Origin: Herbiconiux moechotypicola
GTDB taxonomy: Bacteria > Actinomycetota > Actinomycetes > Actinomycetales > Microbacteriaceae
DNA length: 64,000 nt
Assembly: GCF_024979255.1 (NCBI RefSeq)
Contig: NZ_JANLCN010000002.1
Coordinates: 372,001 to 436,000 of the forward strand
Direction of reading: 5' to 3'
Shown here: positions 1 to 64,000 of the stretch, one piece after another
Numbering within the stretch: position 1 is the stretch's first letter
Layout: each line of letters starts with the position of its first letter
Notes under the pieces: model-generated
The model's database searches: none
What the model saw: only the letters and a program-made list of their open reading frames with translations
Told to the model about the DNA's origin: nothing
Position numbers and translations under genes: made by a program

Positions 1-370
1 CGATCCATGCACCGGGCGCCGCCTCGATCCGCAGGTACTCGCCCGAGCCGCGCCCACCGAGGGCCCGGTGCACCGAGATCGCGCCCTGACCGAGCACGAG
101 CGCGTGCGCATCCTGCCGCGCGACGAGCCGTTGGGCGAGCCGGTCGCCGGTGATGATGCCGCCGCTGCCGGACTGCACGATCACCCGGGCGGGGTCGCCG
201 CCCTCGCGGTGGAACACCCGGCCGACCGAATAGGGCCAGGTGTAGTCGCGCCGGGAGAGCGCGGTGCGTCCCTGGCGGGCGGCGAACTCGAGTTCGAGCC
301 GCCCCGCGATCACCAGGCCGTCCGGGCCGTCCGGGGCGTGCCGGCCGTCCACGCCGTCACCCCCGCTCAC
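1..370 (-). CDS. ureD: Urease accessory protein UreD (UreH), partial
   Basis: UreD is the scaffold chaperone that binds the urease apoprotein and, with UreF and UreG, helps insert nickel. About 123 N-terminal residues are visible; the rest lies beyond the left edge. The start is a GTG that overlaps the stop of the preceding amidase gene as GTGA, so translation is probably coupled. The visible part contains LELEFAARQGRTALSRRDY and then QSGSGGIITGDRL, the Gly-Gly/Gly-Asp loop typical of UreD. It is the last gene seen in the urease run. The identification is firm, but completeness cannot be judged. Confidence 0.85.
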   Translation of the reverse strand, partial: MSGGDGVDGRHAPDGPDGLVIAGRLELEFAARQGRTALSRRDYTWPYSVGRVFHREGGDPARVIVQSGSGGIITGDRLAQRLVARQDAHALVLGQGAISVHRALGGRGSGEYLRIEAAPGAWI

Positions 371-1809
371 GGCGCCAGCGGCGGCCGGCGCATCCGCCAC
401 GGCCGCGCCCGCTCGAGAGCCCCCGCGGCCGCGTAGAGCACCCGCTCCCGCCGCGGTGTGGTCGCGAGCTGCAACCCCACGGGCAGCCCGCCGGGGGTGA
501 ACCCCGCCGGCACCGACAGCGCGGGCTGGGCCAGCGCGTTGAACGGATAGGTGAACAACCACTTCAGCAGGCTCGAGGCGGGACCGCCTTCGAGCCATGA
601 CGGAACGGTCTGACTGTGGGGAAAGGCCGCCGATGCGAGCGTCGGCGAGGCCAGCACGTCGAATGACGACATGAACCGCGCGTACTCCGCCCACAGCCCC
701 GCGAGCCGCCCCCTGGCCCGTTCGACCTCCGAGCTGCGCAGCACCCGTGCCTCGTCCATCAGTTCGAGCAGGTCGTCGGGCAGGTCGCCGTAGCGCTCCT
801 GCTCGGCGTCGAGCAGTGGCAGCGCTCCGGCGGCGGAGGGCACCCAGATGCCGGTCCACATCACCGCGGCGAAGTCGTCCGGCCACTCCGGAGAGGCCTC
901 GATCACGATCGCGCCCGCCGACTCCAGCGCCCGCACCGCCCCCTCGCACGCCTCGAGCACGGAGGGGTCGACCCGCTCCCCGGTGCCGAGCGAGGGCGAC
1001 CAGGCGATCCGCATCCCTCGCACCCCCTCGCCGACGGCCGAACGGTAGCCGCCCGCGGGTGCGGGCACGCTCAGCGGGTCGGCCGGGTCGTCGCCGGCCA
1101 CCACGTCGAGCATGAGGGCGTTGTCGTCGACGGTGCGCGTGAGGCAGCCGTGGAACACGTTCGTGCCGGTGAGCGAGGGCACGATGGTCTGCGGAATCAC
1201 CCCGAACCCGGGCTTCATGCCCACGAGTCCGCAGAGCGAGGCCGGGATGCGCACCGAGCCGGCGCCGTCACCGCCCTCCGCGATCGGTCCGAACCCCGCG
1301 GCCACGGCGGCGGCCGATCCCCCGCTCGACCCGCCCGGCGTGAGCCCGGCTCCCCACGGGTTCTCGGTCTGGCCGTAGAGCGGGCTCCTGGTGCCGGCGG
1401 TGTAGCCCACGGGTGGTGCGTTGGTGTGACCGAGGAACAGACCTCCCGCTTCGCGCAGCCGTCGCACCACCACGGCGTCGTGCTCGACCACGGCGTGCAG
1501 CTGCGTGCGCAGCCCGCCCCGGGTCTGCGGTAGCCCCGCCACGTCGGTGAGGCCCTTCACACTGAACGGCACGCCGTGCAGGGGGCCGCGCACCTGCCCC
1601 GCGGCGGCCTCGGTGGCCAGCGCGCGGGCCTCGGCGAGCACCTGCTCGGGTTCGAAGGCGATGTAGGCGTTGATCTGAGGGTCGAGCCGCTCGATGCGCG
1701 CGACCGTCTCCTCGGCGACGTCGACCGGGTCGAACCCGCCCGCGGCGTAGCCCGCGGTGAGCTCGGTGGCGGAGAGCCACGCGAACCGGTCGGTGTCGCC
1801 GGCCGTCAT
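367..1809 (-). CDS. Amidase-signature (AS) family hydrolase
   Basis: Cytosolic amidase of the Ser-cisSer-Lys family, 480 aa, a normal length. The triad is visible: Lys85 in PFSVKG, a cis-Ser near 162 in TPGGSSGGSAAA and the nucleophile near Ser185 in GGDGAGSVRIP. These enzymes hydrolyse amide or carbamoyl bonds; the substrate cannot be read from sequence. It sits between ureG and ureD, with TGATG overlap upstream and GTGA overlap downstream, so it is made with the urease proteins. An allophanate- or carbamate-type substrate that releases ammonia or urea would fit the context (inference). No C-terminal allophanate-hydrolase domain is present, so it is not a full AtzF/DUR1. Confidence 0.85.
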   Translation of the reverse strand: MTAGDTDRFAWLSATELTAGYAAGGFDPVDVAEETVARIERLDPQINAYIAFEPEQVLAEARALATEAAAGQVRGPLHGVPFSVKGLTDVAGLPQTRGGLRTQLHAVVEHDAVVVRRLREAGGLFLGHTNAPPVGYTAGTRSPLYGQTENPWGAGLTPGGSSGGSAAAVAAGFGPIAEGGDGAGSVRIPASLCGLVGMKPGFGVIPQTIVPSLTGTNVFHGCLTRTVDDNALMLDVVAGDDPADPLSVPAPAGGYRSAVGEGVRGMRIAWSPSLGTGERVDPSVLEACEGAVRALESAGAIVIEASPEWPDDFAAVMWTGIWVPSAAGALPLLDAEQERYGDLPDDLLELMDEARVLRSSEVERARGRLAGLWAEYARFMSSFDVLASPTLASAAFPHSQTVPSWLEGGPASSLLKWLFTYPFNALAQPALSVPAGFTPGGLPVGLQLATTPRRERVLYAAAGALERARPWRMRRPPLAP

Positions 1810-2468
1810 CAGAACAGCACCTCGTCGACGAGCATCCTGGCCACCGCGTCGACCCCGCTGTTCGAGCGGCAGTCGGTCGCGAGCACGGCCCGGCCGCCGC
1901 GCACCTCGGAGGCCTCGGCGAGCATGAGCTCGAGGTCGACGCCCACGTAGGGGGCGAGGTCGGTCTTGTTCACGATGAGCAGGTCGGAGCGGATGACGCC
2001 CGGGCCGCGCTTGCGCGGGATGTCGCCGCCCCCGGCCACGTCGATGACGAACAGCCAGTAGTCGACGAGGTCGTCGGAGAAGGTGGAGGCGAGGTTGTCG
2101 CCGCCCGACTCGATGAGGATGACGTCGGTGCCGGGGAACAGTGCCTCGAGCTCGTCGGCCGCCTCGATGTTGAGGGTGGGGTCTTCGCGGATGACGGTGT
2201 GCGGGCAGGCCCCCGCCTCCACGGCGAGCACCCGTGCCGGGTCGATCACGCCCGAGCGGCGGATGCGCTCGGCGTCTTCGGCGGTGACGAGGTCGTTGGT
2301 GATGACCGAGGCGGTCTTGCCGAGTGCGGCCAGCGCGGGCACGAGGCGCTCGACCAGGGCGGTCTTGCCCGAGCCGACGGGGCCGCCGATGCCGATGCGG
2401 GCCGTAGCGACCGCGCCACCCGACGTCGAGGCGGCCGAGGCGGCCGGAGAGGGGGTGAGAGTGGTCAT
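1809..2468 (-). CDS. ureG: Urease accessory GTPase UreG
   Basis: UreG is the SIMIBI-class GTPase that powers nickel delivery to urease. The 219-aa product has the P-loop GGPVGSGKT at residues 28-36, the Cys-Pro-His nickel site in [11 protein letters not shown], a Walker-B-like region ending [10 protein letters not shown] and the NKTD guanine motif. The ATG overlaps the ureC stop as ATGA. The N-terminal 23 residues are Ala/Ser/Thr-rich and variable; no His-rich nickel-storage tail is present. All functional motifs are intact. Confidence 0.95.
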
Positions 2469-4171
2469 CGCAGCAGATACCTCCGGGAGAGTGGGACTGA
2501 CAGGGCGGGCACGGTCTCGAGCACGGCGCCGTCGACGGTGACCTGGAAGGTGCGCGGGTCGACGTGCACCTCGGGCAGGGCGTCGTTGCGCACCATGTGG
2601 GCTTTGGTGAGGTGGCGCGTCGAGGTGATGGGCAGGATGGGCTTGGCCAGCCCGAGCCGGTCCACCGCGCCCGAGTCCACGGCGAGCTGCGACACGAACA
2701 CCGCGCTCACCAGGGGGCTCGCCTTGCCGAGCGCCCCCCACATCCGGCGCTGCACCACGGGCTCCGAGAGCGGGATGCTGCCGTTGGCGTCACCCATCGC
2801 CGCCCACACCACCATCCCGGCCTTCAGCACGTGGGAGGGCTTCACCCCGAAGGAGGCGCGTGGCCAGATGACGAGGTCGGCGAGCTTGCCCGGCTCGATC
2901 GAGCCGACGTGCTGGTCGATGCCGACCGCGATGGCGGGGTTGATGGTGAGCTTGGCCACGTAGCGCTTGATGCGCTCGTTGTCGGCGCCGGGCCGGGTCT
3001 CCTCGGCCAGCGCCCCGTGCCGGTCCTTCATCACGCTGGCCAGCTGCCAGCACTTCGCCACGTTCTCGGCGAGCCGGCCCATGCCCTGCGTGTCGGTGCC
3101 GAAGAGCGAGATGGCGCCGATGTCGTGCAGGTAGTCCTCGGCGGCCATGGTCTGGGGCCGGATGCGCGACTCGGCGAACGCGACGTCCTCCGGCGCGCTG
3201 GGGTTGAGGTTGTGCCCGATCATCGCCATCGGCACGCCCTCCTCGAGCGCGGCCGGGGTGAACGGGTTCGTGGGGTTGGTGGAGGAGGGGATGACGTTGG
3301 GGTACGACACCACCCGCAGAAGGTCGGGGGCGTGCCCGCCGCCCGCACCCTCCACGTGGTACATGTGGATGGTGCGCCCGGCGACCGCGGCCATGGTGTC
3401 CTCGGCGAAGCCGAACTCGTTGATGGAGTCGGTGTGCAGGTGCACGGCGAAGTCGTTGCGGTCGGCGGCCACGAGCGATCCGTCGATCACCGCGGGCGAG
3501 GCCCCGAAGTCCTCGTGCACCTTCACCGCCATCGCCCCGCCCGCCACGGCCTGCTCCACCGCGTGCGGGTCGGAGCCGCCGCGGGCGAGCAGCGCGAAGT
3601 TCACGGGGGAGTCCTCGGCGCCCTGCAGGAAGCGGCCCATCACGTGGGCGCTGCCCGAGCCCACCTCGAACACCGGCCCGGGCGACGAGCCGATGAGCGT
3701 GGTGGTGCCGCCGGCGAGGGCGTGCTCGGTCTGCTCGGGCGACTGGATGTGCGCGTGGCACTCCACCGCGCCGGCGGTCACGATGATGTCGTGGCCGTTG
3801 ATGGGGGTGGTGCTCTGCCCGACGATGAGCCGCGGGTCGACGCCGGGCATGGTGGCGGGGTTGCCGGCCTTGCCCACGCCCACGATGCGGCCGTCCTTGA
3901 TGCCGATGTCGCCCTTCACGATGCCGAGCACCGCGTCGATGACCGTGGCGTTCTGGATGACGACGTCGAGCGCGCCGTCGGCCGCCGTCGCGTTCGCGGC
4001 GATGCCCTCGCCGTCGCGGAGGGACTTGCCGGCGCCGATGAGCAGTTCCCAGCCGGGGCGCGCGTAGTCGTGCTCGATCTCGGCGACGAGCGAGGTGTCG
4101 CCGAGCCGGATGCGGTCGCCCGCGGTGGGGCCGTAGACGCGGGCGTAGTGGTCGGGGGTCATGCCCTTCAT
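2465..4171 (-). CDS. ureC: Urease alpha subunit, divergent (UreC)
   Basis: Catalytic subunit that hydrolyses urea to ammonia and carbamate at a di-nickel centre. At 568 aa it matches the family length. Metal and catalytic residues are all visible: His139 and His141 ([11 protein letters not shown]), carbamylated Lys217 and His219 ([11 protein letters not shown]), His246 (HLHTDS), His272 ([13 protein letters not shown]), His320 and Asp360 (GTDTQGMGR). The mobile-flap cysteine, normally Cys319 before His320, is glycine (MIGHNLNP), and the strand after the HxH motif is about five residues shorter than in the Klebsiella enzyme. The ATG overlaps the ureAB stop (ATGA). It is likely active on urea but could have altered kinetics or substrate. 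Confidence 0.93.
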
Positions 4172-4920
4172 CGGGTCTCCTCGCTCTCGGCGGCGGCAGC
4201 GGCGGCTGCGGCGTTGTCGGCCGCGGAGTCGGCCGACGCGGCCGCGAGATAGCCCCGCTCCCGGGCCGCGGCGAACGCGCGCTCCCGCACCTCCGAGTCG
4301 TCGAGCGCCCCGTTCACGAGGCCCGCCTGCCCCAGCACCACCCGCTCCCCGCCGATCGGCGTGAGCAGCACCCGCTTCGGGATGCCCGGTTCGAAGCGCT
4401 GCCCCTGCCCCGCGGGCACCGCCAGCCGCATCCCGTAGGCCTGTTCGCGGTCGAAGTCGAGGGCTCGGTTGACCTCGAAGAAGTGGGTGAGGCTGCGCAC
4501 CTGCACGTCGCGGTCGCCGCGGTTGACCACCTCGAGCTCCAGCAGCGAGGCGTCGTCGAACATCTCGCGCGCCTCGCCGGGCGTGATCACCTCGCCGGGG
4601 CGGAACTCGTCGCGGCCCGGGGGCACCGGGTCGTAGACCGCGAGCAGCTTGGTGCCCTCGGCCATCGGCAGCTCGATCATGACGAGCGGGATCATCGACG
4701 CCACACCCTCTTGCAGCTGCTCGGGCGTGAGCATGCGCGACACCCGGTCGCGGATCTCGGCGAACGGCACATCTTGCCGGGCGAGCAGCATCGCCTCGTC
4801 AGTGAGGTAGGCCACGGCCTCGGGATGCGACAGCAGGATGCCGAGCCGGAGGTTGCGCCGGGCGAACTCGGCGGCGGTGAAGATGGTGAGCCGGTCGAGC
4901 TCGGTGGGGGAGAGGTTCAC
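4168..4920 (-). CDS. ureAB: Fused urease gamma-beta subunit (UreAB)
   Basis: Structural urease subunits gamma and beta in one 250-aa chain. Residues about 1-100 are UreA-like (LSPTELDRLTIFTAAEFARR, then TPEQLQEGVASMIP); after a Pro/Arg linker the UreB part starts with FRPGEVITPGE and contains VRSLTHFFEVNRALDFDR. Fusion of these subunits is known in some bacteria. The GTG start at 4920 is chosen because a GAGGA ribosome site precedes it by 7 bases; the longer upstream frame only shadows ureF. The C-terminus is an Ala-rich tail. The gene overlaps ureC by ATGA. Confidence 0.92.
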   Translation of the reverse strand: MNLSPTELDRLTIFTAAEFARRNLRLGILLSHPEAVAYLTDEAMLLARQDVPFAEIRDRVSRMLTPEQLQEGVASMIPLVMIELPMAEGTKLLAVYDPVPPGRDEFRPGEVITPGEAREMFDDASLLELEVVNRGDRDVQVRSLTHFFEVNRALDFDREQAYGMRLAVPAGQGQRFEPGIPKRVLLTPIGGERVVLGQAGLVNGALDDSEVRERAFAAARERGYLAAASADSAADNAAAAAAAAESEETR

Positions 4921-4945
4921 GGTGTCGTCCTCGGAGCGGGGGTGG

Positions 4946-5629
4946 TCAAGAGGCGAAGAGCTTGAGCTCGGCGAGCGAGTGGCGCTCGAGCGCGATGTCG
5001 GTGACGGGGGTGAAGGCGTGCGGCACCGCGTCGGCGGCGACCGGATGCGCGAGCAGCGGCTCCACCAGGCGGCGGGCCTCGAGCAGGGCGGTCTGCGCGG
5101 CGCGGTGCCCCACCACGCCGAGCCGCACGGCGCTCGAGGCCTGGCCCGAGAGCAGGGCCCAGCAGGCCACGGCCTCGGAGTCGGCGAGCGAGACGCCCTG
5201 CTCGGCGTGCACGAGTCCCTGCGCCACGGCCAGGTGCCCGCATCCGGTGGTCGAACGGGCCAGATCGCGGTAGCGGGCGGCGGCGAGCGAGCCGAGCCTG
5301 GCCCAGGTGCCGAGGAGGCCGATGCCCGCCCGGCGCGAGGCCGAGCGGGCACGCTCGCCCGGAGTGGTGATCTCGGTCTCGCGGTCGAGCGCGAGCCGTG
5401 CGTCGTCGGAACGCGGAGTGTCCAGGCCGAGGGCGTGGCTCCGCACGAGAACCACACGGTCGAAGGTGTTCCAGCGCAGCGCGACCGAGTCGGTCAGGAA
5501 GCGGGTCAGCGTGTCCGCATCCGTCACGAAGCCGTCGGCCACGAGCGTCTCGAGGCCCGACGAGAACGAGGTCGCACCCGACGCGAACGCCGGGTCGGCT
5601 TGCAGCAGCGCCCCGAGGGAGCTGGTCAC
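4946..5629 (-). CDS. ureF: Urease accessory protein UreF
   Basis: UreF bridges UreD and UreG and gates the GTP-dependent nickel transfer. The 227-aa, mostly helical product shows the family opening LQADPAFASGATSFSSGLETLV, where the usual family pattern is P.GgfayS.GLE, and later AVAQGLVHAEQGVSL. The GTG at 5629 overlaps the ureE stop as GTGA and gives the standard N-terminus, so the in-frame ATG 33 bases upstream is rejected. The order ureE-ureF-ureAB-ureC-ureG differs from the common ABCEFGD order. Confidence 0.85.
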   Translation of the reverse strand: MTSSLGALLQADPAFASGATSFSSGLETLVADGFVTDADTLTRFLTDSVALRWNTFDRVVLVRSHALGLDTPRSDDARLALDRETEITTPGERARSASRRAGIGLLGTWARLGSLAAARYRDLARSTTGCGHLAVAQGLVHAEQGVSLADSEAVACWALLSGQASSAVRLGVVGHRAAQTALLEARRLVEPLLAHPVAADAVPHAFTPVTDIALERHSLAELKLFAS

Positions 5630-6069
5630 CCCACGACCTCGATGGCGCCCGACTCGAGCCACGAGGCGATGCGCACCTCGTACTCCTCGCGCGGGGCGTC
5701 GAGCAGCACGGTCATGGTGTCGCCCTCCATGCGCACCCGCCAGTGGAGGTGGCCTGCGTGCCAGCCGAGCTGGATGGCCCCCTCGAGCCCGGTGGGGCGG
5801 AGCAGGAGCGTCTCGCCCTCCTCCGCCTCCACCACCACGGCGCGGTCGGCCTCGAACAGCAGCACCGAGCCGTCGCGAAGCTCTTGATCGCGCGGCAGCG
5901 CGATGCCGTACTCGAGCCCGTCGGAACCGGTGGCCTTGAACCGGCGGCGGCCGAGCTCCTTCGTGGGCACCACGAGGGTCACCACCCGGCCGGCGTGCTC
6001 CAGCTCGTGCAGGCGGTCGTGGACGGCCTCGTCGGAGTGGTGGCCGACGATCGCGTGGAAGGTCTCCAT
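5626..6069 (-). CDS. ureE: Urease nickel metallochaperone UreE
   Basis: UreE carries nickel to the UreD-F-G complex. The 147-aa protein has the N-terminal chaperone-like domain (LGRRRFKATGSDGLEYGIAL then PRDQELRDGSVLL) and the metal-binding domain (IQLGWHAGHLHWRV). The ATG at 6069 has a clear GGAGG site 7-11 bases upstream. No C-terminal polyhistidine tail is present, so it would deliver rather than store nickel. It overlaps ureF by GTGA. Confidence 0.88.
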   Translation of the reverse strand: METFHAIVGHHSDEAVHDRLHELEHAGRVVTLVVPTKELGRRRFKATGSDGLEYGIALPRDQELRDGSVLLFEADRAVVVEAEEGETLLLRPTGLEGAIQLGWHAGHLHWRVRMEGDTMTVLLDAPREEYEVRIASWLESGAIEVVG

Positions 6070-6079
6070 CGGGCGCCTC

Positions 6080-6412
6080 CTATCCGGCCGACGCGGGGAG
6101 TCCGGCGAGGTCCTCCAGGTAGCCGATCGACCATGACGAGAGTCTGTCACGCCAGGCTGCGGCCAGCACCCCGCCCTCGCCCTCGGCGTTGTCGCGCTCG
6201 AACCGGGCGAAGTCGGTGACCTCGATCACCTCGCAGCCGTCCCAGGCCACGCCCTCCGCATCCATCGACCCGGTCACGGCGAAGTCGAGGAACGACACCA
6301 CCGAGGGCATCGACTCCATCACGCCGCGTACGTAGGAGAGCGACCAGTCGCGGTAGCTCTCGATCGTGTCGCCCTCCTTCAGGGCGAAGTAGGTGACGAC
6401 GAAGCGCCTCAC
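6080..6412 (-). CDS. Small REDY/HapK-like alpha-beta protein
   Basis: A 110-aa protein starting with GTG that overlaps the preceding stop (GTGA). The sequence FVVTYFALKEGDTIESYRDW, then PSVVSFLDF, CEVIEVTDFARFERD and a C-terminal RDRLSSWS resembles the dimeric alpha-beta-barrel REDY/HapK group, members of which occur in pigment and catabolic clusters. The match is by eye and moderate. Its fixed position between the amidotransferase-like gene and ureE says it belongs to the same pathway, but no reaction can be assigned. Confidence 0.55.
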   Translation of the reverse strand: MRRFVVTYFALKEGDTIESYRDWSLSYVRGVMESMPSVVSFLDFAVTGSMDAEGVAWDGCEVIEVTDFARFERDNAEGEGGVLAAAWRDRLSSWSIGYLEDLAGLPASAG

Positions 6413-7161
6413 TCGCCGGCCGTCCAGCCCACCAGCTGCGACCAGAACGGGCCGTAGGAGGCCCAGGCCATGAACTCGGGGCTGCCCCAGTGCGGCGAGC
6501 AGTCCGAGGCGAACGCGGCCACGCGGCCCTCGCCGTAGGAGCCCGTGACGATGAAGGGGTCGGTGCCGACCGTGGCGATGGTCTCGGCGCCCGCCTTGGC
6601 GACGAAGCGGTTGTAGCCGAGGAAGTACGGCCACTCGCCCTCGATGCCGGCGAAGATCGCGTGGTCGGCGGCGGTCGTGGTGGGCACCACGCCCTCGGGC
6701 GACTCGACGCGGTCGTCGTGCACGAGCAGCTCCACCGGCAGCACCTCGGCCAGCGGGGTGAGCGAGTAGCGGCCGCGGCCCTCGAAGCCCGAGAACGACA
6801 TGTAGCCGCCCACCATGAGCAGGCCGCCGCCCGCGCGCACGAAGTCGCCGATGACGGCGAGGCGGTTCGGGCGACGCTCGCCCTTGACGAACACGGCGTT
6901 CGGCAGCAGGAAGGAGTCGGCGGGCACGTCGCTCAGGATGATGGTGTCGTACTTGGCGCTGAGCTCGGCGGCGTCGTAGGGGAAGTGCTCCACCACGATG
7001 TGGTTCGGCATGTAGTCGACCTGGTGACCGGCCTCCTTGAGCACCCGGATGAGGTCGTCGGCACCCTCCTCGTAGCCCGAGGTGGTGTAGGCGGCGAGGC
7101 CTTTGGTGTGCTGGGCGAAGGTGTTCCAGCTCTCGCCGACGACGAGGACACGACTGTTCAT
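6409..7161 (-). CDS. Glutamine amidotransferase-like protein (DUF1355/ThuA-like fold)
   Basis: A 250-aa soluble protein with a class I glutamine-amidotransferase-like Rossmann fold: VLVVGESWNTF at the N-terminus, DTIILSDVP, LLMVGGYMSFSGFEGRGRY and a C-terminal YGEGRVAAFASDCSPHWG. The nucleophile-elbow cysteine of true amidotransferases is not seen (GGYMS instead), so it is probably not a glutaminase. Such proteins often accompany sugar-type ABC importers and phosphotriesterase-like enzymes. It lies 47 bases after the metallohydrolase gene, the largest gap in the catabolic run, with only a weak ribosome site. Function unknown. Confidence 0.7.
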   Translation of the reverse strand: MNSRVLVVGESWNTFAQHTKGLAAYTTSGYEEGADDLIRVLKEAGHQVDYMPNHIVVEHFPYDAAELSAKYDTIILSDVPADSFLLPNAVFVKGERRPNRLAVIGDFVRAGGGLLMVGGYMSFSGFEGRGRYSLTPLAEVLPVELLVHDDRVESPEGVVPTTTAADHAIFAGIEGEWPYFLGYNRFVAKAGAETIATVGTDPFIVTGSYGEGRVAAFASDCSPHWGSPEFMAWASYGPFWSQLVGWTAGE

Positions 7162-7208
7162 GGGGATTCGTTTCTTTCTGTTGTGGATCTGGTGGTCGAT
7201 GAAGCGGG

Positions 7209-8258
7209 TCAGGCGCTCGTGTGGAGGAAGGCGAGCGGGTTGTGGGCGGTGAGCTGCAGGGCGGTCTCCTCGCCGAAGCGCTCCGCGAGCTGGGGTCGGA
7301 TGGTGCGGGCGATGTGCCGGTAGCCCCAGCCGCCGTTGGTCACGAGCGAGTTGCGGTGGTTGATGTCGTGCGAGAGCAGCAGCTGCGGGCCGAAGCCGCC
7401 GGCCAGGAAGTGCTCGATCGCGTCGAGCCGCTCCGAGTCGTCGGGGTAGGCGTCGCCGTTGACGAATCGCGAGCGCCCGGTGCCGAAGTTGTCCATCTCG
7501 ACGAAGGCTCCGGCCCGCATGATGTCCTCGAGCTGGGGCAGGTCGATCTCGCAGTCCAGGTGCGAGATGGCGATGCGCGACGGGTCGGCTCCGGCCTTCT
7601 CGGCGATGCCGATGGCCTGCAGGGCGCGCTTGGCGAAGGGATGCACGTGGATGTTGAAGGGCAGGCCGGTGGCAGCCTGCACCCGGCCGGCGGCGCGGAG
7701 CGAGGTGGCCTCGACGTCGGTGATGTCCCAGCTCGTGCCGATCTCGCCGATCACGCCGGGCATCAGCCCGCCCTCGTAGCCCTCGGCGATCTGGCGCAGC
7801 CAGCGCTCCACGAGCTCGTCCTCGCCGAGCTCCAGCTCGGAGGCGGGCAGGGCCGGCTCGAGGTAGCGGCCGGCCGAGATCACCACGTCGACCCCGGCGA
7901 GCTCGGCGGCCCGCACGGCCATCTCGGCGTTCGGGCCGGAGCCGAGCACGGTGAGGTCGACCACGAGCTGGGTGCCGGCCTCGCGGGCCAGCCGCAGCTC
8001 ACGGGCGCTGAGGTACCAGTCGCTGAGAAGCAGGTTCTGCCGCAGGGTCGACTGCGGATGCGCGTGGAGGGTCTCGGGGGCCGTCGCCTCCACGAGCGCC
8101 TGGTCGTCGAAGTCGCGCCAGTCGCCCTCGCCCTCCCACCACACGCGGGAGTCGACCACGATGTGCTCGTGCGGCAGCACCACGCCGCCGTCGGCGCGCA
8201 CCTCGCGGGGCCCGCGCGCCGTGATGACGCGGTAGCTCTCACGGTTCTGACGGCTCAT
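7209..8258 (-). CDS. Phosphotriesterase-family metallohydrolase
   Basis: A 349-aa TIM-barrel amidohydrolase-superfamily enzyme. Metal ligands in order: His30 and His32 (LPHEHIVVD), a glutamate in VIGEIGTS, His in FNIHVHP, His in AISHLDCE and Asp in LLLSHDIN. The bridging position is Glu instead of the carbamylated Lys of classical phosphotriesterase, as in the PHP-like branch. Members hydrolyse lactones, phosphotriesters or N-acyl bonds; a lactone or cyclic imide from the imported compound is possible (inference). The ATG at 8258 overlaps the preceding stop (ATGA); the longer upstream frame is a shadow. Confidence 0.85.
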   Translation of the reverse strand: MSRQNRESYRVITARGPREVRADGGVVLPHEHIVVDSRVWWEGEGDWRDFDDQALVEATAPETLHAHPQSTLRQNLLLSDWYLSARELRLAREAGTQLVVDLTVLGSGPNAEMAVRAAELAGVDVVISAGRYLEPALPASELELGEDELVERWLRQIAEGYEGGLMPGVIGEIGTSWDITDVEATSLRAAGRVQAATGLPFNIHVHPFAKRALQAIGIAEKAGADPSRIAISHLDCEIDLPQLEDIMRAGAFVEMDNFGTGRSRFVNGDAYPDDSERLDAIEHFLAGGFGPQLLLSHDINHRNSLVTNGGWGYRHIARTIRPQLAERFGEETALQLTAHNPLAFLHTSA

Positions 8259-8713
8259 GCGATGTCCTCTTCTCTCGGCGAACGCGGCCCGCTCGTGGAA
8301 TGCGGTTCCGTCGCGGTGCGCAGCTCTCTCGCGGAACGCAGCGGCCACGACACATGGGCCTCGGCGACGCGCCAGCCCTCGTCGGTGCGCAGCCACCACT
8401 GCGACTGCCGCCCCGTGCGCCGCTCGCCCGGGTACCACGACACGAGGTGCACGCTGGCGAGGTCGTCGCCGTAGGCGTTCACCCGGCGGCTGACGGTGTC
8501 GCGCAGCACGGGGGTCGCGCCGGCCTCGCGGCGGAACCGCGCGATGGCCTCCCACCCCTCCAACTCTTCGTCGTCGCCGAAGCGCAGGGTGGACTCCGAG
8601 CGCCAGAAGGCGTCGACCAGGGCCTCCACGTCGCCGGCCGCGAGTGCGGCCTCGTAGGCGTCGGATGCGGCGGTCACCTCGGCGATCACCGTCGCGTCGT
8701 CGAGCGCGATCAT
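8255..8713 (-). CDS. AtzH/HpxZ-like SnoaL-fold protein
   Basis: A 152-aa NTF2/SnoaL-fold protein. VIAEVTAASDAYEAALAAGD, FWRSESTLRFGDDEELEGWE, ATPVLRDT and GRQSQWWLRTDEGWRVAEAH follow the AtzH and HpxZ pattern closely. AtzH-like proteins travel with AtzE/HpxY-type amidases in cyanurate and oxalurate catabolism; their own reaction is not well defined. It overlaps the amidase gene (ATGA) and the metallohydrolase gene (ATGA). The C-terminal 20 residues are a Ser/Arg-rich extension. The context with the amidase and the AtzG-like peptide strengthens the call. Confidence 0.82.
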   Translation of the reverse strand: MIALDDATVIAEVTAASDAYEAALAAGDVEALVDAFWRSESTLRFGDDEELEGWEAIARFRREAGATPVLRDTVSRRVNAYGDDLASVHLVSWYPGERRTGRQSQWWLRTDEGWRVAEAHVSWPLRSARELRTATEPHSTSGPRSPREEDIA

Positions 8714-9990
8714 GCGACCTCCGCCCCCAGCTCGTCGGCGCCGCAGCGCTCGACGAGCATCCGGGCGACGGCGAGCAGCGTGCGCTCGGAGCCCGAAGCG
8801 CCCGCGAGCTGCACGCCGAGCGGGAGCCCGTCGTGAGCGGCGCCGGAAGATCGGCGGCGGCGGATCGGGACAGAGACGGCAGGGAGGCCGAGCAGCGAGA
8901 ACGGCGCGGTGAACACGCCGAGAGAGGGCTCCCGGCCCCGCACGCCCTGATCTCCGAGGCGCACCTCCCGCTCGCCGATCAGGGGAGCGACCACAGGCGT
9001 GGTGGGCAGGACCAGCACGTCGACCGACTCGAACAGCGCCGCGTAGCTCTCCCGCAGCACCGCGCGGTACCGCTCCGCGGTCACCAGTGCGCCCGCGGGG
9101 AGCAGCGCTCCCGCGGTGAGGCCGATGCGGGCGCTCGCGCCGAATCGAGCGCGGTCGCGGCGCAGGCGGTCGTGGTGCACCTCGGCGCCCTCGGCCGCGG
9201 TGATGAGCAGCGAGGCGTCGAGCGTGCGGTCGAGCGGCGGCAGCTCGACCGTGGCGCTGCCGAGCAGGCCGAGCGCGCCGAGGGCGGCGTCGACCGCGGC
9301 CAGGGCCTCGGCTCCGGCCCAGCCCTGGGGGCCCGCCGCCGCCACGCGGGGGGAGTGGGTGGCGGCGGCGGTGTCTGGGGCGACCGCGTCGAGCACGGCC
9401 TCGGCCCGCTCGACGGTGTCGGTGAACCACGAGACGTGGTCGAGGCCGGGCGCGAACGGTGCCATGCCCTCGGTGGAGACCACGCCGTAGCCGGGCTTCA
9501 GGCCCACCACCCCGCAGAGCGAGGCGGGCACGCGGCCCGAGCCGTTGGTGTCGCTGCCGAGTGCGACGGGAACATCGCCGAGCGCCACGGCCGCGGCCGA
9601 TCCTCCCGAGGAGCCGCCGGCGATGCGCGCGGGGTCGTGCGGGTTGCGGCAGGTGCCGAAGTGGTCGTTGATCGTGGTGAAGCCGTGGGCGAACTCGTCC
9701 ATCGCGGTCACCCCCACCGCCACCGCGCCGGCCGCCTCGAGGGCCCGCACCACGGCGGCCGAGCGTGCGGCGGGGGCGTCGTCGGCCGTGAGCGCCGAGC
9801 CGCTGCGGGTGACTCGGCCGGCGAGGTCGAAAAGGTCTTTCACCGCGAAGGGCACGCCCGAGAGCGGGCCCGGCCGCGCATCCCGTGCCGCCGCCGCGAC
9901 GTCGAGCACGTCGTAGACATGACCGTAGCCCTCACGGTGGGCGGCGAGGCGTTCGGCGGCGTCCGTCACCGAGGCGGTCGCGACGCTCAC
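8710..9990 (-). CDS. AtzE/HpxY-like amidase
   Basis: Amidase-signature hydrolase of 426 aa. The catalytic triad is visible: Lys51 (PFAVKDLFD), cis-Ser near 128 (IAGGSSGGSAAA) and Ser151 (GSDTNGSGRVPAS). The GTG start overlaps the stop of the 43-aa AtzG-like gene (GTGA), and the AtzH-like gene follows by ATGA. This G-E-H order is the signature of 1-carboxybiuret and oxalurate amidohydrolase modules, in which the small AtzG-type subunit stabilises the amidase as GatC does GatA. A ureide or carboxy-urea substrate is therefore the best guess; the exact substrate is unknown. Confidence 0.85.
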   Translation of the reverse strand: MSVATASVTDAAERLAAHREGYGHVYDVLDVAAAARDARPGPLSGVPFAVKDLFDLAGRVTRSGSALTADDAPAARSAAVVRALEAAGAVAVGVTAMDEFAHGFTTINDHFGTCRNPHDPARIAGGSSGGSAAAVALGDVPVALGSDTNGSGRVPASLCGVVGLKPGYGVVSTEGMAPFAPGLDHVSWFTDTVERAEAVLDAVAPDTAAATHSPRVAAAGPQGWAGAEALAAVDAALGALGLLGSATVELPPLDRTLDASLLITAAEGAEVHHDRLRRDRARFGASARIGLTAGALLPAGALVTAERYRAVLRESYAALFESVDVLVLPTTPVVAPLIGEREVRLGDQGVRGREPSLGVFTAPFSLLGLPAVSVPIRRRRSSGAAHDGLPLGVQLAGASGSERTLLAVARMLVERCGADELGAEVA

Positions 9991-10118
9991 GCGCCCGCCT
10001 CGATCAGCTCGCGCAGCAGCTGCCAGCGGTGCACGTGCTCGTCGACGGCGGCCTGCACGAGCGGCTGCTCGTCGGCCGGCACCACGATCCCTGAGGGCAC
10101 CGCGATCTCCTCCGGCAC
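9987..10118 (-). CDS. AtzG/HpxX-like small amidase subunit
   Basis: A 43-aa ORF with GTG start, placed 3 bases after the permease stop and ending in a GTGA overlap with the amidase. A GAGG site lies 8 bases upstream. Its C-terminal part, IVVPADEQPLVQAAVDEHVH then RWQLLRELIEAGA, has the layout of AtzG-like (DUF4089) peptides: a Pro-containing opening, a single helix and a short tail. It is shorter than the usual 60-70 aa, so either the start is earlier (a CTG in the same frame) or the subunit is reduced. The genetic position, directly before an AtzE-like amidase, supports a GatC-like role. Confidence 0.6.
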   Translation of the reverse strand: MPEEIAVPSGIVVPADEQPLVQAAVDEHVHRWQLLRELIEAGA

Positions 10119-10120
10119 GG

Positions 10121-11149
10121 TCAGCGCCTCGAGCGCGCCTTGCGGCGACGCTGGTCGTAGTAGACGGCGGCGATGAGCACGGCGCCCACGGCCACGTTCT
10201 GCCAGAACGGCTCGATGCCGATGATGGTGAAGCCGTTCTTCAGCACGGTCGGGATGAACACGCCCACCACGGTGCCGAAGATCGAGGCCACGCCACCGAA
10301 CAGGCTCGTGCCGCCGAGCACCACCGCGGCGATGGTGTCGAGGTTCTCGGCCGAGTGGCCGTTGATGGTGGTGGCGCCGAAGCGGGCCACCGAGAGCCAG
10401 CCGGCCAGTCCCGCGAGGAGGCCGGAGAGGGCGTAGACCTTGATGAGGTGCAGACGCACCGGGAGACCGTTGCGGCGGCTGGCCTCCTCGTCGGAGCCGA
10501 TGGCGAGGGTGTAGCGGCCGAAGCGCGTGGTGTTGAGCACCAGCGCCGAGAGCACCGCGATCAGGGCGGCGATGATGACGAGGTAGGGGATGACGCCGAA
10601 CAGGCGCCCCGACCCGACGGTCTGCGTGAGCGAGGTGGGCAGGCCGCGCAGGTCGTTGCCGCCCGTGATGATCTGGGCGAAGCCCATGGCCATGCCCATC
10701 GAGCCGAGGGTGACGATGAGCGGCGGCACCTTGGCCACGGCGATCAGCACGCCGTTGAACACGCCCCACAGCGCACCGGCGATCAGCCCGGCGATGAGGC
10801 CGCCGACCACCGCGACCACGCTCTCGGGGTCGCCCAGCAGCTCGCCCAGCGTGAGTGTCGACTGCGTGGCGATCACGCTCGCGAACACGAGCACCGAACC
10901 CACCGAGAGGTCGATGCCGCTCGTGGCGATGACGAAGGTCTGCCCCACCGCGAGGATGAGCAGGATGGAGGCGTTGATCGCGATGTTCGTCCAGTTGAAC
11001 TGGGTGGCGAAGGCCTCGGGCCGCATCACCGTGAAGATGAGGGCGATGAGGATGAAGGCGAGCAGGATCCAGATGCTGCTCTGCTTGCCCGCGAGCTTCA
11101 GCAGGCGGATGAGGCGGTTGCCGTCCTGCGGCGTGTCCAGGGTGGTCAT
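10121..11149 (-). CDS. Sugar-type ABC importer permease (RbsC-like)
   Basis: Integral membrane permease of the branched-chain/ribose type (BPD_transp_2), 342 aa, about nine to ten hydrophobic segments. The family core is visible in VGQTFVIATSGIDLSVGSVL and near the C-terminus in SAENLDTIAAVVLGGTSLFG. It pairs with the ATPase gene by ATGA overlap. CUT2-type systems import pentoses, autoinducers or nucleoside-like compounds; here the following amide-hydrolysis genes suggest a carbamoylated or ureide-containing substrate (inference). No periplasmic-type binding protein gene is present; it may lie beyond ureD. Confidence 0.9.
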   Translation of the reverse strand: MTTLDTPQDGNRLIRLLKLAGKQSSIWILLAFILIALIFTVMRPEAFATQFNWTNIAINASILLILAVGQTFVIATSGIDLSVGSVLVFASVIATQSTLTLGELLGDPESVVAVVGGLIAGLIAGALWGVFNGVLIAVAKVPPLIVTLGSMGMAMGFAQIITGGNDLRGLPTSLTQTVGSGRLFGVIPYLVIIAALIAVLSALVLNTTRFGRYTLAIGSDEEASRRNGLPVRLHLIKVYALSGLLAGLAGWLSVARFGATTINGHSAENLDTIAAVVLGGTSLFGGVASIFGTVVGVFIPTVLKNGFTIIGIEPFWQNVAVGAVLIAAVYYDQRRRKARSRR

Positions 11150-11931
11150 TTCGTTCCCTCGAAGGTCGCGGCGCCGGTCATGGCGGAGATGAGGTCGTCG
11201 CTCTTGACGTGCCCGGCGGTGAACTGCGCCACCCGCTTGCCGAGCCTGAGCACCTCGATGCGATCGCTCACGGCGAGCACGTCGGGCATGTTGTGGCTGA
11301 TGAGCACCACGGCGATGCCCGACTCGCTCACCCGGCGGATGAGGTCGAGCACCCGGCGGGTCTGCTCCACGCCGAGGGCGGCGGTGGGCTCGTCGAGCAT
11401 GATGAGCTTCGTGGCCCAGACGGCGGCGCGGGCCACGGCCACGCTCTGCCGCTGACCGCCCGAGAGGTTGGCCACGGCGGTGCGCGGGTCGCGCAGGTTC
11501 ACGCCCAGCCGGGTGAAGTTCTGCATGGCCTCGGCGAGCATCCGCTTGTTGTCGAGGGCGCCGAACCAGCCGAGGGGCGCGGGCTTCATGAGCTCGCGGC
11601 CGAGGTAGAGGTTGGCCGAGGCGGAGAGCTCGGGGGCGAGTGCGAGGTCTTGGTAGACCGTCTCGATGCCGAGGTTCTGCACGTCGACCGGGCTCTTGGG
11701 GTGGATCTCCTCACCGTCCAGCAGCAGCTCGCCGCCGTCACGCTGCACGGCACCCGAGAGGATCTTGACGAGGGTGGACTTGCCGGCGCCGTTGTCGCCG
11801 ATGAGCGACACCACCTCGCCGGGATAGACCGTGAAGTCGGCTCCACCGAGCGCCTCCACGTGACCGTAGCGCTTCACGACGCCACGGGCCTCCAGCAGCG
11901 GCTTCGCTGTGCCGGGTGCAGTCTCGGCCAT
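11146..11931 (-). CDS. Sugar-type ABC importer ATPase, single-domain
   Basis: ATP-binding subunit of the importer, 261 aa. Walker A GDNGAGKS at residues 45-52, signature LSGGQRQSVAVARA and Walker B LIMLDEPTAALG are intact. It carries one nucleotide-binding domain, like FrcA, whereas RbsA has two in tandem. It is the first gene of the minus-strand run; its ATG is 40 bases from the nearer LacI-type palindrome, so the whole downstream run is likely under that repressor. Confidence 0.9.
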   Translation of the reverse strand: MAETAPGTAKPLLEARGVVKRYGHVEALGGADFTVYPGEVVSLIGDNGAGKSTLVKILSGAVQRDGGELLLDGEEIHPKSPVDVQNLGIETVYQDLALAPELSASANLYLGRELMKPAPLGWFGALDNKRMLAEAMQNFTRLGVNLRDPRTAVANLSGGQRQSVAVARAAVWATKLIMLDEPTAALGVEQTRRVLDLIRRVSESGIAVVLISHNMPDVLAVSDRIEVLRLGKRVAQFTAGHVKSDDLISAMTGAATFEGTK

Positions 11932-11970
11932 CTCCGCCTTCCTTTCCGTCGAGCTCGTCGATTCCAGAAA

Positions 11971-11984
11971 TGTAATCGATTGCA
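11971..11984. promoter_or_regulatory. LacI-family operator 1
   Basis: The 14-mer TGTAATCGATTGCA fits the symmetric pattern TGNAATCGATTNCA, with a central CG typical of LacI-family sites. It lies 40 bases upstream of the ABC ATPase start, inside the divergent region shared with the regulator gene. Confidence 0.75.
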
Positions 11985-12035
11985 GATACGATACGGGGGA
12001 AATGTTTCCACCAGATTTCCGGATGCTCCGAGCCA

Positions 12036-12049
12036 GGCAATCGATTTCA
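12036..12049. promoter_or_regulatory. LacI-family operator 2
   Basis: GGCAATCGATTTCA matches operator 1's pattern TGNAATCGATTNCA at all but the first base. The two sites are 65 bases centre to centre, close to six helical turns, an arrangement that would allow looping between the divergent promoters. Confidence 0.7.
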
Positions 12050-12062
12050 GAACCGGGGTGCG

Positions 12063-12074
12063 ATCGTGCACGAT
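12063..12074. promoter_or_regulatory. Perfect 12-bp palindrome upstream of the lacI-type gene
   Basis: ATCGTGCACGAT is a perfect palindrome that ends 21 bases before the regulator ATG. It differs from the two TGNAATCGATTNCA sites, so it could be the site of another regulator, or chance. Confidence 0.35.
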
Positions 12075-12095
12075 AGTCCCGGACAGGGGAGGATC

Positions 12096-13109
12096 ATGGC
12101 GAGATCGACGATCGGCGACGTCGCCCGGCTGGCGGGCGTCTCGACCGCGACGGTGTCGCGCGTGCTGACCGGCAGCGTGCCCGTGAGCGCGCAGCTGCGC
12201 GAGAAGGTCAACGCCGCGGCGACCGCCCTCGACTACACCGTCAACACGACGGCACGCGCGCTGCGGCGCGATCGCACGCTGTCGGTGGGCATGGTCGTGC
12301 CCGACCTGTCGAACCCGTTCTTCACCCTGCTCGTCGACGGCGTCGAGCGCCGGCTTCAGGGCCTCGGGCTCACGCTGCACCTGTGCAGCTCCGGCGGCGA
12401 TCCCGCCACCGAGGCCGCGCGCATCCGTTCGCTGCAGCAGAGCCAGGTGGAGGTGCTGGTCGTGGCGGCCGCGCACGTCGAGCAGAGCGGGCCGGTGCTC
12501 CGCGAGGCCATGCGCCGCACCCCCGTCGTGCAGCTCGACCAATTCGCCGACGGCGTCGACGGCGACTGGATCGGCGTCGACGAGCGGCTCGGCATGCGGC
12601 TCGTGCTCGAGCACCTCGCGGAGCAGGGTGCGCGCACGGCCGCCTACATCGGAGGCCAGCCGCACGACTCCTCGGCGCGGGTGCGGTTCGAGGCGGCGCG
12701 GTCGGAGGCCGCCGCCTTCGGCATCAGACTCGAGGCCGACGAGCGGCTCCTCGGCGCGTTCAGTTCGGGCTGGGGCGACCGCGCGGCCCGGCTGCTCGTC
12801 GAGGCGGGGCTGCCCGACGCCGTGGTCTGCGGCGCCGACGTGGTGGCGCTCGGCGTGCTGCAGGGCTTCGACGCCCTCGGGGTGCGGGTGCCCGACGACG
12901 TGCTGGTCACCGGCTTCGACGACATCCCGCTCAGCGCGCATCCGCGACTGTCCATCACCACGGTTCGGCAGCCGCTCGATCGGCTCGCCGAGCTCGCGGT
13001 CGAGGCCGTCGAGGAGATCGTCGACGGTGCCCCTGAGCGGCATCCGCACCGCATCGCCGTGGCGCCCGAGCTCGTCGTCCGCTCCAGTTCCATGAGGAGT
13101 CCGTCATGA
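12096..13109 (+). CDS. LacI-family transcriptional regulator
   Basis: A 337-aa repressor-type regulator. The N-terminal helix-turn-helix is TIGDVARLAGVSTATVSRVL, followed by the hinge and a periplasmic-binding-protein-like effector domain (VVPDLSNPFFTLLVDGVERR; GFDDIPLSAHP near the C-terminus). The ATG at 12096 has GGAGG five to nine bases upstream; the GTG 30 bases earlier in frame would add a non-conserved extension. It is divergent from the ABC/amidase/urease run and two likely operators lie between. Its stop overlaps the nickel transporter start (ATGA), so both would be co-regulated. The effector is probably the imported compound or a product of it. Confidence 0.92.
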   Translation: MARSTIGDVARLAGVSTATVSRVLTGSVPVSAQLREKVNAAATALDYTVNTTARALRRDRTLSVGMVVPDLSNPFFTLLVDGVERRLQGLGLTLHLCSSGGDPATEAARIRSLQQSQVEVLVVAAAHVEQSGPVLREAMRRTPVVQLDQFADGVDGDWIGVDERLGMRLVLEHLAEQGARTAAYIGGQPHDSSARVRFEAARSEAAAFGIRLEADERLLGAFSSGWGDRAARLLVEAGLPDAVVCGADVVALGVLQGFDALGVRVPDDVLVTGFDDIPLSAHPRLSITTVRQPLDRLAELAVEAVEEIVDGAPERHPHRIAVAPELVVRSSSMRSPS

Positions 13110-14155
13110 CCGTCGCCCTGTCCGCGCTCGTCCGCACCGAGGGCCGCGCCGCACTGCCTCAGCGCGTGCGCGTCGTCGCGACCCTCGCGGTGGTGGTGCT
13201 GCTGCACCTCGGGGGATTCGCCTTCCTGCTGCTCGCGGGGCCCGCGCTCGCGCCGCTCTTCGCGGTGGCCGTGATCGCCTACGGACGCGGCCTCATCCAC
13301 GCCCTCGACTTCGACCACGTCTCGATGATCGACAACTCCATCCGCAAGTTCGTCGCCGAGGGTCGGCGGCCGGTGTCGGTGGGGCTGGCCTTCTCGGCCG
13401 GGCACTCCACCGTGGTGCTCATCACGAGCGCGCTCGTCATCGCCGGGTTCGCCGCGGTGACGGCGGCACTGGAGCCCGACTCGCCGGTGGCCGCGGTGCT
13501 CGGCGTCATCGGCCTCAGTGTCTCGGGCGCCTATCTGCTGCTGTGCGCGCTGGCCAACCTGCCTCGGCTGGTGGAGGGCGTGCGCGCCTACCGCCGCTTT
13601 CCCGAACTCACCGAGGCTGAGCGTGAGAGCGCACTCCGGCCGGGCGGCGGACTGATGTCGCGGGCGATGGGCGCCCCGCTGCGCTGGGTGCGGCACCCGC
13701 GGCACGTCTACCTCCTCGGCTTCGCGTTCTCGCTCGGGTTCGACACCAGCTCGCAGATCGGGCTGCTCGTGATCGTGGCCGGAGCGACCGTGTCGGGAGC
13801 CCCGCCGCTCGCGCTGATGGCGCTGCCGCTTCTGTTCACCGCCGCCATCACCCTGGTCGACACCCTCAACGGCATGTTCATGCTGCGCCTCTACGGCACC
13901 ACGGCGGTGCCGGAGCGGCGGATGCTCGGCTGGAACATCGCCATCACCACCATCGGGGTCGTCGCGGCGCTCGTCGTGGCGGGGCTGGCCCTCGCGGAGC
14001 TGTCCGCGACCTTCGGCTGGACCGCGCTGAGCGACGCCACGGCCTGGATCGACACCGAGTGGGCCGGCTTCGGTCTCGTCGCGGTGTTCCTCGCCATCGG
14101 CGTGGTCGTGCTGGTGGGGCTGCGATCCCGCTCCCGGCGGCTCGCGAGGTCTTAG
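13106..14155 (+). CDS. Nickel/cobalt transporter, NiCoT (HoxN/NixA) family
   Basis: Eight-helix secondary transporter for Ni2+ or Co2+, 349 aa. The family signature in helix II appears as IHALDFDHVSMIDN, a variant of the usual HAxDADHIxAIDN, and the second motif as LGFDTSSQIGLL. Translation is coupled to the LacI-type regulator by ATGA, with GAGGAG upstream. Given the adjacent urease genes, its job is most likely nickel supply for UreC (inference). The Ala-to-Phe change inside the metal motif (DFDH for DADH) may affect Ni/Co preference. Confidence 0.88.
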   Translation: MTVALSALVRTEGRAALPQRVRVVATLAVVVLLHLGGFAFLLLAGPALAPLFAVAVIAYGRGLIHALDFDHVSMIDNSIRKFVAEGRRPVSVGLAFSAGHSTVVLITSALVIAGFAAVTAALEPDSPVAAVLGVIGLSVSGAYLLLCALANLPRLVEGVRAYRRFPELTEAERESALRPGGGLMSRAMGAPLRWVRHPRHVYLLGFAFSLGFDTSSQIGLLVIVAGATVSGAPPLALMALPLLFTAAITLVDTLNGMFMLRLYGTTAVPERRMLGWNIAITTIGVVAALVVAGLALAELSATFGWTALSDATAWIDTEWAGFGLVAVFLAIGVVVLVGLRSRSRRLARS

Positions 14156-14210
14156 CGGGTTCATAGTCGCGCCACAGCGCGCCCCGTGCTGGGCCCGGTG
14201 TGATGGGCCC

Positions 14211-15632
14211 ATGACCGAGAACATCCCTCCCGCATCGCCCGAGCAGCGCCCCTACGTGATCGCCCACACCTCCGACGGGCCCGTCGTCTTCATGCCGAGC
14301 ACCCCCGTCGCGGTGGCGGAGCAGCCGCCTCGACGGGAGCGTCGGTCGAGGGCGCGGCGGCGGCGACTCGCGATCATCGCCGGTGCGGCGGCGGCCGCAC
14401 TGGTGATCGGGGCGGGAACCGGCACCGCCGCCTTCGCGCTCGGCGCCCAGCAGGCGGCGGCCGAGGCGGCGGCGGCCACCGACCAGGGCTCCGCGACGAT
14501 CGTCGAGGACTGGGGCTCGGCGGGGCCGCTCGATCTCGGGGCCCAGGGCGGCGCATCCGGCGGCTACGGGTCGTCGACCCTTCCCGGAAGCGGGTCGTAC
14601 GGCGGCTACGGGGGATACGGCTCGGGCGGCTCGGCGTCGGGCTCGACGTCGGGTTCCACCTCGACCGACGCCGTGGCCGCGAGTGCCGAGCAGAGCGCGG
14701 GTGTCGTCACCATCGTCTCCGACCTCACCTACCAGGGGGCGCAGTCGGCCGGCACGGGCATCGTGCTCACCTCCGACGGCCTCATCCTCACCAACAACCA
14801 CGTCATCGAGGGCTCGACCAGCATCGCGGTCACCGACGAGCTCACCGGCGTGGAGTACTCGGCCACAGTCGTCGGCACCGACGCCACCCACGACATCGCC
14901 GTCCTGCAGCTCGACGACGCCGACGGACTCACCACCGCGACCCTGGGTGACAGCGACACGGTCGCCGTGGGTGATGCCGTCACCGCGGTGGGCAACGCCG
15001 AGGGCACGGGTGACCTGGTCGCGGCCTCGGGCACCGTGACGGCGCTCGAGCAGTCCATCACCACCCAGAGCGAGTCGGGCATCGAGGGCGAGTCGCTCGA
15101 GGGCCTCATCCAGGTCGACGCCGACATCGTGTCGGGCGACTCGGGAGGGCCTCTGCTCAACGCGGACGGCGAGGTCGTCGGCATCGACACCGCGGCCTCC
15201 TCGGGCACCGCCGACATCACCGGCTTCGCCATCCCGCTCTCCGACGCGCTCGACATCGTGGCGCAGATCGAGGCCGGGGTCGACACGGAGTTCATCGAGA
15301 TCGGCTACCCGGGCTTCCTCGGCATCTCGGTGGCCCAGGATGTGGCGACCGGCACCCGGGGCGGCGCGGGTTCGGGTACGGGTACCGGAACGAGCTCGGT
15401 GTCGGGCGCGACCGTCGCCGGCGTGATCGAGGGAACCCCCGCCGAGTCGGCCGGGCTCGCTGCAGGCGACGTCATCACCGCGGTGAACGGCACCGCGATC
15501 ACCTCGGGCAGCGCGCTCTCCGATCTCCTCGGCGCCATGGAGCCGGGTGAGACCGTCACCCTCGACTACACGACGGCCTCGGGCACGGCCGCCTCCGTCA
15601 CCGTCACCCTGATGCAGGGACCCGCAGCCTGA
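14211..15632 (+). CDS. Membrane-anchored trypsin-like serine protease with PDZ domain (HtrA/DegP-like)
   Basis: A 473-aa extracytoplasmic protease. Residues about 1-50 are a Pro/Arg-rich cytoplasmic part, followed by one transmembrane segment (LAIIAGAAAAALVIGAGTGT) and a Gly/Ser/Tyr-rich linker. The catalytic triad is present: His in LTNNHVIEG, Asp in THDIAVLQL and Ser in SGDSGGPLLNADG. A C-terminal PDZ domain starts around residue 360 (GVIEGTPAESAGLAAGDVIT). It would act in envelope protein quality control. No HspR-like site is seen in the 55 bases upstream. It is unrelated to the preceding nickel locus except in direction. Confidence 0.92.
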   Translation: MTENIPPASPEQRPYVIAHTSDGPVVFMPSTPVAVAEQPPRRERRSRARRRRLAIIAGAAAAALVIGAGTGTAAFALGAQQAAAEAAAATDQGSATIVEDWGSAGPLDLGAQGGASGGYGSSTLPGSGSYGGYGGYGSGGSASGSTSGSTSTDAVAASAEQSAGVVTIVSDLTYQGAQSAGTGIVLTSDGLILTNNHVIEGSTSIAVTDELTGVEYSATVVGTDATHDIAVLQLDDADGLTTATLGDSDTVAVGDAVTAVGNAEGTGDLVAASGTVTALEQSITTQSESGIEGESLEGLIQVDADIVSGDSGGPLLNADGEVVGIDTAASSGTADITGFAIPLSDALDIVAQIEAGVDTEFIEIGYPGFLGISVAQDVATGTRGGAGSGTGTGTSSVSGATVAGVIEGTPAESAGLAAGDVITAVNGTAITSGSALSDLLGAMEPGETVTLDYTTASGTAASVTVTLMQGPAA

Positions 15633-15640
15633 GCTCTCAC

Positions 15641-16132
15641 TCAGCGATCGGCGTAGGGGAGCAATCGGTCCAGGCCCGCCGTGCCGGCGACGCCGTACAG
15701 CGCGTCGCCGGTGAGGATGAACAGCCGGGCGGAGCCGTCGGCCGGCACGAACGGCGTCTCGTCGCCCGTCCCCGTGCCGAGGAAGCCGGAGCTGTCGAGG
15801 ATCTCGGGCATGGCGGCGGCCTGGGCCGGCGTGAGCGGTGCATAGACATAGGTCGCGGCCGATCCGCCGTCGCCCCATCGGCAGCTCCAGCCGCCGGCGC
15901 TCCTCACAGCGTCGTACACGCGCGCGAGATCGTCGTCGGCGGGCGGCCAGTCCGGGTCGAAGGCCGAACCCGCCTCCTCCATCTCGGTCAGGGCGGTGGT
16001 GGTGACCAGAGCGGAACAGGATTCTTCGTCTGTCCCGTGCTCGGCCCCCGCTCCGCCCGGCGCGGTGCACCCGGAGAGCAGTCCGGCGAACCCGGCGGCG
16101 AGCAGGACGGCGCTGATATGACGATAGCTCAT
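15641..16132 (-). CDS. Small lipoprotein of unknown function
   Basis: A 163-aa predicted lipoprotein: signal peptide MSYRHISAVLLAAGFAGL with lipobox LLSGC, lipidated Cys at position 22. The mature part contains two Cys (EESCSALV and GGWSCRWG) that could form a disulfide, and ends RLLPYADR. I recognise no family. The ATG at 16132 is preferred over the in-frame GTG at 16144 because it gives a standard signal peptide; no strong ribosome site is seen for either. It converges with the protease gene, with only 8 bases between them. Confidence 0.75.
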   Translation of the reverse strand: MSYRHISAVLLAAGFAGLLSGCTAPGGAGAEHGTDEESCSALVTTTALTEMEEAGSAFDPDWPPADDDLARVYDAVRSAGGWSCRWGDGGSAATYVYAPLTPAQAAAMPEILDSSGFLGTGTGDETPFVPADGSARLFILTGDALYGVAGTAGLDRLLPYADR

Positions 16133-16176
16133 GAACAACGACACTAGCAGGCGGGAATGCTGAGGGCTCGCTGAGA

Positions 16177-16197
16177 GTTGAGCCGATCAGACTCAAG
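16177..16197. promoter_or_regulatory. HspR inverted repeat (HAIR) 1, dnaK promoter
   Basis: GTTGAGC-N7-ACTCAAG: the right arm is identical to the HAIR consensus CTTGAGT-N7-ACTCAAG and the left arm has two changes. It lies 118 bases before the dnaK start. Confidence 0.85.
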
Positions 16198-16239
16198 TTT
16201 TGCGGATCAGACTTGACGCCGGAGAAGCCCGGTGGAAAA

Positions 16240-16260
16240 CTTGATCACACAAGGCTCAAG
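16240..16260. promoter_or_regulatory. HspR inverted repeat (HAIR) 2, dnaK promoter
   Basis: CTTGATC-N7-GCTCAAG, a second HAIR-like site 55 bases before dnaK. A TTGACG box at 16213-16218 with AAAACT 17 bases later would make a promoter overlapping this site, which fits repression by HspR; the promoter itself is tentative. Confidence 0.78.
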
Positions 16261-16314
16261 TCTTGACAGGCTTACGAAGACACTCAGCACCACAACAGAA
16301 GGAGAACAGCCACC

Positions 16315-18183
<1,869 letters not shown>

Positions 18184-18186
18184 GCC

Positions 18187-18765
18187 ATGACTGACGACAA
18201 CACCGAGGGTCGTCAGCCTGCCGACGAGTCGGGGGCCTCTGAGGAGACCCCCGACTCGTCCTTCATCCAGGCTGAAGGACCGGATGTGGAGACCTCGCTC
18301 TCCGACGCCGACCTCTCGTTCCTCTCGGGGCAGAGCTCGGCCGAGGAGCTGGCCGCCGAACGGCTGGCCGACCTGCAGCGGGTCACCGCCGAGTACGCCA
18401 ACTACCGCAAACGCACCGAGGCCAACCGCGAGATCGAGCGCGAGCGCGCGGTCGGCGAGGTCGTGAAGGTGCTGCTGCCGGTGCTCGACGACCTCGACCG
18501 TGCGGCCAAGCACGGCGATCTCGAGGAGGGCGGGCCGTTCACGGCCATCGCCGCGAAGCTCCGCGGTGGGGTGGAGCGGGTGGGCCTCAAGCCCTTCGCG
18601 GCCGCCGGCGAGGAGTTCGACCCCCAGATCCACGAGGCGATCTTCCAGCAGCCCAGCGACGAGGTGACGGTGCCCACCGTCGCCGACGTGGTCGAGTCGG
18701 GCTACTACCTGGGGTCGACGCTGCTCCGCGCCGCCAAAGTCGTGGTCGCGGTGCCGAATGGCTAG
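18187..18765 (+). CDS. grpE: Nucleotide exchange factor GrpE
   Basis: GrpE releases ADP from DnaK. The 192-aa product has an acidic disordered N-terminus (about 60 residues), a coiled-coil dimerisation helix with LQRVTAEYANYRKRTEANRE, and the beta domain with FDPQIHEAIFQQPSDEVTVP and GYYLGSTLLRAAKVVV, the conserved GrpE signature. It starts 3 bases after the dnaK stop and overlaps dnaJ by 8 bases, so the three are co-translated. Confidence 0.96.
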   Translation: MTDDNTEGRQPADESGASEETPDSSFIQAEGPDVETSLSDADLSFLSGQSSAEELAAERLADLQRVTAEYANYRKRTEANREIERERAVGEVVKVLLPVLDDLDRAAKHGDLEEGGPFTAIAAKLRGGVERVGLKPFAAAGEEFDPQIHEAIFQQPSDEVTVPTVADVVESGYYLGSTLLRAAKVVVAVPNG

Positions 18766-19744
18766 CCAGGACTGGTTCGACAAAGACTTCTACAAGACGC
18801 TCGGGGTGTCGAAAGACATCTCCGACGCCGACCTGAAGAAGGCGTACCGCAAGCTCGCGCGCAAGTACCACCCCGACTCGAACCAGGGCGACGCCACCGC
18901 CGAGGCCAAGTTCAAGGAGATCAGCGAGGCCTACTCGGTGCTCTCCGACGCCGAGGAGCGCAAGGAGTACGACCAGATCCGCGCCATGGGCTCCGGGGCC
19001 CGGTTCACCTCGGGTGGTTCGGGCCAGGGTGGCGGCTTCGAAGACGTCTTCGGCGGTATGTTCGGCGGTGGTGGCGGCGGGGCTCGCGGCGCGAGCTACA
19101 GCTACCAGCAGGCGCCCGGCGGCTTCGACGACATCCTGGGCGGCATGTTCGGCCGTGGAGGCGGGCGTGGGGGCTTCGGCGCCTACGGCCCCACCCGGGG
19201 CCGCGACGTCACGGCGCGCACCACCATCGACTTCGTCACGGCGGTGAAGGGCGACACCATCCGCCTGCAGACCTCCGACGGCAAGCCGATCACCGTGAAG
19301 ATCCCCGCGGGGGTCGCCGACCAGCAGAAGATCAAGCTGCGCGGCAAGGGCGAGCCCTCGCCCGACGGCGGCGAGGCCGGAGACATCGTGCTCACCGTCA
19401 CCGTGCGCAAGCACCCGGTGTTCGAGCGCGACGGTCTCAACCTGCGGGTCAACGTGCCGGTCACCTTCGTCGAGGCCACCCTCGGCGCCACCATCGAGGT
19501 GCCCACCCTCGGCGGCAACCCGGTCAAGCTCAAGGTCGCGGCGGGCACCCCCTCGGGGCGCGTGCTGCGGGTCAAGGGCCGCGGGGTCGAGTCCTCCAAG
19601 GGCAAGGGCGACCTGCTCGCGGTGGTGCAGGTGGCGGTGCCCTCGCACCTCACCAGTGAGCAGCGCGAGGCCCTCGAGGCGTTCCACGCCGTGGAGACCG
19701 ACGAGAACCCGCGCACCGAACTCCTCGCCAAGGCGAGGGAGTGA
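18758..19744 (+). CDS. dnaJ: DnaJ co-chaperone lacking the zinc-finger domain
   Basis: Hsp40 that delivers clients to DnaK and stimulates its ATPase. The J domain (residues 8-75) carries the HPD motif in KYHPDSNQG. It is followed by a long Gly/Phe-rich segment with GGFEDVFGGMFGG and GGFDDILGGMFGRG repeats and two C-terminal beta domains (RGRDVTARTTIDF onward). None of the four CxxCxGxG zinc modules of class A DnaJ is present, so this is a class B (CbpA-type) protein of 328 aa standing in the dnaK operon. It overlaps grpE by 8 bases. A strong terminator follows. Confidence 0.93.
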   Translation: MASQDWFDKDFYKTLGVSKDISDADLKKAYRKLARKYHPDSNQGDATAEAKFKEISEAYSVLSDAEERKEYDQIRAMGSGARFTSGGSGQGGGFEDVFGGMFGGGGGGARGASYSYQQAPGGFDDILGGMFGRGGGRGGFGAYGPTRGRDVTARTTIDFVTAVKGDTIRLQTSDGKPITVKIPAGVADQQKIKLRGKGEPSPDGGEAGDIVLTVTVRKHPVFERDGLNLRVNVPVTFVEATLGATIEVPTLGGNPVKLKVAAGTPSGRVLRVKGRGVESSKGKGDLLAVVQVAVPSHLTSEQREALEAFHAVETDENPRTELLAKARE

Positions 19745-19749
19745 CCTCA

Positions 19750-19788
19750 CGGGCCGGATGCGCGGGGCTGGCTCCCGCATCCGGCCCG
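19750..19788 (+). terminator. Strong hairpin terminator between dnaJ and hspR
   Basis: Perfect 13-bp arms CGGGCCGGATGCG (19750-19762) and CGCATCCGGCCCG (19776-19788) with a 13-base loop, followed by the T-rich CCTCTTCTTC. It begins six bases after the dnaJ stop. Confidence 0.85.
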
Positions 19789-19858
19789 CCTCTTCTTCAT
19801 CACCCACTGATTTCTGTACCCACCGACCACCTCGACACCCTGATTGGAGCCCCCGGCG

Positions 19859-20299
19859 ATGGACGACGTCGACGAGAACTCGCCGCTGTTCGCCATCGCC
19901 GTGGCGGCCGAGCTGGCGGGCATGCACCCCCAGACCCTGCGGCAGTACGACCGCATCGGGCTGGTCAGCCCCACGCGCACGGCGGGCAAGTCACGGCGCT
20001 ATTCCATGCGCGACGTGGTGCAGCTGCGCGAGGTGGCCCGGCTGTCGTCGGAGGGGGTGTCGCTCGAGGGGATCGCGCGCATCCTGCAGCTCGAGAACCA
20101 GGTGGCGGGGCTCGCCGCGCGGGTACGCGAGCTCGAGTCGGCGCTCGCCGAAGAGGTGCTCAACCGGCCCGGCCGGCGCGTGTTCGCGGCCGGCATCGAG
20201 GGCGAGGTCATCTCGCTCAAGCACGGCACGCGCACGCAGCGCCGCACCGAGGTCGTGGTGTGGAAGCCGGGTACGGGCCGGCGGCCGATCGACTCGTAA
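19859..20299 (+). CDS. hspR: Heat-shock repressor HspR (MerR family)
   Basis: MerR-type repressor of 146 aa. The winged HTH is FAIAVAAELAGMHPQTLRQY then DRIGLVSPTRTAGKSRRYSM, the HspR-specific form, followed by a coiled coil (LQLENQVAGLAARVRELESA). It represses dnaK and clpB by binding HAIR repeats with DnaK as co-repressor (known family mechanism); three such repeats are seen here. The ATG at 19859 is chosen with a GGAG 9 bases upstream; a TTG 15 bases earlier in frame is less likely. It is separated from dnaJ by a terminator-like hairpin, so it may be expressed partly independently. Confidence 0.95.
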   Translation: MDDVDENSPLFAIAVAAELAGMHPQTLRQYDRIGLVSPTRTAGKSRRYSMRDVVQLREVARLSSEGVSLEGIARILQLENQVAGLAARVRELESALAEEVLNRPGRRVFAAGIEGEVISLKHGTRTQRRTEVVVWKPGTGRRPIDS

Positions 20300-20338
20300 G
20301 CGCTTGACTTCTGAGAAATCCTCCGTCACTCTGAACGG

Positions 20339-20875
20339 GTGACGAATTCTCACCCGAAGCGGCGCGCCCGCCTGCTCGCGGGCGCGGTCATCGGTCTCCT
20401 GGTGGCGGTGCCGCTCCCGGCGCTCATGGTGACCTACACCCTCGTCGGCTACGCGACGTTCGAGGCGCTGCAGGTGCCATTCACCGTGTTCGCGCTCGTG
20501 GCCCTGGTGGCGGCGGTGCCGCTCGGTACCCTGATCCTCGGGCGGGCAGGCACCGCCCGCCCGCTCCTCGTGGCCGCAGTCGCCTTCGCCATCACCCTCG
20601 CGGCCTTCTGCCTCATCGGTGCGGTGATGGTCGCCGTCATCGTCTTCGTCACCCTTGTCGCCCTGGGTCTGCTGTGGTCGGCCGAAGTGCTCGAGCCCGC
20701 GGTGTGGGTCGCAGCGCTCATCGTGCTGCTCGGCACCCTCCCGGTCGCCATGAGCAGCACGGCGGCCCTGGCCCGAGCCACCGACCGCCGCGCCCGCCGG
20801 CGGGTGCTCGAGGCAACACCCGTCGTCTCCGAGCCGGCGGCCGCCCCGCCACTCCCGCAACGGGCCGCACCGTGA
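20339..20875 (+). CDS. Small integral membrane protein, paralog 1 of 3
   Basis: A 178-aa protein starting with GTG and with four to five hydrophobic segments (LLAGAVIGLLVAVPLPALMV; VPFTVFALVALVAAVPLGTL; LLVAAVAFAITLAAFCLIGA; AVWVAALIVLLGTLPVAMS) and an Arg-rich, then Pro-rich, cytoplasmic tail. It aligns along its length with the next gene and with the broken third copy, so the three come from tandem duplication. I recognise no family. No ribosome site precedes the GTG, so a leaderless message is possible. Confidence 0.7.
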   Translation: MTNSHPKRRARLLAGAVIGLLVAVPLPALMVTYTLVGYATFEALQVPFTVFALVALVAAVPLGTLILGRAGTARPLLVAAVAFAITLAAFCLIGAVMVAVIVFVTLVALGLLWSAEVLEPAVWVAALIVLLGTLPVAMSSTAALARATDRRARRRVLEATPVVSEPAAAPPLPQRAAP

Positions 20876-21393
20876 GCGAGGGCCCGCACACGCTGCCGCG
20901 CGAGCGGGCCATCCGCCGGCTGGCGGGCCTCGTGCTCGGCCTGCTCGTCTCTGCGCCCATCGTGTTCGCCACTGTCGTCGCGAGCAGCTTCGGTGAGAGC
21001 ATGATCGCGGCGCTCGAGACCCCGTTCGTCGTGTTCGGGGTGGGGGCGGTGGCTGTGGCGGTACCCCTCACCGGGATGCTGCTCCGCGCATCCCACGCTC
21101 AGCGCCCCTTCGCCGCCGCGGCTGCCTCCTTCGGCATCGTGCTCGTCGCGGCCGCGCTCCTCGCGCTCGCCGCGGCCGCCCTCGTGGCCGGCAGCACCGT
21201 CTTCACCATGCTGGTGTGCTGGGCGCCCGAATGCTTCCGCGCCGCCGTCTGGGTCCCTTCCCTCCTCGCCGTCGCCGGCACCCTCACCACGAGCATCCCC
21301 GTCACCCCCGCCCTCGCCCGACGCCTCACCCGCCCCGGCGGTCCACGGGGCACTGAGCCGCCGCCCGCCGCCGCCCGCGGGCCACTCATCTGA
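20872..21393 (+). CDS. Small integral membrane protein, paralog 2 of 3
   Basis: A 173-aa membrane protein with the same plan as the preceding gene: RLAGLVLGLLVSAPI, ALETPFVVFGVGAVAVAVPL, QRPFAAAAASFGIVLVAAAL and AAVWVPSLLAVAGTLTTSIP match paralog 1 segment by segment. The GTG overlaps the preceding stop (GTGA), and its own stop overlaps the third copy's ATG (TGATG), so the three were a single translational unit. Function unknown. Confidence 0.7.
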   Translation: MSEGPHTLPRERAIRRLAGLVLGLLVSAPIVFATVVASSFGESMIAALETPFVVFGVGAVAVAVPLTGMLLRASHAQRPFAAAAASFGIVLVAAALLALAAAALVAGSTVFTMLVCWAPECFRAAVWVPSLLAVAGTLTTSIPVTPALARRLTRPGGPRGTEPPPAAARGPLI

Positions 21394-21870
21394 TGCCGGG
21401 CGGCACGCGCCGGTGGTCAGCTCCACGCCCTGCCGGCTGGGCGGGCCTGATCATCGGACTCGCGACGGGGCTCTTCTGGATGCTCGCCGGGCTCGCTGTC
21501 TCGCAGACCCTGGCCCTGACCACGCTCTCCGCAACCGTCGTCGGCGTCGTCGTTCTGGCGCTAGCCGTCGTGCCGGCCTCCTTAGTTGCTACGTCGTGCG
21601 GGTGCGCCGGCTCCCGTGCTCGCACTGCTGGCACTCGGCGCCACCGCTCTGATCGTGTCCACCGTCGCCGCGACCTTCGGCTCGGTGGCGTTCGTCATCG
21701 TGATGCTCGTGCTCGCACCCTTCCGGGTCGACCTGACGACGAGCGTCTACCTCGCCTCGACGCTCTGGGCGACGATCGCGAGCGGCGCGGGAGTCGCCCT
21801 GGTCGGCTGGGCCTTCGTCGAGGTACGGGTGGGCCGCCCACAATCGCCGCCGCAATCCTTGCGCATCTGA
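21393..21870 (+). pseudogene. Frameshifted third copy of the small membrane protein family
   Basis: The N-terminal part reads from ATG 21393 (GWAGLIIGLATGLFWMLAGL, VVVLALAVVPASL). After about 21585 the homology continues one frame over (RRAGAPAPVLALLALGATAL, VAATFGSVAFVIVMLVLAPF, STLWATIASGAGVALVGWAF) to a TGA at 21868. The two halves together align with paralogs 1 and 2, so a +1 shift or single-base indel near TTAGTTG interrupts the gene. The 5' frame stays open and runs into the methyltransferase, so a fused read-through protein of 542 aa is formally possible but unlikely. It is a pseudogene, a sequencing error or, less likely, a programmed shift. Confidence 0.7.
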
Positions 21871-21887
21871 GCGACTACGGTGGAGGG

Positions 21888-23021
21888 GTGCCAGAGTTCT
21901 CGTTCGATGCGCTCCGGCGGTTCCCCGACGTCGAGGCCGAGAACCTGTTCGCCTCCGACGCGGCCGACCGGCTGCTGCTCGACGAAGCTGCACCAGCGCT
22001 CGAAGCCACCGTGGCCCACCCCGGCCGGGTGGTGGTCATCGGCGACGACTACGGGGCCCTCACGCTCGCCGCCGCCGCGGTCATCGGCGTCGACGGCATC
22101 CGCGTGCACCAGGATCCGCTCTCGGGCGAGCGTGCGCTCGACGCCAATGCCCGCCGCCTGGGCGGCGACAGCCTGGTGGGCCGCTACCGCCACCTCCCCC
22201 TCGGCCGTGAACTGCTCGAAGGGGCCACCGTCGTGCTGCTGCGACTGCCCCGCGGTCTCGCCGAGCTCGACGCTCAGGCACGCGCCATCGCCGCCTGGGC
22301 CGAGCCGGGCGTGGTCGTCTACGCCGCCGGCCGGGTGAAGCACATGACCATCGCCATGAACGAGGTGCTCGGCCGCTCCTTCGGCACCGTCGGTGCCACC
22401 CTCGCGCGCCAGAAGTCGCGGGTGCTGGTGGCCTCGGCCCCGCGCGAGGGCGTGCTGCCCGCCGAACCCGAGTGCGAGACGCATCCGGAGGCCGGCCTCA
22501 CCCTCTGCGCCGTTCCCGGCGCCTTCGCCGGGGCCAAGCTCGACATCGGCACCCGCTTCCTCCTCGAACACCTCGAGGGCGCGAATCCGGATGCGCGGGT
22601 CGCCGTCGACCTCGGCTGCGGCACCGGGGCGCTCGCGGTCCGCCTCGCTCGCACGCGCCCCGAGCTGCGCGTGATCGCCACCGATCAGTCGGCGGCGGCG
22701 GTCGACTCGACCCGGCTCACCGCCTCGGCGAACGGTGTCGAGCTCGAGGTGGTGCGTGACGACGCGCTGAGCGGCTTCGAGCCCGGCTCCGCCGACCTCG
22801 TGCTGCTCAACCCGCCCTTCCATGTCGGTTCCACCGTCCACGCCGGCATCGCGCTCAAGCTGTTCGAGGCCGCCGGCCGCGTGCTCGCCTCGGGCGGCGA
22901 GCTGTGGACGGTCTTCAACTCGCACCTGGCGTACCGTGCGGCCCTGTTGCGAGCGGTCGGCCCCACCCGTCAGGTCGCGCGCAACGCCAAGTTCACGGTG
23001 ATGGCCTCCACGCGCCGCTGA
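21888..23021 (+). CDS. RlmG/RsmC-type rRNA guanine-N2 methyltransferase
   Basis: A 377-aa SAM-dependent methyltransferase with the duplicated RlmG/RsmC layout: a degenerate N-terminal Rossmann domain (VVVIGDDYGALTLAAAAVIG) and a C-terminal catalytic domain with SAM motif AVDLGCGTGALAVRLAR and the NPPF active-site motif in VLLNPPFHVGS. Such enzymes modify a guanine of 23S or 16S rRNA. The length equals E. coli RlmG. The GTG at 21888 is chosen because the family N-terminus (FSFDALRRFPDVEAENLFAS) begins there; GGAGG is only one base away, too close for normal use, so a leaderless start with TACGGT as -10 is possible. It converges with the next gene, overlapping 29 bases. Confidence 0.82.
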   Translation: MPEFSFDALRRFPDVEAENLFASDAADRLLLDEAAPALEATVAHPGRVVVIGDDYGALTLAAAAVIGVDGIRVHQDPLSGERALDANARRLGGDSLVGRYRHLPLGRELLEGATVVLLRLPRGLAELDAQARAIAAWAEPGVVVYAAGRVKHMTIAMNEVLGRSFGTVGATLARQKSRVLVASAPREGVLPAEPECETHPEAGLTLCAVPGAFAGAKLDIGTRFLLEHLEGANPDARVAVDLGCGTGALAVRLARTRPELRVIATDQSAAAVDSTRLTASANGVELEVVRDDALSGFEPGSADLVLLNPPFHVGSTVHAGIALKLFEAAGRVLASGGELWTVFNSHLAYRAALLRAVGPTRQVARNAKFTVMASTRR

Positions 23022-24486
23022 GCGCGGTGGTGCGTGCTCGCACGCCGCGCTTCAGCGCCCCCTCGGCGAGCAGCAGCAGGGTGGCCAGCCCCACGAGGGT
23101 CGCGCCGATCACGATCGACGGGATGCGCGCATCCCCGGCGACGCGGGGAACCAGGTCGAATGGCTCGGCGAGTCCGATCAGCATGAAGAACGCCGTGGAG
23201 TAGACCGCGGTGCGCACGCTCCACAGCTGCCGCACGCCGGCGACGCCGAGCAGCGTGAGGAGCCAGAGGCCGTACCACGGGTGGATGACCGGCGACAGCG
23301 CCACCACCGCGGTGAACACGGCGAGCAGCAGCCAGAGCGGCTCGGCGGTGCGCCGCGCCGTCACGAGCCAGGTCGCCACCCCGGCGCCTACCAGCAGCAG
23401 CGCCACCTTCACCACCGTCTGCACGAGCTCGCCGTCGAGGCCGAGACCGTTCGCGAGGCCACCGACCCCCATGCCCAGGATGTTCGCCGGCGCGTACCAC
23501 GACGACACCGCGGTCGGGGTGGTCAGCGCGAGCAGCCACCCTGTGCCCACGCCGATGCTCCAGCCGAGCACCACCACCGAGCCGATACCGACCGCGGCGA
23601 CCGCCAGCCAGCGCCGCACGATCATCCCCCAACCCGCTGCGCTACCCGCCCAGATCAGTCCGATGACGGGAAGCGCCACCACCGCGATCGGCTTGACGCC
23701 GATGGCCACGGCCACGAGCAGGGCGCCGAGCACCGGGCGGTCGCGCAGGGCGTAGTAGACGCCGGCGAGCACGAACCCGAGCATGATCGAGTCGTTGTGG
23801 CCGGCGACCACGAAGTTCATGAGCACGAGCGGGCTCGCGGCTACCAGCCACAGCGTCACCGCGCCGTCGCCGCCGCGGAGCCGTGCCAGCCGCCACGCGT
23901 AGACCGCCATCAGGGCCAGACCCGCGGCGGCGAGCATCCGGAACACCATGACGGCCACCTCGGTCGGCAGCGCGTCGGTGCTGAGCACGACGGCTCGTTC
24001 TAGCCACACGAACACGGGGCCGTAGGGCGTGGGGGTGTCGGCCCACAACGGGTCGACGCCGATGCCGAACCAGCCGGCCAGATCGGCCATGCCCGTCGTG
24101 TAGGGGTCGAGGCCCGCGGCCATGAGCCGGCCCTGGCCCACGTAGGCGAACATGTCGCGGCTGAACAGGGGGAGGGTGAACAGGAGCGGCGCGGCCCAGG
24201 CGGCCGCCGACCCCGCGACATGGGCGGGGGTGGGGCGCCGCCGCGAGCGGTCGAGCAGCGCGAGGCCGAGTGCGAGCCAGGCGGTGAAGAGCAGGAGTGC
24301 GCCGGCGACCACGAGCAGGCCGAACACCGTCACGCTCGCGCGGGTGCTGCGCAGCGCCTCCAGCGGGGCGATCGCGTTGAGCAGTGACGACGGGCCGATC
24401 CAGCCGACTCCGTACGAGCCGGCGAGCAGGCACAGCGACCCCGCCAGTCCCACCAGCAGGCGGAGGCGGGAAGGGATGACCGGCAC
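22993..24486 (-). CDS. GT-C mannosyltransferase, MptA/MptB family
   Basis: Polytopic membrane glycosyltransferase (497 aa, about 12 or more hydrophobic segments) that would use polyprenyl-phospho-mannose to elongate an alpha-1,6-mannan core of lipoglycans. The family signature LFSRDMFAYVGQGRLMAAGL and DPYTTG is present, followed by TPTPYGPVFVWLERAVV. The GTG at 24486 (V-P-V-I-P-S-R) is chosen; the TTG at 24549 would add 21 Arg-rich residues that fall in the clpB-side regulatory gap. The donor and acceptor are inferred from the family. Confidence 0.82.
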   Translation of the reverse strand: MPVIPSRLRLLVGLAGSLCLLAGSYGVGWIGPSSLLNAIAPLEALRSTRASVTVFGLLVVAGALLLFTAWLALGLALLDRSRRRPTPAHVAGSAAAWAAPLLFTLPLFSRDMFAYVGQGRLMAAGLDPYTTGMADLAGWFGIGVDPLWADTPTPYGPVFVWLERAVVLSTDALPTEVAVMVFRMLAAAGLALMAVYAWRLARLRGGDGAVTLWLVAASPLVLMNFVVAGHNDSIMLGFVLAGVYYALRDRPVLGALLVAVAIGVKPIAVVALPVIGLIWAGSAAGWGMIVRRWLAVAAVGIGSVVVLGWSIGVGTGWLLALTTPTAVSSWYAPANILGMGVGGLANGLGLDGELVQTVVKVALLLVGAGVATWLVTARRTAEPLWLLLAVFTAVVALSPVIHPWYGLWLLTLLGVAGVRQLWSVRTAVYSTAFFMLIGLAEPFDLVPRVAGDARIPSIVIGATLVGLATLLLLAEGALKRGVRARTTALSGAWRPSP

Positions 24487-24566
24487 GGTTCCGTTCCTAC
24501 CACGGTCGAATGAACGCCGGTCGAACGTTCGGCACCCACTAGTGCGCAAAGGTCGCTCGTGCTAAA

Positions 24567-24587
24567 GTTGAGTCATATCCACTCAAG
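24567..24587. promoter_or_regulatory. HspR inverted repeat (HAIR), clpB promoter
   Basis: GTTGAGT-N7-ACTCAAG differs from the consensus CTTGAGT-N7-ACTCAAG by one base. It is the best of the three HAIR sites in the window and lies 36 bases upstream of clpB. Confidence 0.92.
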
Positions 24588-24623
24588 TTTCGAGAACCGA
24601 GAAAGAGAGAAGACTTCACCGAG

Positions 24624-26775
<2,152 letters not shown>

Positions 26776-26777
<2 letters not shown>

Positions 26778-26861
26778 GTAGAAAGTACTCGGGTGCGATG
26801 CGCTCACCCCTGAGGCATCCTCCCAACAGTCGGACCGCCACTCTGCGGCCGGCTGTTGGGA
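26776..26861 (+). other. Stacked hairpins in the clpB-CWB2 intergenic region
   Basis: Three inverted repeats follow one another: GAGTA/TACTC (26776-26790), GGGTG/CACCC (26791-26809) and the largest, TCCCAACAG (26821-26829) with CTGTTGGGA (26853-26861), whose 23-base interior holds CCGC/GCGG. The last arm covers GGGAGAG, the ribosome site of the next gene (ATG 26868). The first two may terminate clpB transcription; the third could mask the ribosome site. Confidence 0.55.
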
Positions 26862-26867
26862 GAGATC

Positions 26868-28799
26868 ATGAGCCGGACACTCTGGCGAACACTGCTCGCG
26901 TCGACGGTGGTCGCCGCGGTGGGGTCGGTCGGCGCCCTCGTGGTGCCGACATCCGTGTCGGCCGAAGAGGCGCGACTCGGGCCCATCGATCCCGGGTCAC
27001 GACTCGTGGAGTTCGACCTGCCCAACACCTCGAGCCTCCCGACCGACATCGAAGCGGGTGCCGACGGGTCGGTGTGGGTGTCGATGTTCGCCGAGAAGGC
27101 CGTCGTGCATCTCGACCGCGACGGGAGGCTGATCGCGAAGGCGCCGCTCACGGGGATGGTGACATCGCTGGCCACAGATCATGAGGGCGGCGTCTGGGGT
27201 GTCGAGCTCCTCGCGAACTACATCGTGCACGTCACCGCCGATCATCTGGCTATCGAGTACACGCTCCGACCGGACGGCGCGTTTCCCACCGGCATCTGGG
27301 ACGGGGGTGATCAGGTCTACTTCACCCAACCCGGCGCGGGCGGCATCGGTATCCTCACCGAGTCCACGGGCACCATCACGGAACACCCGATCGCGGGCTC
27401 GGTCACACCGAGCGGGATCAGCGGTCTGGACGACCAGGTGTGGGTGACAGATCCCAATGCCGAACGTGTCTGGATGCTGGACCGCGCGGGTGCCGTGCTG
27501 CCGGGTGGACCGAGGTCCGAGGCATACCTCGAGGCTCGGCTGACCGGCATCGAGTCCGGCCAGCCGAAGGCCATCTACTACACAGAACGATCTGCGGGTC
27601 TCGTTACCTCCGCCTCGAGAACTGCGCTGTTCAACGCTCGCGGATCGCTGAAGGGGATCGTCCAGATCGGCGGCACCTTCTGGTCTGCCGATGCCGTCTC
27701 CAACACGATCCTCTATCTCGGCTCACGAAATTGGGGCGAGTACGTGCTGCCCTCTCCGAACAGCGGCATCACCGCTCTGACGGTCACTGAAGGTCGATTC
27801 CTCTGGGCCCTCGAGAAACGCACCGGTCGGTTGGCCCGTCTCGACACGCTAGTCGGAGTCGAGATGATGCGGAAGGGTGGAACTGATCGGTACGAGGCCG
27901 CATCGGTCATCGGGGAAGATGACCTGGCAGCGTCTGGAACGGCGTATCTGGTCAGCGGGGAGAAGTTCGCCGACGCCCTGAGTGCCGGTGCGACGGCAGC
28001 CGCCGAGGGAGCTCCGATCCTGCTCACCCGCGGCACCGAACTGCCCGCTGTCGTTCGGGCCCAGTTGTCTCGACTCAAGCCGAGAAAGATCGTGGTGGTC
28101 GGCGGGCCGTCGTCCGTGTCCGAGGGGGTGCTCGCAGCGGTCCGGGCCGCGGTGCCCGGTGCTGATCTCACCCGTGTCTCAGGAGCGGATCGTTACGAGG
28201 TCTCTCGCACGCTCGTGCGCTCGATGGACCTGCCCGACGGAGATGTTGGACTCTACCTGGCCAACGGCCAGAACTACCCCGATGCACTCTCGAGCACACC
28301 GGCTGCGGTGCATCTGGGCACAGGAGTGTTGCTGATCGACGGCTCCAAGCCGTTGCTCTCAGATGCCGATCTCGCAATCGTGAAGTCGAGGGTCACCAGA
28401 GGCAAATACGTCAAGATCGTCGGAGGGGAACTCTCGGTGAGTTCTGGAATCGAGGCCCAACTACGGGGCGTTGTACTGGTACAACGAATTGCAGGTCCCG
28501 ATCGCTACGCCGTCTCTGCCGCAGTCAACGAGGATGCATTCGATGAGGCGGGCCTCCACTCGCTTTCACCGAGTTCCGGCTCGAGTGCGTACCTCGCCAG
28601 CGGCGAGAACTTTCCGGATGCGCTTGCCGGTGGGGCCGCTGCGGCGATCAGCGACTCGCCTCTCTTCCTCGCCCGCCGGGCGTGCGTACCCGAAGCGGCA
28701 CTCGAGCGGATCGCATCCCAGGGTGTTGAACTCGGTGTCATTCTCGGGGGCGTGAACACCCTCAGCGAGCGGATAGAGTCACTCACCTCGTGCGGGTGA
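26868..28799 (+). CDS. Secreted beta-propeller protein with cell-wall-binding repeats (CWB2)
   Basis: A 643-aa exported protein. The signal peptide LWRTLLASTVVAAVGSVGAL is followed by a Vgb/streptogramin-lyase-like propeller, residues about 35-325, with repeated blades such as LPTDIEAGADGSVWVSMFAE and TPSGISGLDDQVWVTDP. The C-terminal 310 residues hold three CWB2 (PF04122) repeats, each with a G-x-DRY opening and a YLANGQNYPDAL-type core. CWB2 repeats attach proteins to the cell surface polymer. Enzymatic lyase activity is not expected from propellers of this kind. Base composition is visibly less GC-rich than in its neighbours, with more A/T-ending codons, hinting at different history. Confidence 0.88.
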   Translation: MSRTLWRTLLASTVVAAVGSVGALVVPTSVSAEEARLGPIDPGSRLVEFDLPNTSSLPTDIEAGADGSVWVSMFAEKAVVHLDRDGRLIAKAPLTGMVTSLATDHEGGVWGVELLANYIVHVTADHLAIEYTLRPDGAFPTGIWDGGDQVYFTQPGAGGIGILTESTGTITEHPIAGSVTPSGISGLDDQVWVTDPNAERVWMLDRAGAVLPGGPRSEAYLEARLTGIESGQPKAIYYTERSAGLVTSASRTALFNARGSLKGIVQIGGTFWSADAVSNTILYLGSRNWGEYVLPSPNSGITALTVTEGRFLWALEKRTGRLARLDTLVGVEMMRKGGTDRYEAASVIGEDDLAASGTAYLVSGEKFADALSAGATAAAEGAPILLTRGTELPAVVRAQLSRLKPRKIVVVGGPSSVSEGVLAAVRAAVPGADLTRVSGADRYEVSRTLVRSMDLPDGDVGLYLANGQNYPDALSSTPAAVHLGTGVLLIDGSKPLLSDADLAIVKSRVTRGKYVKIVGGELSVSSGIEAQLRGVVLVQRIAGPDRYAVSAAVNEDAFDEAGLHSLSPSSGSSAYLASGENFPDALAGGAAAAISDSPLFLARRACVPEAALERIASQGVELGVILGGVNTLSERIESLTSCG

Positions 28800-28813
28800 T
28801 CGGACTGTGCGAA

Positions 28814-28846
28814 GAAGGCGCCGTCCCCTGACGGGGCGGCGCCTTC
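28814..28846 (+). terminator. Hairpin terminator after the CWB2 gene
   Basis: Perfect 10-bp arms GAAGGCGCCG and CGGCGCCTTC with a 13-base GC-rich loop that can pair further (CCCC/GGGG), starting 15 bases after the stop. It lies between convergent genes and could serve both strands. Confidence 0.75.
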
Positions 28847-28889
28847 TGTCATGTGGCCCGCGGATCTCCGTGTGCCCGTGTGTGCCGAC

Positions 28890-29483
28890 TTACGCGTCGG
28901 CGAGGAGGAGGTCGGCGAGGGGGAGGCGGGTGCGGGGGGCGGACTCGCGGGCGATGAGGGTCTCGTTGGCGAGGGCTTCGGCGGGCGCGAGGGTGCCGAC
29001 GGCGGCGACCGTGAGGGGCACGTAGCGCTCCGAGAGGCCGAAGGCCGTGCGCACGGCGTCGGCGTCGAAGCCGCCCATCTGGTGCACGTGCAGGCCGTCG
29101 TGGTGGGCCTGGAAGGTGAAGCTCGCCATGGCCTGGCCGAGGTCGTACTCGGCCCAGCGGCGAGGCTGCCCCTCGTCGTCGGTCACCTCGGCCACGGCCA
29201 CGAGCAGCACCGAGGCGGAGCCGGCCCAGACCGAGTTGAAGCCCATGAGCGAGTCGGCGATCTTCGAGAAGGCCTCCGATCCGCGGCGCGCCACGATGAA
29301 GCGGGCGGGCTGGGTGTTCGCAGCCGAGGGCGCCCAGCGGGCGGCTTCGAGCGCGGCCGCTAGTGCCACCTCGTCGATCGGGGTGGTCGCCTCGAACGAG
29401 CGCGGGCTCCAGCGCGAGGCGAGGGTGGGGTGGATGGGCGTCGCGGTGTCTGCGGCACGGGCGGCGGTGTCGGTGATGGTCAT
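28890..29483 (-). CDS. Nitroreductase-family FMN oxidoreductase
   Basis: A 197-aa flavin enzyme of the NfsB/nitroreductase fold. FMN-contacting patterns are visible: TLASRWSPRSFE at the N-terminus, AARWAPSAANTQPARFIVAR and, near the C-terminus, a G-x-L-region VGTLAPAEALANETL. Such proteins reduce nitroaromatics or quinones with NAD(P)H; the physiological substrate is unknown. It is monocistronic and convergent with the preceding CWB2 gene. Confidence 0.85.
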   Translation of the reverse strand: MTITDTAARAADTATPIHPTLASRWSPRSFEATTPIDEVALAAALEAARWAPSAANTQPARFIVARRGSEAFSKIADSLMGFNSVWAGSASVLLVAVAEVTDDEGQPRRWAEYDLGQAMASFTFQAHHDGLHVHQMGGFDADAVRTAFGLSERYVPLTVAAVGTLAPAEALANETLIARESAPRTRLPLADLLLADA

Positions 29484-29594
29484 GATGATCGGCTCTCCAG
29501 ATCGTTCGGCGGAGGCTGCACACCGTTGGACAGTCGAATCAGGCGAAGTGGACTCCGGTCCGCTTCGTGTCGATCAACCCGGGAGGGGCGGCGT

Positions 29595-30389
29595 CTATTC
29601 CGCCGCGGTGCCCCGCTGCGACTCGTCGGTCTGACCGGCGCGGTGCTTGCGCACCCGGGCCACGACGAACCAGAGCACCGCCAGCACCACGGCGCCGATC
29701 ACCACGTACTGCAGCACATCCGTGTACTGCTCCACCACGTGCCACTGCTCGCCCAGCCAGAACCCGGCGAGGATGAACACGGTGTTCCAGATGAGCGACC
29801 CCGCCGCCGTGAGCAGTAGGAACTTCCACAGCGTCATGCGCTCGATGCCCGCCGGAATCGAGATGAAGCTGCGGAACAGCGGCAGCATGCGGCCGAAGAA
29901 CACGGCCTTCGTGCCGTGCCGGGCGAACCACGCCTCGGTGCGGTCGACGTCGTGCACGTCGACCAGCGGCAGCCGGCGTGCGATGGCGCGCATCCGCTCG
30001 CGCCCGAGCCAGGCGCCCAGCCCGTAGAGCGCGAGGGCTCCGAGCACCGAGCCGAGCGTGCAGAACACGATCGCCGCCACCAGGTCGAGCTCGCCCCGGC
30101 TGGCCGCGAACCCGGCCAACGGCAGGATGACCTCGCTCGGGATGGGCGGGAACAGGTTCTCGGCGAAGACCGCGAGCCCCGCGCCGGGGGCGCCGAGCAC
30201 CTCCATGAGCCCGACCGCCGTGTCGCCGATCACGCCGAGGCTCTCGTCGGAGTCGGCCGGCGCATCCGGTTCGACCGTCGCGGGTGCGGCGACGGATGCG
30301 GGCGCGACGGCAGCTGCGGGCTCGACGGCACTCACGGATGCGGGGGTGGAGATGAGGAAGGGATTCGGGTCGGCGAAGGCCAGGCTCAT
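29595..30389 (-). CDS. DedA-family membrane protein
   Basis: A 264-aa integral membrane protein of the DedA/SNARE-associated (VTT) family, implicated in lipid carrier recycling and membrane homeostasis. An Ala/Val/Pro-rich cytoplasmic N-terminus of about 55 residues precedes the conserved core: FAENLFPPIPSEVILPLAGF, FFGRMLPLFRSFISIPAGIE and GSLIWNTVFILAGFWLGEQW. The family G-x-x-x-R-x-x-P motif is seen as GRMLPLFRSFISIPAG. It is transcribed alone; the 111-base gap to the nitroreductase gene shows nothing notable. Confidence 0.88.
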   Translation of the reverse strand: MSLAFADPNPFLISTPASVSAVEPAAAVAPASVAAPATVEPDAPADSDESLGVIGDTAVGLMEVLGAPGAGLAVFAENLFPPIPSEVILPLAGFAASRGELDLVAAIVFCTLGSVLGALALYGLGAWLGRERMRAIARRLPLVDVHDVDRTEAWFARHGTKAVFFGRMLPLFRSFISIPAGIERMTLWKFLLLTAAGSLIWNTVFILAGFWLGEQWHVVEQYTDVLQYVVIGAVVLAVLWFVVARVRKHRAGQTDESQRGTAAE

Positions 30390-30436
30390 GCGCTCAGGTT
30401 AGGGGGCCCGCCTGGCAGAGCTCTGAGGGATGCGCT

Positions 30437-30736
30437 CTACGACTTCACGAGGCGGGCGATCGCGGCGGAGGCCTCTTTGAGCTTCTCCTCGGCGACCGGG
30501 CCGCCCTCGGCCACGGCCTCGACCACGCAGTGGTTGAGGTGCTCGTCGAGGAGGCCGAGCGCCACCGACTCGAGGGCGCTGGTGACCGCCGAGATCTGCG
30601 TGAGGATGTCGATGCAGTACTTCTCGTCGGCCACCATGTTCTGCAGACCGCGGGTCTGCCCCTCGATGCGCTTGAGGCGCTTGAGGTAGGCGTCCTTGTT
30701 CGAGATGTAGCCGTGGTGGGCGTGCGCGTCGCTCAT
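30437..30736 (-). CDS. csoR: Copper-sensing repressor CsoR
   Basis: A 99-aa all-helical metal-responsive repressor. The Cu(I) ligand set C-H-C is visible as Cys41, His66 and Cys70, with the exact 25- and 4-residue spacings of CsoR (KYCIDILTQISA; LDEHLNHC). The N-terminus has extra histidines (DAHAHHGY). It derepresses on binding Cu(I). Its ATG overlaps the stop of the copper ATPase gene (ATGA), giving a self-regulated operon, and a TACCCC/GGGGTA operator lies before the ATPase. Confidence 0.92.
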   Translation of the reverse strand: MSDAHAHHGYISNKDAYLKRLKRIEGQTRGLQNMVADEKYCIDILTQISAVTSALESVALGLLDEHLNHCVVEAVAEGGPVAEEKLKEASAAIARLVKS

Positions 30737-32976
30737 GCACCGATCCTCTCAGGGACGATCGTCTCCGGGCTGAGGTCGAGGCGCCGGAGCAGCTGGGCGT
30801 TGAGCGCCACGATGATGGTCGACAGCGACATGAGGATCGCCCCGACCGCCATCGGCAGCACGAACCCGATCGGCGCGAGCACGCCGGCCGCGAGCGGCAC
30901 CGACAGCAGGTTGTAGCCGGCGGCCCACCAGAGGTTCTGCGTCATCTTGCGGTAGCTCGCCTTCGACAGCGCGATGATCGACAGCACCGATCGCGGGTCG
31001 TCGCTGGCCAGGATGACACCGGCCGAGGCGATGGCCACGTCGGTGCCCGCTCCGATCGCGATGCCCACGTCTGCCCGGGCGAGAGCGGGCGCGTCGTTGA
31101 CGCCGTCGCCGACCATCGCGACCGTGCGACCCTCGGCCTGCAGCTCGGCGACCTTGTCGGACTTGTCCTCGGGCCTCACCCCGGCGAACACCCGCTCGAT
31201 GCCGAGCGAGGCCGCCACGGCGCGCGCCACAGGCTCGGCGTCGCCCGTGATCATCACGACCTCGACACCGCGCTGCCGCAGCGCGTCGACCGCGGCGCGC
31301 GACTCGGGCCGCACCTCGTCGGCCAGGGCGAGCCTGCCGATCACGGCGCCGTCGCGCAGCACGTGCAGCACCGTCTGCCCGTCGAGCGCGGGCTCGGGCG
31401 CGGGCTCGACGGTCTCCGTCGCCGGTCGCCCTGCCGCCGCGCTCTGCTCGAGCAGCCGCGGCCCGCCCACCTCGATCGTCGCCCCGTCGACCACGGCCGA
31501 CACGCCGACCGCCGCCGAAGCGCGGAAGCCGGTGGCATCCGGGATCGCGACCCCGCGCATCCGGGCGGCCTCGACGATCGCCTTGGCCAGCGGATGCTCG
31601 CTGTCGGCCTCGGCCGCCGCGGCCAGCGCCAGCAGCTCGGCCTCGCTCGTGCCCTCGGCGGGCAGCACCGCGGTGACGGCGGGGCGGCCGAGGGTGAGGG
31701 TGCCGGTCTTGTCGAACAGGACGGTGTCGACGGTGCGCATGGTCTCCAGCGCGAGGCGGTCTTTCACGAGGATGCCCGCCTTGGCGGCGCGCTCGGTGGA
31801 GATCGAGACCACGAGCGGGATGGCGAGCCCGAGCGCGTGCGGGCAGGCGATGACGAGCACGGTGATCGTGCGGATGACCGCGTCGTCGGGGCTGCCGACG
31901 AGCGTCCACACGACGGCGGTGATGACCGCGGCACCGAGCGCGAACCAGAAGAGCCACGCCGCGGCGCGGTCGGCGATGCGCTGCGCCCGCGAGCTGGAGT
32001 TCTGCGCCTCGGTGACCAGGCGCTGGATGCCGGCGAGCGCGGTGTCGTCGCCGACGGCGGTGATGCGGATGCGCAGGGCGGTGTCGGTGGCGACGGTGCC
32101 GGCCACGACGTGGTCGCCTGGGGCGCGCGTGACCGGGCGGGACTCGCCGGTGATCATGGACTCGTCGACCGCGGCTGTGCCGTCGACGACCTCGCCGTCG
32201 GCCGGAACCCGGCCCCCGGGGCGAACGATGACGAGGTCGCCCACCCGGAGCTCGGAGGGCGCGACGGTGGAGGTGGTGCCGTCGGCGTCGAGGCGCTCGG
32301 CCTGGTCGGGCAGGAGTGCGGCGAGGGAGTCGAGGGCCGAGGTGGTCTGCGCGAGGGAGCGCATCTCGATCCAGTGGCCGAGCAGCATGATGACGATGAG
32401 GAGGGCGAGCTCCCACCAGAAGTCGAGCTCGTGGTCGAGGAGGCCGAGGGTGGCGCCCCAGCTGGCGACGAAGGCGACCGTGATGGCCAGCGCGATGAGC
32501 AGCATCATGCCGGGCTGCTTGGCGCGGAGCTCGTCGACGCCGCCGGTGAGGAACGGGCGGCCGCCGAACACGAACATGACGGTGCCGAGCACGGGGGAGA
32601 TCCAGGTGGTGAAGCCCTCGCTCGGGAGGGGGTAACCGAGGATCATGGCGAACATGCCGCTGAAGCCCACGACGGGCAGTGCGATGATGAGCATCACCCA
32701 GAAGAGGCGGCGGAAGACGGCGACGTGCCCGGAGTGGTCGTGGCCGCCGTGGCCCCCGTGGTGGCCGGAGTGGTCGTGGTGGGCCGAGTGGTCGTGGTGG
32801 CCGGTGTGACCCTGGTGACCGGAGGCGGGGTTCGCCTGCGAGTGGTCGTGACCCGTGTGTGCCGAGGAGTGGTCGTGATGCGCCGAGTGGTCATGGCCGG
32901 CGTGCGTGGTGGAGTGGTCGTGCACGTCGCTGTGGTCATGGCCGTGGTGCGTGGTGTGGTCGTGCTCGGTGCTCAT
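30733..32976 (-). CDS. copB: Copper-exporting P1B-type ATPase with His-rich N-terminus (CopB-like)
   Basis: Heavy-metal P-type ATPase, 747 aa, in the plasma membrane. The membrane metal motif is CPH (IACPHALGLAIPLV), which marks the P1B-3 (CopB) group, whereas CopA has CPC. The phosphorylation motif DKTGTLTLG, actuator TGES (SMITGESRPV) and hinge GDGVNDAPALARADVG are intact. Residues 1-83 contain 31 His in HDHS-type repeats and replace the usual CxxC domains. Export of Cu(I)/Cu(II) fits the coupled CsoR gene; Ag or other ions are possible. Confidence 0.92.
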   Translation of the reverse strand: MSTEHDHTTHHGHDHSDVHDHSTTHAGHDHSAHHDHSSAHTGHDHSQANPASGHQGHTGHHDHSAHHDHSGHHGGHGGHDHSGHVAVFRRLFWVMLIIALPVVGFSGMFAMILGYPLPSEGFTTWISPVLGTVMFVFGGRPFLTGGVDELRAKQPGMMLLIALAITVAFVASWGATLGLLDHELDFWWELALLIVIMLLGHWIEMRSLAQTTSALDSLAALLPDQAERLDADGTTSTVAPSELRVGDLVIVRPGGRVPADGEVVDGTAAVDESMITGESRPVTRAPGDHVVAGTVATDTALRIRITAVGDDTALAGIQRLVTEAQNSSSRAQRIADRAAAWLFWFALGAAVITAVVWTLVGSPDDAVIRTITVLVIACPHALGLAIPLVVSISTERAAKAGILVKDRLALETMRTVDTVLFDKTGTLTLGRPAVTAVLPAEGTSEAELLALAAAAEADSEHPLAKAIVEAARMRGVAIPDATGFRASAAVGVSAVVDGATIEVGGPRLLEQSAAAGRPATETVEPAPEPALDGQTVLHVLRDGAVIGRLALADEVRPESRAAVDALRQRGVEVVMITGDAEPVARAVAASLGIERVFAGVRPEDKSDKVAELQAEGRTVAMVGDGVNDAPALARADVGIAIGAGTDVAIASAGVILASDDPRSVLSIIALSKASYRKMTQNLWWAAGYNLLSVPLAAGVLAPIGFVLPMAVGAILMSLSTIIVALNAQLLRRLDLSPETIVPERIGA
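32740..32976 (-). repeat. Degenerate repeats encoding the His/Asp/Ser-rich ATPase N-terminus
   Basis: Short imperfect tandem units around GTGGTCGTG on the plus strand encode HDHS/HHDHS blocks. The variation is that of an expanding low-complexity coding tract. Confidence 0.6.
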
Positions 32977-32989
32977 GGCCTCGACGGTA

Positions 32990-33004
32990 TACCCCCTAGG
33001 GGTA
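32990..33004. promoter_or_regulatory. CsoR operator
   Basis: TACCCCCTAGGGGTA has half-sites TACCCC and GGGGTA around a 3-base centre, the typical G/C-tract pseudo-palindrome of CsoR sites, and lies 14 bases upstream of the copper ATPase start. Confidence 0.82.
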
Positions 33005-33072
33005 CTGGTGCAACCGGATGCGGGAGTTCCGCTGTCTGCGAACGTCGCGCATACGGGTGTCTACGATGGAGC

Positions 33073-33399
33073 ATGAGCGAGCCCACCGCACCCTCTCCGG
33101 CCCCCGAACCCGAGCCCCTGTGGCGCCATCTCGTGGGGGAGAGTCTGCGGGAGCGCCGGCACGATCTCGGCGAGAAGCTCACCGAGACGGCGGGGCGGGC
33201 CGGGGTCTCGCCGCAGTACCTGTCCGAGATCGAGCGCGGCGTGAAGGAGCCCTCGAGCGAGATGATCGCGGCGGTCGCGGGCGCGCTCGGTCTCACCCTG
33301 GTCGACCTCACACTCGACGTCGCCGAGCGGCTCCGCCCGCCCGCGAGCGCGGGTGCCCAGCCGGCGGCACACCGGAGCGCCTTCGCCCTCGCGGCCTGA
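33073..33399 (+). CDS. XRE-type regulator, ClgR/PopR-like
   Basis: A 108-aa regulator with one Cro/CI helix-turn-helix (TETAGRAGVSPQYLSEIERG, VKEPSSEMIAAVAGALGL). This pattern, including YLSEIERGxKEPSSE, is that of ClgR and PopR, actinobacterial activators of clp protease genes. The C-terminus is SAFALAA, resembling the ssrA degradation tag; in ClgR/PopR terminal alanines make the activator a Clp substrate, giving feedback (known for the family). It faces the two clpP-like genes, 37 bases stop to stop. The ATG has GGAG only one base upstream, so a leaderless start after TACGAT is possible. Confidence 0.8.
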   Translation: MSEPTAPSPAPEPEPLWRHLVGESLRERRHDLGEKLTETAGRAGVSPQYLSEIERGVKEPSSEMIAAVAGALGLTLVDLTLDVAERLRPPASAGAQPAAHRSAFALAA

Positions 33400-33436
33400 C
33401 TGGCCCGCGCATCCCGCCCCGCCCACCGCGCGTCCC

Positions 33437-34051
33437 TCAGACGTCGGCGCCTCGCTCCTCGACCTCGCGCTGCTCGATGATGGCGTCGATGAGTCCGTAC
33501 TCCTTCGCGGCGGTGGCCGTGAACACCCGGTCGTGATCGGTGTCGGCGCGCAGTTCGGCGGTGCTGCGCCCGGTATGCCTGGCGAGGATGTGCTCGATGT
33601 CGGCGCGCACCCGCACCACCTCGTCGGCCTGGAGGATGAGGTCGGGGATGGTGCCCCGCCCCTGCGCCGCCGGCTGGTGCAGCACCACCCGCGCGTGCGG
33701 CAGTGCCGATCGGCGCCCCTCCGCTCCCGCGGCGAGCAGTACCGCCCCGACCGCGATCGCCTGCCCCACGCCGATGGTGGCCACGGGCGGTCGGATGTAG
33801 CGCATCGTGTCGTAGACGGCCAGCATCGCGCTCGGGTCGCCGCCCTCGCAGTTGATGTAGAACTGGATCTCACGGTCGGGGTTCTCCGACTCCAGGTGCA
33901 GCAGCTGCGCCACGAGGGCGTTGGCGACGCCCGCGTCGATCGCGGTGCCGAGGTAGACCACGCGCTCGGAGAGCAGGTGTGAGTACACGTCCATCGCACG
34001 GTCGCCGTTCGGGTGCCGGGCGATGACGGTGGGGATGGTGTAGCTGCTCAT
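33437..34051 (-). CDS. ClpP paralog without catalytic serine (ClpR-like)
   Basis: A 204-aa member of the ClpP fold. The fold is well kept (DVYSHLLSERVVYLG, FYINCEGGDPSAMLAVYDTM, ARVVLHQPAAQ), and His125 and Asp174 of the triad are present. The nucleophile position, however, is alanine: GVGQAIAVGAVLL where active ClpP has GQAASMGAFLL (Ala100, codon at 33752-33754). It would be proteolytically dead on its own and probably assembles with the partner encoded directly upstream, whose stop overlaps this ATG (ATGA). A structural or regulatory ring, as for cyanobacterial ClpR, is the likely role. Confidence 0.88.
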   Translation of the reverse strand: MSSYTIPTVIARHPNGDRAMDVYSHLLSERVVYLGTAIDAGVANALVAQLLHLESENPDREIQFYINCEGGDPSAMLAVYDTMRYIRPPVATIGVGQAIAVGAVLLAAGAEGRRSALPHARVVLHQPAAQGRGTIPDLILQADEVVRVRADIEHILARHTGRSTAELRADTDHDRVFTATAAKEYGLIDAIIEQREVEERGADV

Positions 34052-34716
34052 CGCGACGCCTCCGCTCCGAAGCCGGTGCCGGTGAGGGCGCCGAAGCCTG
34101 ACGGCGTGCCGAAACCCGCCTGCGACCGCGGTCGCGGCGCGATGGTGGCGAAGTCGCCGACGATCTCGTCGATGAAGCCGTAGTCGAGCGCCTCGGCCGC
34201 CGTGTACCAGCGGTCGTGCAGCGAGTCCTCGAACACGCGCTCGATCGGCTGTCCCGTGTCGGCGGCGATGAGTCCGAGCACGGTGTCTCGGGTGTGGCGC
34301 AGGTCGCCCGCCTGCAGCTCGATGTCGACCGCGGTGCCGCCGATTCCGGCCGACCCCTGGTGCATGAGCACGCGCGAGTGCGGCAGGGCGCGCCGCTTGC
34401 CCGGGGTGCCCGACGACAGCAAGAACTGGCCCGCGCTGTAGGCGATTCCGAGCACCAGCGTCGACACGTCGCACGGGATGAGGTGCATGACGTCGCGGAT
34501 GGCGAGCATGGCGGGAACGGAGCCGCCGGGGGACTGGATCCAGAGTGCGATCTCGGCGTGCGGGTCGTCGACCGCGAGCGCCAGCAGTTGCGTGGTGAGG
34601 AGGGTGCCGTTGTCGTCGTCGAGCGGTCCGTCGAGCACGAGGACGCGCTGCTGACGGAGGGCGTGCCTGGTGCGTTCGTCGAAGCGGGGCGGGGGTGGGG
34701 GTGCGGTGTCGGTCAT
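34048..34716 (-). CDS. clpP: ATP-dependent Clp protease proteolytic subunit, ClpP-like
   Basis: A 222-aa ClpP-like serine protease. The triad is intact: Ser94 (LGIAYSAGQFLL), His119 (LMHQG) and Asp168 (SLHDRW). The oxyanion strand reads IQSPGGSVPAML. Divergence from housekeeping ClpP is marked, with a Pro-rich N-terminus and a Gly/Phe/Ala-rich C-terminal extension of about 30 residues. The ATG at 34716 is preferred because upstream frame residues are Arg-rich noise. It is the upstream gene of a two-gene unit with the Ser-less paralog. A third, housekeeping ClpP pair is expected elsewhere in the genome. Confidence 0.88.
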   Translation of the reverse strand: MTDTAPPPPPRFDERTRHALRQQRVLVLDGPLDDDNGTLLTTQLLALAVDDPHAEIALWIQSPGGSVPAMLAIRDVMHLIPCDVSTLVLGIAYSAGQFLLSSGTPGKRRALPHSRVLMHQGSAGIGGTAVDIELQAGDLRHTRDTVLGLIAADTGQPIERVFEDSLHDRWYTAAEALDYGFIDEIVGDFATIAPRPRSQAGFGTPSGFGALTGTGFGAEASR

Positions 34717-34745
34717 GCCGCCAGTCTGCGACCGGAGGCGCGGGG

Positions 34746-34778
34746 CGTGGCCACGATGCTGCTCACGGCGGATCCGCC
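34746..34778. promoter_or_regulatory. Two perfect palindromes upstream of the clpP-like pair
   Basis: CGTGGCCACG (34746-34755) and GGCGGATCCGCC (34767-34778) lie 30 and 51 bases upstream of the clpP-like start, in the only gap before that operon. They may be regulator sites; chance palindromes are common at this GC content. Confidence 0.3.
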
Positions 34779-34807
34779 GAGAGCAGCGCACCGCGACCGG
34801 TTACACG

Positions 34808-35884
34808 TCACACGCGCCCGAGCTCGCGCTCGAGTGCGGCGGCGAACGCGTCGACGTCGGCCTCGGTGGTGTCGAACGCGCACATCCACCGCACCTCGCC
34901 GGTGGCGGGGTTCCAGTCGTAGAAGCGGAACGACTCCCGCAACCGGTCGGCCACCCCGGGCGGCACGATCGCGAACACCGCGTTCGACTGCGTCTCCTGC
35001 GTGAGCGTCACCCCGTCGAGCCCCGCCACCGCCGCCCGGAGCCGCGCCGCCATCGCATTGGCGTGCGAAGCCGACTCGAGCCACAGCGAACCCTCGTAGA
35101 GCGCGATGAGCTGTGCCGACACGAACCGCATCTTCGAGGCCAGCTGCATGTCGAGCTTGCGCAGGAACGGGATGCCCTCCGCCGCCGACGGGTTCAGCAC
35201 CACGACGGCCTCGCCGTAGAGCAGCCCGTTCTTCGTGCCCCCGAGCGACACCACGTCGACTCCGGCGTCGGTGGTGAACGCCCGGAGCGGCACCCCGAGC
35301 GAGGCCGCGGCGTTGGAGATGCGCGATCCGTCGAGGTGCACCGTCATACCCAGCGAGTGCGCATGAGCGGTGATGGCCGTGATCTCCTCGACCGTGTAGG
35401 CGGTGCCGAGCTCGGTGGTCTGCGTGATCGACACGGCGAGCGGCTGCGCACGGTGCTCGTCGCCCCAGCCCCACGCCTCCATGTCGATGAGCTCGGGCGT
35501 GAGCTTGCCGTCGGGCGTCGGCACGGTGAGCAGCTTCAGCCCCGCCACCCGCTCGGGCGCCGCGTTCTCGTCGGTGTGGATGTGCGCCGTGGTCGAGCAC
35601 ACCACCGCACCCCACCGCGGCAGCATCGACTGCAGCGACACCACGTTGGCGCCCGTGCCGTTGAACACGGGAAAGGCCTCCGCCTGCTCACCGAAGTGCC
35701 CGCGCAGCACGCGCTGCAGCTCGGCGGTGTAGACGTCTTCTCCGTAGGCGATCTGGTGCCCACCGTTCGCCCGGGCGATCGCCTCGAGAACCTCGGGATG
35801 CGCGCCCGCGTAGTTGTCGGAGGCGAAGCCCCGGTACGCGGTGTCGTGCAGCGGATGCGCGGGGGCGTTGATCGGTTCGGTCAC
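34808..35884 (-). CDS. ltaE: Low-specificity L-threonine aldolase
   Basis: PLP-dependent enzyme that cleaves L-threonine or L-allo-threonine to glycine and acetaldehyde. The 358-aa chain shows SDNYAGAHPEVLEAI, the cofactor aspartate in VHLDGSRISNAA and the Schiff-base lysine in SLGGTKNGLLYG, the aldolase signature. Length is normal. It is transcribed alone toward the left. Confidence 0.9.
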   Translation of the reverse strand: MTEPINAPAHPLHDTAYRGFASDNYAGAHPEVLEAIARANGGHQIAYGEDVYTAELQRVLRGHFGEQAEAFPVFNGTGANVVSLQSMLPRWGAVVCSTTAHIHTDENAAPERVAGLKLLTVPTPDGKLTPELIDMEAWGWGDEHRAQPLAVSITQTTELGTAYTVEEITAITAHAHSLGMTVHLDGSRISNAAASLGVPLRAFTTDAGVDVVSLGGTKNGLLYGEAVVVLNPSAAEGIPFLRKLDMQLASKMRFVSAQLIALYEGSLWLESASHANAMAARLRAAVAGLDGVTLTQETQSNAVFAIVPPGVADRLRESFRFYDWNPATGEVRWMCAFDTTEADVDAFAAALERELGRV

Positions 35885-35929
35885 CGGTCCAGTCTCTCAA
35901 ACCGGCCCCGCGCATCCGTTGCGCCGCGA

Positions 35930-37075
35930 TCAGCCTTTGAGCGCATCCAGCAGCTTCACCCTCGAACCCGTGCGCAGGAGCGAGTTGGAGTAGATGCGCG
36001 AGCCGATGAGCACGACCACGACGGTGGTGGCGAGCAGGATGACGAGGGAGAGCAGGGGCTCCCACCACGAGGCGTCGCCGAGGAACAGTCGCAGCGGCAT
36101 GCCGATCGGCGCCGAGAAGGGCACGTACGACATCACGCCCATCACCGCCTCGTTGGAGTTGAAGAAGATGACGAGGAAGTACGGGATCATGACGAGCATC
36201 ATCACGGGGGAGGTGACCGAGCCCACGTCCTCCTGGCGGGAGACCAGGGCCGCCGTGGCGGCGAAGAGTGCGGCGATGAGCACGAAGCCGAACACGAAGA
36301 ACACCACGAACCACAGGATGGCCGGGCCGAGCATGCCGAGCAGGGCCGACTGCCCGGTGATGGTGAGGCCGAGGGCCGAGATGAGGGCGATGAGGGCGAT
36401 CTGACCGAAGGCGAGGATGCTGTTGCCCACGACCTTGCCGGCCATCAGCTCGCGCGCGCTGATGGTGCTGAGCAGGATCTCCACGACGCGCGTCTGCTTC
36501 TCTTCGACCACGCTCTGTGCGATGGTGGCGCCGAAGGTGACGGCCGACATGAAGAACACCACGCCGAAGGCGATTCCGATGATGTAGGAGAGGAAGCCGT
36601 CGCCGTCGTCGGTGGGTTCGAGCAGCACGACCTCGGGGGAGGTGCTGAGCAGCTGCACGAGGGTGGTCGGCGTGGAGTCGAGGGCGACGATCTCGTAGGG
36701 GAGGGCGCCGGTCGTGCTGGTGCTCGAGGTTCCGGCGGGCAGTATGGCGGCGTCGACTTCGCCGCTGCGCACGAGCTCTTCGGCGGCGTCGGCGCTCGCC
36801 GCCTCGGTGACCTCGAGGCCCGGCACCTCGGCGGTGACGGAGGCGGTGCCCGCGACGGTCGCGACCTTCGTGGTGGAGGCCGTGGCTCCGAGGATGCCGC
36901 CCACGATGATGGAGGCGAGGATGGCGAGCATCAGGATGCCGGTGGAGATGAGGAAGGCCTTGCTGCGCAGGCGCATCGACATCTCGCGGCGGGCGACCAG
37001 CCAGGTCGCCTGGGCGGGGCCGAGGGGACGCGGGCGAGGGGTGCGGGGTGCCGTGGTGTGGGGTGCCGTGGTCAC
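35930..37075 (-). CDS. ABC-2 type exporter permease (NatB-like)
   Basis: A 381-aa permease of the ABC-2/NatB group: an N-terminal transmembrane helix after LVARREMSMRLRSKAFLIST, a large extracytoplasmic domain (residues about 55-170) and five to six C-terminal helices including VVEEKQTRVVEILLSTISAR, the family hallmark. It pairs with the ATPase gene (ATGA overlap). Related systems export sodium or amphipathic compounds; the substrate here is open. Confidence 0.88.
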   Translation of the reverse strand: MTTAPHTTAPRTPRPRPLGPAQATWLVARREMSMRLRSKAFLISTGILMLAILASIIVGGILGATASTTKVATVAGTASVTAEVPGLEVTEAASADAAEELVRSGEVDAAILPAGTSSTSTTGALPYEIVALDSTPTTLVQLLSTSPEVVLLEPTDDGDGFLSYIIGIAFGVVFFMSAVTFGATIAQSVVEEKQTRVVEILLSTISARELMAGKVVGNSILAFGQIALIALISALGLTITGQSALLGMLGPAILWFVVFFVFGFVLIAALFAATAALVSRQEDVGSVTSPVMMLVMIPYFLVIFFNSNEAVMGVMSYVPFSAPIGMPLRLFLGDASWWEPLLSLVILLATTVVVVLIGSRIYSNSLLRTGSRVKLLDALKG

Positions 37076-37968
37076 TGGACGACCTCCTTGAAGATCTGCG
37101 AGAGGGTGGGATGCACGCGGCCGAATCGCACGACCGGGCCGGTGGCCAAGGCGCGGCTGAGCACCGTCTGGGCGAGCGCGCTGCCCGCATCGCCGCGCGG
37201 CACCTCGAACAGGGCGTAGTCGCCGTCGAGCTCGATCACCTGCACACCCTCGAGGGTGCGCACCCAGCCGGCGTCGGCCGACATCTCGATCTCGTAGCGC
37301 GGCGTCGAGTGCTCATCGCGGAGGGCCTCGCGGGAGCCCGTCGCCCGGATGGAGCCGTCGGCGATGACGACGAGGTCGTCGCAGAGGCGCTCGACGATGT
37401 CGAGCTGATGGCTGGAGAACAGCACCGGGGCGCCGCCGGCGGCGTGCTCGGCGAGCACGGACTGCACCGTCTCGACGGCCATCGGGTCAAGGCCCGAGAA
37501 CGGCTCGTCGAGCACGAGCACCTCGGGGTCGTGCACGAGGGCGGCGGCGATCTGCGCGCGCTGCTGGTTTCCCAGCGAGAGGCTCTCCACCGGAGCTCCG
37601 GCGCGCTCGGCCAGACCGAGCCGGTCGAGGAGGCGGTCGGTGCTGGCGGCGGCCGCGGCGGAGCTCATGCCGTGCAGTCGTCCGAGGTAGGCGATCTGCT
37701 CGGCGACCTTCATCTTCGGGTACAGGCCGCGCTCCTCGGGCATGTAGCCGAAGAGCGCCCGGTCGGCGGAGGTGAGGCGGGTGCCGTCGAGGGTGACGGT
37801 GCCGGAGTCGCTGGCGAGCACGCCCAGGATGATGCGCATGGTCGTGGTCTTGCCGGCACCGTTTCCGCCGACGAACCCGGTCATGCGACCGTCGCCGACC
37901 GTGAAGGAGACGTCGTGCAGCACCTGGCGCGACCCGAACGAGCGGGAGACACCGGAGACTTCGAGCAT
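37072..37968 (-). CDS. ABC exporter ATPase (NatA-like)
   Basis: A 298-aa ABC ATPase with Walker A GGNGAGKTTT, signature LSLGNQQRAQIAAAL and Walker B VLVLDEPFSGLDP. It carries the C-terminal accessory domain (residues about 220-298) of exporter ATPases. The ATG at 37968 is chosen over a GTG three codons upstream because AGGTG lies six bases before it. That ribosome site is buried in a perfect hairpin (see separate entry). It forms an operon with the permease. Confidence 0.9.
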   Translation of the reverse strand: MLEVSGVSRSFGSRQVLHDVSFTVGDGRMTGFVGGNGAGKTTTMRIILGVLASDSGTVTLDGTRLTSADRALFGYMPEERGLYPKMKVAEQIAYLGRLHGMSSAAAAASTDRLLDRLGLAERAGAPVESLSLGNQQRAQIAAALVHDPEVLVLDEPFSGLDPMAVETVQSVLAEHAAGGAPVLFSSHQLDIVERLCDDLVVIADGSIRATGSREALRDEHSTPRYEIEMSADAGWVRTLEGVQVIELDGDYALFEVPRGDAGSALAQTVLSRALATGPVVRFGRVHPTLSQIFKEVVQ

Positions 37969-37997
37969 GGGAAGCACCTTTCTCGGGGGTGCTTCCC
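37969..37997 (-). promoter_or_regulatory. 10-bp hairpin covering the ribosome site of the ABC ATPase gene
   Basis: GGGAAGCACC (37969-37978) and GGTGCTTCCC (37988-37997) are perfect complements around a 9-base loop. In the minus-strand message the right arm contains AGGTG and ends directly at the ATG. It may serve as a translational block, a repressor operator, or a terminator for the upstream CWB2 gene; no U-tract follows, which argues against the last. Confidence 0.6.
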
Positions 37998-38025
37998 ACG
38001 CTAGGGGTGGGGGTGTGGCGTCACA

Positions 38026-39492
38026 TCAGCCGAGCGACGGGGAGGGCTCCACCTCGGGGGTGAGTTCGGAGCCGGGCTCTGCGCCGACGGCGGCGCCGGT
38101 GCCGGTGCCGTTGGTGACGGCGGGCGCGCAGCGGGTGAGCGAGTTGAGCGGCGAACCGAGGCTCGAGAGACCCCCGATGAGGGTGGCGTAGCCCGTGTGC
38201 AGCGACAGCATCTCTCGCCAGACCTCGTCGGGCAGGCACTCGACCGGCGACAGGAACAGGGGTGCCTCGTCGGCCGCGGCGAGGGGGCCCGACCCGAGGG
38301 CGTCGGGGAAGGTGGTGCCCGAGGCGATGTAGACGTGGGAGGTGGGGCCGAAGAAGGCCGCGGCGAGGGCGACGGAGGTCGCGTAGCGGCCGTCGCCGGC
38401 GATGCGGGTGGTGTCGGGCACCGCGGCGAGGAGGGTGCCGTACGCGGCGGCCGAGATGCTCGCCTCTCCGCCGACCGCGGTGGCCTCGGCGACTCCGAGC
38501 GTCTGCAGCAGCGTGAGGGTCGGTTCGTCCACGCCGTCCGGGGGGAGGAGGATCACGGGGCCGTCGGCCGCGGCCGCCGCCGGACCCGCCGCGAGGGCGT
38601 CGGCGAAGCCAGCGCCGCTGGCGAACAATGCCTCCGGGGCGGAGCACCCGGCACCCGGACCCGGGCTCGGTGAGCAGAAGGCGTCGGCCGCCACCAGGCG
38701 CGAGGTCTCGAAGCGGTCGGCTCCACCGAGCCGCACGGTGGCATCGGCCGGCGCGAGGGCGGAGGCCTGGGTGAAGAGCTGCGCAGACATCGAGCCCTCG
38801 CCGCCCACGACGACGATGCGCCCGGGCTGGAGGTCGGTGAGCTGCTGGGTGATGGAGGCGGAGAGAGACGTGCCGTCGGTCAGCACCACCGCGCCTCCGG
38901 CGTGGGCGGCAGCGGGCCCGGCGCTCAGCGCGTCGGGAAAGCTGAGGCCGTTCGCAAGGTAGATGGTGGGCGACTCGGGTGGGCCGTCGGGCCAGAGCTC
39001 GTCGTTCACGAGTCGATTCGTGTCGAAGCGGTCGGCACCCGCGATGCGGTCGACCCGCACGCTCCGGTACGACAGGCTGGCATCGACGTCGGCCACGGGG
39101 GAGGCGGTGCTGAGCGCGATCGGCTCGGCATCGTCGAGGTCGTAGCGCTGGGGCCAGTACACGTCGAAGTACCGGTTGCTGGTCTCGGTGAACTTCACCA
39201 CGTACGAACCGGCCGGAACCCGGGCGAAACTGTAGTCGCCTGTCTCAGTCGAGGCGAGTGCCGTCGCGGTCGGCGTGGTCGACACGATCGGGTCGCCCTC
39301 GGCGGTCTCGCCCGTGACGGCGTAGAGCCAGACCTTCGGCCTCCCCTCGTGGGCCGCCGTCGGATAGGTGACGGTGCCGCTGAGGGCCGGAGCGCTCTCC
39401 TCGGCGGCCGCGGCACCTGCCGGAACGCCGGCGAGCGCGGCAGCGGCCAGCGCGATGACGAGTGTGGCTGCGGATGGCAGGAGTCGCCGCAT
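38026..39492 (-). CDS. Secreted protein with three cell-wall-binding repeats (CWB2)
   Basis: A 488-aa exported protein. The signal peptide RRLLPSAATLVIALAAAALA and an A-x-A site precede a carboxypeptidase-regulatory-like beta-sandwich (residues about 30-140, ending GSYVVKFTETSNRYFDVYWP). Three CWB2 repeats follow, opening DRIAGADRFDT, RLGGADRFETS and RIAGDGRYATS. The ATG at 39492 has GGAGGA five bases upstream and is preferred over an ATG 12 bases earlier. It is the second CWB2 protein in the window after the one at 26.9-28.8 kb. The last 20 residues are Pro/Glu-rich. It is likely cell-surface attached. Confidence 0.87.
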   Translation of the reverse strand: MRRLLPSAATLVIALAAAALAGVPAGAAAAEESAPALSGTVTYPTAAHEGRPKVWLYAVTGETAEGDPIVSTTPTATALASTETGDYSFARVPAGSYVVKFTETSNRYFDVYWPQRYDLDDAEPIALSTASPVADVDASLSYRSVRVDRIAGADRFDTNRLVNDELWPDGPPESPTIYLANGLSFPDALSAGPAAAHAGGAVVLTDGTSLSASITQQLTDLQPGRIVVVGGEGSMSAQLFTQASALAPADATVRLGGADRFETSRLVAADAFCSPSPGPGAGCSAPEALFASGAGFADALAAGPAAAAADGPVILLPPDGVDEPTLTLLQTLGVAEATAVGGEASISAAAYGTLLAAVPDTTRIAGDGRYATSVALAAAFFGPTSHVYIASGTTFPDALGSGPLAAADEAPLFLSPVECLPDEVWREMLSLHTGYATLIGGLSSLGSPLNSLTRCAPAVTNGTGTGAAVGAEPGSELTPEVEPSPSLG

Positions 39493-39598
39493 TCTGTCCT
39501 CCATGTTGCTACGGATGTCGATCAGAGTCGGGTTGGGACAGCATAACAACGCCGTGTTACAGCTGATCGCTCGATGACGAGAACGGTGCGAGCAGGAG

Positions 39599-40321
39599 TC
39601 ACTGCCGGTCTCCCGGAACCGTGATGCCGTTCTCGTAGGCGAAGATGACGGCCTGGATGCGATCTCGGAGCCCGAGCTTCTGCAGGATCTTCGAGACGTG
39701 CGTCTTCACCGTGGCCTCCCCCAGGTACAACTCCGCGGCGATCTCGGAGTTGGATCGACCGGTGGCGAGAAGCTGGAGCACCTCGCGTTCGCGGTCAGTG
39801 AGGTCTTCGATCGGCTCGGCTCGCCCGGCCGGCTCGACAGGCCCGCTCGGCGTCGCCTCCGCGCGCGGCGACCCCTGGCGTGCGACCGACTCGATGACCC
39901 GCCTGGTGACGTCGGGAGAGAGGAGCGCGTCTCCGCGGGCGATGATCTGCACGGCGGCGACCAGGTCTTCGGGGGTCGAGTTCTTCAGCACGAAACCGCT
40001 CGCCCCCGCCGTGAGCGCATCGAACAGGTAATCGTCGCGGTCGAAGGTGGTGAGGATGAGGACGCCGGCCGTCGTGCCCGCGGCGACGAGCTCGCGGGTG
40101 GCCGCCAAGCCGTCGAGGTCGGGCATCTGCACGTCCATGCACACCACGTCGGGTGCCAGCTCGCGCACGATCGCCACCGCCTCGCGCCCGCTGCGGGCCT
40201 CTCCCACCACCTCGATGCCGTCCTCGGACTCGAGGATGATGCGCAGGCCCACCCGCACCAGGTCTTGATCGTCGGCGAGCACCACCCGGATGGGTGCGTC
40301 GGCGCTGATCTCGGTGCTCAC
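39599..40321 (-). CDS. NarL/FixJ-type response regulator
   Basis: A 240-aa two-component regulator. The receiver domain shows the acidic pair in LADDQDLVRVG, the phospho-acceptor Asp in VVCMDVQMPDLDG and the switch Lys in GFVLKNSTPED. The output domain is a LuxR HTH (LTDREREVLQLLATGRSNSE, LGEATVKTHVSKIL). A 25-residue Ala/Pro/Gly-rich linker joins them. It overlaps the histidine kinase gene (ATGA). Targets are unknown. Confidence 0.92.
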   Translation of the reverse strand: MSTEISADAPIRVVLADDQDLVRVGLRIILESEDGIEVVGEARSGREAVAIVRELAPDVVCMDVQMPDLDGLAATRELVAAGTTAGVLILTTFDRDDYLFDALTAGASGFVLKNSTPEDLVAAVQIIARGDALLSPDVTRRVIESVARQGSPRAEATPSGPVEPAGRAEPIEDLTDREREVLQLLATGRSNSEIAAELYLGEATVKTHVSKILQKLGLRDRIQAVIFAYENGITVPGDRQ

Positions 40322-41706
40322 GACTCCACCTCCGCCGACCGTGGCGCGAGGGGGAGTCGTGCGCGCACCCGGTACCCTCCGCGGGGTTTCGCCTCCATCG
40401 TGATCTCGCCTCCGACCGCCGCCACCCTTTCGCGCATCCCCACCTGCCCCAGTCCCTTCGTCGACGCCCCCGCGACCGGTGGGCGCCCCGATCCGGTGTC
40501 GCTCACCTCGATCTCGACTCCGCTGTCGAGGAACCTCACACGCACGTCGGCCGTGGCCCGGATACCCCCGTGCTTGCGCACGTTGGTGAGCGATTCCTGC
40601 ACGATGCGGTAGGCGCTCAGACCGATCACCGGGGGTACCGCCGTCGCGGGACCCACGGTGGTGAGGGTGACCGGCAGGCCCGCGGCCTCCGCTTCGGCGA
40701 CCAATTCGGGGAGCTGGTCGAGCCCTCGCGTGGAGGCCGAGACCGCGGCATCGTCGTCGTCGCCCTGGCGGAGCGCACCGAGCATGCGGTGCAGCTCGTC
40801 GACCGCCTCCCGCGCGTTCTCCTCGATCTGAGCCAGGGCCTCCATCGCGCGCGGGTCGACGGCGTCGGCGGTGGCGCCAGAGGGATCGGCACGACGATCG
40901 GCGCCACCAGACGGCTCAGCACCACCACCGGCCGAACGAGTCGCCGCGGGCGCTGCGCGGCCACGGGTGAGCACGCGACGGGCCGCCCCGGCCTGCAACC
41001 CCATCACGGAGACATGGTGCGCCACGACGTCGTGCAGTTCGCGGGCGATGCGCACTCTCTCGAGGGCGACAGCCTGACGGCTGCTGACCTCGCGCTCCTG
41101 CTCCAGCTCGACGGTGCGCAGCTCGAGAGCGTCGCGTTGCCGGGCGGCGGCGTACGCGGCGTTGCCGAACACGAAGGCCGCGCCGAAGTAGAGCAGGTTG
41201 GTGATGAGCTGGATGAGGCCGATGGCGGCGAACTGCGAGAACCAGCCGTCTCGCGACACGTCGGGCGTCGACTCGGGTGTGAGCGCCTGGTAGACGATCA
41301 CCGCCACGAGCCAGAGCACCATGCCCACCGTGATGATGACCCGCTCCACGGTGGCGAGAAGCCGGTTGCGCCCCCACGCCCCGAGCGAGTAGAGCGCGAC
41401 GAAGAGGCAGATGTTGGCGAAGAGCTGCTCGTAGACCCCCGCGTACTGGCCCACCACGAAGGTGGCGGCCACTACGAGCGCCGTGAGCTCGGGGGCGAGT
41501 CGGCGAAACGCGAGCGAACCGGCGATCACGACCGCCCAGATGAGCGCACCCCACCACGGAGCGTGCTCCTCGTCGATCGCGCCCACGTAGAGCCACCAGC
41601 TCAGCCAGGCGGCCGCCACGAGCAACCCCGCCACGAGTGCGTCGCGGCGGAGCCCGCGGGCACTCGGTCGAGGACGCACCCAGTCGTCTGCGGTGGAGTC
41701 GGTCAT
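40318..41706 (-). CDS. Sensor histidine kinase (HisKA_3/DesK-LiaS type)
   Basis: A 462-aa membrane kinase with about five to six N-terminal helices (residues 22-185) and no large extracytoplasmic domain, so it probably senses membrane or envelope state. The dimerisation helix carries the phospho-His225 in RIARELHDVVAHHVSVMGLQ; the ATPase domain has GLSAYRIVQESLTNVRKHG, VSDTGSGRPP and GLGQVGMRERVAAVGG. Between the two HisKA_3 helices lies an unusual Gly/Ala/Pro/Asp-rich insert of about 40 residues. It is co-translated with the response regulator. Confidence 0.92.
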   Translation of the reverse strand: MTDSTADDWVRPRPSARGLRRDALVAGLLVAAAWLSWWLYVGAIDEEHAPWWGALIWAVVIAGSLAFRRLAPELTALVVAATFVVGQYAGVYEQLFANICLFVALYSLGAWGRNRLLATVERVIITVGMVLWLVAVIVYQALTPESTPDVSRDGWFSQFAAIGLIQLITNLLYFGAAFVFGNAAYAAARQRDALELRTVELEQEREVSSRQAVALERVRIARELHDVVAHHVSVMGLQAGAARRVLTRGRAAPAATRSAGGGAEPSGGADRRADPSGATADAVDPRAMEALAQIEENAREAVDELHRMLGALRQGDDDDAAVSASTRGLDQLPELVAEAEAAGLPVTLTTVGPATAVPPVIGLSAYRIVQESLTNVRKHGGIRATADVRVRFLDSGVEIEVSDTGSGRPPVAGASTKGLGQVGMRERVAAVGGEITMEAKPRGGYRVRARLPLAPRSAEVES

Positions 41707-41840
41707 GTCTCCACGGTACCCAGGCGGGTGGCGCTCGCCATCCGCCTAACGACGGATGTGCAATTCGGGGCAGTCAGCCCGAACTGTGCAGGACTACTCG
41801 CCGGCACCCGGTGCGAAACCCGCGCCGGCGATTAGACCGC

Positions 41841-42557
41841 TCACAGGCGGATGCGCGAACCGTTCAGCCCACCCGCATCCCGCTCGCCGCTCCACAGCTC
41901 CACAACGGCCCCGGCGAGCACGCCCACGTCGGTGAACCCGTCGAAGCTCTTCTCGGGTGCCGCTGCCCGCATGCTCTCGTCGACCAGCGCCGTCACCACG
42001 AACACGACCGCGGCCGCCCGCGCGTCGCCGCCCTGATCGGCCCGGAACCCCTGTGCCACCGATCGCATCCACGACTCGGAGGCGGCCTTCGAGGCGGTGT
42101 AGCTGGCCCCGGATGCGGTGGGCGCGTCGACCGAGGCCGACGACACGAACGCCACCCGCCCCGCGGGCGACGCCACGAGCGCGGGGTAGAACGCCCGCGT
42201 CGTGTTGCGCAGCGTGCGGAATCCGCGCTCCATCGCGGCCCAGGCTTCGTCGGTCTGCCCCGGGATACCCCGCCCGCCGACCCAGCCGCCCACCAGGTGC
42301 ACGAGGCCGTCCACGCCGCCGGCCGTCGTCAGGGCGCCGGCCAGCTCATCGACCGCGGCGCTGTCGGAGAGGTCGCAGACGACCGTCTCCACGCCCGGCA
42401 CCCGTGCCGCGAGCGCGGCGAGCTTCTCGGCCGACGACCCGATGCCCAGCACCGTCGCCCCGCCCGCCACGAGGGCTGCGCACACGGCCGCCCCCGACTC
42501 GCTGGTCGCCCCGGCCACCACCACACGCCGGCCGGGCAGATCGCTCACGTCAGTCAT
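41841..42557 (-). CDS. Short-chain dehydrogenase/reductase (SDR), atypical
   Basis: A 238-aa Rossmann-fold oxidoreductase. The nucleotide motif is GATSESGAAV, which departs from the canonical TGxxxGIG; the catalytic Ser, Tyr and Lys are in VSSASV and SYTASKAA. Substrate is unknown. It is monocistronic; the 130-base gap to the kinase and the 150-base gap upstream show no clear signals. Confidence 0.8.
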   Translation of the reverse strand: MTDVSDLPGRRVVVAGATSESGAAVCAALVAGGATVLGIGSSAEKLAALAARVPGVETVVCDLSDSAAVDELAGALTTAGGVDGLVHLVGGWVGGRGIPGQTDEAWAAMERGFRTLRNTTRAFYPALVASPAGRVAFVSSASVDAPTASGASYTASKAASESWMRSVAQGFRADQGGDARAAAVVFVVTALVDESMRAAAPEKSFDGFTDVGVLAGAVVELWSGERDAGGLNGSRIRL

Positions 42558-42708
42558 CTGCTCATCCTGTCACCGCCGGCCGCGCGAAGGGTGGGTGGAA
42601 GGGGGTCCCCACGGACGTGGACGGGACAGGGCCCGACGGTGGATGGCGGGGAGTGGGGCGTCGGCGGTCGGCGAGCGGCACGGGGGTCTGACGGCGGTCG
42701 GCGGCCCC

Positions 42709-44154
42709 CTACGCCCGCCCCGTGATGCCCGAGGTCGAGTCGATGACCTCGCGCATCTTCTTGTCGAGGGCCTCGTAGAACATCGAGAGCGGGAACTCGT
42801 CGTCGAGCACCGCGTCGGTGAGTCCGCGCGGCGGGCCGCCGAGCGGCAGCGCCTCGGGCCCGCGCGCCCACACCGAAGCCGGGTTGGGCGTGAGCGTCTC
42901 GGTGATGAGCGCGTACGCCGCCAGCCAGTGCGCCGTCTTCGGGCGGTCGATCGAGCGCCAGTACAGCTCGTCGATGGCGTCGCCGAGAGCTGTCACGGCG
43001 TCGGCCACGTGCTCCCAGTCGAGGGTGAGTCGCGTGTCGGTCCAGTGCAGCACACCGCGCTGGTGCAGCCAGGCGAACAGCAGCTGCCCGCCCAGTCCGT
43101 CGTAGTTGCGCACCCGCGACCCCGTGATGGCGAAGCGGAAGATGCGGTCGAACAGCACCGCGTACTGCACCAGCCTCGCGTGATCGAGCAGTTCGGCGTC
43201 GTCGTGGCCGGGTCGCCCGACCTCCGCCGCGTCGCGGGCGGCCGTGAGCGAGCGCTCGATGCGCACCGCCTCGCGGAACGCCGTGAGGTCGCACCGCAGC
43301 TCCTCCAGCGAGTAGAGGAAGTAGGGCATGCGCTGCTTGATCATGAACGGGTCGAACGGCAGGTCGCCGCGCATGTGCGTGCGGTCGTGGATGAGGTCCC
43401 ACATCACGAAGGTACGCTCGGCGAGCTCCTGGTCGTCGAGCAGGCGCTCCGCGTCGGCCGGCAGCGACAGCCGGGTGACGGATGCCGCCTCCCGCACCAC
43501 CCGCCGGAACCGTGCGGCCTCGCGATCGGCGAAGATGGCCCCCCAGGTGTACGCCGGGATCGACGAGGTGGCCACCGACTCCGGGAACAGCACCGCCGAG
43601 TTCGTGTCGTAACCGGCGGTGAAGTCGAGGAACCGGATGGGCACGAACAGCTCGTTGGAGTAGTCGCCGGCCTCGAGCGCGGCGATGAACGAGGGCCACA
43701 GCACCTCCACCAGCACCGCCTCCATGTGCCGGTCGGTGCTGCCGTTCTGCGTGTACATGGGGAACACGACCAGGTGACGGATGCCATCGGCGCGCTGCGC
43801 CGCCGGGGCGAACGCCACGAGCGACGCGAGGAAGTCGGGCACGCCGAAGCCACCGGCGGCCCAGGCGCCGAAGTCTGCCTGCAGGGCGGTGAGGTAGTCG
43901 GCATCGTGCGGGAAGAGCGGAGCGAGCGAGGCGATCGACCCGGCGATCGACTCGACCAGTGCGGAGGCCGCCGGATGGTCGACGGGATCGGGCACCGATC
44001 CGTCGTGCGCCTGCAGCGGCTGAAGGGCCATGACCGCCGCCTTGAGCGAGAGCCAGGCGGGCAGCGCGGCCAGGTCTTCTACGACCTCGGGTTCTCCGAT
44101 GATCGATGCGGACTGTGCAGATGCAGACACCGCGGATGCGGACTGTGCGGACAT
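42709..44154 (-). CDS. DUF6421-like protein of unknown function
   Basis: A 481-aa soluble protein with no signal peptide. From memory it fits an actinobacterial family of unknown function (DUF6421). Visible features are a Ser/Ala-rich N-terminus, FPMYTQNGSTDRHMEAVLVE, then MWDLIHDRTHMRGDLPFDPF followed by EELRCDLTAFREAV. The HDRTH segment (codons at 43375-43389) with a downstream E-E-L-R-x-D helix resembles the layout of a zincin-like metal site (HExxH...E), with Asp in place of Glu, but this is inference. The ATG is preceded by GGAGG at a good distance. It is divergent from the acyltransferase gene. Confidence 0.6.
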   Translation of the reverse strand: MSAQSASAVSASAQSASIIGEPEVVEDLAALPAWLSLKAAVMALQPLQAHDGSVPDPVDHPAASALVESIAGSIASLAPLFPHDADYLTALQADFGAWAAGGFGVPDFLASLVAFAPAAQRADGIRHLVVFPMYTQNGSTDRHMEAVLVEVLWPSFIAALEAGDYSNELFVPIRFLDFTAGYDTNSAVLFPESVATSSIPAYTWGAIFADREAARFRRVVREAASVTRLSLPADAERLLDDQELAERTFVMWDLIHDRTHMRGDLPFDPFMIKQRMPYFLYSLEELRCDLTAFREAVRIERSLTAARDAAEVGRPGHDDAELLDHARLVQYAVLFDRIFRFAITGSRVRNYDGLGGQLLFAWLHQRGVLHWTDTRLTLDWEHVADAVTALGDAIDELYWRSIDRPKTAHWLAAYALITETLTPNPASVWARGPEALPLGGPPRGLTDAVLDDEFPLSMFYEALDKKMREVIDSTSGITGRA

Positions 44155-44307
44155 GGTGGAACCTCCAATCGGTCGTCCTTTCGAGACTAGGCACAACGCA
44201 TCCGCTCTTCTTTGCCCACTCCGCAGCTTCGTTGCGCATCCGCCCCGTACCTGCGCCGATTCTGTGCGCCACCGCCCGAACGGCCGAACAGAAGACCCCC
44301 GGGTAGC

Positions 44308-46440
44308 ATGGACCCGATGGAGACGAAGACCGGCCGGGCACCCACCGCCACCCGCCCCGACCACTTCCTCCCCCATCTTCAGGGGCTGCGCGCCATCGCC
44401 GTGCTGCTCGTGGTGGTGTACCACTTCTGGCCCGGCCGTCTCACCGGCGGGTACATCGGCGTGGACGTGTTCTTCGTGATCTCGGGCTTCCTCATCACGC
44501 AGCAGCTCACCCGACAGCTCGAACGCACCGATCGCATCGCTCTGCCCTCCTTCTACGCCAAACGGGCGCGCAGACTCCTCCCCGCCGCGATCACCGTGCT
44601 GATCTTCGCGAGCCTCATGACGCTGTTCGTCATGCCGCTGTCGAGTCTGACGGAGAACGTGCGAGAAATCCTCGCCTCCACGTTCTATGTGGAGAACTGG
44701 GTGCTCGCCCTCAACTCTGTGGATTACTTGGCGGCCGCCAACGAGGCCAGCCTGGTGCAGCACTACTGGTCGCTCTCGCTCGAGGAGCAGTTCTACCTGT
44801 TCTGGCCCGTGCTGCTGCTCGGCGCCTCCGTCTTCGCGGTCAAGTTCCTCAAGGGGCGCCGCTGGGCCGCTCTCATCACCGTGCTCGCCGTGGTCGGCGT
44901 CGTCTCGTTCGCCCTCTCCGTCGTCATGACGGCGGTCGACCCGGCGGCCGCCTACTTCGTCACCTACACCCGGGTGTGGGAGTTCGCAGTGGGCGGCGCC
45001 CTGGCCCTCCTGCCGAGGTTGCGACCCACCCGCGCGTGGCAGTCCAACCTGCTCGGTTACGGCGGCATCGTCGTGGTGCTCGCCTGCGGCTACCTCTTCG
45101 ACGCCGCCACGCCCTTCCCCGGCTACATGGCCGCCATCCCCGTGCTCGGCACCGCCGCGATCATCGTGGCCCACCACCGCGAGCGACCCTGGGATGCGGG
45201 CCGCGTGCTCTCCTTCCGCCCCGTGAGCTTCATCGGCGACATCTCCTACTCGCTCTACCTGTGGCACTGGCCGCTGATCGTCATCGCCCCCTACATCCCG
45301 GGCTGGGGCCTCAGCATCTGGAACCGCATCGCGCTGTTCCTGTTCTGCTTCGTGATCGCCTGGGCCACCAAGCGCTTCATCGAAGACCCGGCGCGCACCT
45401 GGCGCTTCTTCACGGTGCGCCGGCCGCGCACGACTCTCTTCGCCGTGATCGGGGCGATGGCGGTCTCCACCCTCGTGGTCACCGGTGCCTGGGCGGTGCA
45501 GCAGCCGAAGTACGAGGCCGAGGCCACCCAGCTCGCCGCCACGCTCGCCGACCCGCCCGACTGCTTCGGCGCCGCATCCGGACCCACCGACGGCCTGACC
45601 GCGATCGACCCGCTCTGCGTGAACCCCGAGCTGGCCGACGTCATCATCCCGAGCCCCGGCTTCGGCAACGCCGACCGGCCCGACCACCCCGAATGCCTCT
45701 CCACCCTCAACGACGCGACGGTGCGCGACTGCGAGTTCGGCAGCGACGACCCGGATGCGCCCCGCATCGCCCTCATCGGCGACAGCCACGCCTACGCGCT
45801 CATGGACCCCTTCATCGAGATGGCGGAGCGGAACGGCTGGCACCTCACCACCTACCTCAAGGGCGGCTGCCCGTGGACCACGACGCCGCTCTCGGCCCGC
45901 GACGCGTTCGCCGTGTCGTGCGACGACTGGCGCGCATCCCTCACCGCCGATCTCACCGCCGCCGAGCCCTTCGACGCCGTGTTCACCGCCGCGCTCACCG
46001 ACCGCAACGTGCCGAACACGGCGAACGACGAAGAAGTCGGCGCCGTCGGCTACGCCGCAGCCTGGTCGCAGGTGCTCGACGCCGGTACGCCGATCGTGAC
46101 CGTGGTCGACAACCCCGGTTGGCCCGACGACCCCAACAAGTGCCTGCGCACCGAGGACGCGTCGAGCTGCACCGTTCCGCGTGACGAGGGCCTCGCCGAA
46201 CTCGATCCCATCGCGATCGCCGCCCGCTCGGCCATCGACTCGGGGCAGGACGTGACGCTGCTCGACTTCAGCGACACCTACTGCACCGCCACCGAGTGCC
46301 CCGCGGTCGTGGGCGGCGCCAACGTGTACCGCGACACCGACCACCTCACCCGCACCTTCGCGTTCACGCTCGAGCCGTTCCTCGAGCGTGCGATGACGGA
46401 TGCGCTCACCCGGTCGCCCGCGGCCGTCGCGGCCGGCTGA
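44308..46440 (+). CDS. Acyltransferase-3 / SGNH-domain membrane O-acetyltransferase (OafA-like)
   Basis: A 710-aa membrane enzyme that transfers acetyl or other acyl groups to surface glycans. Residues about 15-400 form the acyltransferase-3 domain with ten or eleven helices (FLPHLQGLRAIAVLLVVVYH, GGYIGVDVFFVISGFLITQQ, HYWSLSLEEQFYLFWPVLLL). The C-terminal extracytoplasmic SGNH domain has the catalytic Ser in LIGDSHAYAL and the Asp-His pair in YRDTDHLTRTF. Two close ATGs (44308, 44317) are possible; no strong ribosome site is seen. The stop overlaps the next start (TGATG). Confidence 0.9.
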   Translation: MDPMETKTGRAPTATRPDHFLPHLQGLRAIAVLLVVVYHFWPGRLTGGYIGVDVFFVISGFLITQQLTRQLERTDRIALPSFYAKRARRLLPAAITVLIFASLMTLFVMPLSSLTENVREILASTFYVENWVLALNSVDYLAAANEASLVQHYWSLSLEEQFYLFWPVLLLGASVFAVKFLKGRRWAALITVLAVVGVVSFALSVVMTAVDPAAAYFVTYTRVWEFAVGGALALLPRLRPTRAWQSNLLGYGGIVVVLACGYLFDAATPFPGYMAAIPVLGTAAIIVAHHRERPWDAGRVLSFRPVSFIGDISYSLYLWHWPLIVIAPYIPGWGLSIWNRIALFLFCFVIAWATKRFIEDPARTWRFFTVRRPRTTLFAVIGAMAVSTLVVTGAWAVQQPKYEAEATQLAATLADPPDCFGAASGPTDGLTAIDPLCVNPELADVIIPSPGFGNADRPDHPECLSTLNDATVRDCEFGSDDPDAPRIALIGDSHAYALMDPFIEMAERNGWHLTTYLKGGCPWTTTPLSARDAFAVSCDDWRASLTADLTAAEPFDAVFTAALTDRNVPNTANDEEVGAVGYAAAWSQVLDAGTPIVTVVDNPGWPDDPNKCLRTEDASSCTVPRDEGLAELDPIAIAARSAIDSGQDVTLLDFSDTYCTATECPAVVGGANVYRDTDHLTRTFAFTLEPFLERAMTDALTRSPAAVAAG

Positions 46441-47360
46441 TGCTCGGGGTTCTCACCGGCTTCGGCATCATCGGGTTCGTCATCGCGGTCGGGTACCTCG
46501 TGGAGCGGCTCGGGTTCCTGCCGGGCGACACGCGGCTCGTGCTCAACCGGGTCGCGTTCTTCGTCGCGACCCCCGCGCTGCTGTTCTCGGTGCTGGCCGA
46601 GTCGCATCCGTCGACCGTGTTCTCAGGACCCATCCTCGTGACCTTCATCACGGTCATCATCTCGGGTGGGCTGTACGTGGCCATCTCGCGCATCTGGTTC
46701 AAGCGGCCCGTGGCCGAGACCACGATCGGCACCGCGTCGTCGGCCTACGTGAACGCGAACAACATCGGGCTGCCTGTGGCCACCTACGTGCTCGGCAACC
46801 CGCAGCTGGTGGCGCCGCTGTTGCTGCTGCAGCTCATCGTGATGGCGCCGACGACGCTCGGCATCCTCGACATCTCCACCCGGGGCAAGGCCTCGTTCGG
46901 TGCGATCGTGTCGCAACCGCTGCGCAACCCCATGATCATCGCGTCGCTCGCGGGGCTGCTGCTGGCGCTCTTCCACGTGCAGGTGCCCCCGCCGGTCATG
47001 GCGCCGTTCGAGCTCATCGGCGGCGCGGCGATCCCGATGGTACTGATGGCGTTCGGCATGTCGCTCGTGGGGCAGCGGCCGCTGCAGGCGGGGTCGGGGC
47101 GCGCGGAGATCGTGGTGGCGAGCACGATCAAGGTGGCGGTGATGCCGATCGTGGCGTTCCTGCTGGCGCGGTTCGCGTTCCATCTGCCGGCCGACCAGGT
47201 GTTCGGGGTGGTGGCGCTCGCGGCGCTGCCGACGGCGCAGAACATCTACAACTTCGCGTCGCGGTATCAGCGCGGTGTGATCCTGGCGCGGGACACGGTG
47301 CTCATCACGACGATCGGGTCGGTGCCGGTGCTCGTGGTGGTGGCGGCGCTGCTGGCCTGA
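46440..47360 (+). CDS. AEC (auxin efflux carrier) family transporter
   Basis: A 306-aa membrane transporter with ten predicted helices in the inverted-repeat AEC fold. The broken-helix motif is visible as ASSAYVNANNIGLPVATYVL and later FGVVALAALPTAQNIYNFAS. AEC members export small organic acids or amino acids; the substrate is unknown. It starts by TGATG overlap with the acyltransferase gene, so the two are co-translated. Confidence 0.87.
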   Translation: MLGVLTGFGIIGFVIAVGYLVERLGFLPGDTRLVLNRVAFFVATPALLFSVLAESHPSTVFSGPILVTFITVIISGGLYVAISRIWFKRPVAETTIGTASSAYVNANNIGLPVATYVLGNPQLVAPLLLLQLIVMAPTTLGILDISTRGKASFGAIVSQPLRNPMIIASLAGLLLALFHVQVPPPVMAPFELIGGAAIPMVLMAFGMSLVGQRPLQAGSGRAEIVVASTIKVAVMPIVAFLLARFAFHLPADQVFGVVALAALPTAQNIYNFASRYQRGVILARDTVLITTIGSVPVLVVVAALLA

Positions 47361-47431
47361 ACGGCGCGGGCGAGGAGCTGCGGTGGGGCGGGAAGTCACA
47401 CCGGGTGAGCCGGGGTGCGTGGGGCGGGGTG

Positions 47432-48364
47432 TCAGACGGTACCGGGAGCGGGGCGGTCGTAACGGTCGGCCTCGCGACGGGCCGCGGCCGCGGTGCGCGC
47501 GGCGGCGGTGTGGGCGCTGCGGAGGTGGGCGAGCGAGCGCGTGAGCTTGGCGAGTTCGTCGCGGGCCCGGTCGAGCTCGTCGTGGAGTTCGCGGATGCGC
47601 TGCTCGAGCGCCGCGCGCGTCTGCTCGGCATCGTCGAGTGCGGAGTCGGTCTCGGCGAGATGCCGTTCGGCGTCGTCGGCGTCGGCGCGCGCCTCCTCGG
47701 CCTCACGCCGACGGCGCTCCTCGGTGTCGCGTCGCCGCTCCTCCTCCGCCGCTCGACGGCGGGCGTCGGCCGCCCCTGTTGTGTCGGCGCGACCCGTCGC
47801 AGCGATGCCCTCGCCGGCCGTGTGGCTCCTCGCCGCTCCTTTCTGACCCGCAGACCCCACCGCGACCGCACCCTCGAGGTCGACTGGACCCAGCCCGTCG
47901 CTCGCGATCGCTCGCACGAGCATCCCGCTCCTCACGGCGTTCGCGGCACGGGGGTCGACCATGGCGGCCTGAAAACTCTGCTGCAGTTCACCGACCGCCG
48001 CGTCCGAGAGCGGCACCTCGAACGCCTCCGCCACGGCACGCGCCTCGCGCGCGAGCTCGGCGAGCAGGGCCTGGCGCGCCTGCGCCAATTCCCGCAGCCT
48101 CGCCGCATCCCGCTCGGTGCTCGCCGCTCGGAGCGCCGACCCCAGCTCGACGACCCGCTCCACGAGCTCGGGCTGCTCCGAGTCGAGCGCGTTCACCGCC
48201 CACGCGGCCGAGCTCGGCTTGGTGAGTGCACGGATGCGCGCCGCGAGGTCGCGCTCACCCTCCGCCTGCGCCTGCTTCGCGCGCGCAGTGCGCGCTGCGA
48301 CGAAGGCGGCCGGAGCCGAGGCGTGCAACTCCCGCGCGACGGTGGCGAGCGGATCGGCGGTCAT
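47432..48364 (-). CDS. Coiled-coil protein of unknown function
   Basis: A 310-aa soluble protein without signal peptide. The N-terminal half is helical (FVAARTARAKQAQAEGERDL, LTKPSSAAWAVNALDSEQPE), and the C-terminal 130 residues are a highly charged coiled coil (RRRAAEEERRRDTEERRRRE, then LEQRIRELHDELDRARDELA). Such two-part proteins are seen in actinobacteria near housekeeping genes without known function. It converges with the AEC transporter gene. Confidence 0.75.
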   Translation of the reverse strand: MTADPLATVARELHASAPAAFVAARTARAKQAQAEGERDLAARIRALTKPSSAAWAVNALDSEQPELVERVVELGSALRAASTERDAARLRELAQARQALLAELAREARAVAEAFEVPLSDAAVGELQQSFQAAMVDPRAANAVRSGMLVRAIASDGLGPVDLEGAVAVGSAGQKGAARSHTAGEGIAATGRADTTGAADARRRAAEEERRRDTEERRRREAEEARADADDAERHLAETDSALDDAEQTRAALEQRIRELHDELDRARDELAKLTRSLAHLRSAHTAAARTAAAARREADRYDRPAPGTV

Positions 48365-48477
48365 CGGCGGCTCCCTCCAGGCGATGCAGCCCAGCCTACG
48401 AGGCCGAGCCGCGCTCGCAGCCCGGCATCACCCGTGAGACACGGGCCACCGGGCGCGAGCGATGGTAGGCAGGTGCC

Positions 48478-48990
48478 ATGACGAGCGAAGACGTCGCCAC
48501 CGACGCCGTGCCGGGCGACGGGCGCGACGAGACCGAGAACGAGCGGCTCGACCGCAACTGGAACGAGATGCTGCAGGAGCTGCGCGTCATCCAGACCGGC
48601 ACGCAGATCCTCACCGGCTTCCTGCTCGCGGCCGTGTTCCAGTCGCGCTTCGAGGAGCTCGACGACTACCAGCGCACGGTCTACCTCTGCCTCGTGGTCA
48701 CCTCCATCCTCACCACGGTGTTCGGCCTCGCGCCCGTGAGCCTGCACCGGGCGCTGTTCCGGCAGAAGGCCAAGGCGCAGGTGGTGCACGTGACCGATCG
48801 CATCCTGCAGTTCACGATGATCGGCGTGGCGCTCACGCTCGCGGGCACCGGGATGCTCATCTTCGACTTCGTGCTCGGGCGCGTCGGCGGCGTCGTGGTG
48901 GGCGTCGCGATCCTCGCGGTGATCGTGGCGGTGTGGGTGGTGGTGCCGCGGGTGATCCGCCGCTCGCACCACATCGAGCTGCGCGCCTGA
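48478..48990 (+). CDS. DUF6328-like four-helix membrane protein
   Basis: A 170-aa protein: an acidic N-terminus, the conserved amphipathic opening RLDRNWNEMLQELRVIQTGT, and four transmembrane helices (QILTGFLLAAVFQSRF; YLCLVVTSILTTVFGLAPVS; LQFTMIGVALTLAGTGMLIF; VGVAILAVIVAVWVVVPRVI). This arrangement matches the actinobacterial DUF6328 group (from memory); function unknown. It is monocistronic. Confidence 0.72.
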   Translation: MTSEDVATDAVPGDGRDETENERLDRNWNEMLQELRVIQTGTQILTGFLLAAVFQSRFEELDDYQRTVYLCLVVTSILTTVFGLAPVSLHRALFRQKAKAQVVHVTDRILQFTMIGVALTLAGTGMLIFDFVLGRVGGVVVGVAILAVIVAVWVVVPRVIRRSHHIELRA

Positions 48991-49143
48991 CCGCTGGACG
49001 CGCGGGGCCGGGTGGGGGCGGGATGCGCGTGGGGGGCGTGAGTCCGGCACGCGCGGTGTGGCGGGTGCGAGGGTGAAGTGCGCGTGGTGGGGATGACGGC
49101 AGCTCGGGCCCGCCGCCTGCGCGAGCCGCTGGCGCGGGCGGGT

Positions 49144-49749
49144 TCAGGATGCGGTGCCCGCGACGAGGCCGGCCCAGACGAGGTCGACCGTCGCGCGGGT
49201 GGCCTCGTGCACGGGGACGCCGTCGAGCAGGTCGTTCGTGGCGAGGGTCGCGACCCCGTGCACCGCGGCGAACGACACGAGCGCGAGGCGCTCGGGGTCG
49301 CCGGGCGCGATCTCACCCGCCCGCTGGGCTGCAGCCAGGGTCGCCGCCACGATCTCGAGCCCGCCGCTGCCGACCGCGCGGAGCGCCTCGCTCGCCCCGG
49401 GCGCGTGCTTCACCGAGTACATCAGCGCGAGCAGCGCGCTGTTCTCCACCGCGAACCCCACGTAGGCCTCGGCCAGCGCGGTGAGTCGTGCGCGCGCATC
49501 ACCGCCGCCCGCCGCCGCGGTGGCGAGGGCGGAGTTCATCGCCTCGAACCCGTCGAGCGCCAGGGCGTCGAGCAGGGCCTGCCGATCGCGGAAGTGCCGG
49601 CCGGGCGCCGCATGGCTCACCCCGAGGTCGCGCGCGAGCTGCCGGAGTGAGAGGCCGTCGACCCCGTCGCTGGCCAGCGTGGCACCGGCTCGCTCGAGCA
49701 GTGCCGCCCGGAGGTTGCCGTGGTGGTAGCTCGGCGCCTCGGTCGTCAT
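49144..49749 (-). CDS. TetR-family regulator of the divergent SDR gene
   Basis: A 201-aa regulator with N-terminal HTH (YHHGNLRAALLERAGATLAS, SLRQLARDLGVSHAAPGRHF). The ligand-binding domain contains LTALAEAYVGFAVENSALLA, the TetR_C_13/WHG-like type. It is divergent from an SDR oxidoreductase; a 10-bp-arm inverted repeat spans the shared promoter, so it probably represses both genes until a ligand handled by the SDR appears. Confidence 0.88.
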   Translation of the reverse strand: MTTEAPSYHHGNLRAALLERAGATLASDGVDGLSLRQLARDLGVSHAAPGRHFRDRQALLDALALDGFEAMNSALATAAAGGGDARARLTALAEAYVGFAVENSALLALMYSVKHAPGASEALRAVGSGGLEIVAATLAAAQRAGEIAPGDPERLALVSFAAVHGVATLATNDLLDGVPVHEATRATVDLVWAGLVAGTAS

Positions 49750-49765
49750 AGAGGGGAGTCTATCG

Positions 49766-49806
49766 CAATGTAGGCGTTGACAACAATGATGTCAGTGCCT
49801 ACATTG
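49766..49806. promoter_or_regulatory. TetR-type operator in the divergent promoter
   Basis: Perfect arms CAATGTAGGC (49766-49775) and GCCTACATTG (49797-49806) separated by 21 bases; an inner TGACA/TGTCA repeat is centred at the same point. The site covers both elements of the SDR promoter. Confidence 0.85.
49777..49805 (+). promoter_or_regulatory. Sigma-70-type promoter of the SDR gene, leaderless
   Basis: TTGACA (49777-49782), 17 bases, TACATT (49800-49805). Transcription would begin at or next to the ATG at 49813, which has no ribosome site, so a leaderless mRNA is expected. Confidence 0.75.
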
Positions 49807-49812
49807 GTCACC

Positions 49813-50616
49813 ATGACGATGACCTACCGCGGAACCAGAGCCCTCATCACCGGCGCGAGCTCCGGGCTCGGAGCCGAGTTCGCCCGCCGCCTCGCCGGCC
49901 GTGGCGCCGACCTCGTGCTCGTCGCGCGTCGCGCCGACAGGCTCGAGGCGCTGGCCGCCGAGCTCAAGACCGCGCACGGCGTGACAGTGACGGTTCTCCC
50001 GGCCGACCTCACCGCTCCGGATGCCGCCGAGTCGCTGCACGGCCGGCTCGCCGAGCGCGGCATCGCCGTGCAGACCCTGGTGAACAACGCGGGGTTCGGC
50101 GTGCACGGTCCGGTGCTCGAGGCGGAGCCGGGGGCGCTCGCCGCCGAGATCCAGCTCAACATCGGAGCCCTCGTCGCGCTGAGCCGCGCCTTCCTGCCCG
50201 AGCTCGTCTCGGCGGCGCGAGGGGGCGCATCCACAGCCCTCGTCAACGTGGCCAGCACGGCGGCCTACCAGCCGACCCCGATGATGGCGGTCTACGGCGC
50301 GAGCAAGGCCTTCGTGCTGAGTTTCACCGAGGCGCTGGCGTGGGAGACGCGGGAGAGCAGGCTCAAGGTGCTGGCGCTGAGTCCGGGCGCGACGCGCACG
50401 GAGTTCTTCGATGTCGTCGGCACCGAGGCGGCGGCGGTCGGTTCGTACCAGACGTCGGAGCAGGTGGTGGAGACGGCGCTGCGCGCGCTCGACCGGCGGC
50501 GCACACCCGCGAGCGTCATCTCGGGGCGCGCCAACGCGGTCACGGCGGGCTTCGCGGGTGTCATGCCGCGGAGTGCGACGCTCGCGGTGAGCGGGCGGCT
50601 TCTCGCGCGCGACTGA
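49813..50616 (+). CDS. Short-chain dehydrogenase/reductase (SDR)
   Basis: A 267-aa classical SDR. The cofactor motif is TGASSGLGAEFARRL; Arg residues after the second strand (VARRADRLEAL) favour NADP(H). NNAGFGVHG, catalytic Ser in NVASTAAYQ and YGASKAFVLS complete the signature. The start at 49813 is the one compatible with the promoter; upstream in-frame starts would sit inside the operator. Substrate unknown; control by the divergent TetR protein is likely. Confidence 0.9.
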   Translation: MTMTYRGTRALITGASSGLGAEFARRLAGRGADLVLVARRADRLEALAAELKTAHGVTVTVLPADLTAPDAAESLHGRLAERGIAVQTLVNNAGFGVHGPVLEAEPGALAAEIQLNIGALVALSRAFLPELVSAARGGASTALVNVASTAAYQPTPMMAVYGASKAFVLSFTEALAWETRESRLKVLALSPGATRTEFFDVVGTEAAAVGSYQTSEQVVETALRALDRRRTPASVISGRANAVTAGFAGVMPRSATLAVSGRLLARD

Positions 50617-50683
50617 GGGGGCGGACGCGCGAGTAGCGACTGAGGCGGGGGCGGATCCGCGGGGCCGGGGCTCCAGACGGGCG

Positions 50684-50714
50684 CGCTGAGCGCGTGAAGC
50701 TCCCACGCTCAGCG
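50684..50714. terminator. Inverted repeat between convergent SDR and TetR genes
   Basis: CGCTGAGCG (50684-50692) and CGCTCAGCG (50706-50714) with a 13-base loop. The right arm includes the stop of the minus-strand TetR gene. Its position between converging genes suggests a two-way terminator. Confidence 0.55.
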
Positions 50715-51317
50715 AAGGAGGGCGCGCACGAGCCGCTCCCAGCCGTCGCCGAGGCGGATGATCTTCGCGGGGGTCAAGTCGGCTTCGGGCAGCAGCAGCG
50801 GCGCCTCGAGCACGGCGAGCAACTCGAACGCGATCACGGGCACGTCGAGCTCGACGCCCGACTGCCGCAGCAGCGTGGCGATGTGCACCTCCACCACCAC
50901 GCGCGCCGGCACCTCGAACCGTTCCTCCACCGGGCGTTCGGCGGCGCGCATCAGCGGAGCCTGGCGCGCGAGCACCTCGATGCGCGCGCGGCCGAACGCC
51001 ACGAGGCGCTCCACGGGGTCGGCGCCGGGGCCGAGTGGGGGAGGTCCGCTGAGGAACCGGGCCTGGAACTCGCGCTCCACGTCGTCGAGCAGAGCGGCGA
51101 ACACGCCGGCGCGGGAGCCGAAGCGGCGGAACACCGTGCCCTTGCCCACGCCGGCCTCGGCGGCGAGCCCGTCCATGGTCACGCCCGCGATGCCCTCGCA
51201 GTCCACGATCCGCTGGGCGGCGTCGAGGAGGCGGGCGCGGTTGCGTGCCGCGTCCGATCGTTCGGGCGGCTGGGGGCCGATCGGCGGCCGTGCCGGGAGG
51301 AGTCCGTGCGGATCCAT
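50709..51317 (-). CDS. TetR-family regulator of the divergent FMN reductase gene
   Basis: A 202-aa TetR regulator. The HTH is RLLDAAQRIVDCEGIAGVTM, DGLAAEAGVGKGTVFRRFGS. The C-terminal domain is helical, ending WERLVRALLR. The ATG at 51317 is preferred over in-frame upstream starts that fall within the operator; TACAGT ends seven bases before it, so the message may be leaderless. It is divergent from an NADPH-FMN reductase, and a perfect 10+2+10 palindrome lies between them. Confidence 0.88.
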   Translation of the reverse strand: MDPHGLLPARPPIGPQPPERSDAARNRARLLDAAQRIVDCEGIAGVTMDGLAAEAGVGKGTVFRRFGSRAGVFAALLDDVEREFQARFLSGPPPLGPGADPVERLVAFGRARIEVLARQAPLMRAAERPVEERFEVPARVVVEVHIATLLRQSGVELDVPVIAFELLAVLEAPLLLPEADLTPAKIIRLGDGWERLVRALLR

Positions 51318-51341
51318 GAACCGGACTGTAGCACGCGGGAA

Positions 51342-51363
51342 TAACCGGACCACGGTCCGGTTA
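51342..51363. promoter_or_regulatory. TetR-type operator, 10+2+10 palindrome
   Basis: TAACCGGACC (51342-51351), two bases, GGTCCGGTTA (51354-51363): arms are perfectly complementary. A related half-site, GTCCGGTT on the minus strand, lies 15 bases nearer the regulator ATG. Confidence 0.88.
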
Positions 51364-51425
51364 CATCCTCCGAGCCGGCGTGTGCCGGTCAGCATCCGTC
51401 AACCCGACTCATCTGTGGAGAATCC

Positions 51426-52013
51426 ATGTCCGAGAAGAACGTCCTCGTGCTCGTCGGCAGCCTGCGCGCCGCCTCGACCAACCGTCAGCTGGCCGAAGCG
51501 GCCGTCGAGCTCGCGCCGGAGGGCGCATCGTTCGCCCTCTACGAGGGCCACCACGCGCTGCCCCTCTACAACGAGGACGTCGACGTGGAGGGCGAGCTGC
51601 CCGAGAGCGTCGTGGCCTACCGCGCCGCCATCGCCGGTGCCGACGCCGTGCTCGTCGTGACCCCCGAGCACAACGGCACCATCCCGGCCAACCTCAAGAA
51701 CGCCATCGACTGGTCGTCGCGCCCCTACGGCTCGAGCTCCATCTCGAGCAAGCCGGTCGCCGTCATCGGCACCGCGTTCGCCCAGTACGGCGGTGTGTGG
51801 GCTCAGGACGAGGCCCGCAAGGCCTACGGCATCGCGGGCGCCAACGTGCTCGACACCACCGTGCTCGCCGTGCCGAACTCGGTCGTGCGCTTCGCCGAGC
51901 TGCACCCGAAGGACGACGCCGAGATCACCGAGCAGCTCTCCGCGTTCATCGCCGAGTTCGTGGCGAAGCTCGACGGCGCTGCCGCCGCGTCGGAGGATTC
52001 GGCCGCGGCCTGA
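51426..52013 (+). CDS. NAD(P)H-dependent FMN reductase
   Basis: A 195-aa flavodoxin-fold reductase (SsuE/ChrR/azoreductase group) that reduces FMN, quinones or electrophilic xenobiotics. Family motifs: VLVLVGSLRAASTNRQLA at the FMN phosphate site and VVTPEHNGTIPANLKNAIDW. The C-terminus is Ala-rich. Its promoter region contains the divergent TetR palindrome, so induction by a redox-active or toxic ligand is likely (inference). A large terminator-like repeat follows. Confidence 0.9.
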   Translation: MSEKNVLVLVGSLRAASTNRQLAEAAVELAPEGASFALYEGHHALPLYNEDVDVEGELPESVVAYRAAIAGADAVLVVTPEHNGTIPANLKNAIDWSSRPYGSSSISSKPVAVIGTAFAQYGGVWAQDEARKAYGIAGANVLDTTVLAVPNSVVRFAELHPKDDAEITEQLSAFIAEFVAKLDGAAAASEDSAAA

Positions 52014-52034
52014 CCCGAGCGCGATTCACCCGTC

Positions 52035-52093
52035 AAGACGAACGTCGCGGTGCACGGCCTCCTATTCGGGCTGTTCACCGCGACGTTCGTCTT
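52035..52093. terminator. Perfect 18-bp inverted repeat between convergent genes
   Basis: AAGACGAACGTCGCGGTG (52035-52052) and CACCGCGACGTTCGTCTT (52076-52093) are exact complements with a 23-base interior. It sits between the FMN reductase and thioredoxin stops and ends in CTTT on the plus strand. The stem is longer than usual for a terminator. Confidence 0.7.
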
Positions 52094-52108
52094 TACGCGG
52101 GGGCGAGG

Positions 52109-52507
52109 CTACTCGGCGGGCAGGGCGCCGTCGGCGGACGCCTGCTGCGCCGCCACGGCCTCGGCGTACTCCTTCTTCACGGTCTCCATGTCGAGCGCGC
52201 GCACCTGCGAGATCACGTCGTCGAGCACGGGCGCCGGCAGGGCGCCGGGCTGGGCGAAGATCGGGATGCCGTCGCGGTAGCCGACGAGGGTCGGGATCGA
52301 CGTGATGCCGTACATCGCGGCGAGCTGCTGCTGGTCTTCGGTGTCGACCTTCGCGAAGGTGATGTCGGAGTTCTGCTCCGAGGCGCGCTCGAACACTGGC
52401 GCGAACTGCTTGCAGGGGCCGCACCAGTCGGCCCAGAAGTCGATCAGCACGATGCCGTCGGAGACCGTCGCGTCGTGGTTGTCTGCGGTGAGAGTCGTGG
52501 TGGCCAT
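52109..52507 (-). CDS. trxA: Thioredoxin
   Basis: A 132-aa thioredoxin with active site WCGPCK in DFWADWCGPCKQFAPVFERA and the cis-Pro in ITSIPTLVGYRDG. It is about 25 residues longer than E. coli Trx at the C-terminus (VKKEYAEAVAAQQASADGAL). The ATG at 52507 starts the canonical fold; the upstream in-frame GTG is unlikely. Reduces cytosolic disulfides. It may be one of several thioredoxins in the genome. Confidence 0.9.
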   Translation of the reverse strand: MATTTLTADNHDATVSDGIVLIDFWADWCGPCKQFAPVFERASEQNSDITFAKVDTEDQQQLAAMYGITSIPTLVGYRDGIPIFAQPGALPAPVLDDVISQVRALDMETVKKEYAEAVAAQQASADGALPAE

Positions 52508-52600
52508 GCCGGTGTCAACAGCCTGGCGGCGCAGGAATTCCCGGCCGCGCATCCCGCCCGCCGTTCGCGCGGCCGCATCTCGCGCATCCGGAGCCCGCTC

Positions 52601-54613
52601 TCAGCTCACGTGCACCTCGGGCCGGTGCAGCCGGTCGGGCTCGGCCCGCCGCAGCACCTCGCGCGTCACCGGCGCCACCTCGCCCTGCCCCGTCACCAGG
52701 TACCGGAACATGTTCGAGATGGGGCTCCCCTCCGTCCACTCGAAGTACACGTCGGGTACCACCCCGGTGAGCTCGCGCATCTCGAGCAGCACCGACGCGA
52801 TCGTGTTCGGCGTGTTGCCGCTGCGCACCGTGAGCACCCTGAAGCCGTGCCGGGCCTGGCCCTGCACCACGAGGTCCTCCTCGAAGTCGGAGGAGTCGGT
52901 GGGCACCACCTCGAGGAAGATCACGGGCTTCCGCAGCGGGATGCCGCTGTCGCGCCGTTCGTCTTCCACCTTCTGCCGGTACTCCGCGGCCAGCTCGGCC
53001 TCGCTCGTGCCGGCCGGCGCATCCGGTTCGTGGGCGATGATCTGCAGCGAGTCGAACTCGTCGGCATCGGTGAGCACGTAGTCGAGCGCGGTGGCGTCGA
53101 AGGTGACCGAGGTCGCCCGCAGCTGGAACGAGCGCTGCACGCGCGACACGATCGACACCACGATGATGCCGAGGATGAACAGCCCCGCGATGCGCACGCC
53201 GTCGGGCCGCTCGATGATGTTCGCGACCGTCGTGTAGAGGAACACCAGCGACACCACGGCGAACCCGATCGTGGCAGCGCGCTGCCGCTTGCGCCTGGCC
53301 GAGAGGGTGACGGCGACGGATGCGCTGGTGATGAGCACGAGCACACCCGTCGCGTAAGCCCCGGCCTGGGCGTCGACGTTCGCGTCGAACACCAGTGTGA
53401 TGACGACCGCGATGGCCGTGAACACGAGCACGAGCGGCCGGACGAGTCCGGCCCAGTGCGGCGCCATGCCGTAGCGCGGCAGGTAGCGGGGTACGAGGTT
53501 GAGCAGCCCGGCCATCGCCGAGGCACCCGCGAACCAGAGGATGGCGATAGTCGAGACGTCGTAGACCGTGCCGAAGCCCTCGCCGAGGTACTCGTGCGCG
53601 AGGTAGGCCAGGGCGCGGCCGTTGGCGGGGCCGCCGGCTTCGAAGTCCTTCTGCGGGATGAGCAGCGTGGTGACGATGCTCGACGTGATGAGGAACGACG
53701 ACATGATGAGCGCCGCCGTCATGAGCAGCCGGCGGGCGCCCCGGATGCGCGCGGCCGGGTTCGCGGGGGTGTCGCCGGGAGCGCCCTTGATCTGGGGCAT
53801 CACGGCCACGCCGGTCTCGAACCCGGAGAGCCCGAGCGCGAGTTTCGGGAAGGCGATCAGCGCGATGCCCACCATGAGCAGCGGGTTGCCGTGCTGGGCG
53901 GTGAGTGCCGACCACCAGTCGTCGATGACGACGGTGTTCTCGGCCACGTGCCCGATCGCCACGACCACCACCACCGCGTTGAGCACGAGGAACACGGCCA
54001 CGAGTACCACGGCGATGTTGATCGCCTCTTTGAATCCGCGGAGGAACACGACCGCGAGCGCCGCGATCAGCACCAGCGTGATGAGCACGTTCTGCCCCTC
54101 GAGCCAGTCGGGGGCGAACGGGTTCTCGATGGCGTGGGCGCTCGCATCCGCCGCACTCAGCGTGATGGTGATCATGAAGTCGGTGGCCGCGAAGCCGAGC
54201 AGGACCAGCACCACGAGCTTGCCGCCCCACCAGGGGAGGAGCTTCTCGAGCATGGCGATCGAACCCTCGCCCTTGAAGCTCTCGCGGGCCACGCGGCGGT
54301 AGACGGGGAGGGCTCCGAGCAGGGTCACGAGCACGAGCACGATCGTGGCGATGGGGCTGAGAAGACCTGCGGCGAGCGCGGCGATGGCGGGCTGGTAGCC
54401 GAGGGTGGAGAAGTAGTCGACGCCGGTGAGGCACATGACGCGCCACCAGGAGTGCGTCTTCTCGGGGCGCACCACACCGGGGCCGGGGTGGCGGCCGGCG
54501 CGCTCGCTGAGCCCGTCGGTGAGCCAGTGCCGCAGCCCCCGCTTCTGGTCGGGTGGCAGGTGCGGCTGACCCGGGGTGATCGGCGACCCCGCGCCGACAC
54601 TCGACGAAGACAT
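52601..54613 (-). CDS. APC-superfamily permease with large C-terminal cytosolic domain
   Basis: A 670-aa membrane transporter with about 12 helices (residues 75-500) and the APC-type opening [20 protein letters not shown]; a central [17 protein letters not shown] matches the amino-acid/polyamine superfamily. The C-terminal 160 residues are soluble ([40 protein letters not shown]) and may be regulatory. Substrate (amino acid or K+) cannot be fixed from sequence. The ATG at 54613 is chosen; the longer frame adds only Pro/Arg-rich sequence. Confidence 0.85.
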
Positions 54614-54706
54614 GCTCCATCTATACACGCTGGGGGTGACGCCCGGGTGGCGGGTGGGGCGGCGATGCCCGGGTGGGGCCACGCCAGGGCGGTGCGGTGG
54701 CCGGCG

Positions 54707-55546
54707 CTAGCCGAAGATCATCGGGCGGTCGTCGTCGTCCTCCGGGGTGAGCTCGAGGTCGACGACGACGGGCACGTGGTCGGAGGGGGCGTCGCCCTTG
54801 CGCTCGTTGCGCTCGATGCGCGCATCCGTCACCAGCTCGGCGAAGGGCTTCGAACCCATGATGAAGTCGATGCGCATGCCCTCGTTGCGCGGGAAGCGGA
54901 GCTGCTTGTAGTCCCAGTAGGTGTAGCCGGTCGGCACCAGCGGGCGCACCACGTCGGCGAGCCCGAGCTGCTCGAACTCCGCGAACGCGGCGCGCTCGGG
55001 CGCCGAGACGTGCGTGGAGCCCACGAACGCGCCCATGTCCCACACATCGGTGTCGAGCGGCGCGATGTTCCAGTCGCCCATGAGGGCGAGGGGGGTGTCG
55101 GGATGCGCGGCGAGCCACGCCTTCGTCTGCTCCGCGAGTTCATGCAGCCAGACGAGCTTGTAGTGGTAGTGCGGGTCGTCGAGCAGGCGACCGTTGGGCA
55201 CGTAGAGGCTCCAGAGCCGCACGCCCTCGACGGTGACGCCGAGCGCCCGTGCCTCCAGCGGCAGCGAGCCGTCGTCGAGGGGCTTGCCGAAGCCGGGCAT
55301 GCCGGTGAAGGTGTTGGCGACGTCGGTCATGGGGAGGCGGCTGGCGAACGCGACGCCGTTCCACTGGTTGAGGCCGTGCAGCACCACCTCGTAGCCCGCC
55401 TCGTGGAAGGCCTCGAACGGGAACTGCGACTCGCGGCACTTGATCTCCTGCATGGCGAGCACGTCGACGTCTTCGCGCACGAGCCAGTCGGTCACCCGGC
55501 CCACTCGGGCTCGGATGGAGTTCACGTTCCAGGTCGCAACACGCAT
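54707..55546 (-). CDS. xthA: Exodeoxyribonuclease III (AP endonuclease)
   Basis: A 279-aa DNA-repair nuclease of the XthA/APE family. Catalytic motifs are all seen: NVNSIRAR at the N-terminus, metal Glu in LAMQEIKC, LYVPNGR, GDWNIAP and SDHVPV at the C-terminus, plus MRIDFIMGS. It incises 5' of abasic sites and trims 3' ends. It is transcribed alone to the left. Confidence 0.95.
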   Translation of the reverse strand: MRVATWNVNSIRARVGRVTDWLVREDVDVLAMQEIKCRESQFPFEAFHEAGYEVVLHGLNQWNGVAFASRLPMTDVANTFTGMPGFGKPLDDGSLPLEARALGVTVEGVRLWSLYVPNGRLLDDPHYHYKLVWLHELAEQTKAWLAAHPDTPLALMGDWNIAPLDTDVWDMGAFVGSTHVSAPERAAFAEFEQLGLADVVRPLVPTGYTYWDYKQLRFPRNEGMRIDFIMGSKPFAELVTDARIERNERKGDAPSDHVPVVVDLELTPEDDDDRPMIFG

Positions 55547-55659
55547 GCCTCCACGCTACCGGCAGCCGGTGACGCCGCCGGCCGCGCGCATGCGCCCGGC
55601 CCCGTGCATCCGCTCGCCCTGCGCAACCGCGCCGCCGCACCCCTGGCTAGGCTGGCCTG

Positions 55660-56829
55660 GTGACGAGGGAGGAACCGCCGAAGCCCGAGGCCGATCGACC
55701 TTCGACGCGCGCCGACCGCCGTGCCCGCCTCGAACGCCGCCTCGCCGAGCGCTTCGACGAGCCCATCACCAAGATCACCGAGCTCACTCAGGGCACTCTC
55801 GCCCTCTTCCCCACCCGGGTGTGGCGCCGCTTTTTGGCCGGCAACGGCTTCCTGCTCTCGTCGGGCATGAGCTACCAGGCGTTGTTCGCCGTGTTCGCCG
55901 CCGTCTACGTGCTGTTCGCGGTGGCGGGCATCTGGCTGATCGGGTCGCCCGCCACGATGGACGCCCTCATCGACCTCATCAACACCTATGTGCCCGGGCT
56001 CATCGGCGACAGCGGCGTCATCCACGAAGCCGATCTGCGTACCATCGCCACCTCGAGCGCCTCGGTGCTCACCATCACGGGTGTCTCGGCCATCGTGGTC
56101 CTCATCTGGACGGCGATCGGCTGGATCACCTACTCCCGCATCGCCGTGCGCGCCATCTTCGGCGTGCCCAAGGACCCGCGCTCGTACGTCCTCCTCAAGG
56201 CGCGCGACTTCGTGGTGTCGGTGCTCATCGGGGTCGCGCTCTTCGCGGCGGCGGTGCTGAGCGTGGTGAGCACGGCGGCGATCGACTGGCTCTACTCGAT
56301 GCTGCCCGGTGTGTTCGGCGACTGGTCGTCGGGGTTCGTGACCTTCGTCGGCCTCGTTCTCGTGTACCTCATCGACACGGTCGCGCTGATGGTGCTGTTC
56401 CGCGTGCTCGCGAACGCGCGGTTGACGGTGCGCCGGATGCTCGCGGGCACGCTCCTGGGGGGCGGTGCGTTGCTGGTGCTGCAGGTGCTCGGCAGCACGC
56501 TGCTCGGTGGGGCATCACGCAATCCCCTGCTGTCGACGTTCGTGGTGTTCATCGCGATGCTGCTGTGGTTCCGGTTGACGAGCGTGGTCACGCTGGTGTC
56601 GGCGTCGTGGATCGCGGTGGCGGCGGAGGACCGCGGGGAGCTGCTCTACGAGCCGACGGCGGCCGAGAAGGCGGCGCTCGAGCAGGAGGCCCTCGTGATC
56701 GCGGCCGAGGTGAGGCTGCGCGAGGCCACGGCCGAGCTGGAGGGGGCGTCGTGGTGGCGCCGGCCGGCGGCGAAGTGGCGGCGGGATGCGGCGGCCGAGG
56801 AGCTGCGCACGCTGGCGGAGCGGTCGTAG
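55660..56829 (+). CDS. YihY/BrkB-family membrane protein
   Basis: A 389-aa membrane protein with GTG start and six to seven helices in the YihY/BrkB (formerly RNase BN) fold: FLLSSGMSYQALFAVFAAVY, VLTITGVSAIVVLIWTAIGW, GTLLGGGALLVLQVLGSTLL. The C-terminal 80 residues are a charged cytosolic helix (AAEKAALEQEALVIAAEVRL). Function in the family is not settled; transport or envelope roles are proposed. Confidence 0.88.
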   Translation: MTREEPPKPEADRPSTRADRRARLERRLAERFDEPITKITELTQGTLALFPTRVWRRFLAGNGFLLSSGMSYQALFAVFAAVYVLFAVAGIWLIGSPATMDALIDLINTYVPGLIGDSGVIHEADLRTIATSSASVLTITGVSAIVVLIWTAIGWITYSRIAVRAIFGVPKDPRSYVLLKARDFVVSVLIGVALFAAAVLSVVSTAAIDWLYSMLPGVFGDWSSGFVTFVGLVLVYLIDTVALMVLFRVLANARLTVRRMLAGTLLGGGALLVLQVLGSTLLGGASRNPLLSTFVVFIAMLLWFRLTSVVTLVSASWIAVAAEDRGELLYEPTAAEKAALEQEALVIAAEVRLREATAELEGASWWRRPAAKWRRDAAAEELRTLAERS

Positions 56830-56860
56830 CGGGTGGTGACGGATGCGCGAGGATGGCTGC

Positions 56861-57721
56861 ATGATCGGAATCACGGGTGCCTCGGGTGCTGTCGGCGGGC
56901 GGGTGGCGCGGCTGCTCGCCGAAGCCGGGCATGAGCTTCGGCTGATCGTGCGCGATGCCGGGCGGGCTCCGGCGCTGCCCGGGGCGGCGGTCGCCGTGGG
57001 GTCGTACGGAGACCGTGCCGCCATGGAGCGGGCCCTGGTGGGCGTCGATCTCCTGTTCCTCGTGTCGGGTGCTGAGAGCGCCGACCGTCTGGAGCAGCAC
57101 CGCACCGTCATCGAGGCCGCGCGCGCTGCCGGTGTCGAGCACGTCGTCTACACCTCGTTCGCGGGGGCTGCCCCCGATGCCACGTTCACCCTCGCCCGCG
57201 ACCACTTCGCCACCGAGCAGATGCTCCGCGAGTCCGGCGTCGGCTTCACGTTCCTGCGCGACAACTTCTACGCCGACTTCCTCCCCCTGCTCGCGGGCGA
57301 GGACGGCGTCATCCGCGGCCCCGCCGGCACCGGCCGCGTCGCGGCGGTCGCCCGCGCCGACGTCGCCGACTCGGCGGTCGCCGTTCTCCGCTCGCTCGCC
57401 GCCGCGGAGTCTGCCGAGACCTCGCCGCACCTCGGCGCCACCTACGAGCTCACCGGGCCCGAGGCTCTCACGCTCGCCGGGGTCGCCGCCATACTCACGG
57501 CCGAGTGGGGCCGCGGTCCCATCCGCTTCCACGACGAGACGGTCGCCGAGGCCTACGCGTCCCGCGCCATCTACGAAGCACCCCGCTGGCAGCTCGACGC
57601 CTGGGTCAGCACCTACACCGCCATCGCCGCCGGCGAGCTCGCCCGCATCACCCCCGACGTCGAGCACCTCACCGGTCACCCGCCCCGCACCCTCTCCTCC
57701 CTCCTTGCCCCCACCCCCTGA
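56861..57721 (+). CDS. NmrA-type NAD(P)H-binding oxidoreductase (QOR2-like)
   Basis: A 286-aa atypical SDR with the NmrA-type nucleotide motif IGITGASGAVGGRVARLLAE and FTFLRDNFYADFLPLLAG, as in the E. coli QorB group of quinone reductases and redox sensors. No Tyr-x-x-x-Lys catalytic pair is evident. The ATG at 56861 matches the family N-terminus; the in-frame upstream start adds six residues only. It is followed 63 bases later by pyrE. Confidence 0.85.
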   Translation: MIGITGASGAVGGRVARLLAEAGHELRLIVRDAGRAPALPGAAVAVGSYGDRAAMERALVGVDLLFLVSGAESADRLEQHRTVIEAARAAGVEHVVYTSFAGAAPDATFTLARDHFATEQMLRESGVGFTFLRDNFYADFLPLLAGEDGVIRGPAGTGRVAAVARADVADSAVAVLRSLAAAESAETSPHLGATYELTGPEALTLAGVAAILTAEWGRGPIRFHDETVAEAYASRAIYEAPRWQLDAWVSTYTAIAAGELARITPDVEHLTGHPPRTLSSLLAPTP

Positions 57722-57784
57722 ATCGGCGCGGGCACCCATCGCCCCGAGCAGTCATCCGCAGCTCCTCGCCCGTAGACTGGCCCT

Positions 57785-58333
57785 GTGAGTGATGCGCGCA
57801 GCCAGTTGATCGAGTACATCAAGTCCGACGCCGTGTTCCACGGCGACTTCACCCTCACCAGCGGCAAGAAGGCGAGCTACTACGTCGACCTGCGCAAGGT
57901 CTCCCTCGACCACCGTGTGGCCCCGCTCATCGGCCAGGTGATGCTCGATCTCATCGCCGACATCCACGACGTCTCCGCCGTCGGCGGCCTCACCATGGGC
58001 GCCGACCCCATCGCGTCGGCCGTCCTGCACCAGGGCGCCGCCCGCGGTCTCGGCTACGACGCCTTCGTCGTGCGCAAAGAGCCGAAAGACCACGGTCGCG
58101 GCCGTCAGGTCGAGGGTCCGGACGTCGCGGGCAAGCGCGTCATCGTGCTCGAAGACACCTCCACCACCGGCGGCTCCCCGCTGGCCGCGATCGCCGCGCT
58201 CGAGAAGGCCGGCGCGATCATCGCCGGCGTGGCCGTGGTCGTCGACCGCAACACCGGTGCCGGGGCCCGCATCGAAGAGGCCGGCTACCCCTACCACTAC
58301 GCCATCGGGTTGTCCGACCTGGGGCTCGAGTAG
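57785..58333 (+). CDS. pyrE: Orotate phosphoribosyltransferase
   Basis: PyrE makes orotidine monophosphate from orotate and PRPP in pyrimidine synthesis. The 182-aa protein shows FHGDFTLTSGKKASYYVDLR at the N-terminus, the flexible loop RKEPKDHGRG and the PRPP-binding motif VIVLEDTSTTGGSPL. The GTG at 57785 gives the usual length. It is separated from other pyr genes. Confidence 0.95.
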   Translation: MSDARSQLIEYIKSDAVFHGDFTLTSGKKASYYVDLRKVSLDHRVAPLIGQVMLDLIADIHDVSAVGGLTMGADPIASAVLHQGAARGLGYDAFVVRKEPKDHGRGRQVEGPDVAGKRVIVLEDTSTTGGSPLAAIAALEKAGAIIAGVAVVVDRNTGAGARIEEAGYPYHYAIGLSDLGLE

Positions 58334-58343
58334 CGAACAAGCA

Positions 58344-59387
58344 ATGACAGGCCCGCACGACGACCCGCCCGCCGACCCGGCGGAGCCCGGTCGAGGCGGC
58401 CGCCACGCGTCGGTCGACGACGCCCGTCTGCATGAGGGCGAGCGCCTGGTCGCACCACCCACCCCTCCGACGCCGCCCGACGGGATGCAGAGCGTCGACG
58501 CCGCGAATGACCCCGCTGGCCTCACCGCACAGCCTGGGTCGAGCGCCACCCCGGGATCGGCCGCCCGAGCGGCGCCGGCCCCACCGCCGGAGTCCTCGTC
58601 TCCGCCGTCCATGCCCTCCGCGTCGTCCGCACCACCCCCGCCGTCCGACTCCGCCGCGCCCGGTGAGCCACCCGCCTACCCCGTCCTGAACGCGCCCCCC
58701 GCATCCCCCGCAGCCGCCACCCACGTGCCCCGCCACGGCGATCCCGCCTACGTCGGAACCCACCGCCTCCCGCCCGAGCGGATGCGCGCCCGTCGCACCA
58801 CGACGACGATCGCCATCGCCGCGGGAGCGGTCGCGATCGTCCTGATCGCCGGACTCTTCGCGGCCGGGCGGCTGTGGGCAGACACGGGCGGCGGTGCGGC
58901 CGCAGCGGTGTCGCCCACGAGCTCGCCCCCCGCATCCACGCCATCCGCTACCCCCACGCCGACGCCGGCACCTGAACCGACGGTGGGCACCGTCCCCACG
59001 GCCGCGGCCGCTCCCGGACTCCAGCCCTGGACGGCTCTGGCAGGCGGCGAGTGCCTGACCGGCTACACCTCTCCGTTCGCCGAGGAGTTCACCGTCGTCG
59101 ACTGCGCCTCTGAGCACACCGCCCAGCTCGTGGCCACCGGGCTGTTCGCCGGCGATCCCGGCACCACCTACCCCGGCGAAGCCGAACTCGCCTCCCGCAT
59201 GAACCTCCTCTGCACCGACCCGGCAGTCCTCGACCGCGCGGCGGCGGCCGCGATCGCCGACCTGCAGTGGCAACCCGCCTACCCCCTGGAGGCGGCGTGG
59301 AACGACGGTGACCGGCGCTGGTTCTGCTTCTTCAGCAGCAACTCGGGTGCGCCGCTGCCGGTCTCGCTGGTCCCGGCCGTCGGCTGA
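58344..59387 (+). CDS. Membrane protein with extracellular septum-formation-like domain
   Basis: A 347-aa single-pass protein. The first 150 residues are Pro/Ala/Ser-rich and likely disordered in the cytosol; a helix TIAIAAGAVAIVLIAGLFAA spans the membrane. The outside part, residues about 225-347, contains GGECLTGYTSPFAEEFTVVD and four Cys (GGECL, VVDCAS, NLLCTD, RWFCFF), the pattern of the actinobacterial septum-formation (PF13845-like) domain. Starts 10 bases after pyrE. A role at the envelope or division site is inferred from the domain only. Confidence 0.72.
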   Translation: MTGPHDDPPADPAEPGRGGRHASVDDARLHEGERLVAPPTPPTPPDGMQSVDAANDPAGLTAQPGSSATPGSAARAAPAPPPESSSPPSMPSASSAPPPPSDSAAPGEPPAYPVLNAPPASPAAATHVPRHGDPAYVGTHRLPPERMRARRTTTTIAIAAGAVAIVLIAGLFAAGRLWADTGGGAAAAVSPTSSPPASTPSATPTPTPAPEPTVGTVPTAAAAPGLQPWTALAGGECLTGYTSPFAEEFTVVDCASEHTAQLVATGLFAGDPGTTYPGEAELASRMNLLCTDPAVLDRAAAAAIADLQWQPAYPLEAAWNDGDRRWFCFFSSNSGAPLPVSLVPAVG

Positions 59388-59431
59388 GGATTCCTCCATG
59401 AACGTCGGTGGCTCCCGGTAGAGTGACGCAC

Positions 59432-61345
59432 ATGCGGATTCCCCTCAGAGAACGGATGCGCGCCGCGCGCCACATCGCAGGCAGCGTCGCGGTAGGCCTG
59501 GTCGCCGCGCTCGGCGCCGTCGGGTTCGTCGCCGGTTCGGCGGCTCCGGCGTCCGCGGCGCCCGCCTCTGCCATCGAAGCAGCGGGAGCCATCGTCACCA
59601 CCGACGTCGACGACTTCCGCTTCTCGTCGTTCGACGCGGTCTACCAGCTCGGCATCGACTCGGAGGGCCACTCCACTCTCTCCACCACCGAGACCTTCGT
59701 GGCCCAGTTCCCCGAGGCCGACCAGAACCGCGGCATCCGACGAGCCATCCCGCTCGACTATCAGGGCCATCCCACCGATCTCACCCTGGTCTCGGTGACG
59801 GATGCCCAGGGCGTCCCGCGCGAGTACGAGACCGAGACCGACGACGAGAACCTCCTCGTCACGATCGCGGGCGACGACTACGTGCACGGCCAGCAGAGCT
59901 ACGTGCTCACCTACACCCAGCGCGATGTCACCGGCTACTTCGCCGACACCGACGACGACGAGTTCTACTGGGACACCAACGGTACGCTCTGGCGACAGCC
60001 CTTCGACCAGCACACCACGACGGTCGTCGTCGCGCCCGAGCTGGTCTGGGCGCTCACGGGAGACACGGCGTGTTTCGTCGGCGCGTCCGGCTCGACCACC
60101 GCGTGCGAGATCACGCGCACCGACGAGGCGGAGGGCGACGAGGGCGGGGGTGCCGTGTTCCGCACGGCGGAGTCGGGGCTCGAGGCGGGCGACAACGTCA
60201 CCGTCGGAATCGCCTTCGCACCGCACACCTTCACCGAGCGCGACATGACCTACTTCTCCCTCGGGAGCAGCTGGGTGCAGGCGATCTCGGTGGGCCTGGC
60301 GCTCGTCGTGGCCGTGCTCGCCCTGCTGTACAGGTTGAGCGCGCTGAGAGACGCGAAGGGGAGGCCGGTCGTGGTGGCCGAGTACACCCCGCCGCCCGGC
60401 GCCGACCTGCTCATCGCCTCGGCGGTCATGAAGCGCACCACGCGCGCGGCGGCGTCGTCGTTCGTGGATTTCGCCGTGCGCCACAAGGTGCAGATCGTGG
60501 AGCAGAACGAGGGCGGCGGACTCTTCTCGAAGGCGCCTTCATTCTGGTTGCGGCTGCTCACCGCCCAGGGTCTCAACCCGCACGAGCGTTCGCTCGCGGA
60601 GGCGCTGTTCGGTCAGAGCCTCGAGCCCGGCGCGTGGCGGGAGCTCGCGAAGAAAGACACAGCTCTGTCGAAGTCCATCTACAAGGTGGTTCAGGCCACG
60701 AAGAAACGGTCGATCTCGGAGGGCTACTTCTCCACCGGTGTGCGAGCGGTGGGCTCGCTGCTGCTGGCCGCCGTGTTCGTGCTCGGCGTGGTGGGGGTCA
60801 TCGCGGGGGTGGCGTCGGCGGATGCGGGGGTGGGCAGCGGCCTGCCCATCCTGCTGCTGGTCGTGCAGGTGGCCATGGTGCCGTTCGTGTTGGCGGTCGC
60901 CTTCCGGCAGCCCCTGACGGCGAAGGGCGCCGAGCTGCGCGACTACATCCTCGGCATCAAGCTCTACATCGAGTGGGCGGAGGAAGACCGGTTCAAGGCG
61001 CTGCAGAGCCCCGAGGGTGCGCTGCGCACCGGGGTCGATGCGCCCGACTGGGGTCAGGTCGTGAAGCTCTACGAGAAGCTGCTGCCCTACGCTGTGCTGC
61101 TCGACCTCGAGTCGCAGTGGGCCAAGGTGCTCGGCACCTACTACGAGTCGCTCGGCGGCCAGCCCGACTGGTACGGAGGATCGACCACCTTCAACTCGGC
61201 GCTGTTCGCGGCGAGCATGTCGTCGCTCTCGTCGGCGAGCGCATCCGCGTTCTCGGGCAGCTCCACCAGCAGCTCGAGCGGCTTCTCGGGCGGCGGAGGT
61301 TCGTCGGGCGGTGGCGGCGGTGGCGGTGGCGGTGGCGGGGTCTGA
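59432..61345 (+). CDS. DUF2207 membrane protein
   Basis: A 637-aa exported membrane protein. The signal peptide ends near ASAAPASA; the extracellular DUF2207 domain (residues about 45-280) includes VDDFRFSSFDAVYQLGIDSE and RGIRRAIPL, a hallmark. A helix (AISVGLALVVAVLALLYRLS), a cytosolic region and two further helices follow, ending in a Ser-rich stretch and a (Gly)n tail. Function unknown. The ATG at 59432 is chosen for the signal peptide. A small CCCGC/GCGGG hairpin at 61353-61365 may terminate transcription. Confidence 0.85.
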   Translation: MRIPLRERMRAARHIAGSVAVGLVAALGAVGFVAGSAAPASAAPASAIEAAGAIVTTDVDDFRFSSFDAVYQLGIDSEGHSTLSTTETFVAQFPEADQNRGIRRAIPLDYQGHPTDLTLVSVTDAQGVPREYETETDDENLLVTIAGDDYVHGQQSYVLTYTQRDVTGYFADTDDDEFYWDTNGTLWRQPFDQHTTTVVVAPELVWALTGDTACFVGASGSTTACEITRTDEAEGDEGGGAVFRTAESGLEAGDNVTVGIAFAPHTFTERDMTYFSLGSSWVQAISVGLALVVAVLALLYRLSALRDAKGRPVVVAEYTPPPGADLLIASAVMKRTTRAAASSFVDFAVRHKVQIVEQNEGGGLFSKAPSFWLRLLTAQGLNPHERSLAEALFGQSLEPGAWRELAKKDTALSKSIYKVVQATKKRSISEGYFSTGVRAVGSLLLAAVFVLGVVGVIAGVASADAGVGSGLPILLLVVQVAMVPFVLAVAFRQPLTAKGAELRDYILGIKLYIEWAEEDRFKALQSPEGALRTGVDAPDWGQVVKLYEKLLPYAVLLDLESQWAKVLGTYYESLGGQPDWYGGSTTFNSALFAASMSSLSSASASAFSGSSTSSSSGFSGGGGSSGGGGGGGGGGGV

Positions 61346-61503
61346 CGCCCGACCCGCGCTGCGGGCGCACGGGGCGTGGCGTCGGCGCGCTGGGTGACGG
61401 GCCGACCGTCGGCGCCCTGCTCGTCACGGCGAACAGGGCGGGCCACAGGCTTCCACAGGAGCTATGACCCGCCAGGTTCGTCTCAGCGAGGGGCGCGTGG
61501 TCG

Positions 61504-62259
61504 TCAGGCCGCGCCGACGACCGAACCGAGCACCGCGACGCCCGTGACGGCGATCCAGAACAGGGCGATCGCGAGCCAGCCGGCGACGGTGACGTAGCCG
61601 AGGATGAGGCCGGCGAGCGTGATGCCGCGGCCCTCCTCGCCCGTGCGCTTGATCTGGTTGAGGGCGATGTGGCCGGTGATGACCGGCACCACGCCGAACC
61701 CGAGGATGCCGAGCACGAGGGTGATGATCCCGAGCGTGTTCGTGCGCCGCGGAGCCGCGTAGTACTGCGGTGCGGGAGCCGTGGGGGCCGTGGGAGCCGC
61801 GGGCGGCACGGACGCCGCGCCTGGAACCTGAGGGGCTCCGTAAGCCCCGCCGGACGTGGTCCAGTATCCCTGCCCCGCACCGGCCGGCACGCCGTATCCA
61901 CCCGTGGGGACCGCTGCGGGAAGAACCGTCGCGGTGGGTGCGAAGGCGGCCGCCGGCGCGGGCGCGGTGACGGGGGCCGCTGCGAACTGTGTGGCGGCCG
62001 TTGCGAACGGTGCGGCTCCGGGTGTGGCGGCGGCTGTGTAGGTGGCGGCAGGTGTGGGCGTTGCGGTCGCCGCGGTCACGGTGGAGGCGGCCTCGGCGGC
62101 GCTCGCCTCGACAGGGGTGGCATCGGCGACGGCGTCGTCGTGGGCTGCGATGTCGGAGGCGGCGGTGTTGAGGACCGCAGTGTCGGCGGCGGCCGTGTCG
62201 AGGGCGGCCGTGTCGAGGGCGGCCTCGTCGAGGACGGTGGTGTCGGTGTCTTTCGTCAT
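61504..62259 (-). CDS. DUF4190 membrane protein with Ala-rich N-terminus
   Basis: A 251-aa protein: the first 170 residues are low-complexity Ala/Thr/Pro-rich with LDTAA-type repeats, and the C-terminal 80 residues form the two-helix DUF4190 module (NTLGIITLVLGILGFGVVPV, ITGHIALNQIKRTGEEGRGI, then TLAGLILGYVTVAGWLAIAL). Such proteins are common in actinobacteria without known function. The N-terminal repeats reflect a 15-bp tandem repeat in the DNA. Confidence 0.82.
   Translation of the reverse strand: MTKDTDTTVLDEAALDTAALDTAAADTAVLNTAASDIAAHDDAVADATPVEASAAEAASTVTAATATPTPAATYTAAATPGAAPFATAATQFAAAPVTAPAPAAAFAPTATVLPAAVPTGGYGVPAGAGQGYWTTSGGAYGAPQVPGAASVPPAAPTAPTAPAPQYYAAPRRTNTLGIITLVLGILGFGVVPVITGHIALNQIKRTGEEGRGITLAGLILGYVTVAGWLAIALFWIAVTGVAVLGSVVGAA
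62188..62232. repeat. 15-bp tandem repeat, three copies
   Basis: GCGGCCGTGTCGAGG occurs twice exactly (62188-62202, 62203-62217) and a third time with two base changes (62218-62232). On the minus strand it encodes L-D-T-A-A pentapeptides of the DUF4190 protein. Confidence 0.85.
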
Positions 62260-62359
62260 GTCCTCGACGCTACGCGGGCGCCCGGGCCGGGGAGTCCGAC
62301 CCCGGCATCATCGCGTGGTACCGCGGGATGAATCCCCGGTACCACGCGTGCCCCGAGCA

Positions 62360-63619
62360 CTACCCCCAGAACGCGTTGGCGCAGGTCTGCTCGGCCGCGG
62401 TCTGGCCGGTGACGCCCTCGAGCACCTCGGGCGCCGACGTCACGGGCGCATCCGTCGCAGTGGGATCGGCCGGGTCCGTCGTGGTGGTCGGATCCGGCGT
62501 CTCCGTGGTGGGATCGGCGACCACAGTCGAGCCCGTTCCCGTGGAGTCCTCGGCAAGTGTGAAGGGCTGGTCGGCGAGGATCTTCGCGAACAGCGCATCC
62601 GCCGTCGACTGCACCGGCACGACCTTGCCCGGCCAGTCCGCGTCACCCTGGGCAGGGTACTGCACGAACACGATGTTGTTGAGATCGACGTCTTTCATGG
62701 TGAGCGCGAGCGACACCATCGAGTCGAGGCTCGTGAGCGAGGTGGAGAGCTGGATGTTCTGCGCGGCGGCCGAGGCGAGCCCGTACAGCTTCGTGATGTC
62801 GGTGAGCGTGTCGGCGCTCTTCAGCGTGCGCGCCATCGACGAGAGGTACTGCTGCTGCGAGGCGATGCGCGCGAGGTCGCTGCCATCGCCGACGCCGTGA
62901 CGGTTGCGGAGGAACGCGAGGGCCATCTGCCCCTGGATGACGCTGGTGCCGGCCGGGAGATCGAGGCCGGAGTCCGAGTCGAAGATGGGCTCGACGAGGC
63001 ACACGGGCACGCCGCCGACGGCGTTGGTCATCTCGATCACGCCGTTGAACGAGGTCGCCGCGGCGTAGTTGATGTCGAGGCCCGTGAGGCTCTCGATGGT
63101 GGTGTTGACGCACGCCAGACCGCCTCGGCTGAACGCCTCGTTGAGCGGCTGCGCGCTCATGGCATCGTAGGTCTCGCCGGTCTGCGGGTCGGTGCACTCC
63201 GGATGCGCGATGACGAGGTCGCGCGGAAAGCTCACGACCACCGCGTTCTTGTGGTCGGCGGAGACGTGCAGCAGGATGTTGACGTCGTTCAGCGTCGCGT
63301 CGCGCTCACCATAGGTGTCGCCCTGGTTGGGGTCGTTGTCGGTGCCGATGACGAGCAGGTTGAAGCCGCCCTCGAACGCCCCGAGAACCGGAGGGGCCGC
63401 GATCACCTCGCCGCCGGAGATGTCGACGGCGTTCTCGTTGACCTGCTGAGCGAGGTTCGTGATGGCGTAGGCGGCGACACCGCTCACGCTCACCAGCACG
63501 ACGGCGAGCGCCACGGCGAGGCTCTTCACCACGAGGCCGACGGCCGAGGGCGTGTGCAGGCGGCCGTGACGCACGGGGCCTGACGCGTGACGCCTGGGGC
63601 GTGCGTCGATCTCGCTCAA
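62360..63619 (-). CDS. LytR-CpsA-Psr (LCP) family ligase
   Basis: A 419-aa single-pass envelope enzyme that attaches glycopolymers to peptidoglycan. After a cytosolic stretch and a helix (VVKSLAVALAVVLVSVSGVA) comes the LCP domain: LLVIGTDNDP, VVVSFPRDLVI with the catalytic Arg, and LDLPAGTSVIQGQMALAFLR with RNRHG. The C-terminus is a Thr/Pro/Asp-rich tail ending with one Cys (EQTCANAFWG). A TTG at 63619 is chosen as start because GGAGG lies 9 bases upstream; the in-frame GTG at 63664 lacks one. Confidence 0.87.
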   Translation of the reverse strand: MSEIDARPRRHASGPVRHGRLHTPSAVGLVVKSLAVALAVVLVSVSGVAAYAITNLAQQVNENAVDISGGEVIAAPPVLGAFEGGFNLLVIGTDNDPNQGDTYGERDATLNDVNILLHVSADHKNAVVVSFPRDLVIAHPECTDPQTGETYDAMSAQPLNEAFSRGGLACVNTTIESLTGLDINYAAATSFNGVIEMTNAVGGVPVCLVEPIFDSDSGLDLPAGTSVIQGQMALAFLRNRHGVGDGSDLARIASQQQYLSSMARTLKSADTLTDITKLYGLASAAAQNIQLSTSLTSLDSMVSLALTMKDVDLNNIVFVQYPAQGDADWPGKVVPVQSTADALFAKILADQPFTLAEDSTGTGSTVVADPTTETPDPTTTTDPADPTATDAPVTSAPEVLEGVTGQTAAEQTCANAFWG

Positions 63620-63843
63620 ATCAGGAATCCTCCGTGCCGGGCGGTGCGCCCCGGGTCGGCACACCGCTTCGCCGGTCGATACTAGCCGACGCTCATATCA
63701 CGGCACCGAGCACTTTCCCAGCCTCGACACGTGTCTCGGGCCGGCCCACCTCGGGTCTCCCCATCTCGGGCTGGCAGAAATTACACGTACTCAGGCAGTG
63801 CTGCCACTCGTGGCGCGAACGCGATGCTCATAGCGTTGCTGCC

Positions 63844-64000
63844 ATGACCATCGCACTCGTGTTCTTCGTCCTCCTCGCCCTCGCGGGCATCGTCGGCACC
63901 CTCGTCGAGCTGCGTCGCGACGGGCACCGCCGCGTGCCCACCCGCCCGACTGCGGCGACCCGCTCCGAGACACCCGCTGAGCTTGCCGAGCCCTCCGAGC
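63844..64000 (+). CDS. Small membrane protein, partial at right edge
   Basis: An open frame from ATG 63844 runs to the window end (52 residues seen). MTIALVFFVLLALAGIVGTL is a single N-terminal membrane segment, then basic LRRDGHRRVPTRP. The rest is outside, so the family cannot be told. It is divergent from the LCP gene; the 224 bases between them contain no recognisable site beyond repeated CTCGGG. Confidence 0.55.
   Translation, partial: MTIALVFFVLLALAGIVGTLVELRRDGHRRVPTRPTAATRSETPAELAEPSE

Follow-up and report, generated by a model that had tools for sequence, protein, structure and literature searches.

The closest described relative of the locus studied here is the clpP3clpP4 operon of Streptomyces, which is accompanied by the regulator PopR (Viala et al. 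2000, 2002, as cited in PMC9765437 and PMC12607617). Since ClpP1P2 degrades PopR, the Streptomyces clpP3P4 genes are expressed only when ClpP1P2 fails (PMC9765437, PMC12607617). The PopR operator of S. lividans reads TCTGCC-3N-GGCGAATCTGCC-3N-GGCAGA (PMC9775585). In the housekeeping ClpP1P2 of actinobacteria, including Streptomyces and Mycobacterium, a ClpP1-type and a ClpP2-type subunit are encoded in one operon and the ATPases dock on ClpP2. In Streptomyces the ClpP2 active site is dispensable: the core keeps full activity with ClpP2-S131A and has none with ClpP1-S113A, and the ATPases dock on ClpP2 (PMC9765437). In Mycobacterium tuberculosis both ATPases need the ClpP2 face, and inactivation of either subunit left ClpX-dependent degradation unslowed (PMC4416901), so that the assignment of the active ring is not uniform across actinobacteria. 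Inactive ClpP paralogs that work with an active one are also represented by the ClpR proteins of cyanobacteria, plastids and apicoplasts (PMC7966870). In Listeria monocytogenes the triad of one of the two ClpPs, ClpP1, is degenerate (Asp to Asn), and it becomes aligned for activity once ClpP1 forms a complex with ClpP2 (as cited in PMC9765437).

The locus described here lies in the window, the whole 64,000-nt stretch of Herbiconiux moechotypicola DNA that was analysed. Tandem ClpP1- and ClpP2-type clpP genes adjoin a PopR with an Ala-Ala tail and an operator-like box of the same architecture as in Streptomyces, and ClpP1P2 and ClgR are encoded elsewhere; on these features the locus is a Streptomyces-type, PopR-controlled clpP3-clpP4 backup operon, rather than the unknown specialised protease proposed in the initial annotation. 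It differs from its Streptomyces counterpart in the residue at which ClpP4 is broken (His to Gly in Streptomyces, Ser to Ala in the window) and in a box that matches the operator at 18 of 24 positions. The operon resembles housekeeping ClpP1P2 in its subunit types, but every housekeeping pair examined has kept its two triads, whereas the backup pair has naturally fixed the Ser-to-Ala state of ClpP2. With ClpR the window ClpP4 shares the absence of a complete triad in a ClpP paralog adjoining an active partner; unlike ClpR, which is one old lineage, ClpP4 arose separately, descends from the ClpP2 type, is under PopR control and has lost triad residues repeatedly and in varied ways. Some ClpP4 proteins carry the Asp to Asn change of Listeria ClpP1, but an absent Ser nucleophile is beyond rescue by complex formation. 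The clpP3clpP4 operon, PopR and ClpP-type pseudoproteases were already known; what appears new is that the ClpP2-type ring of such a backup Clp core has been disarmed recurrently. Open-access full texts yielded no mention of an inactive or repeatedly disarmed ClpP4, although the primary Streptomyces clpP3clpP4 papers of 2000, 2002 and 2011 may mention the Streptomyces case.

Results

Table 1. Features of the clpP3-clpP4 locus, with positions given relative to the window.
Feature	Position	Strand	Basis
Possible ClgR-type box CGC-N5-GCGAAC, upstream of popR (suggestive only)	33030..33043	+	pattern match
popR-type regulator, 108-aa XRE HTH protein, convergent to clpP4, C-terminus FALAA	33073..33399	+	translation, tree
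C-terminal Ala-Ala codons of PopR, known ClpP1P2 recognition signal	33391..33396	+	degron role, PMC9775585
clpP4-type gene, ClpP2-type subunit, 204 aa, catalytic Ser replaced by Ala100	33437..34051	-	translation, ATG at 34051, stop at 33437
Asp174 codon of clpP4, triad Asp kept	33530..33532	-	translation and alignment
His125 codon of clpP4, triad His kept	33677..33679	-	translation and alignment
Codon 100 of clpP4, GCG = Ala, nucleophile position	33752..33754	-	translation and alignment with E. coli ClpP
CEGGD, ClpP4 residues 68-72, in place of the canonical SPGGS substrate/oxyanion loop	33836..33850	-	alignment
clpP3-type gene, ClpP1-type subunit, 222 aa, intact Ser94-His119-Asp168, no N-terminal axial-loop segment	34048..34716	-	translation, alignment, tree
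Candidate PopR box, near-palindrome GCTGCTCACGGCGGATCCGCCGAGAGCAGC, upstream of clpP3	34758..34787		18/24 match to S. lividans operator

The ClpP1-type gene clpP3 comes first and overlaps the ClpP2-type gene clpP4 by ATGA (34048-34051). Both products strongly match the ClpP profile PF00574 (211 bits for ClpP4, 173 bits for ClpP3). Ala100 of ClpP4 sits within GQAIAVGAVLLAAG, whose aligned counterpart in E. coli ClpP, GQAASMGAFLLTAG, has Ser97. An AlphaFold2 model of ClpP4 is that of a normal ClpP subunit (pLDDT 85.9), with M. tuberculosis ClpP1P2 entries as its nearest PDB matches (45-46% identity); the best solved matches of ClpP3 include M. tuberculosis ClpP1. The window ClpP4 has the fold and family profile of ClpP (PF00574) but, with Ala100, an incomplete Ser-His-Asp triad, which makes it a pseudoprotease by sequence. 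A sequencing error or lone mutation at this codon was ruled out, since Ser is absent from all 20 further family orthologs, which have Ala or Gly there. The source genome carries four ClpP genes, the window pair and a housekeeping pair at C29:309951-311188, both of whose members have complete triads. Translation and alignment bear out what was initially annotated for the pair, namely a Ser to Ala100 change with His125 and Asp174 kept and an intact triad in the adjacent paralog. The pair is also distinct from housekeeping ClpP1P2, as annotated.

The window regulator scored 60 bits against the ClgR equivalog model, for which the cut-off is 170, and a separate ClgR-like protein (98.8 bits) is encoded in the source genome at C29:373964. 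In a tree of regulators from ten genomes with both types, those adjacent to clpP3clpP4 split from ClgR at 100/99, with two Streptomyces-like clpP3clpP4-adjacent regulators on the side of the window protein; this clean split identifies the window regulator as PopR, a paralog of ClgR. PopR was convergent in all 108 operons in which it was found and ended in Ala-Ala in 98 of them, or in 160 of 172 in a larger set. The S. lividans operator pattern was matched at at least 18 of 24 positions in 72 of 116 clpP3 upstream regions, against 0 of 2320 dinucleotide-shuffled sequences, and Streptomyces members reached 24; the candidate PopR box is the best match within the 64-kb window, the next best scoring 16. 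Upstream of popR, a stricter pattern related to the ClgR-type box was present in 26 of 169 regions against 0.55 expected, whereas the plain CGC-N5-GCG core was not enriched (81 of 169 vs 77 expected), only its stricter forms being so. By analogy with Streptomyces, the operon of H. moechotypicola would be controlled by PopR and ClpP1P2. The Microbacteriaceae ClgR-like proteins L190, L292, L293 and L294 lack an Ala-Ala end, unlike Streptomyces-like ClgR and PopR, and their turnover may differ. In the Nocardioides operons L076, L085, L094, L095, L096 and L102, clpP4 and popR are about 700-860 bp apart, and a similar ORF of about 260 aa with an EWTVADVLSHLGSGAEI-like motif lies between them.

Operons were gathered from a family search, a phylum sample, a named genome collection, a second class and a class sample, and yielded 187 non-identical ClpP4 proteins from clpP3clpP4-type operons; L269, L274, L275 and L277-L281 were left out as housekeeping-type ClpP2 (no PopR, DIERDK-type motifs). 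The ClpP4 triad was broken in 139 of the 187 and complete in 48. Written in the order Ser-His-Asp, the most frequent states were AHD (58), SHD (48), SGD (28) and GHD (19), followed by EHN (5), SHN (4), SHA, SDD, WHT and EHH (3 each), GHE, GQD and SHS (2 each) and seven single types. Across the 187 proteins, Ser was replaced by Ala, Gly, Glu, Trp or Phe and Asp by Ala, Asn, His, Ser or Thr; His was Gly in all 29 Streptomycetaceae sampled and was changed to Asp, Gln or Ser elsewhere. One triad residue and no more was lost in 120 of the 139 broken proteins. The full triad was present in 182 of 182 ClpP3 proteins and in four further loci read by eye with nearer queries (186 in all). An apparent lack of ClpP3 at L079, L096, L106 and L127 proved to be a query artefact, nearer queries finding an intact ClpP3 in all four. 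An inactive-looking ClpP next to an active paralog, first noticed in the window, therefore recurs, with the triad broken in 139 of 187 ClpP4 proteins and in none of 186 partners. Housekeeping ClpP1 and ClpP2 triads were complete in 27 of 27 loci (the source genome, 17 others with the operon and 9 without), of which L173 breaks off before ClpP1. The ClpP4 of L023 (G026) reads in two overlapping frames, reflecting a frameshift or a sequencing error.

The SPGGS loop is changed to xxGGD or xxGGE in 56 of the 58 AHD rows (51 of the 58 have Cys as its first residue) and is kept in 42 of the 48 intact-triad rows; a second active-site feature is thus altered in the Ala clade. CEGGD together with a complete triad was found only in Kribbella rubisoli (L090) and Nocardia jejuensis (L082), both inside the Ala clade. 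Their nucleophile codon is TCG (Ser), and a secondary regain is the most plausible origin of this Ser. Because of the 48 orthologs with a full triad and these two Ser rows, ClpP4 inactivity is not universal. Ser in orthologs, named in the initial annotation as evidence against its reading, was therefore found in part. Within the window's clade Ala or Gly at this position is the rule (support 99, starred) and only the two CEGGD-bearing rows have Ser; in other lineages it is His or Asp whose loss broke the triad.

ClpP3, ClpP4, housekeeping ClpP1 and housekeeping ClpP2 each formed one clade in a joint tree. ClpP3 grouped with housekeeping ClpP1 (support 99, starred), and ClpP4 with ClpP2 and other actinobacterial ClpPs (97, starred) and with housekeeping ClpP2 (92); this grouping suggests that the operon arose as an ancient copy of clpP1P2. 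Against NF009204, which we take to be the ClpR family model, the window ClpP4 scored 160.7 bits, below the cut-off of 263, compared with 237 bits against a general ClpP model, and ClpR membership was ruled out by this score and the tree. The operon is patchy, occurring in 21 of 150 family genomes (the window's included) and not in two same-genus relatives, and it is also found on records classed as plasmids, for example a Tsukamurella plasmid and a 5.7-Mb Embleya record. It therefore probably moves horizontally between lineages, and counts of independent losses accordingly hang on a single-gene tree with many weak inner branches.

That ClpP4 tree was built without the three triad columns. On it (INDEPENDENCE), the intact or broken state needs 11 changes, and the strongly supported (starred) branches alone force 5. 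By site, changes between lost and kept number 6 for Ser, 5 for His and 8 for Asp. If reversals are as costly as losses, roughly nine losses and two Ser regains result; if loss is irreversible, 22. The large Ala/Gly clade of the window (99, starred) comprises Nocardia, Amycolatopsis, Mycolicibacterium, Streptosporangiaceae, Thermomonosporaceae and Microbacteriaceae. While the exact number of triad losses is uncertain, a single origin is untenable because the residues lost are so varied. The dN/dS of ClpP4 was at most 0.16 in 26 close pairs (Nei-Gojobori), mostly below 0.1 and usually lower than that of ClpP3 in the same pair. These ratios rule out a pseudogene and indicate that ClpP4 is under purifying selection, the inactive-looking subunit thus being maintained by selection.

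The N-terminal axial segment and a Tyr at E. coli position 62 are kept in all 187 ClpP4 proteins, and of the 148 rows extending to position 192, 144 have Arg there. In most ClpP3 proteins the axial segment is absent; this count was taken from matched stretches and is somewhat query-biased, but the open frames of the operons inspected likewise show none. ClpP3 residues also differ at positions 62, 82 and 192.

Discussion

From the sequences, synteny, operator, descent and constraint observed for ClpP3 and ClpP4, it is likely that these operons encode a PopR-controlled backup core in which the ATPase docks on a gating ring of ClpP4 and cutting is confined to the ClpP3 ring. Active ClpP1P2 would degrade PopR via its Ala-Ala tail and so keep clpP3-clpP4 off; upon failure of ClpP1P2, PopR would accumulate, bind its box and turn the genes on. 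ClpP3 and ClpP4 would then co-assemble as two stacked heptamers, as the housekeeping pair suggests by analogy. ClpP4, with its axial loops and docking face, would take a ClpX or ClpC ring and gate entry, and is predicted to be inactive in the test tube; ClpP3, whose axial loop is missing and whose docking face is remodelled, would do all the cutting. The initial annotation had envisaged a mixed active/inactive ring; judging from the homology to ClpP1P2, a face-to-face stack of two homo-heptameric rings seems likelier than mixing of the subunits in a single ring. We propose that the triad of ClpP4 was lost repeatedly because the ClpP2-type active site was already dispensable, each loss falling at whichever triad residue mutated first. 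A bolder version holds that the inactive ATPase-side ring was itself selected, making the one-ring-active Clp core a recurrent adaptive design of Actinomycetota backup proteases and not mere loss of a dispensable site. This is offered tentatively and seems rather doubtful; possible gains would be evasion of ClpP-targeting antibiotics on that ring, or altered processivity or product size.

Alternatively, ClpP4 might be a regulator or dominant-negative decoy that poisons or replaces housekeeping ClpP1P2 subunits, with no productive ClpP3P4 core. S. hawaiiensis ClpP-ADEP, which disrupts ClpP1 complexes and builds a new core with ClpP2 (PMC12607617), would be a precedent, and since ClpP4 is ClpP2-like in the tree it could pair with ClpP1. 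However, ClpP4 is always co-operonic with an active ClpP1-type partner, in most cases with a start/stop overlap. In addition, the viability of S. lividans needs at least one of clpP1P2 and clpP3P4 (PMC9765437), so clpP3P4 is productive there even though Streptomyces ClpP4 has Gly at the catalytic His. A decoy role is therefore considered unlikely.

Decay toward gene loss of a functionless ClpP4 might be read from the many different residues at every triad position and from the L023 protein split over two frames. The low dN/dS in all 26 pairs largely refutes it, and Tyr62 and the axial loop are invariant and the operon, PopR and box retained, leaving decay very improbable. There is similarly little to recommend residual cutting by another nucleophile or mechanism, for example the CEGGD-loop Cys with His125. 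This would suit the Ala clade, in which SPGGS has become CEGGD/E with Cys in most AHD rows and His and Asp are kept, but SPGGS/T is retained in Streptomyces and in most other broken lineages, where His or Asp is the residue lost, so that a shared replacement nucleophile is absent; CEGGD is, moreover, present in the two Ser rows as well. That ClpP4 is an ordinary ClpR, a bacterial relative of the cyanobacterial and plastid lineage, is the least credible reading, the ClpR likeness drawn in the initial annotation holding for the logic of an inactive paralog within a mixed core (PMC7966870) but failing for descent, in that the NF009204 score is low, the tree joins ClpP4 with actinobacterial ClpP2 and the triad losses fall inside Actinomycetota.

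The change made in the Streptomyces ClpP1P2 experiments, in which the active sites of one ring could be removed at no cost, is found many times in nature. Each time it affects the backup core's ClpP2-type subunit, and the partner is never disarmed. Comparison of triad-bearing with triad-less orthologs makes the division between cutting and docking rings testable, and Streptomyces ClpP4 is itself predicted to be inactive. The findings also bear on ClpP-directed antibiotics, clpP3P4 being a known ADEP escape route in Streptomyces (PMC12607617).

Several neighbouring genes were also noted. Adjoining popR, a gene at 30437-32976 (-) encodes a P-type ATPase with a His-rich N-terminus and lies next to a metal-sensitive (CsoR-type) repressor gene, the two likely forming a metal-efflux unit. 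The region is flanked by genes for CWB2 cell-wall-binding-repeat proteins at 26868-28799 (+) and 38026-39501 (-), the first of which also has a virginiamycin-B-lyase-like domain.
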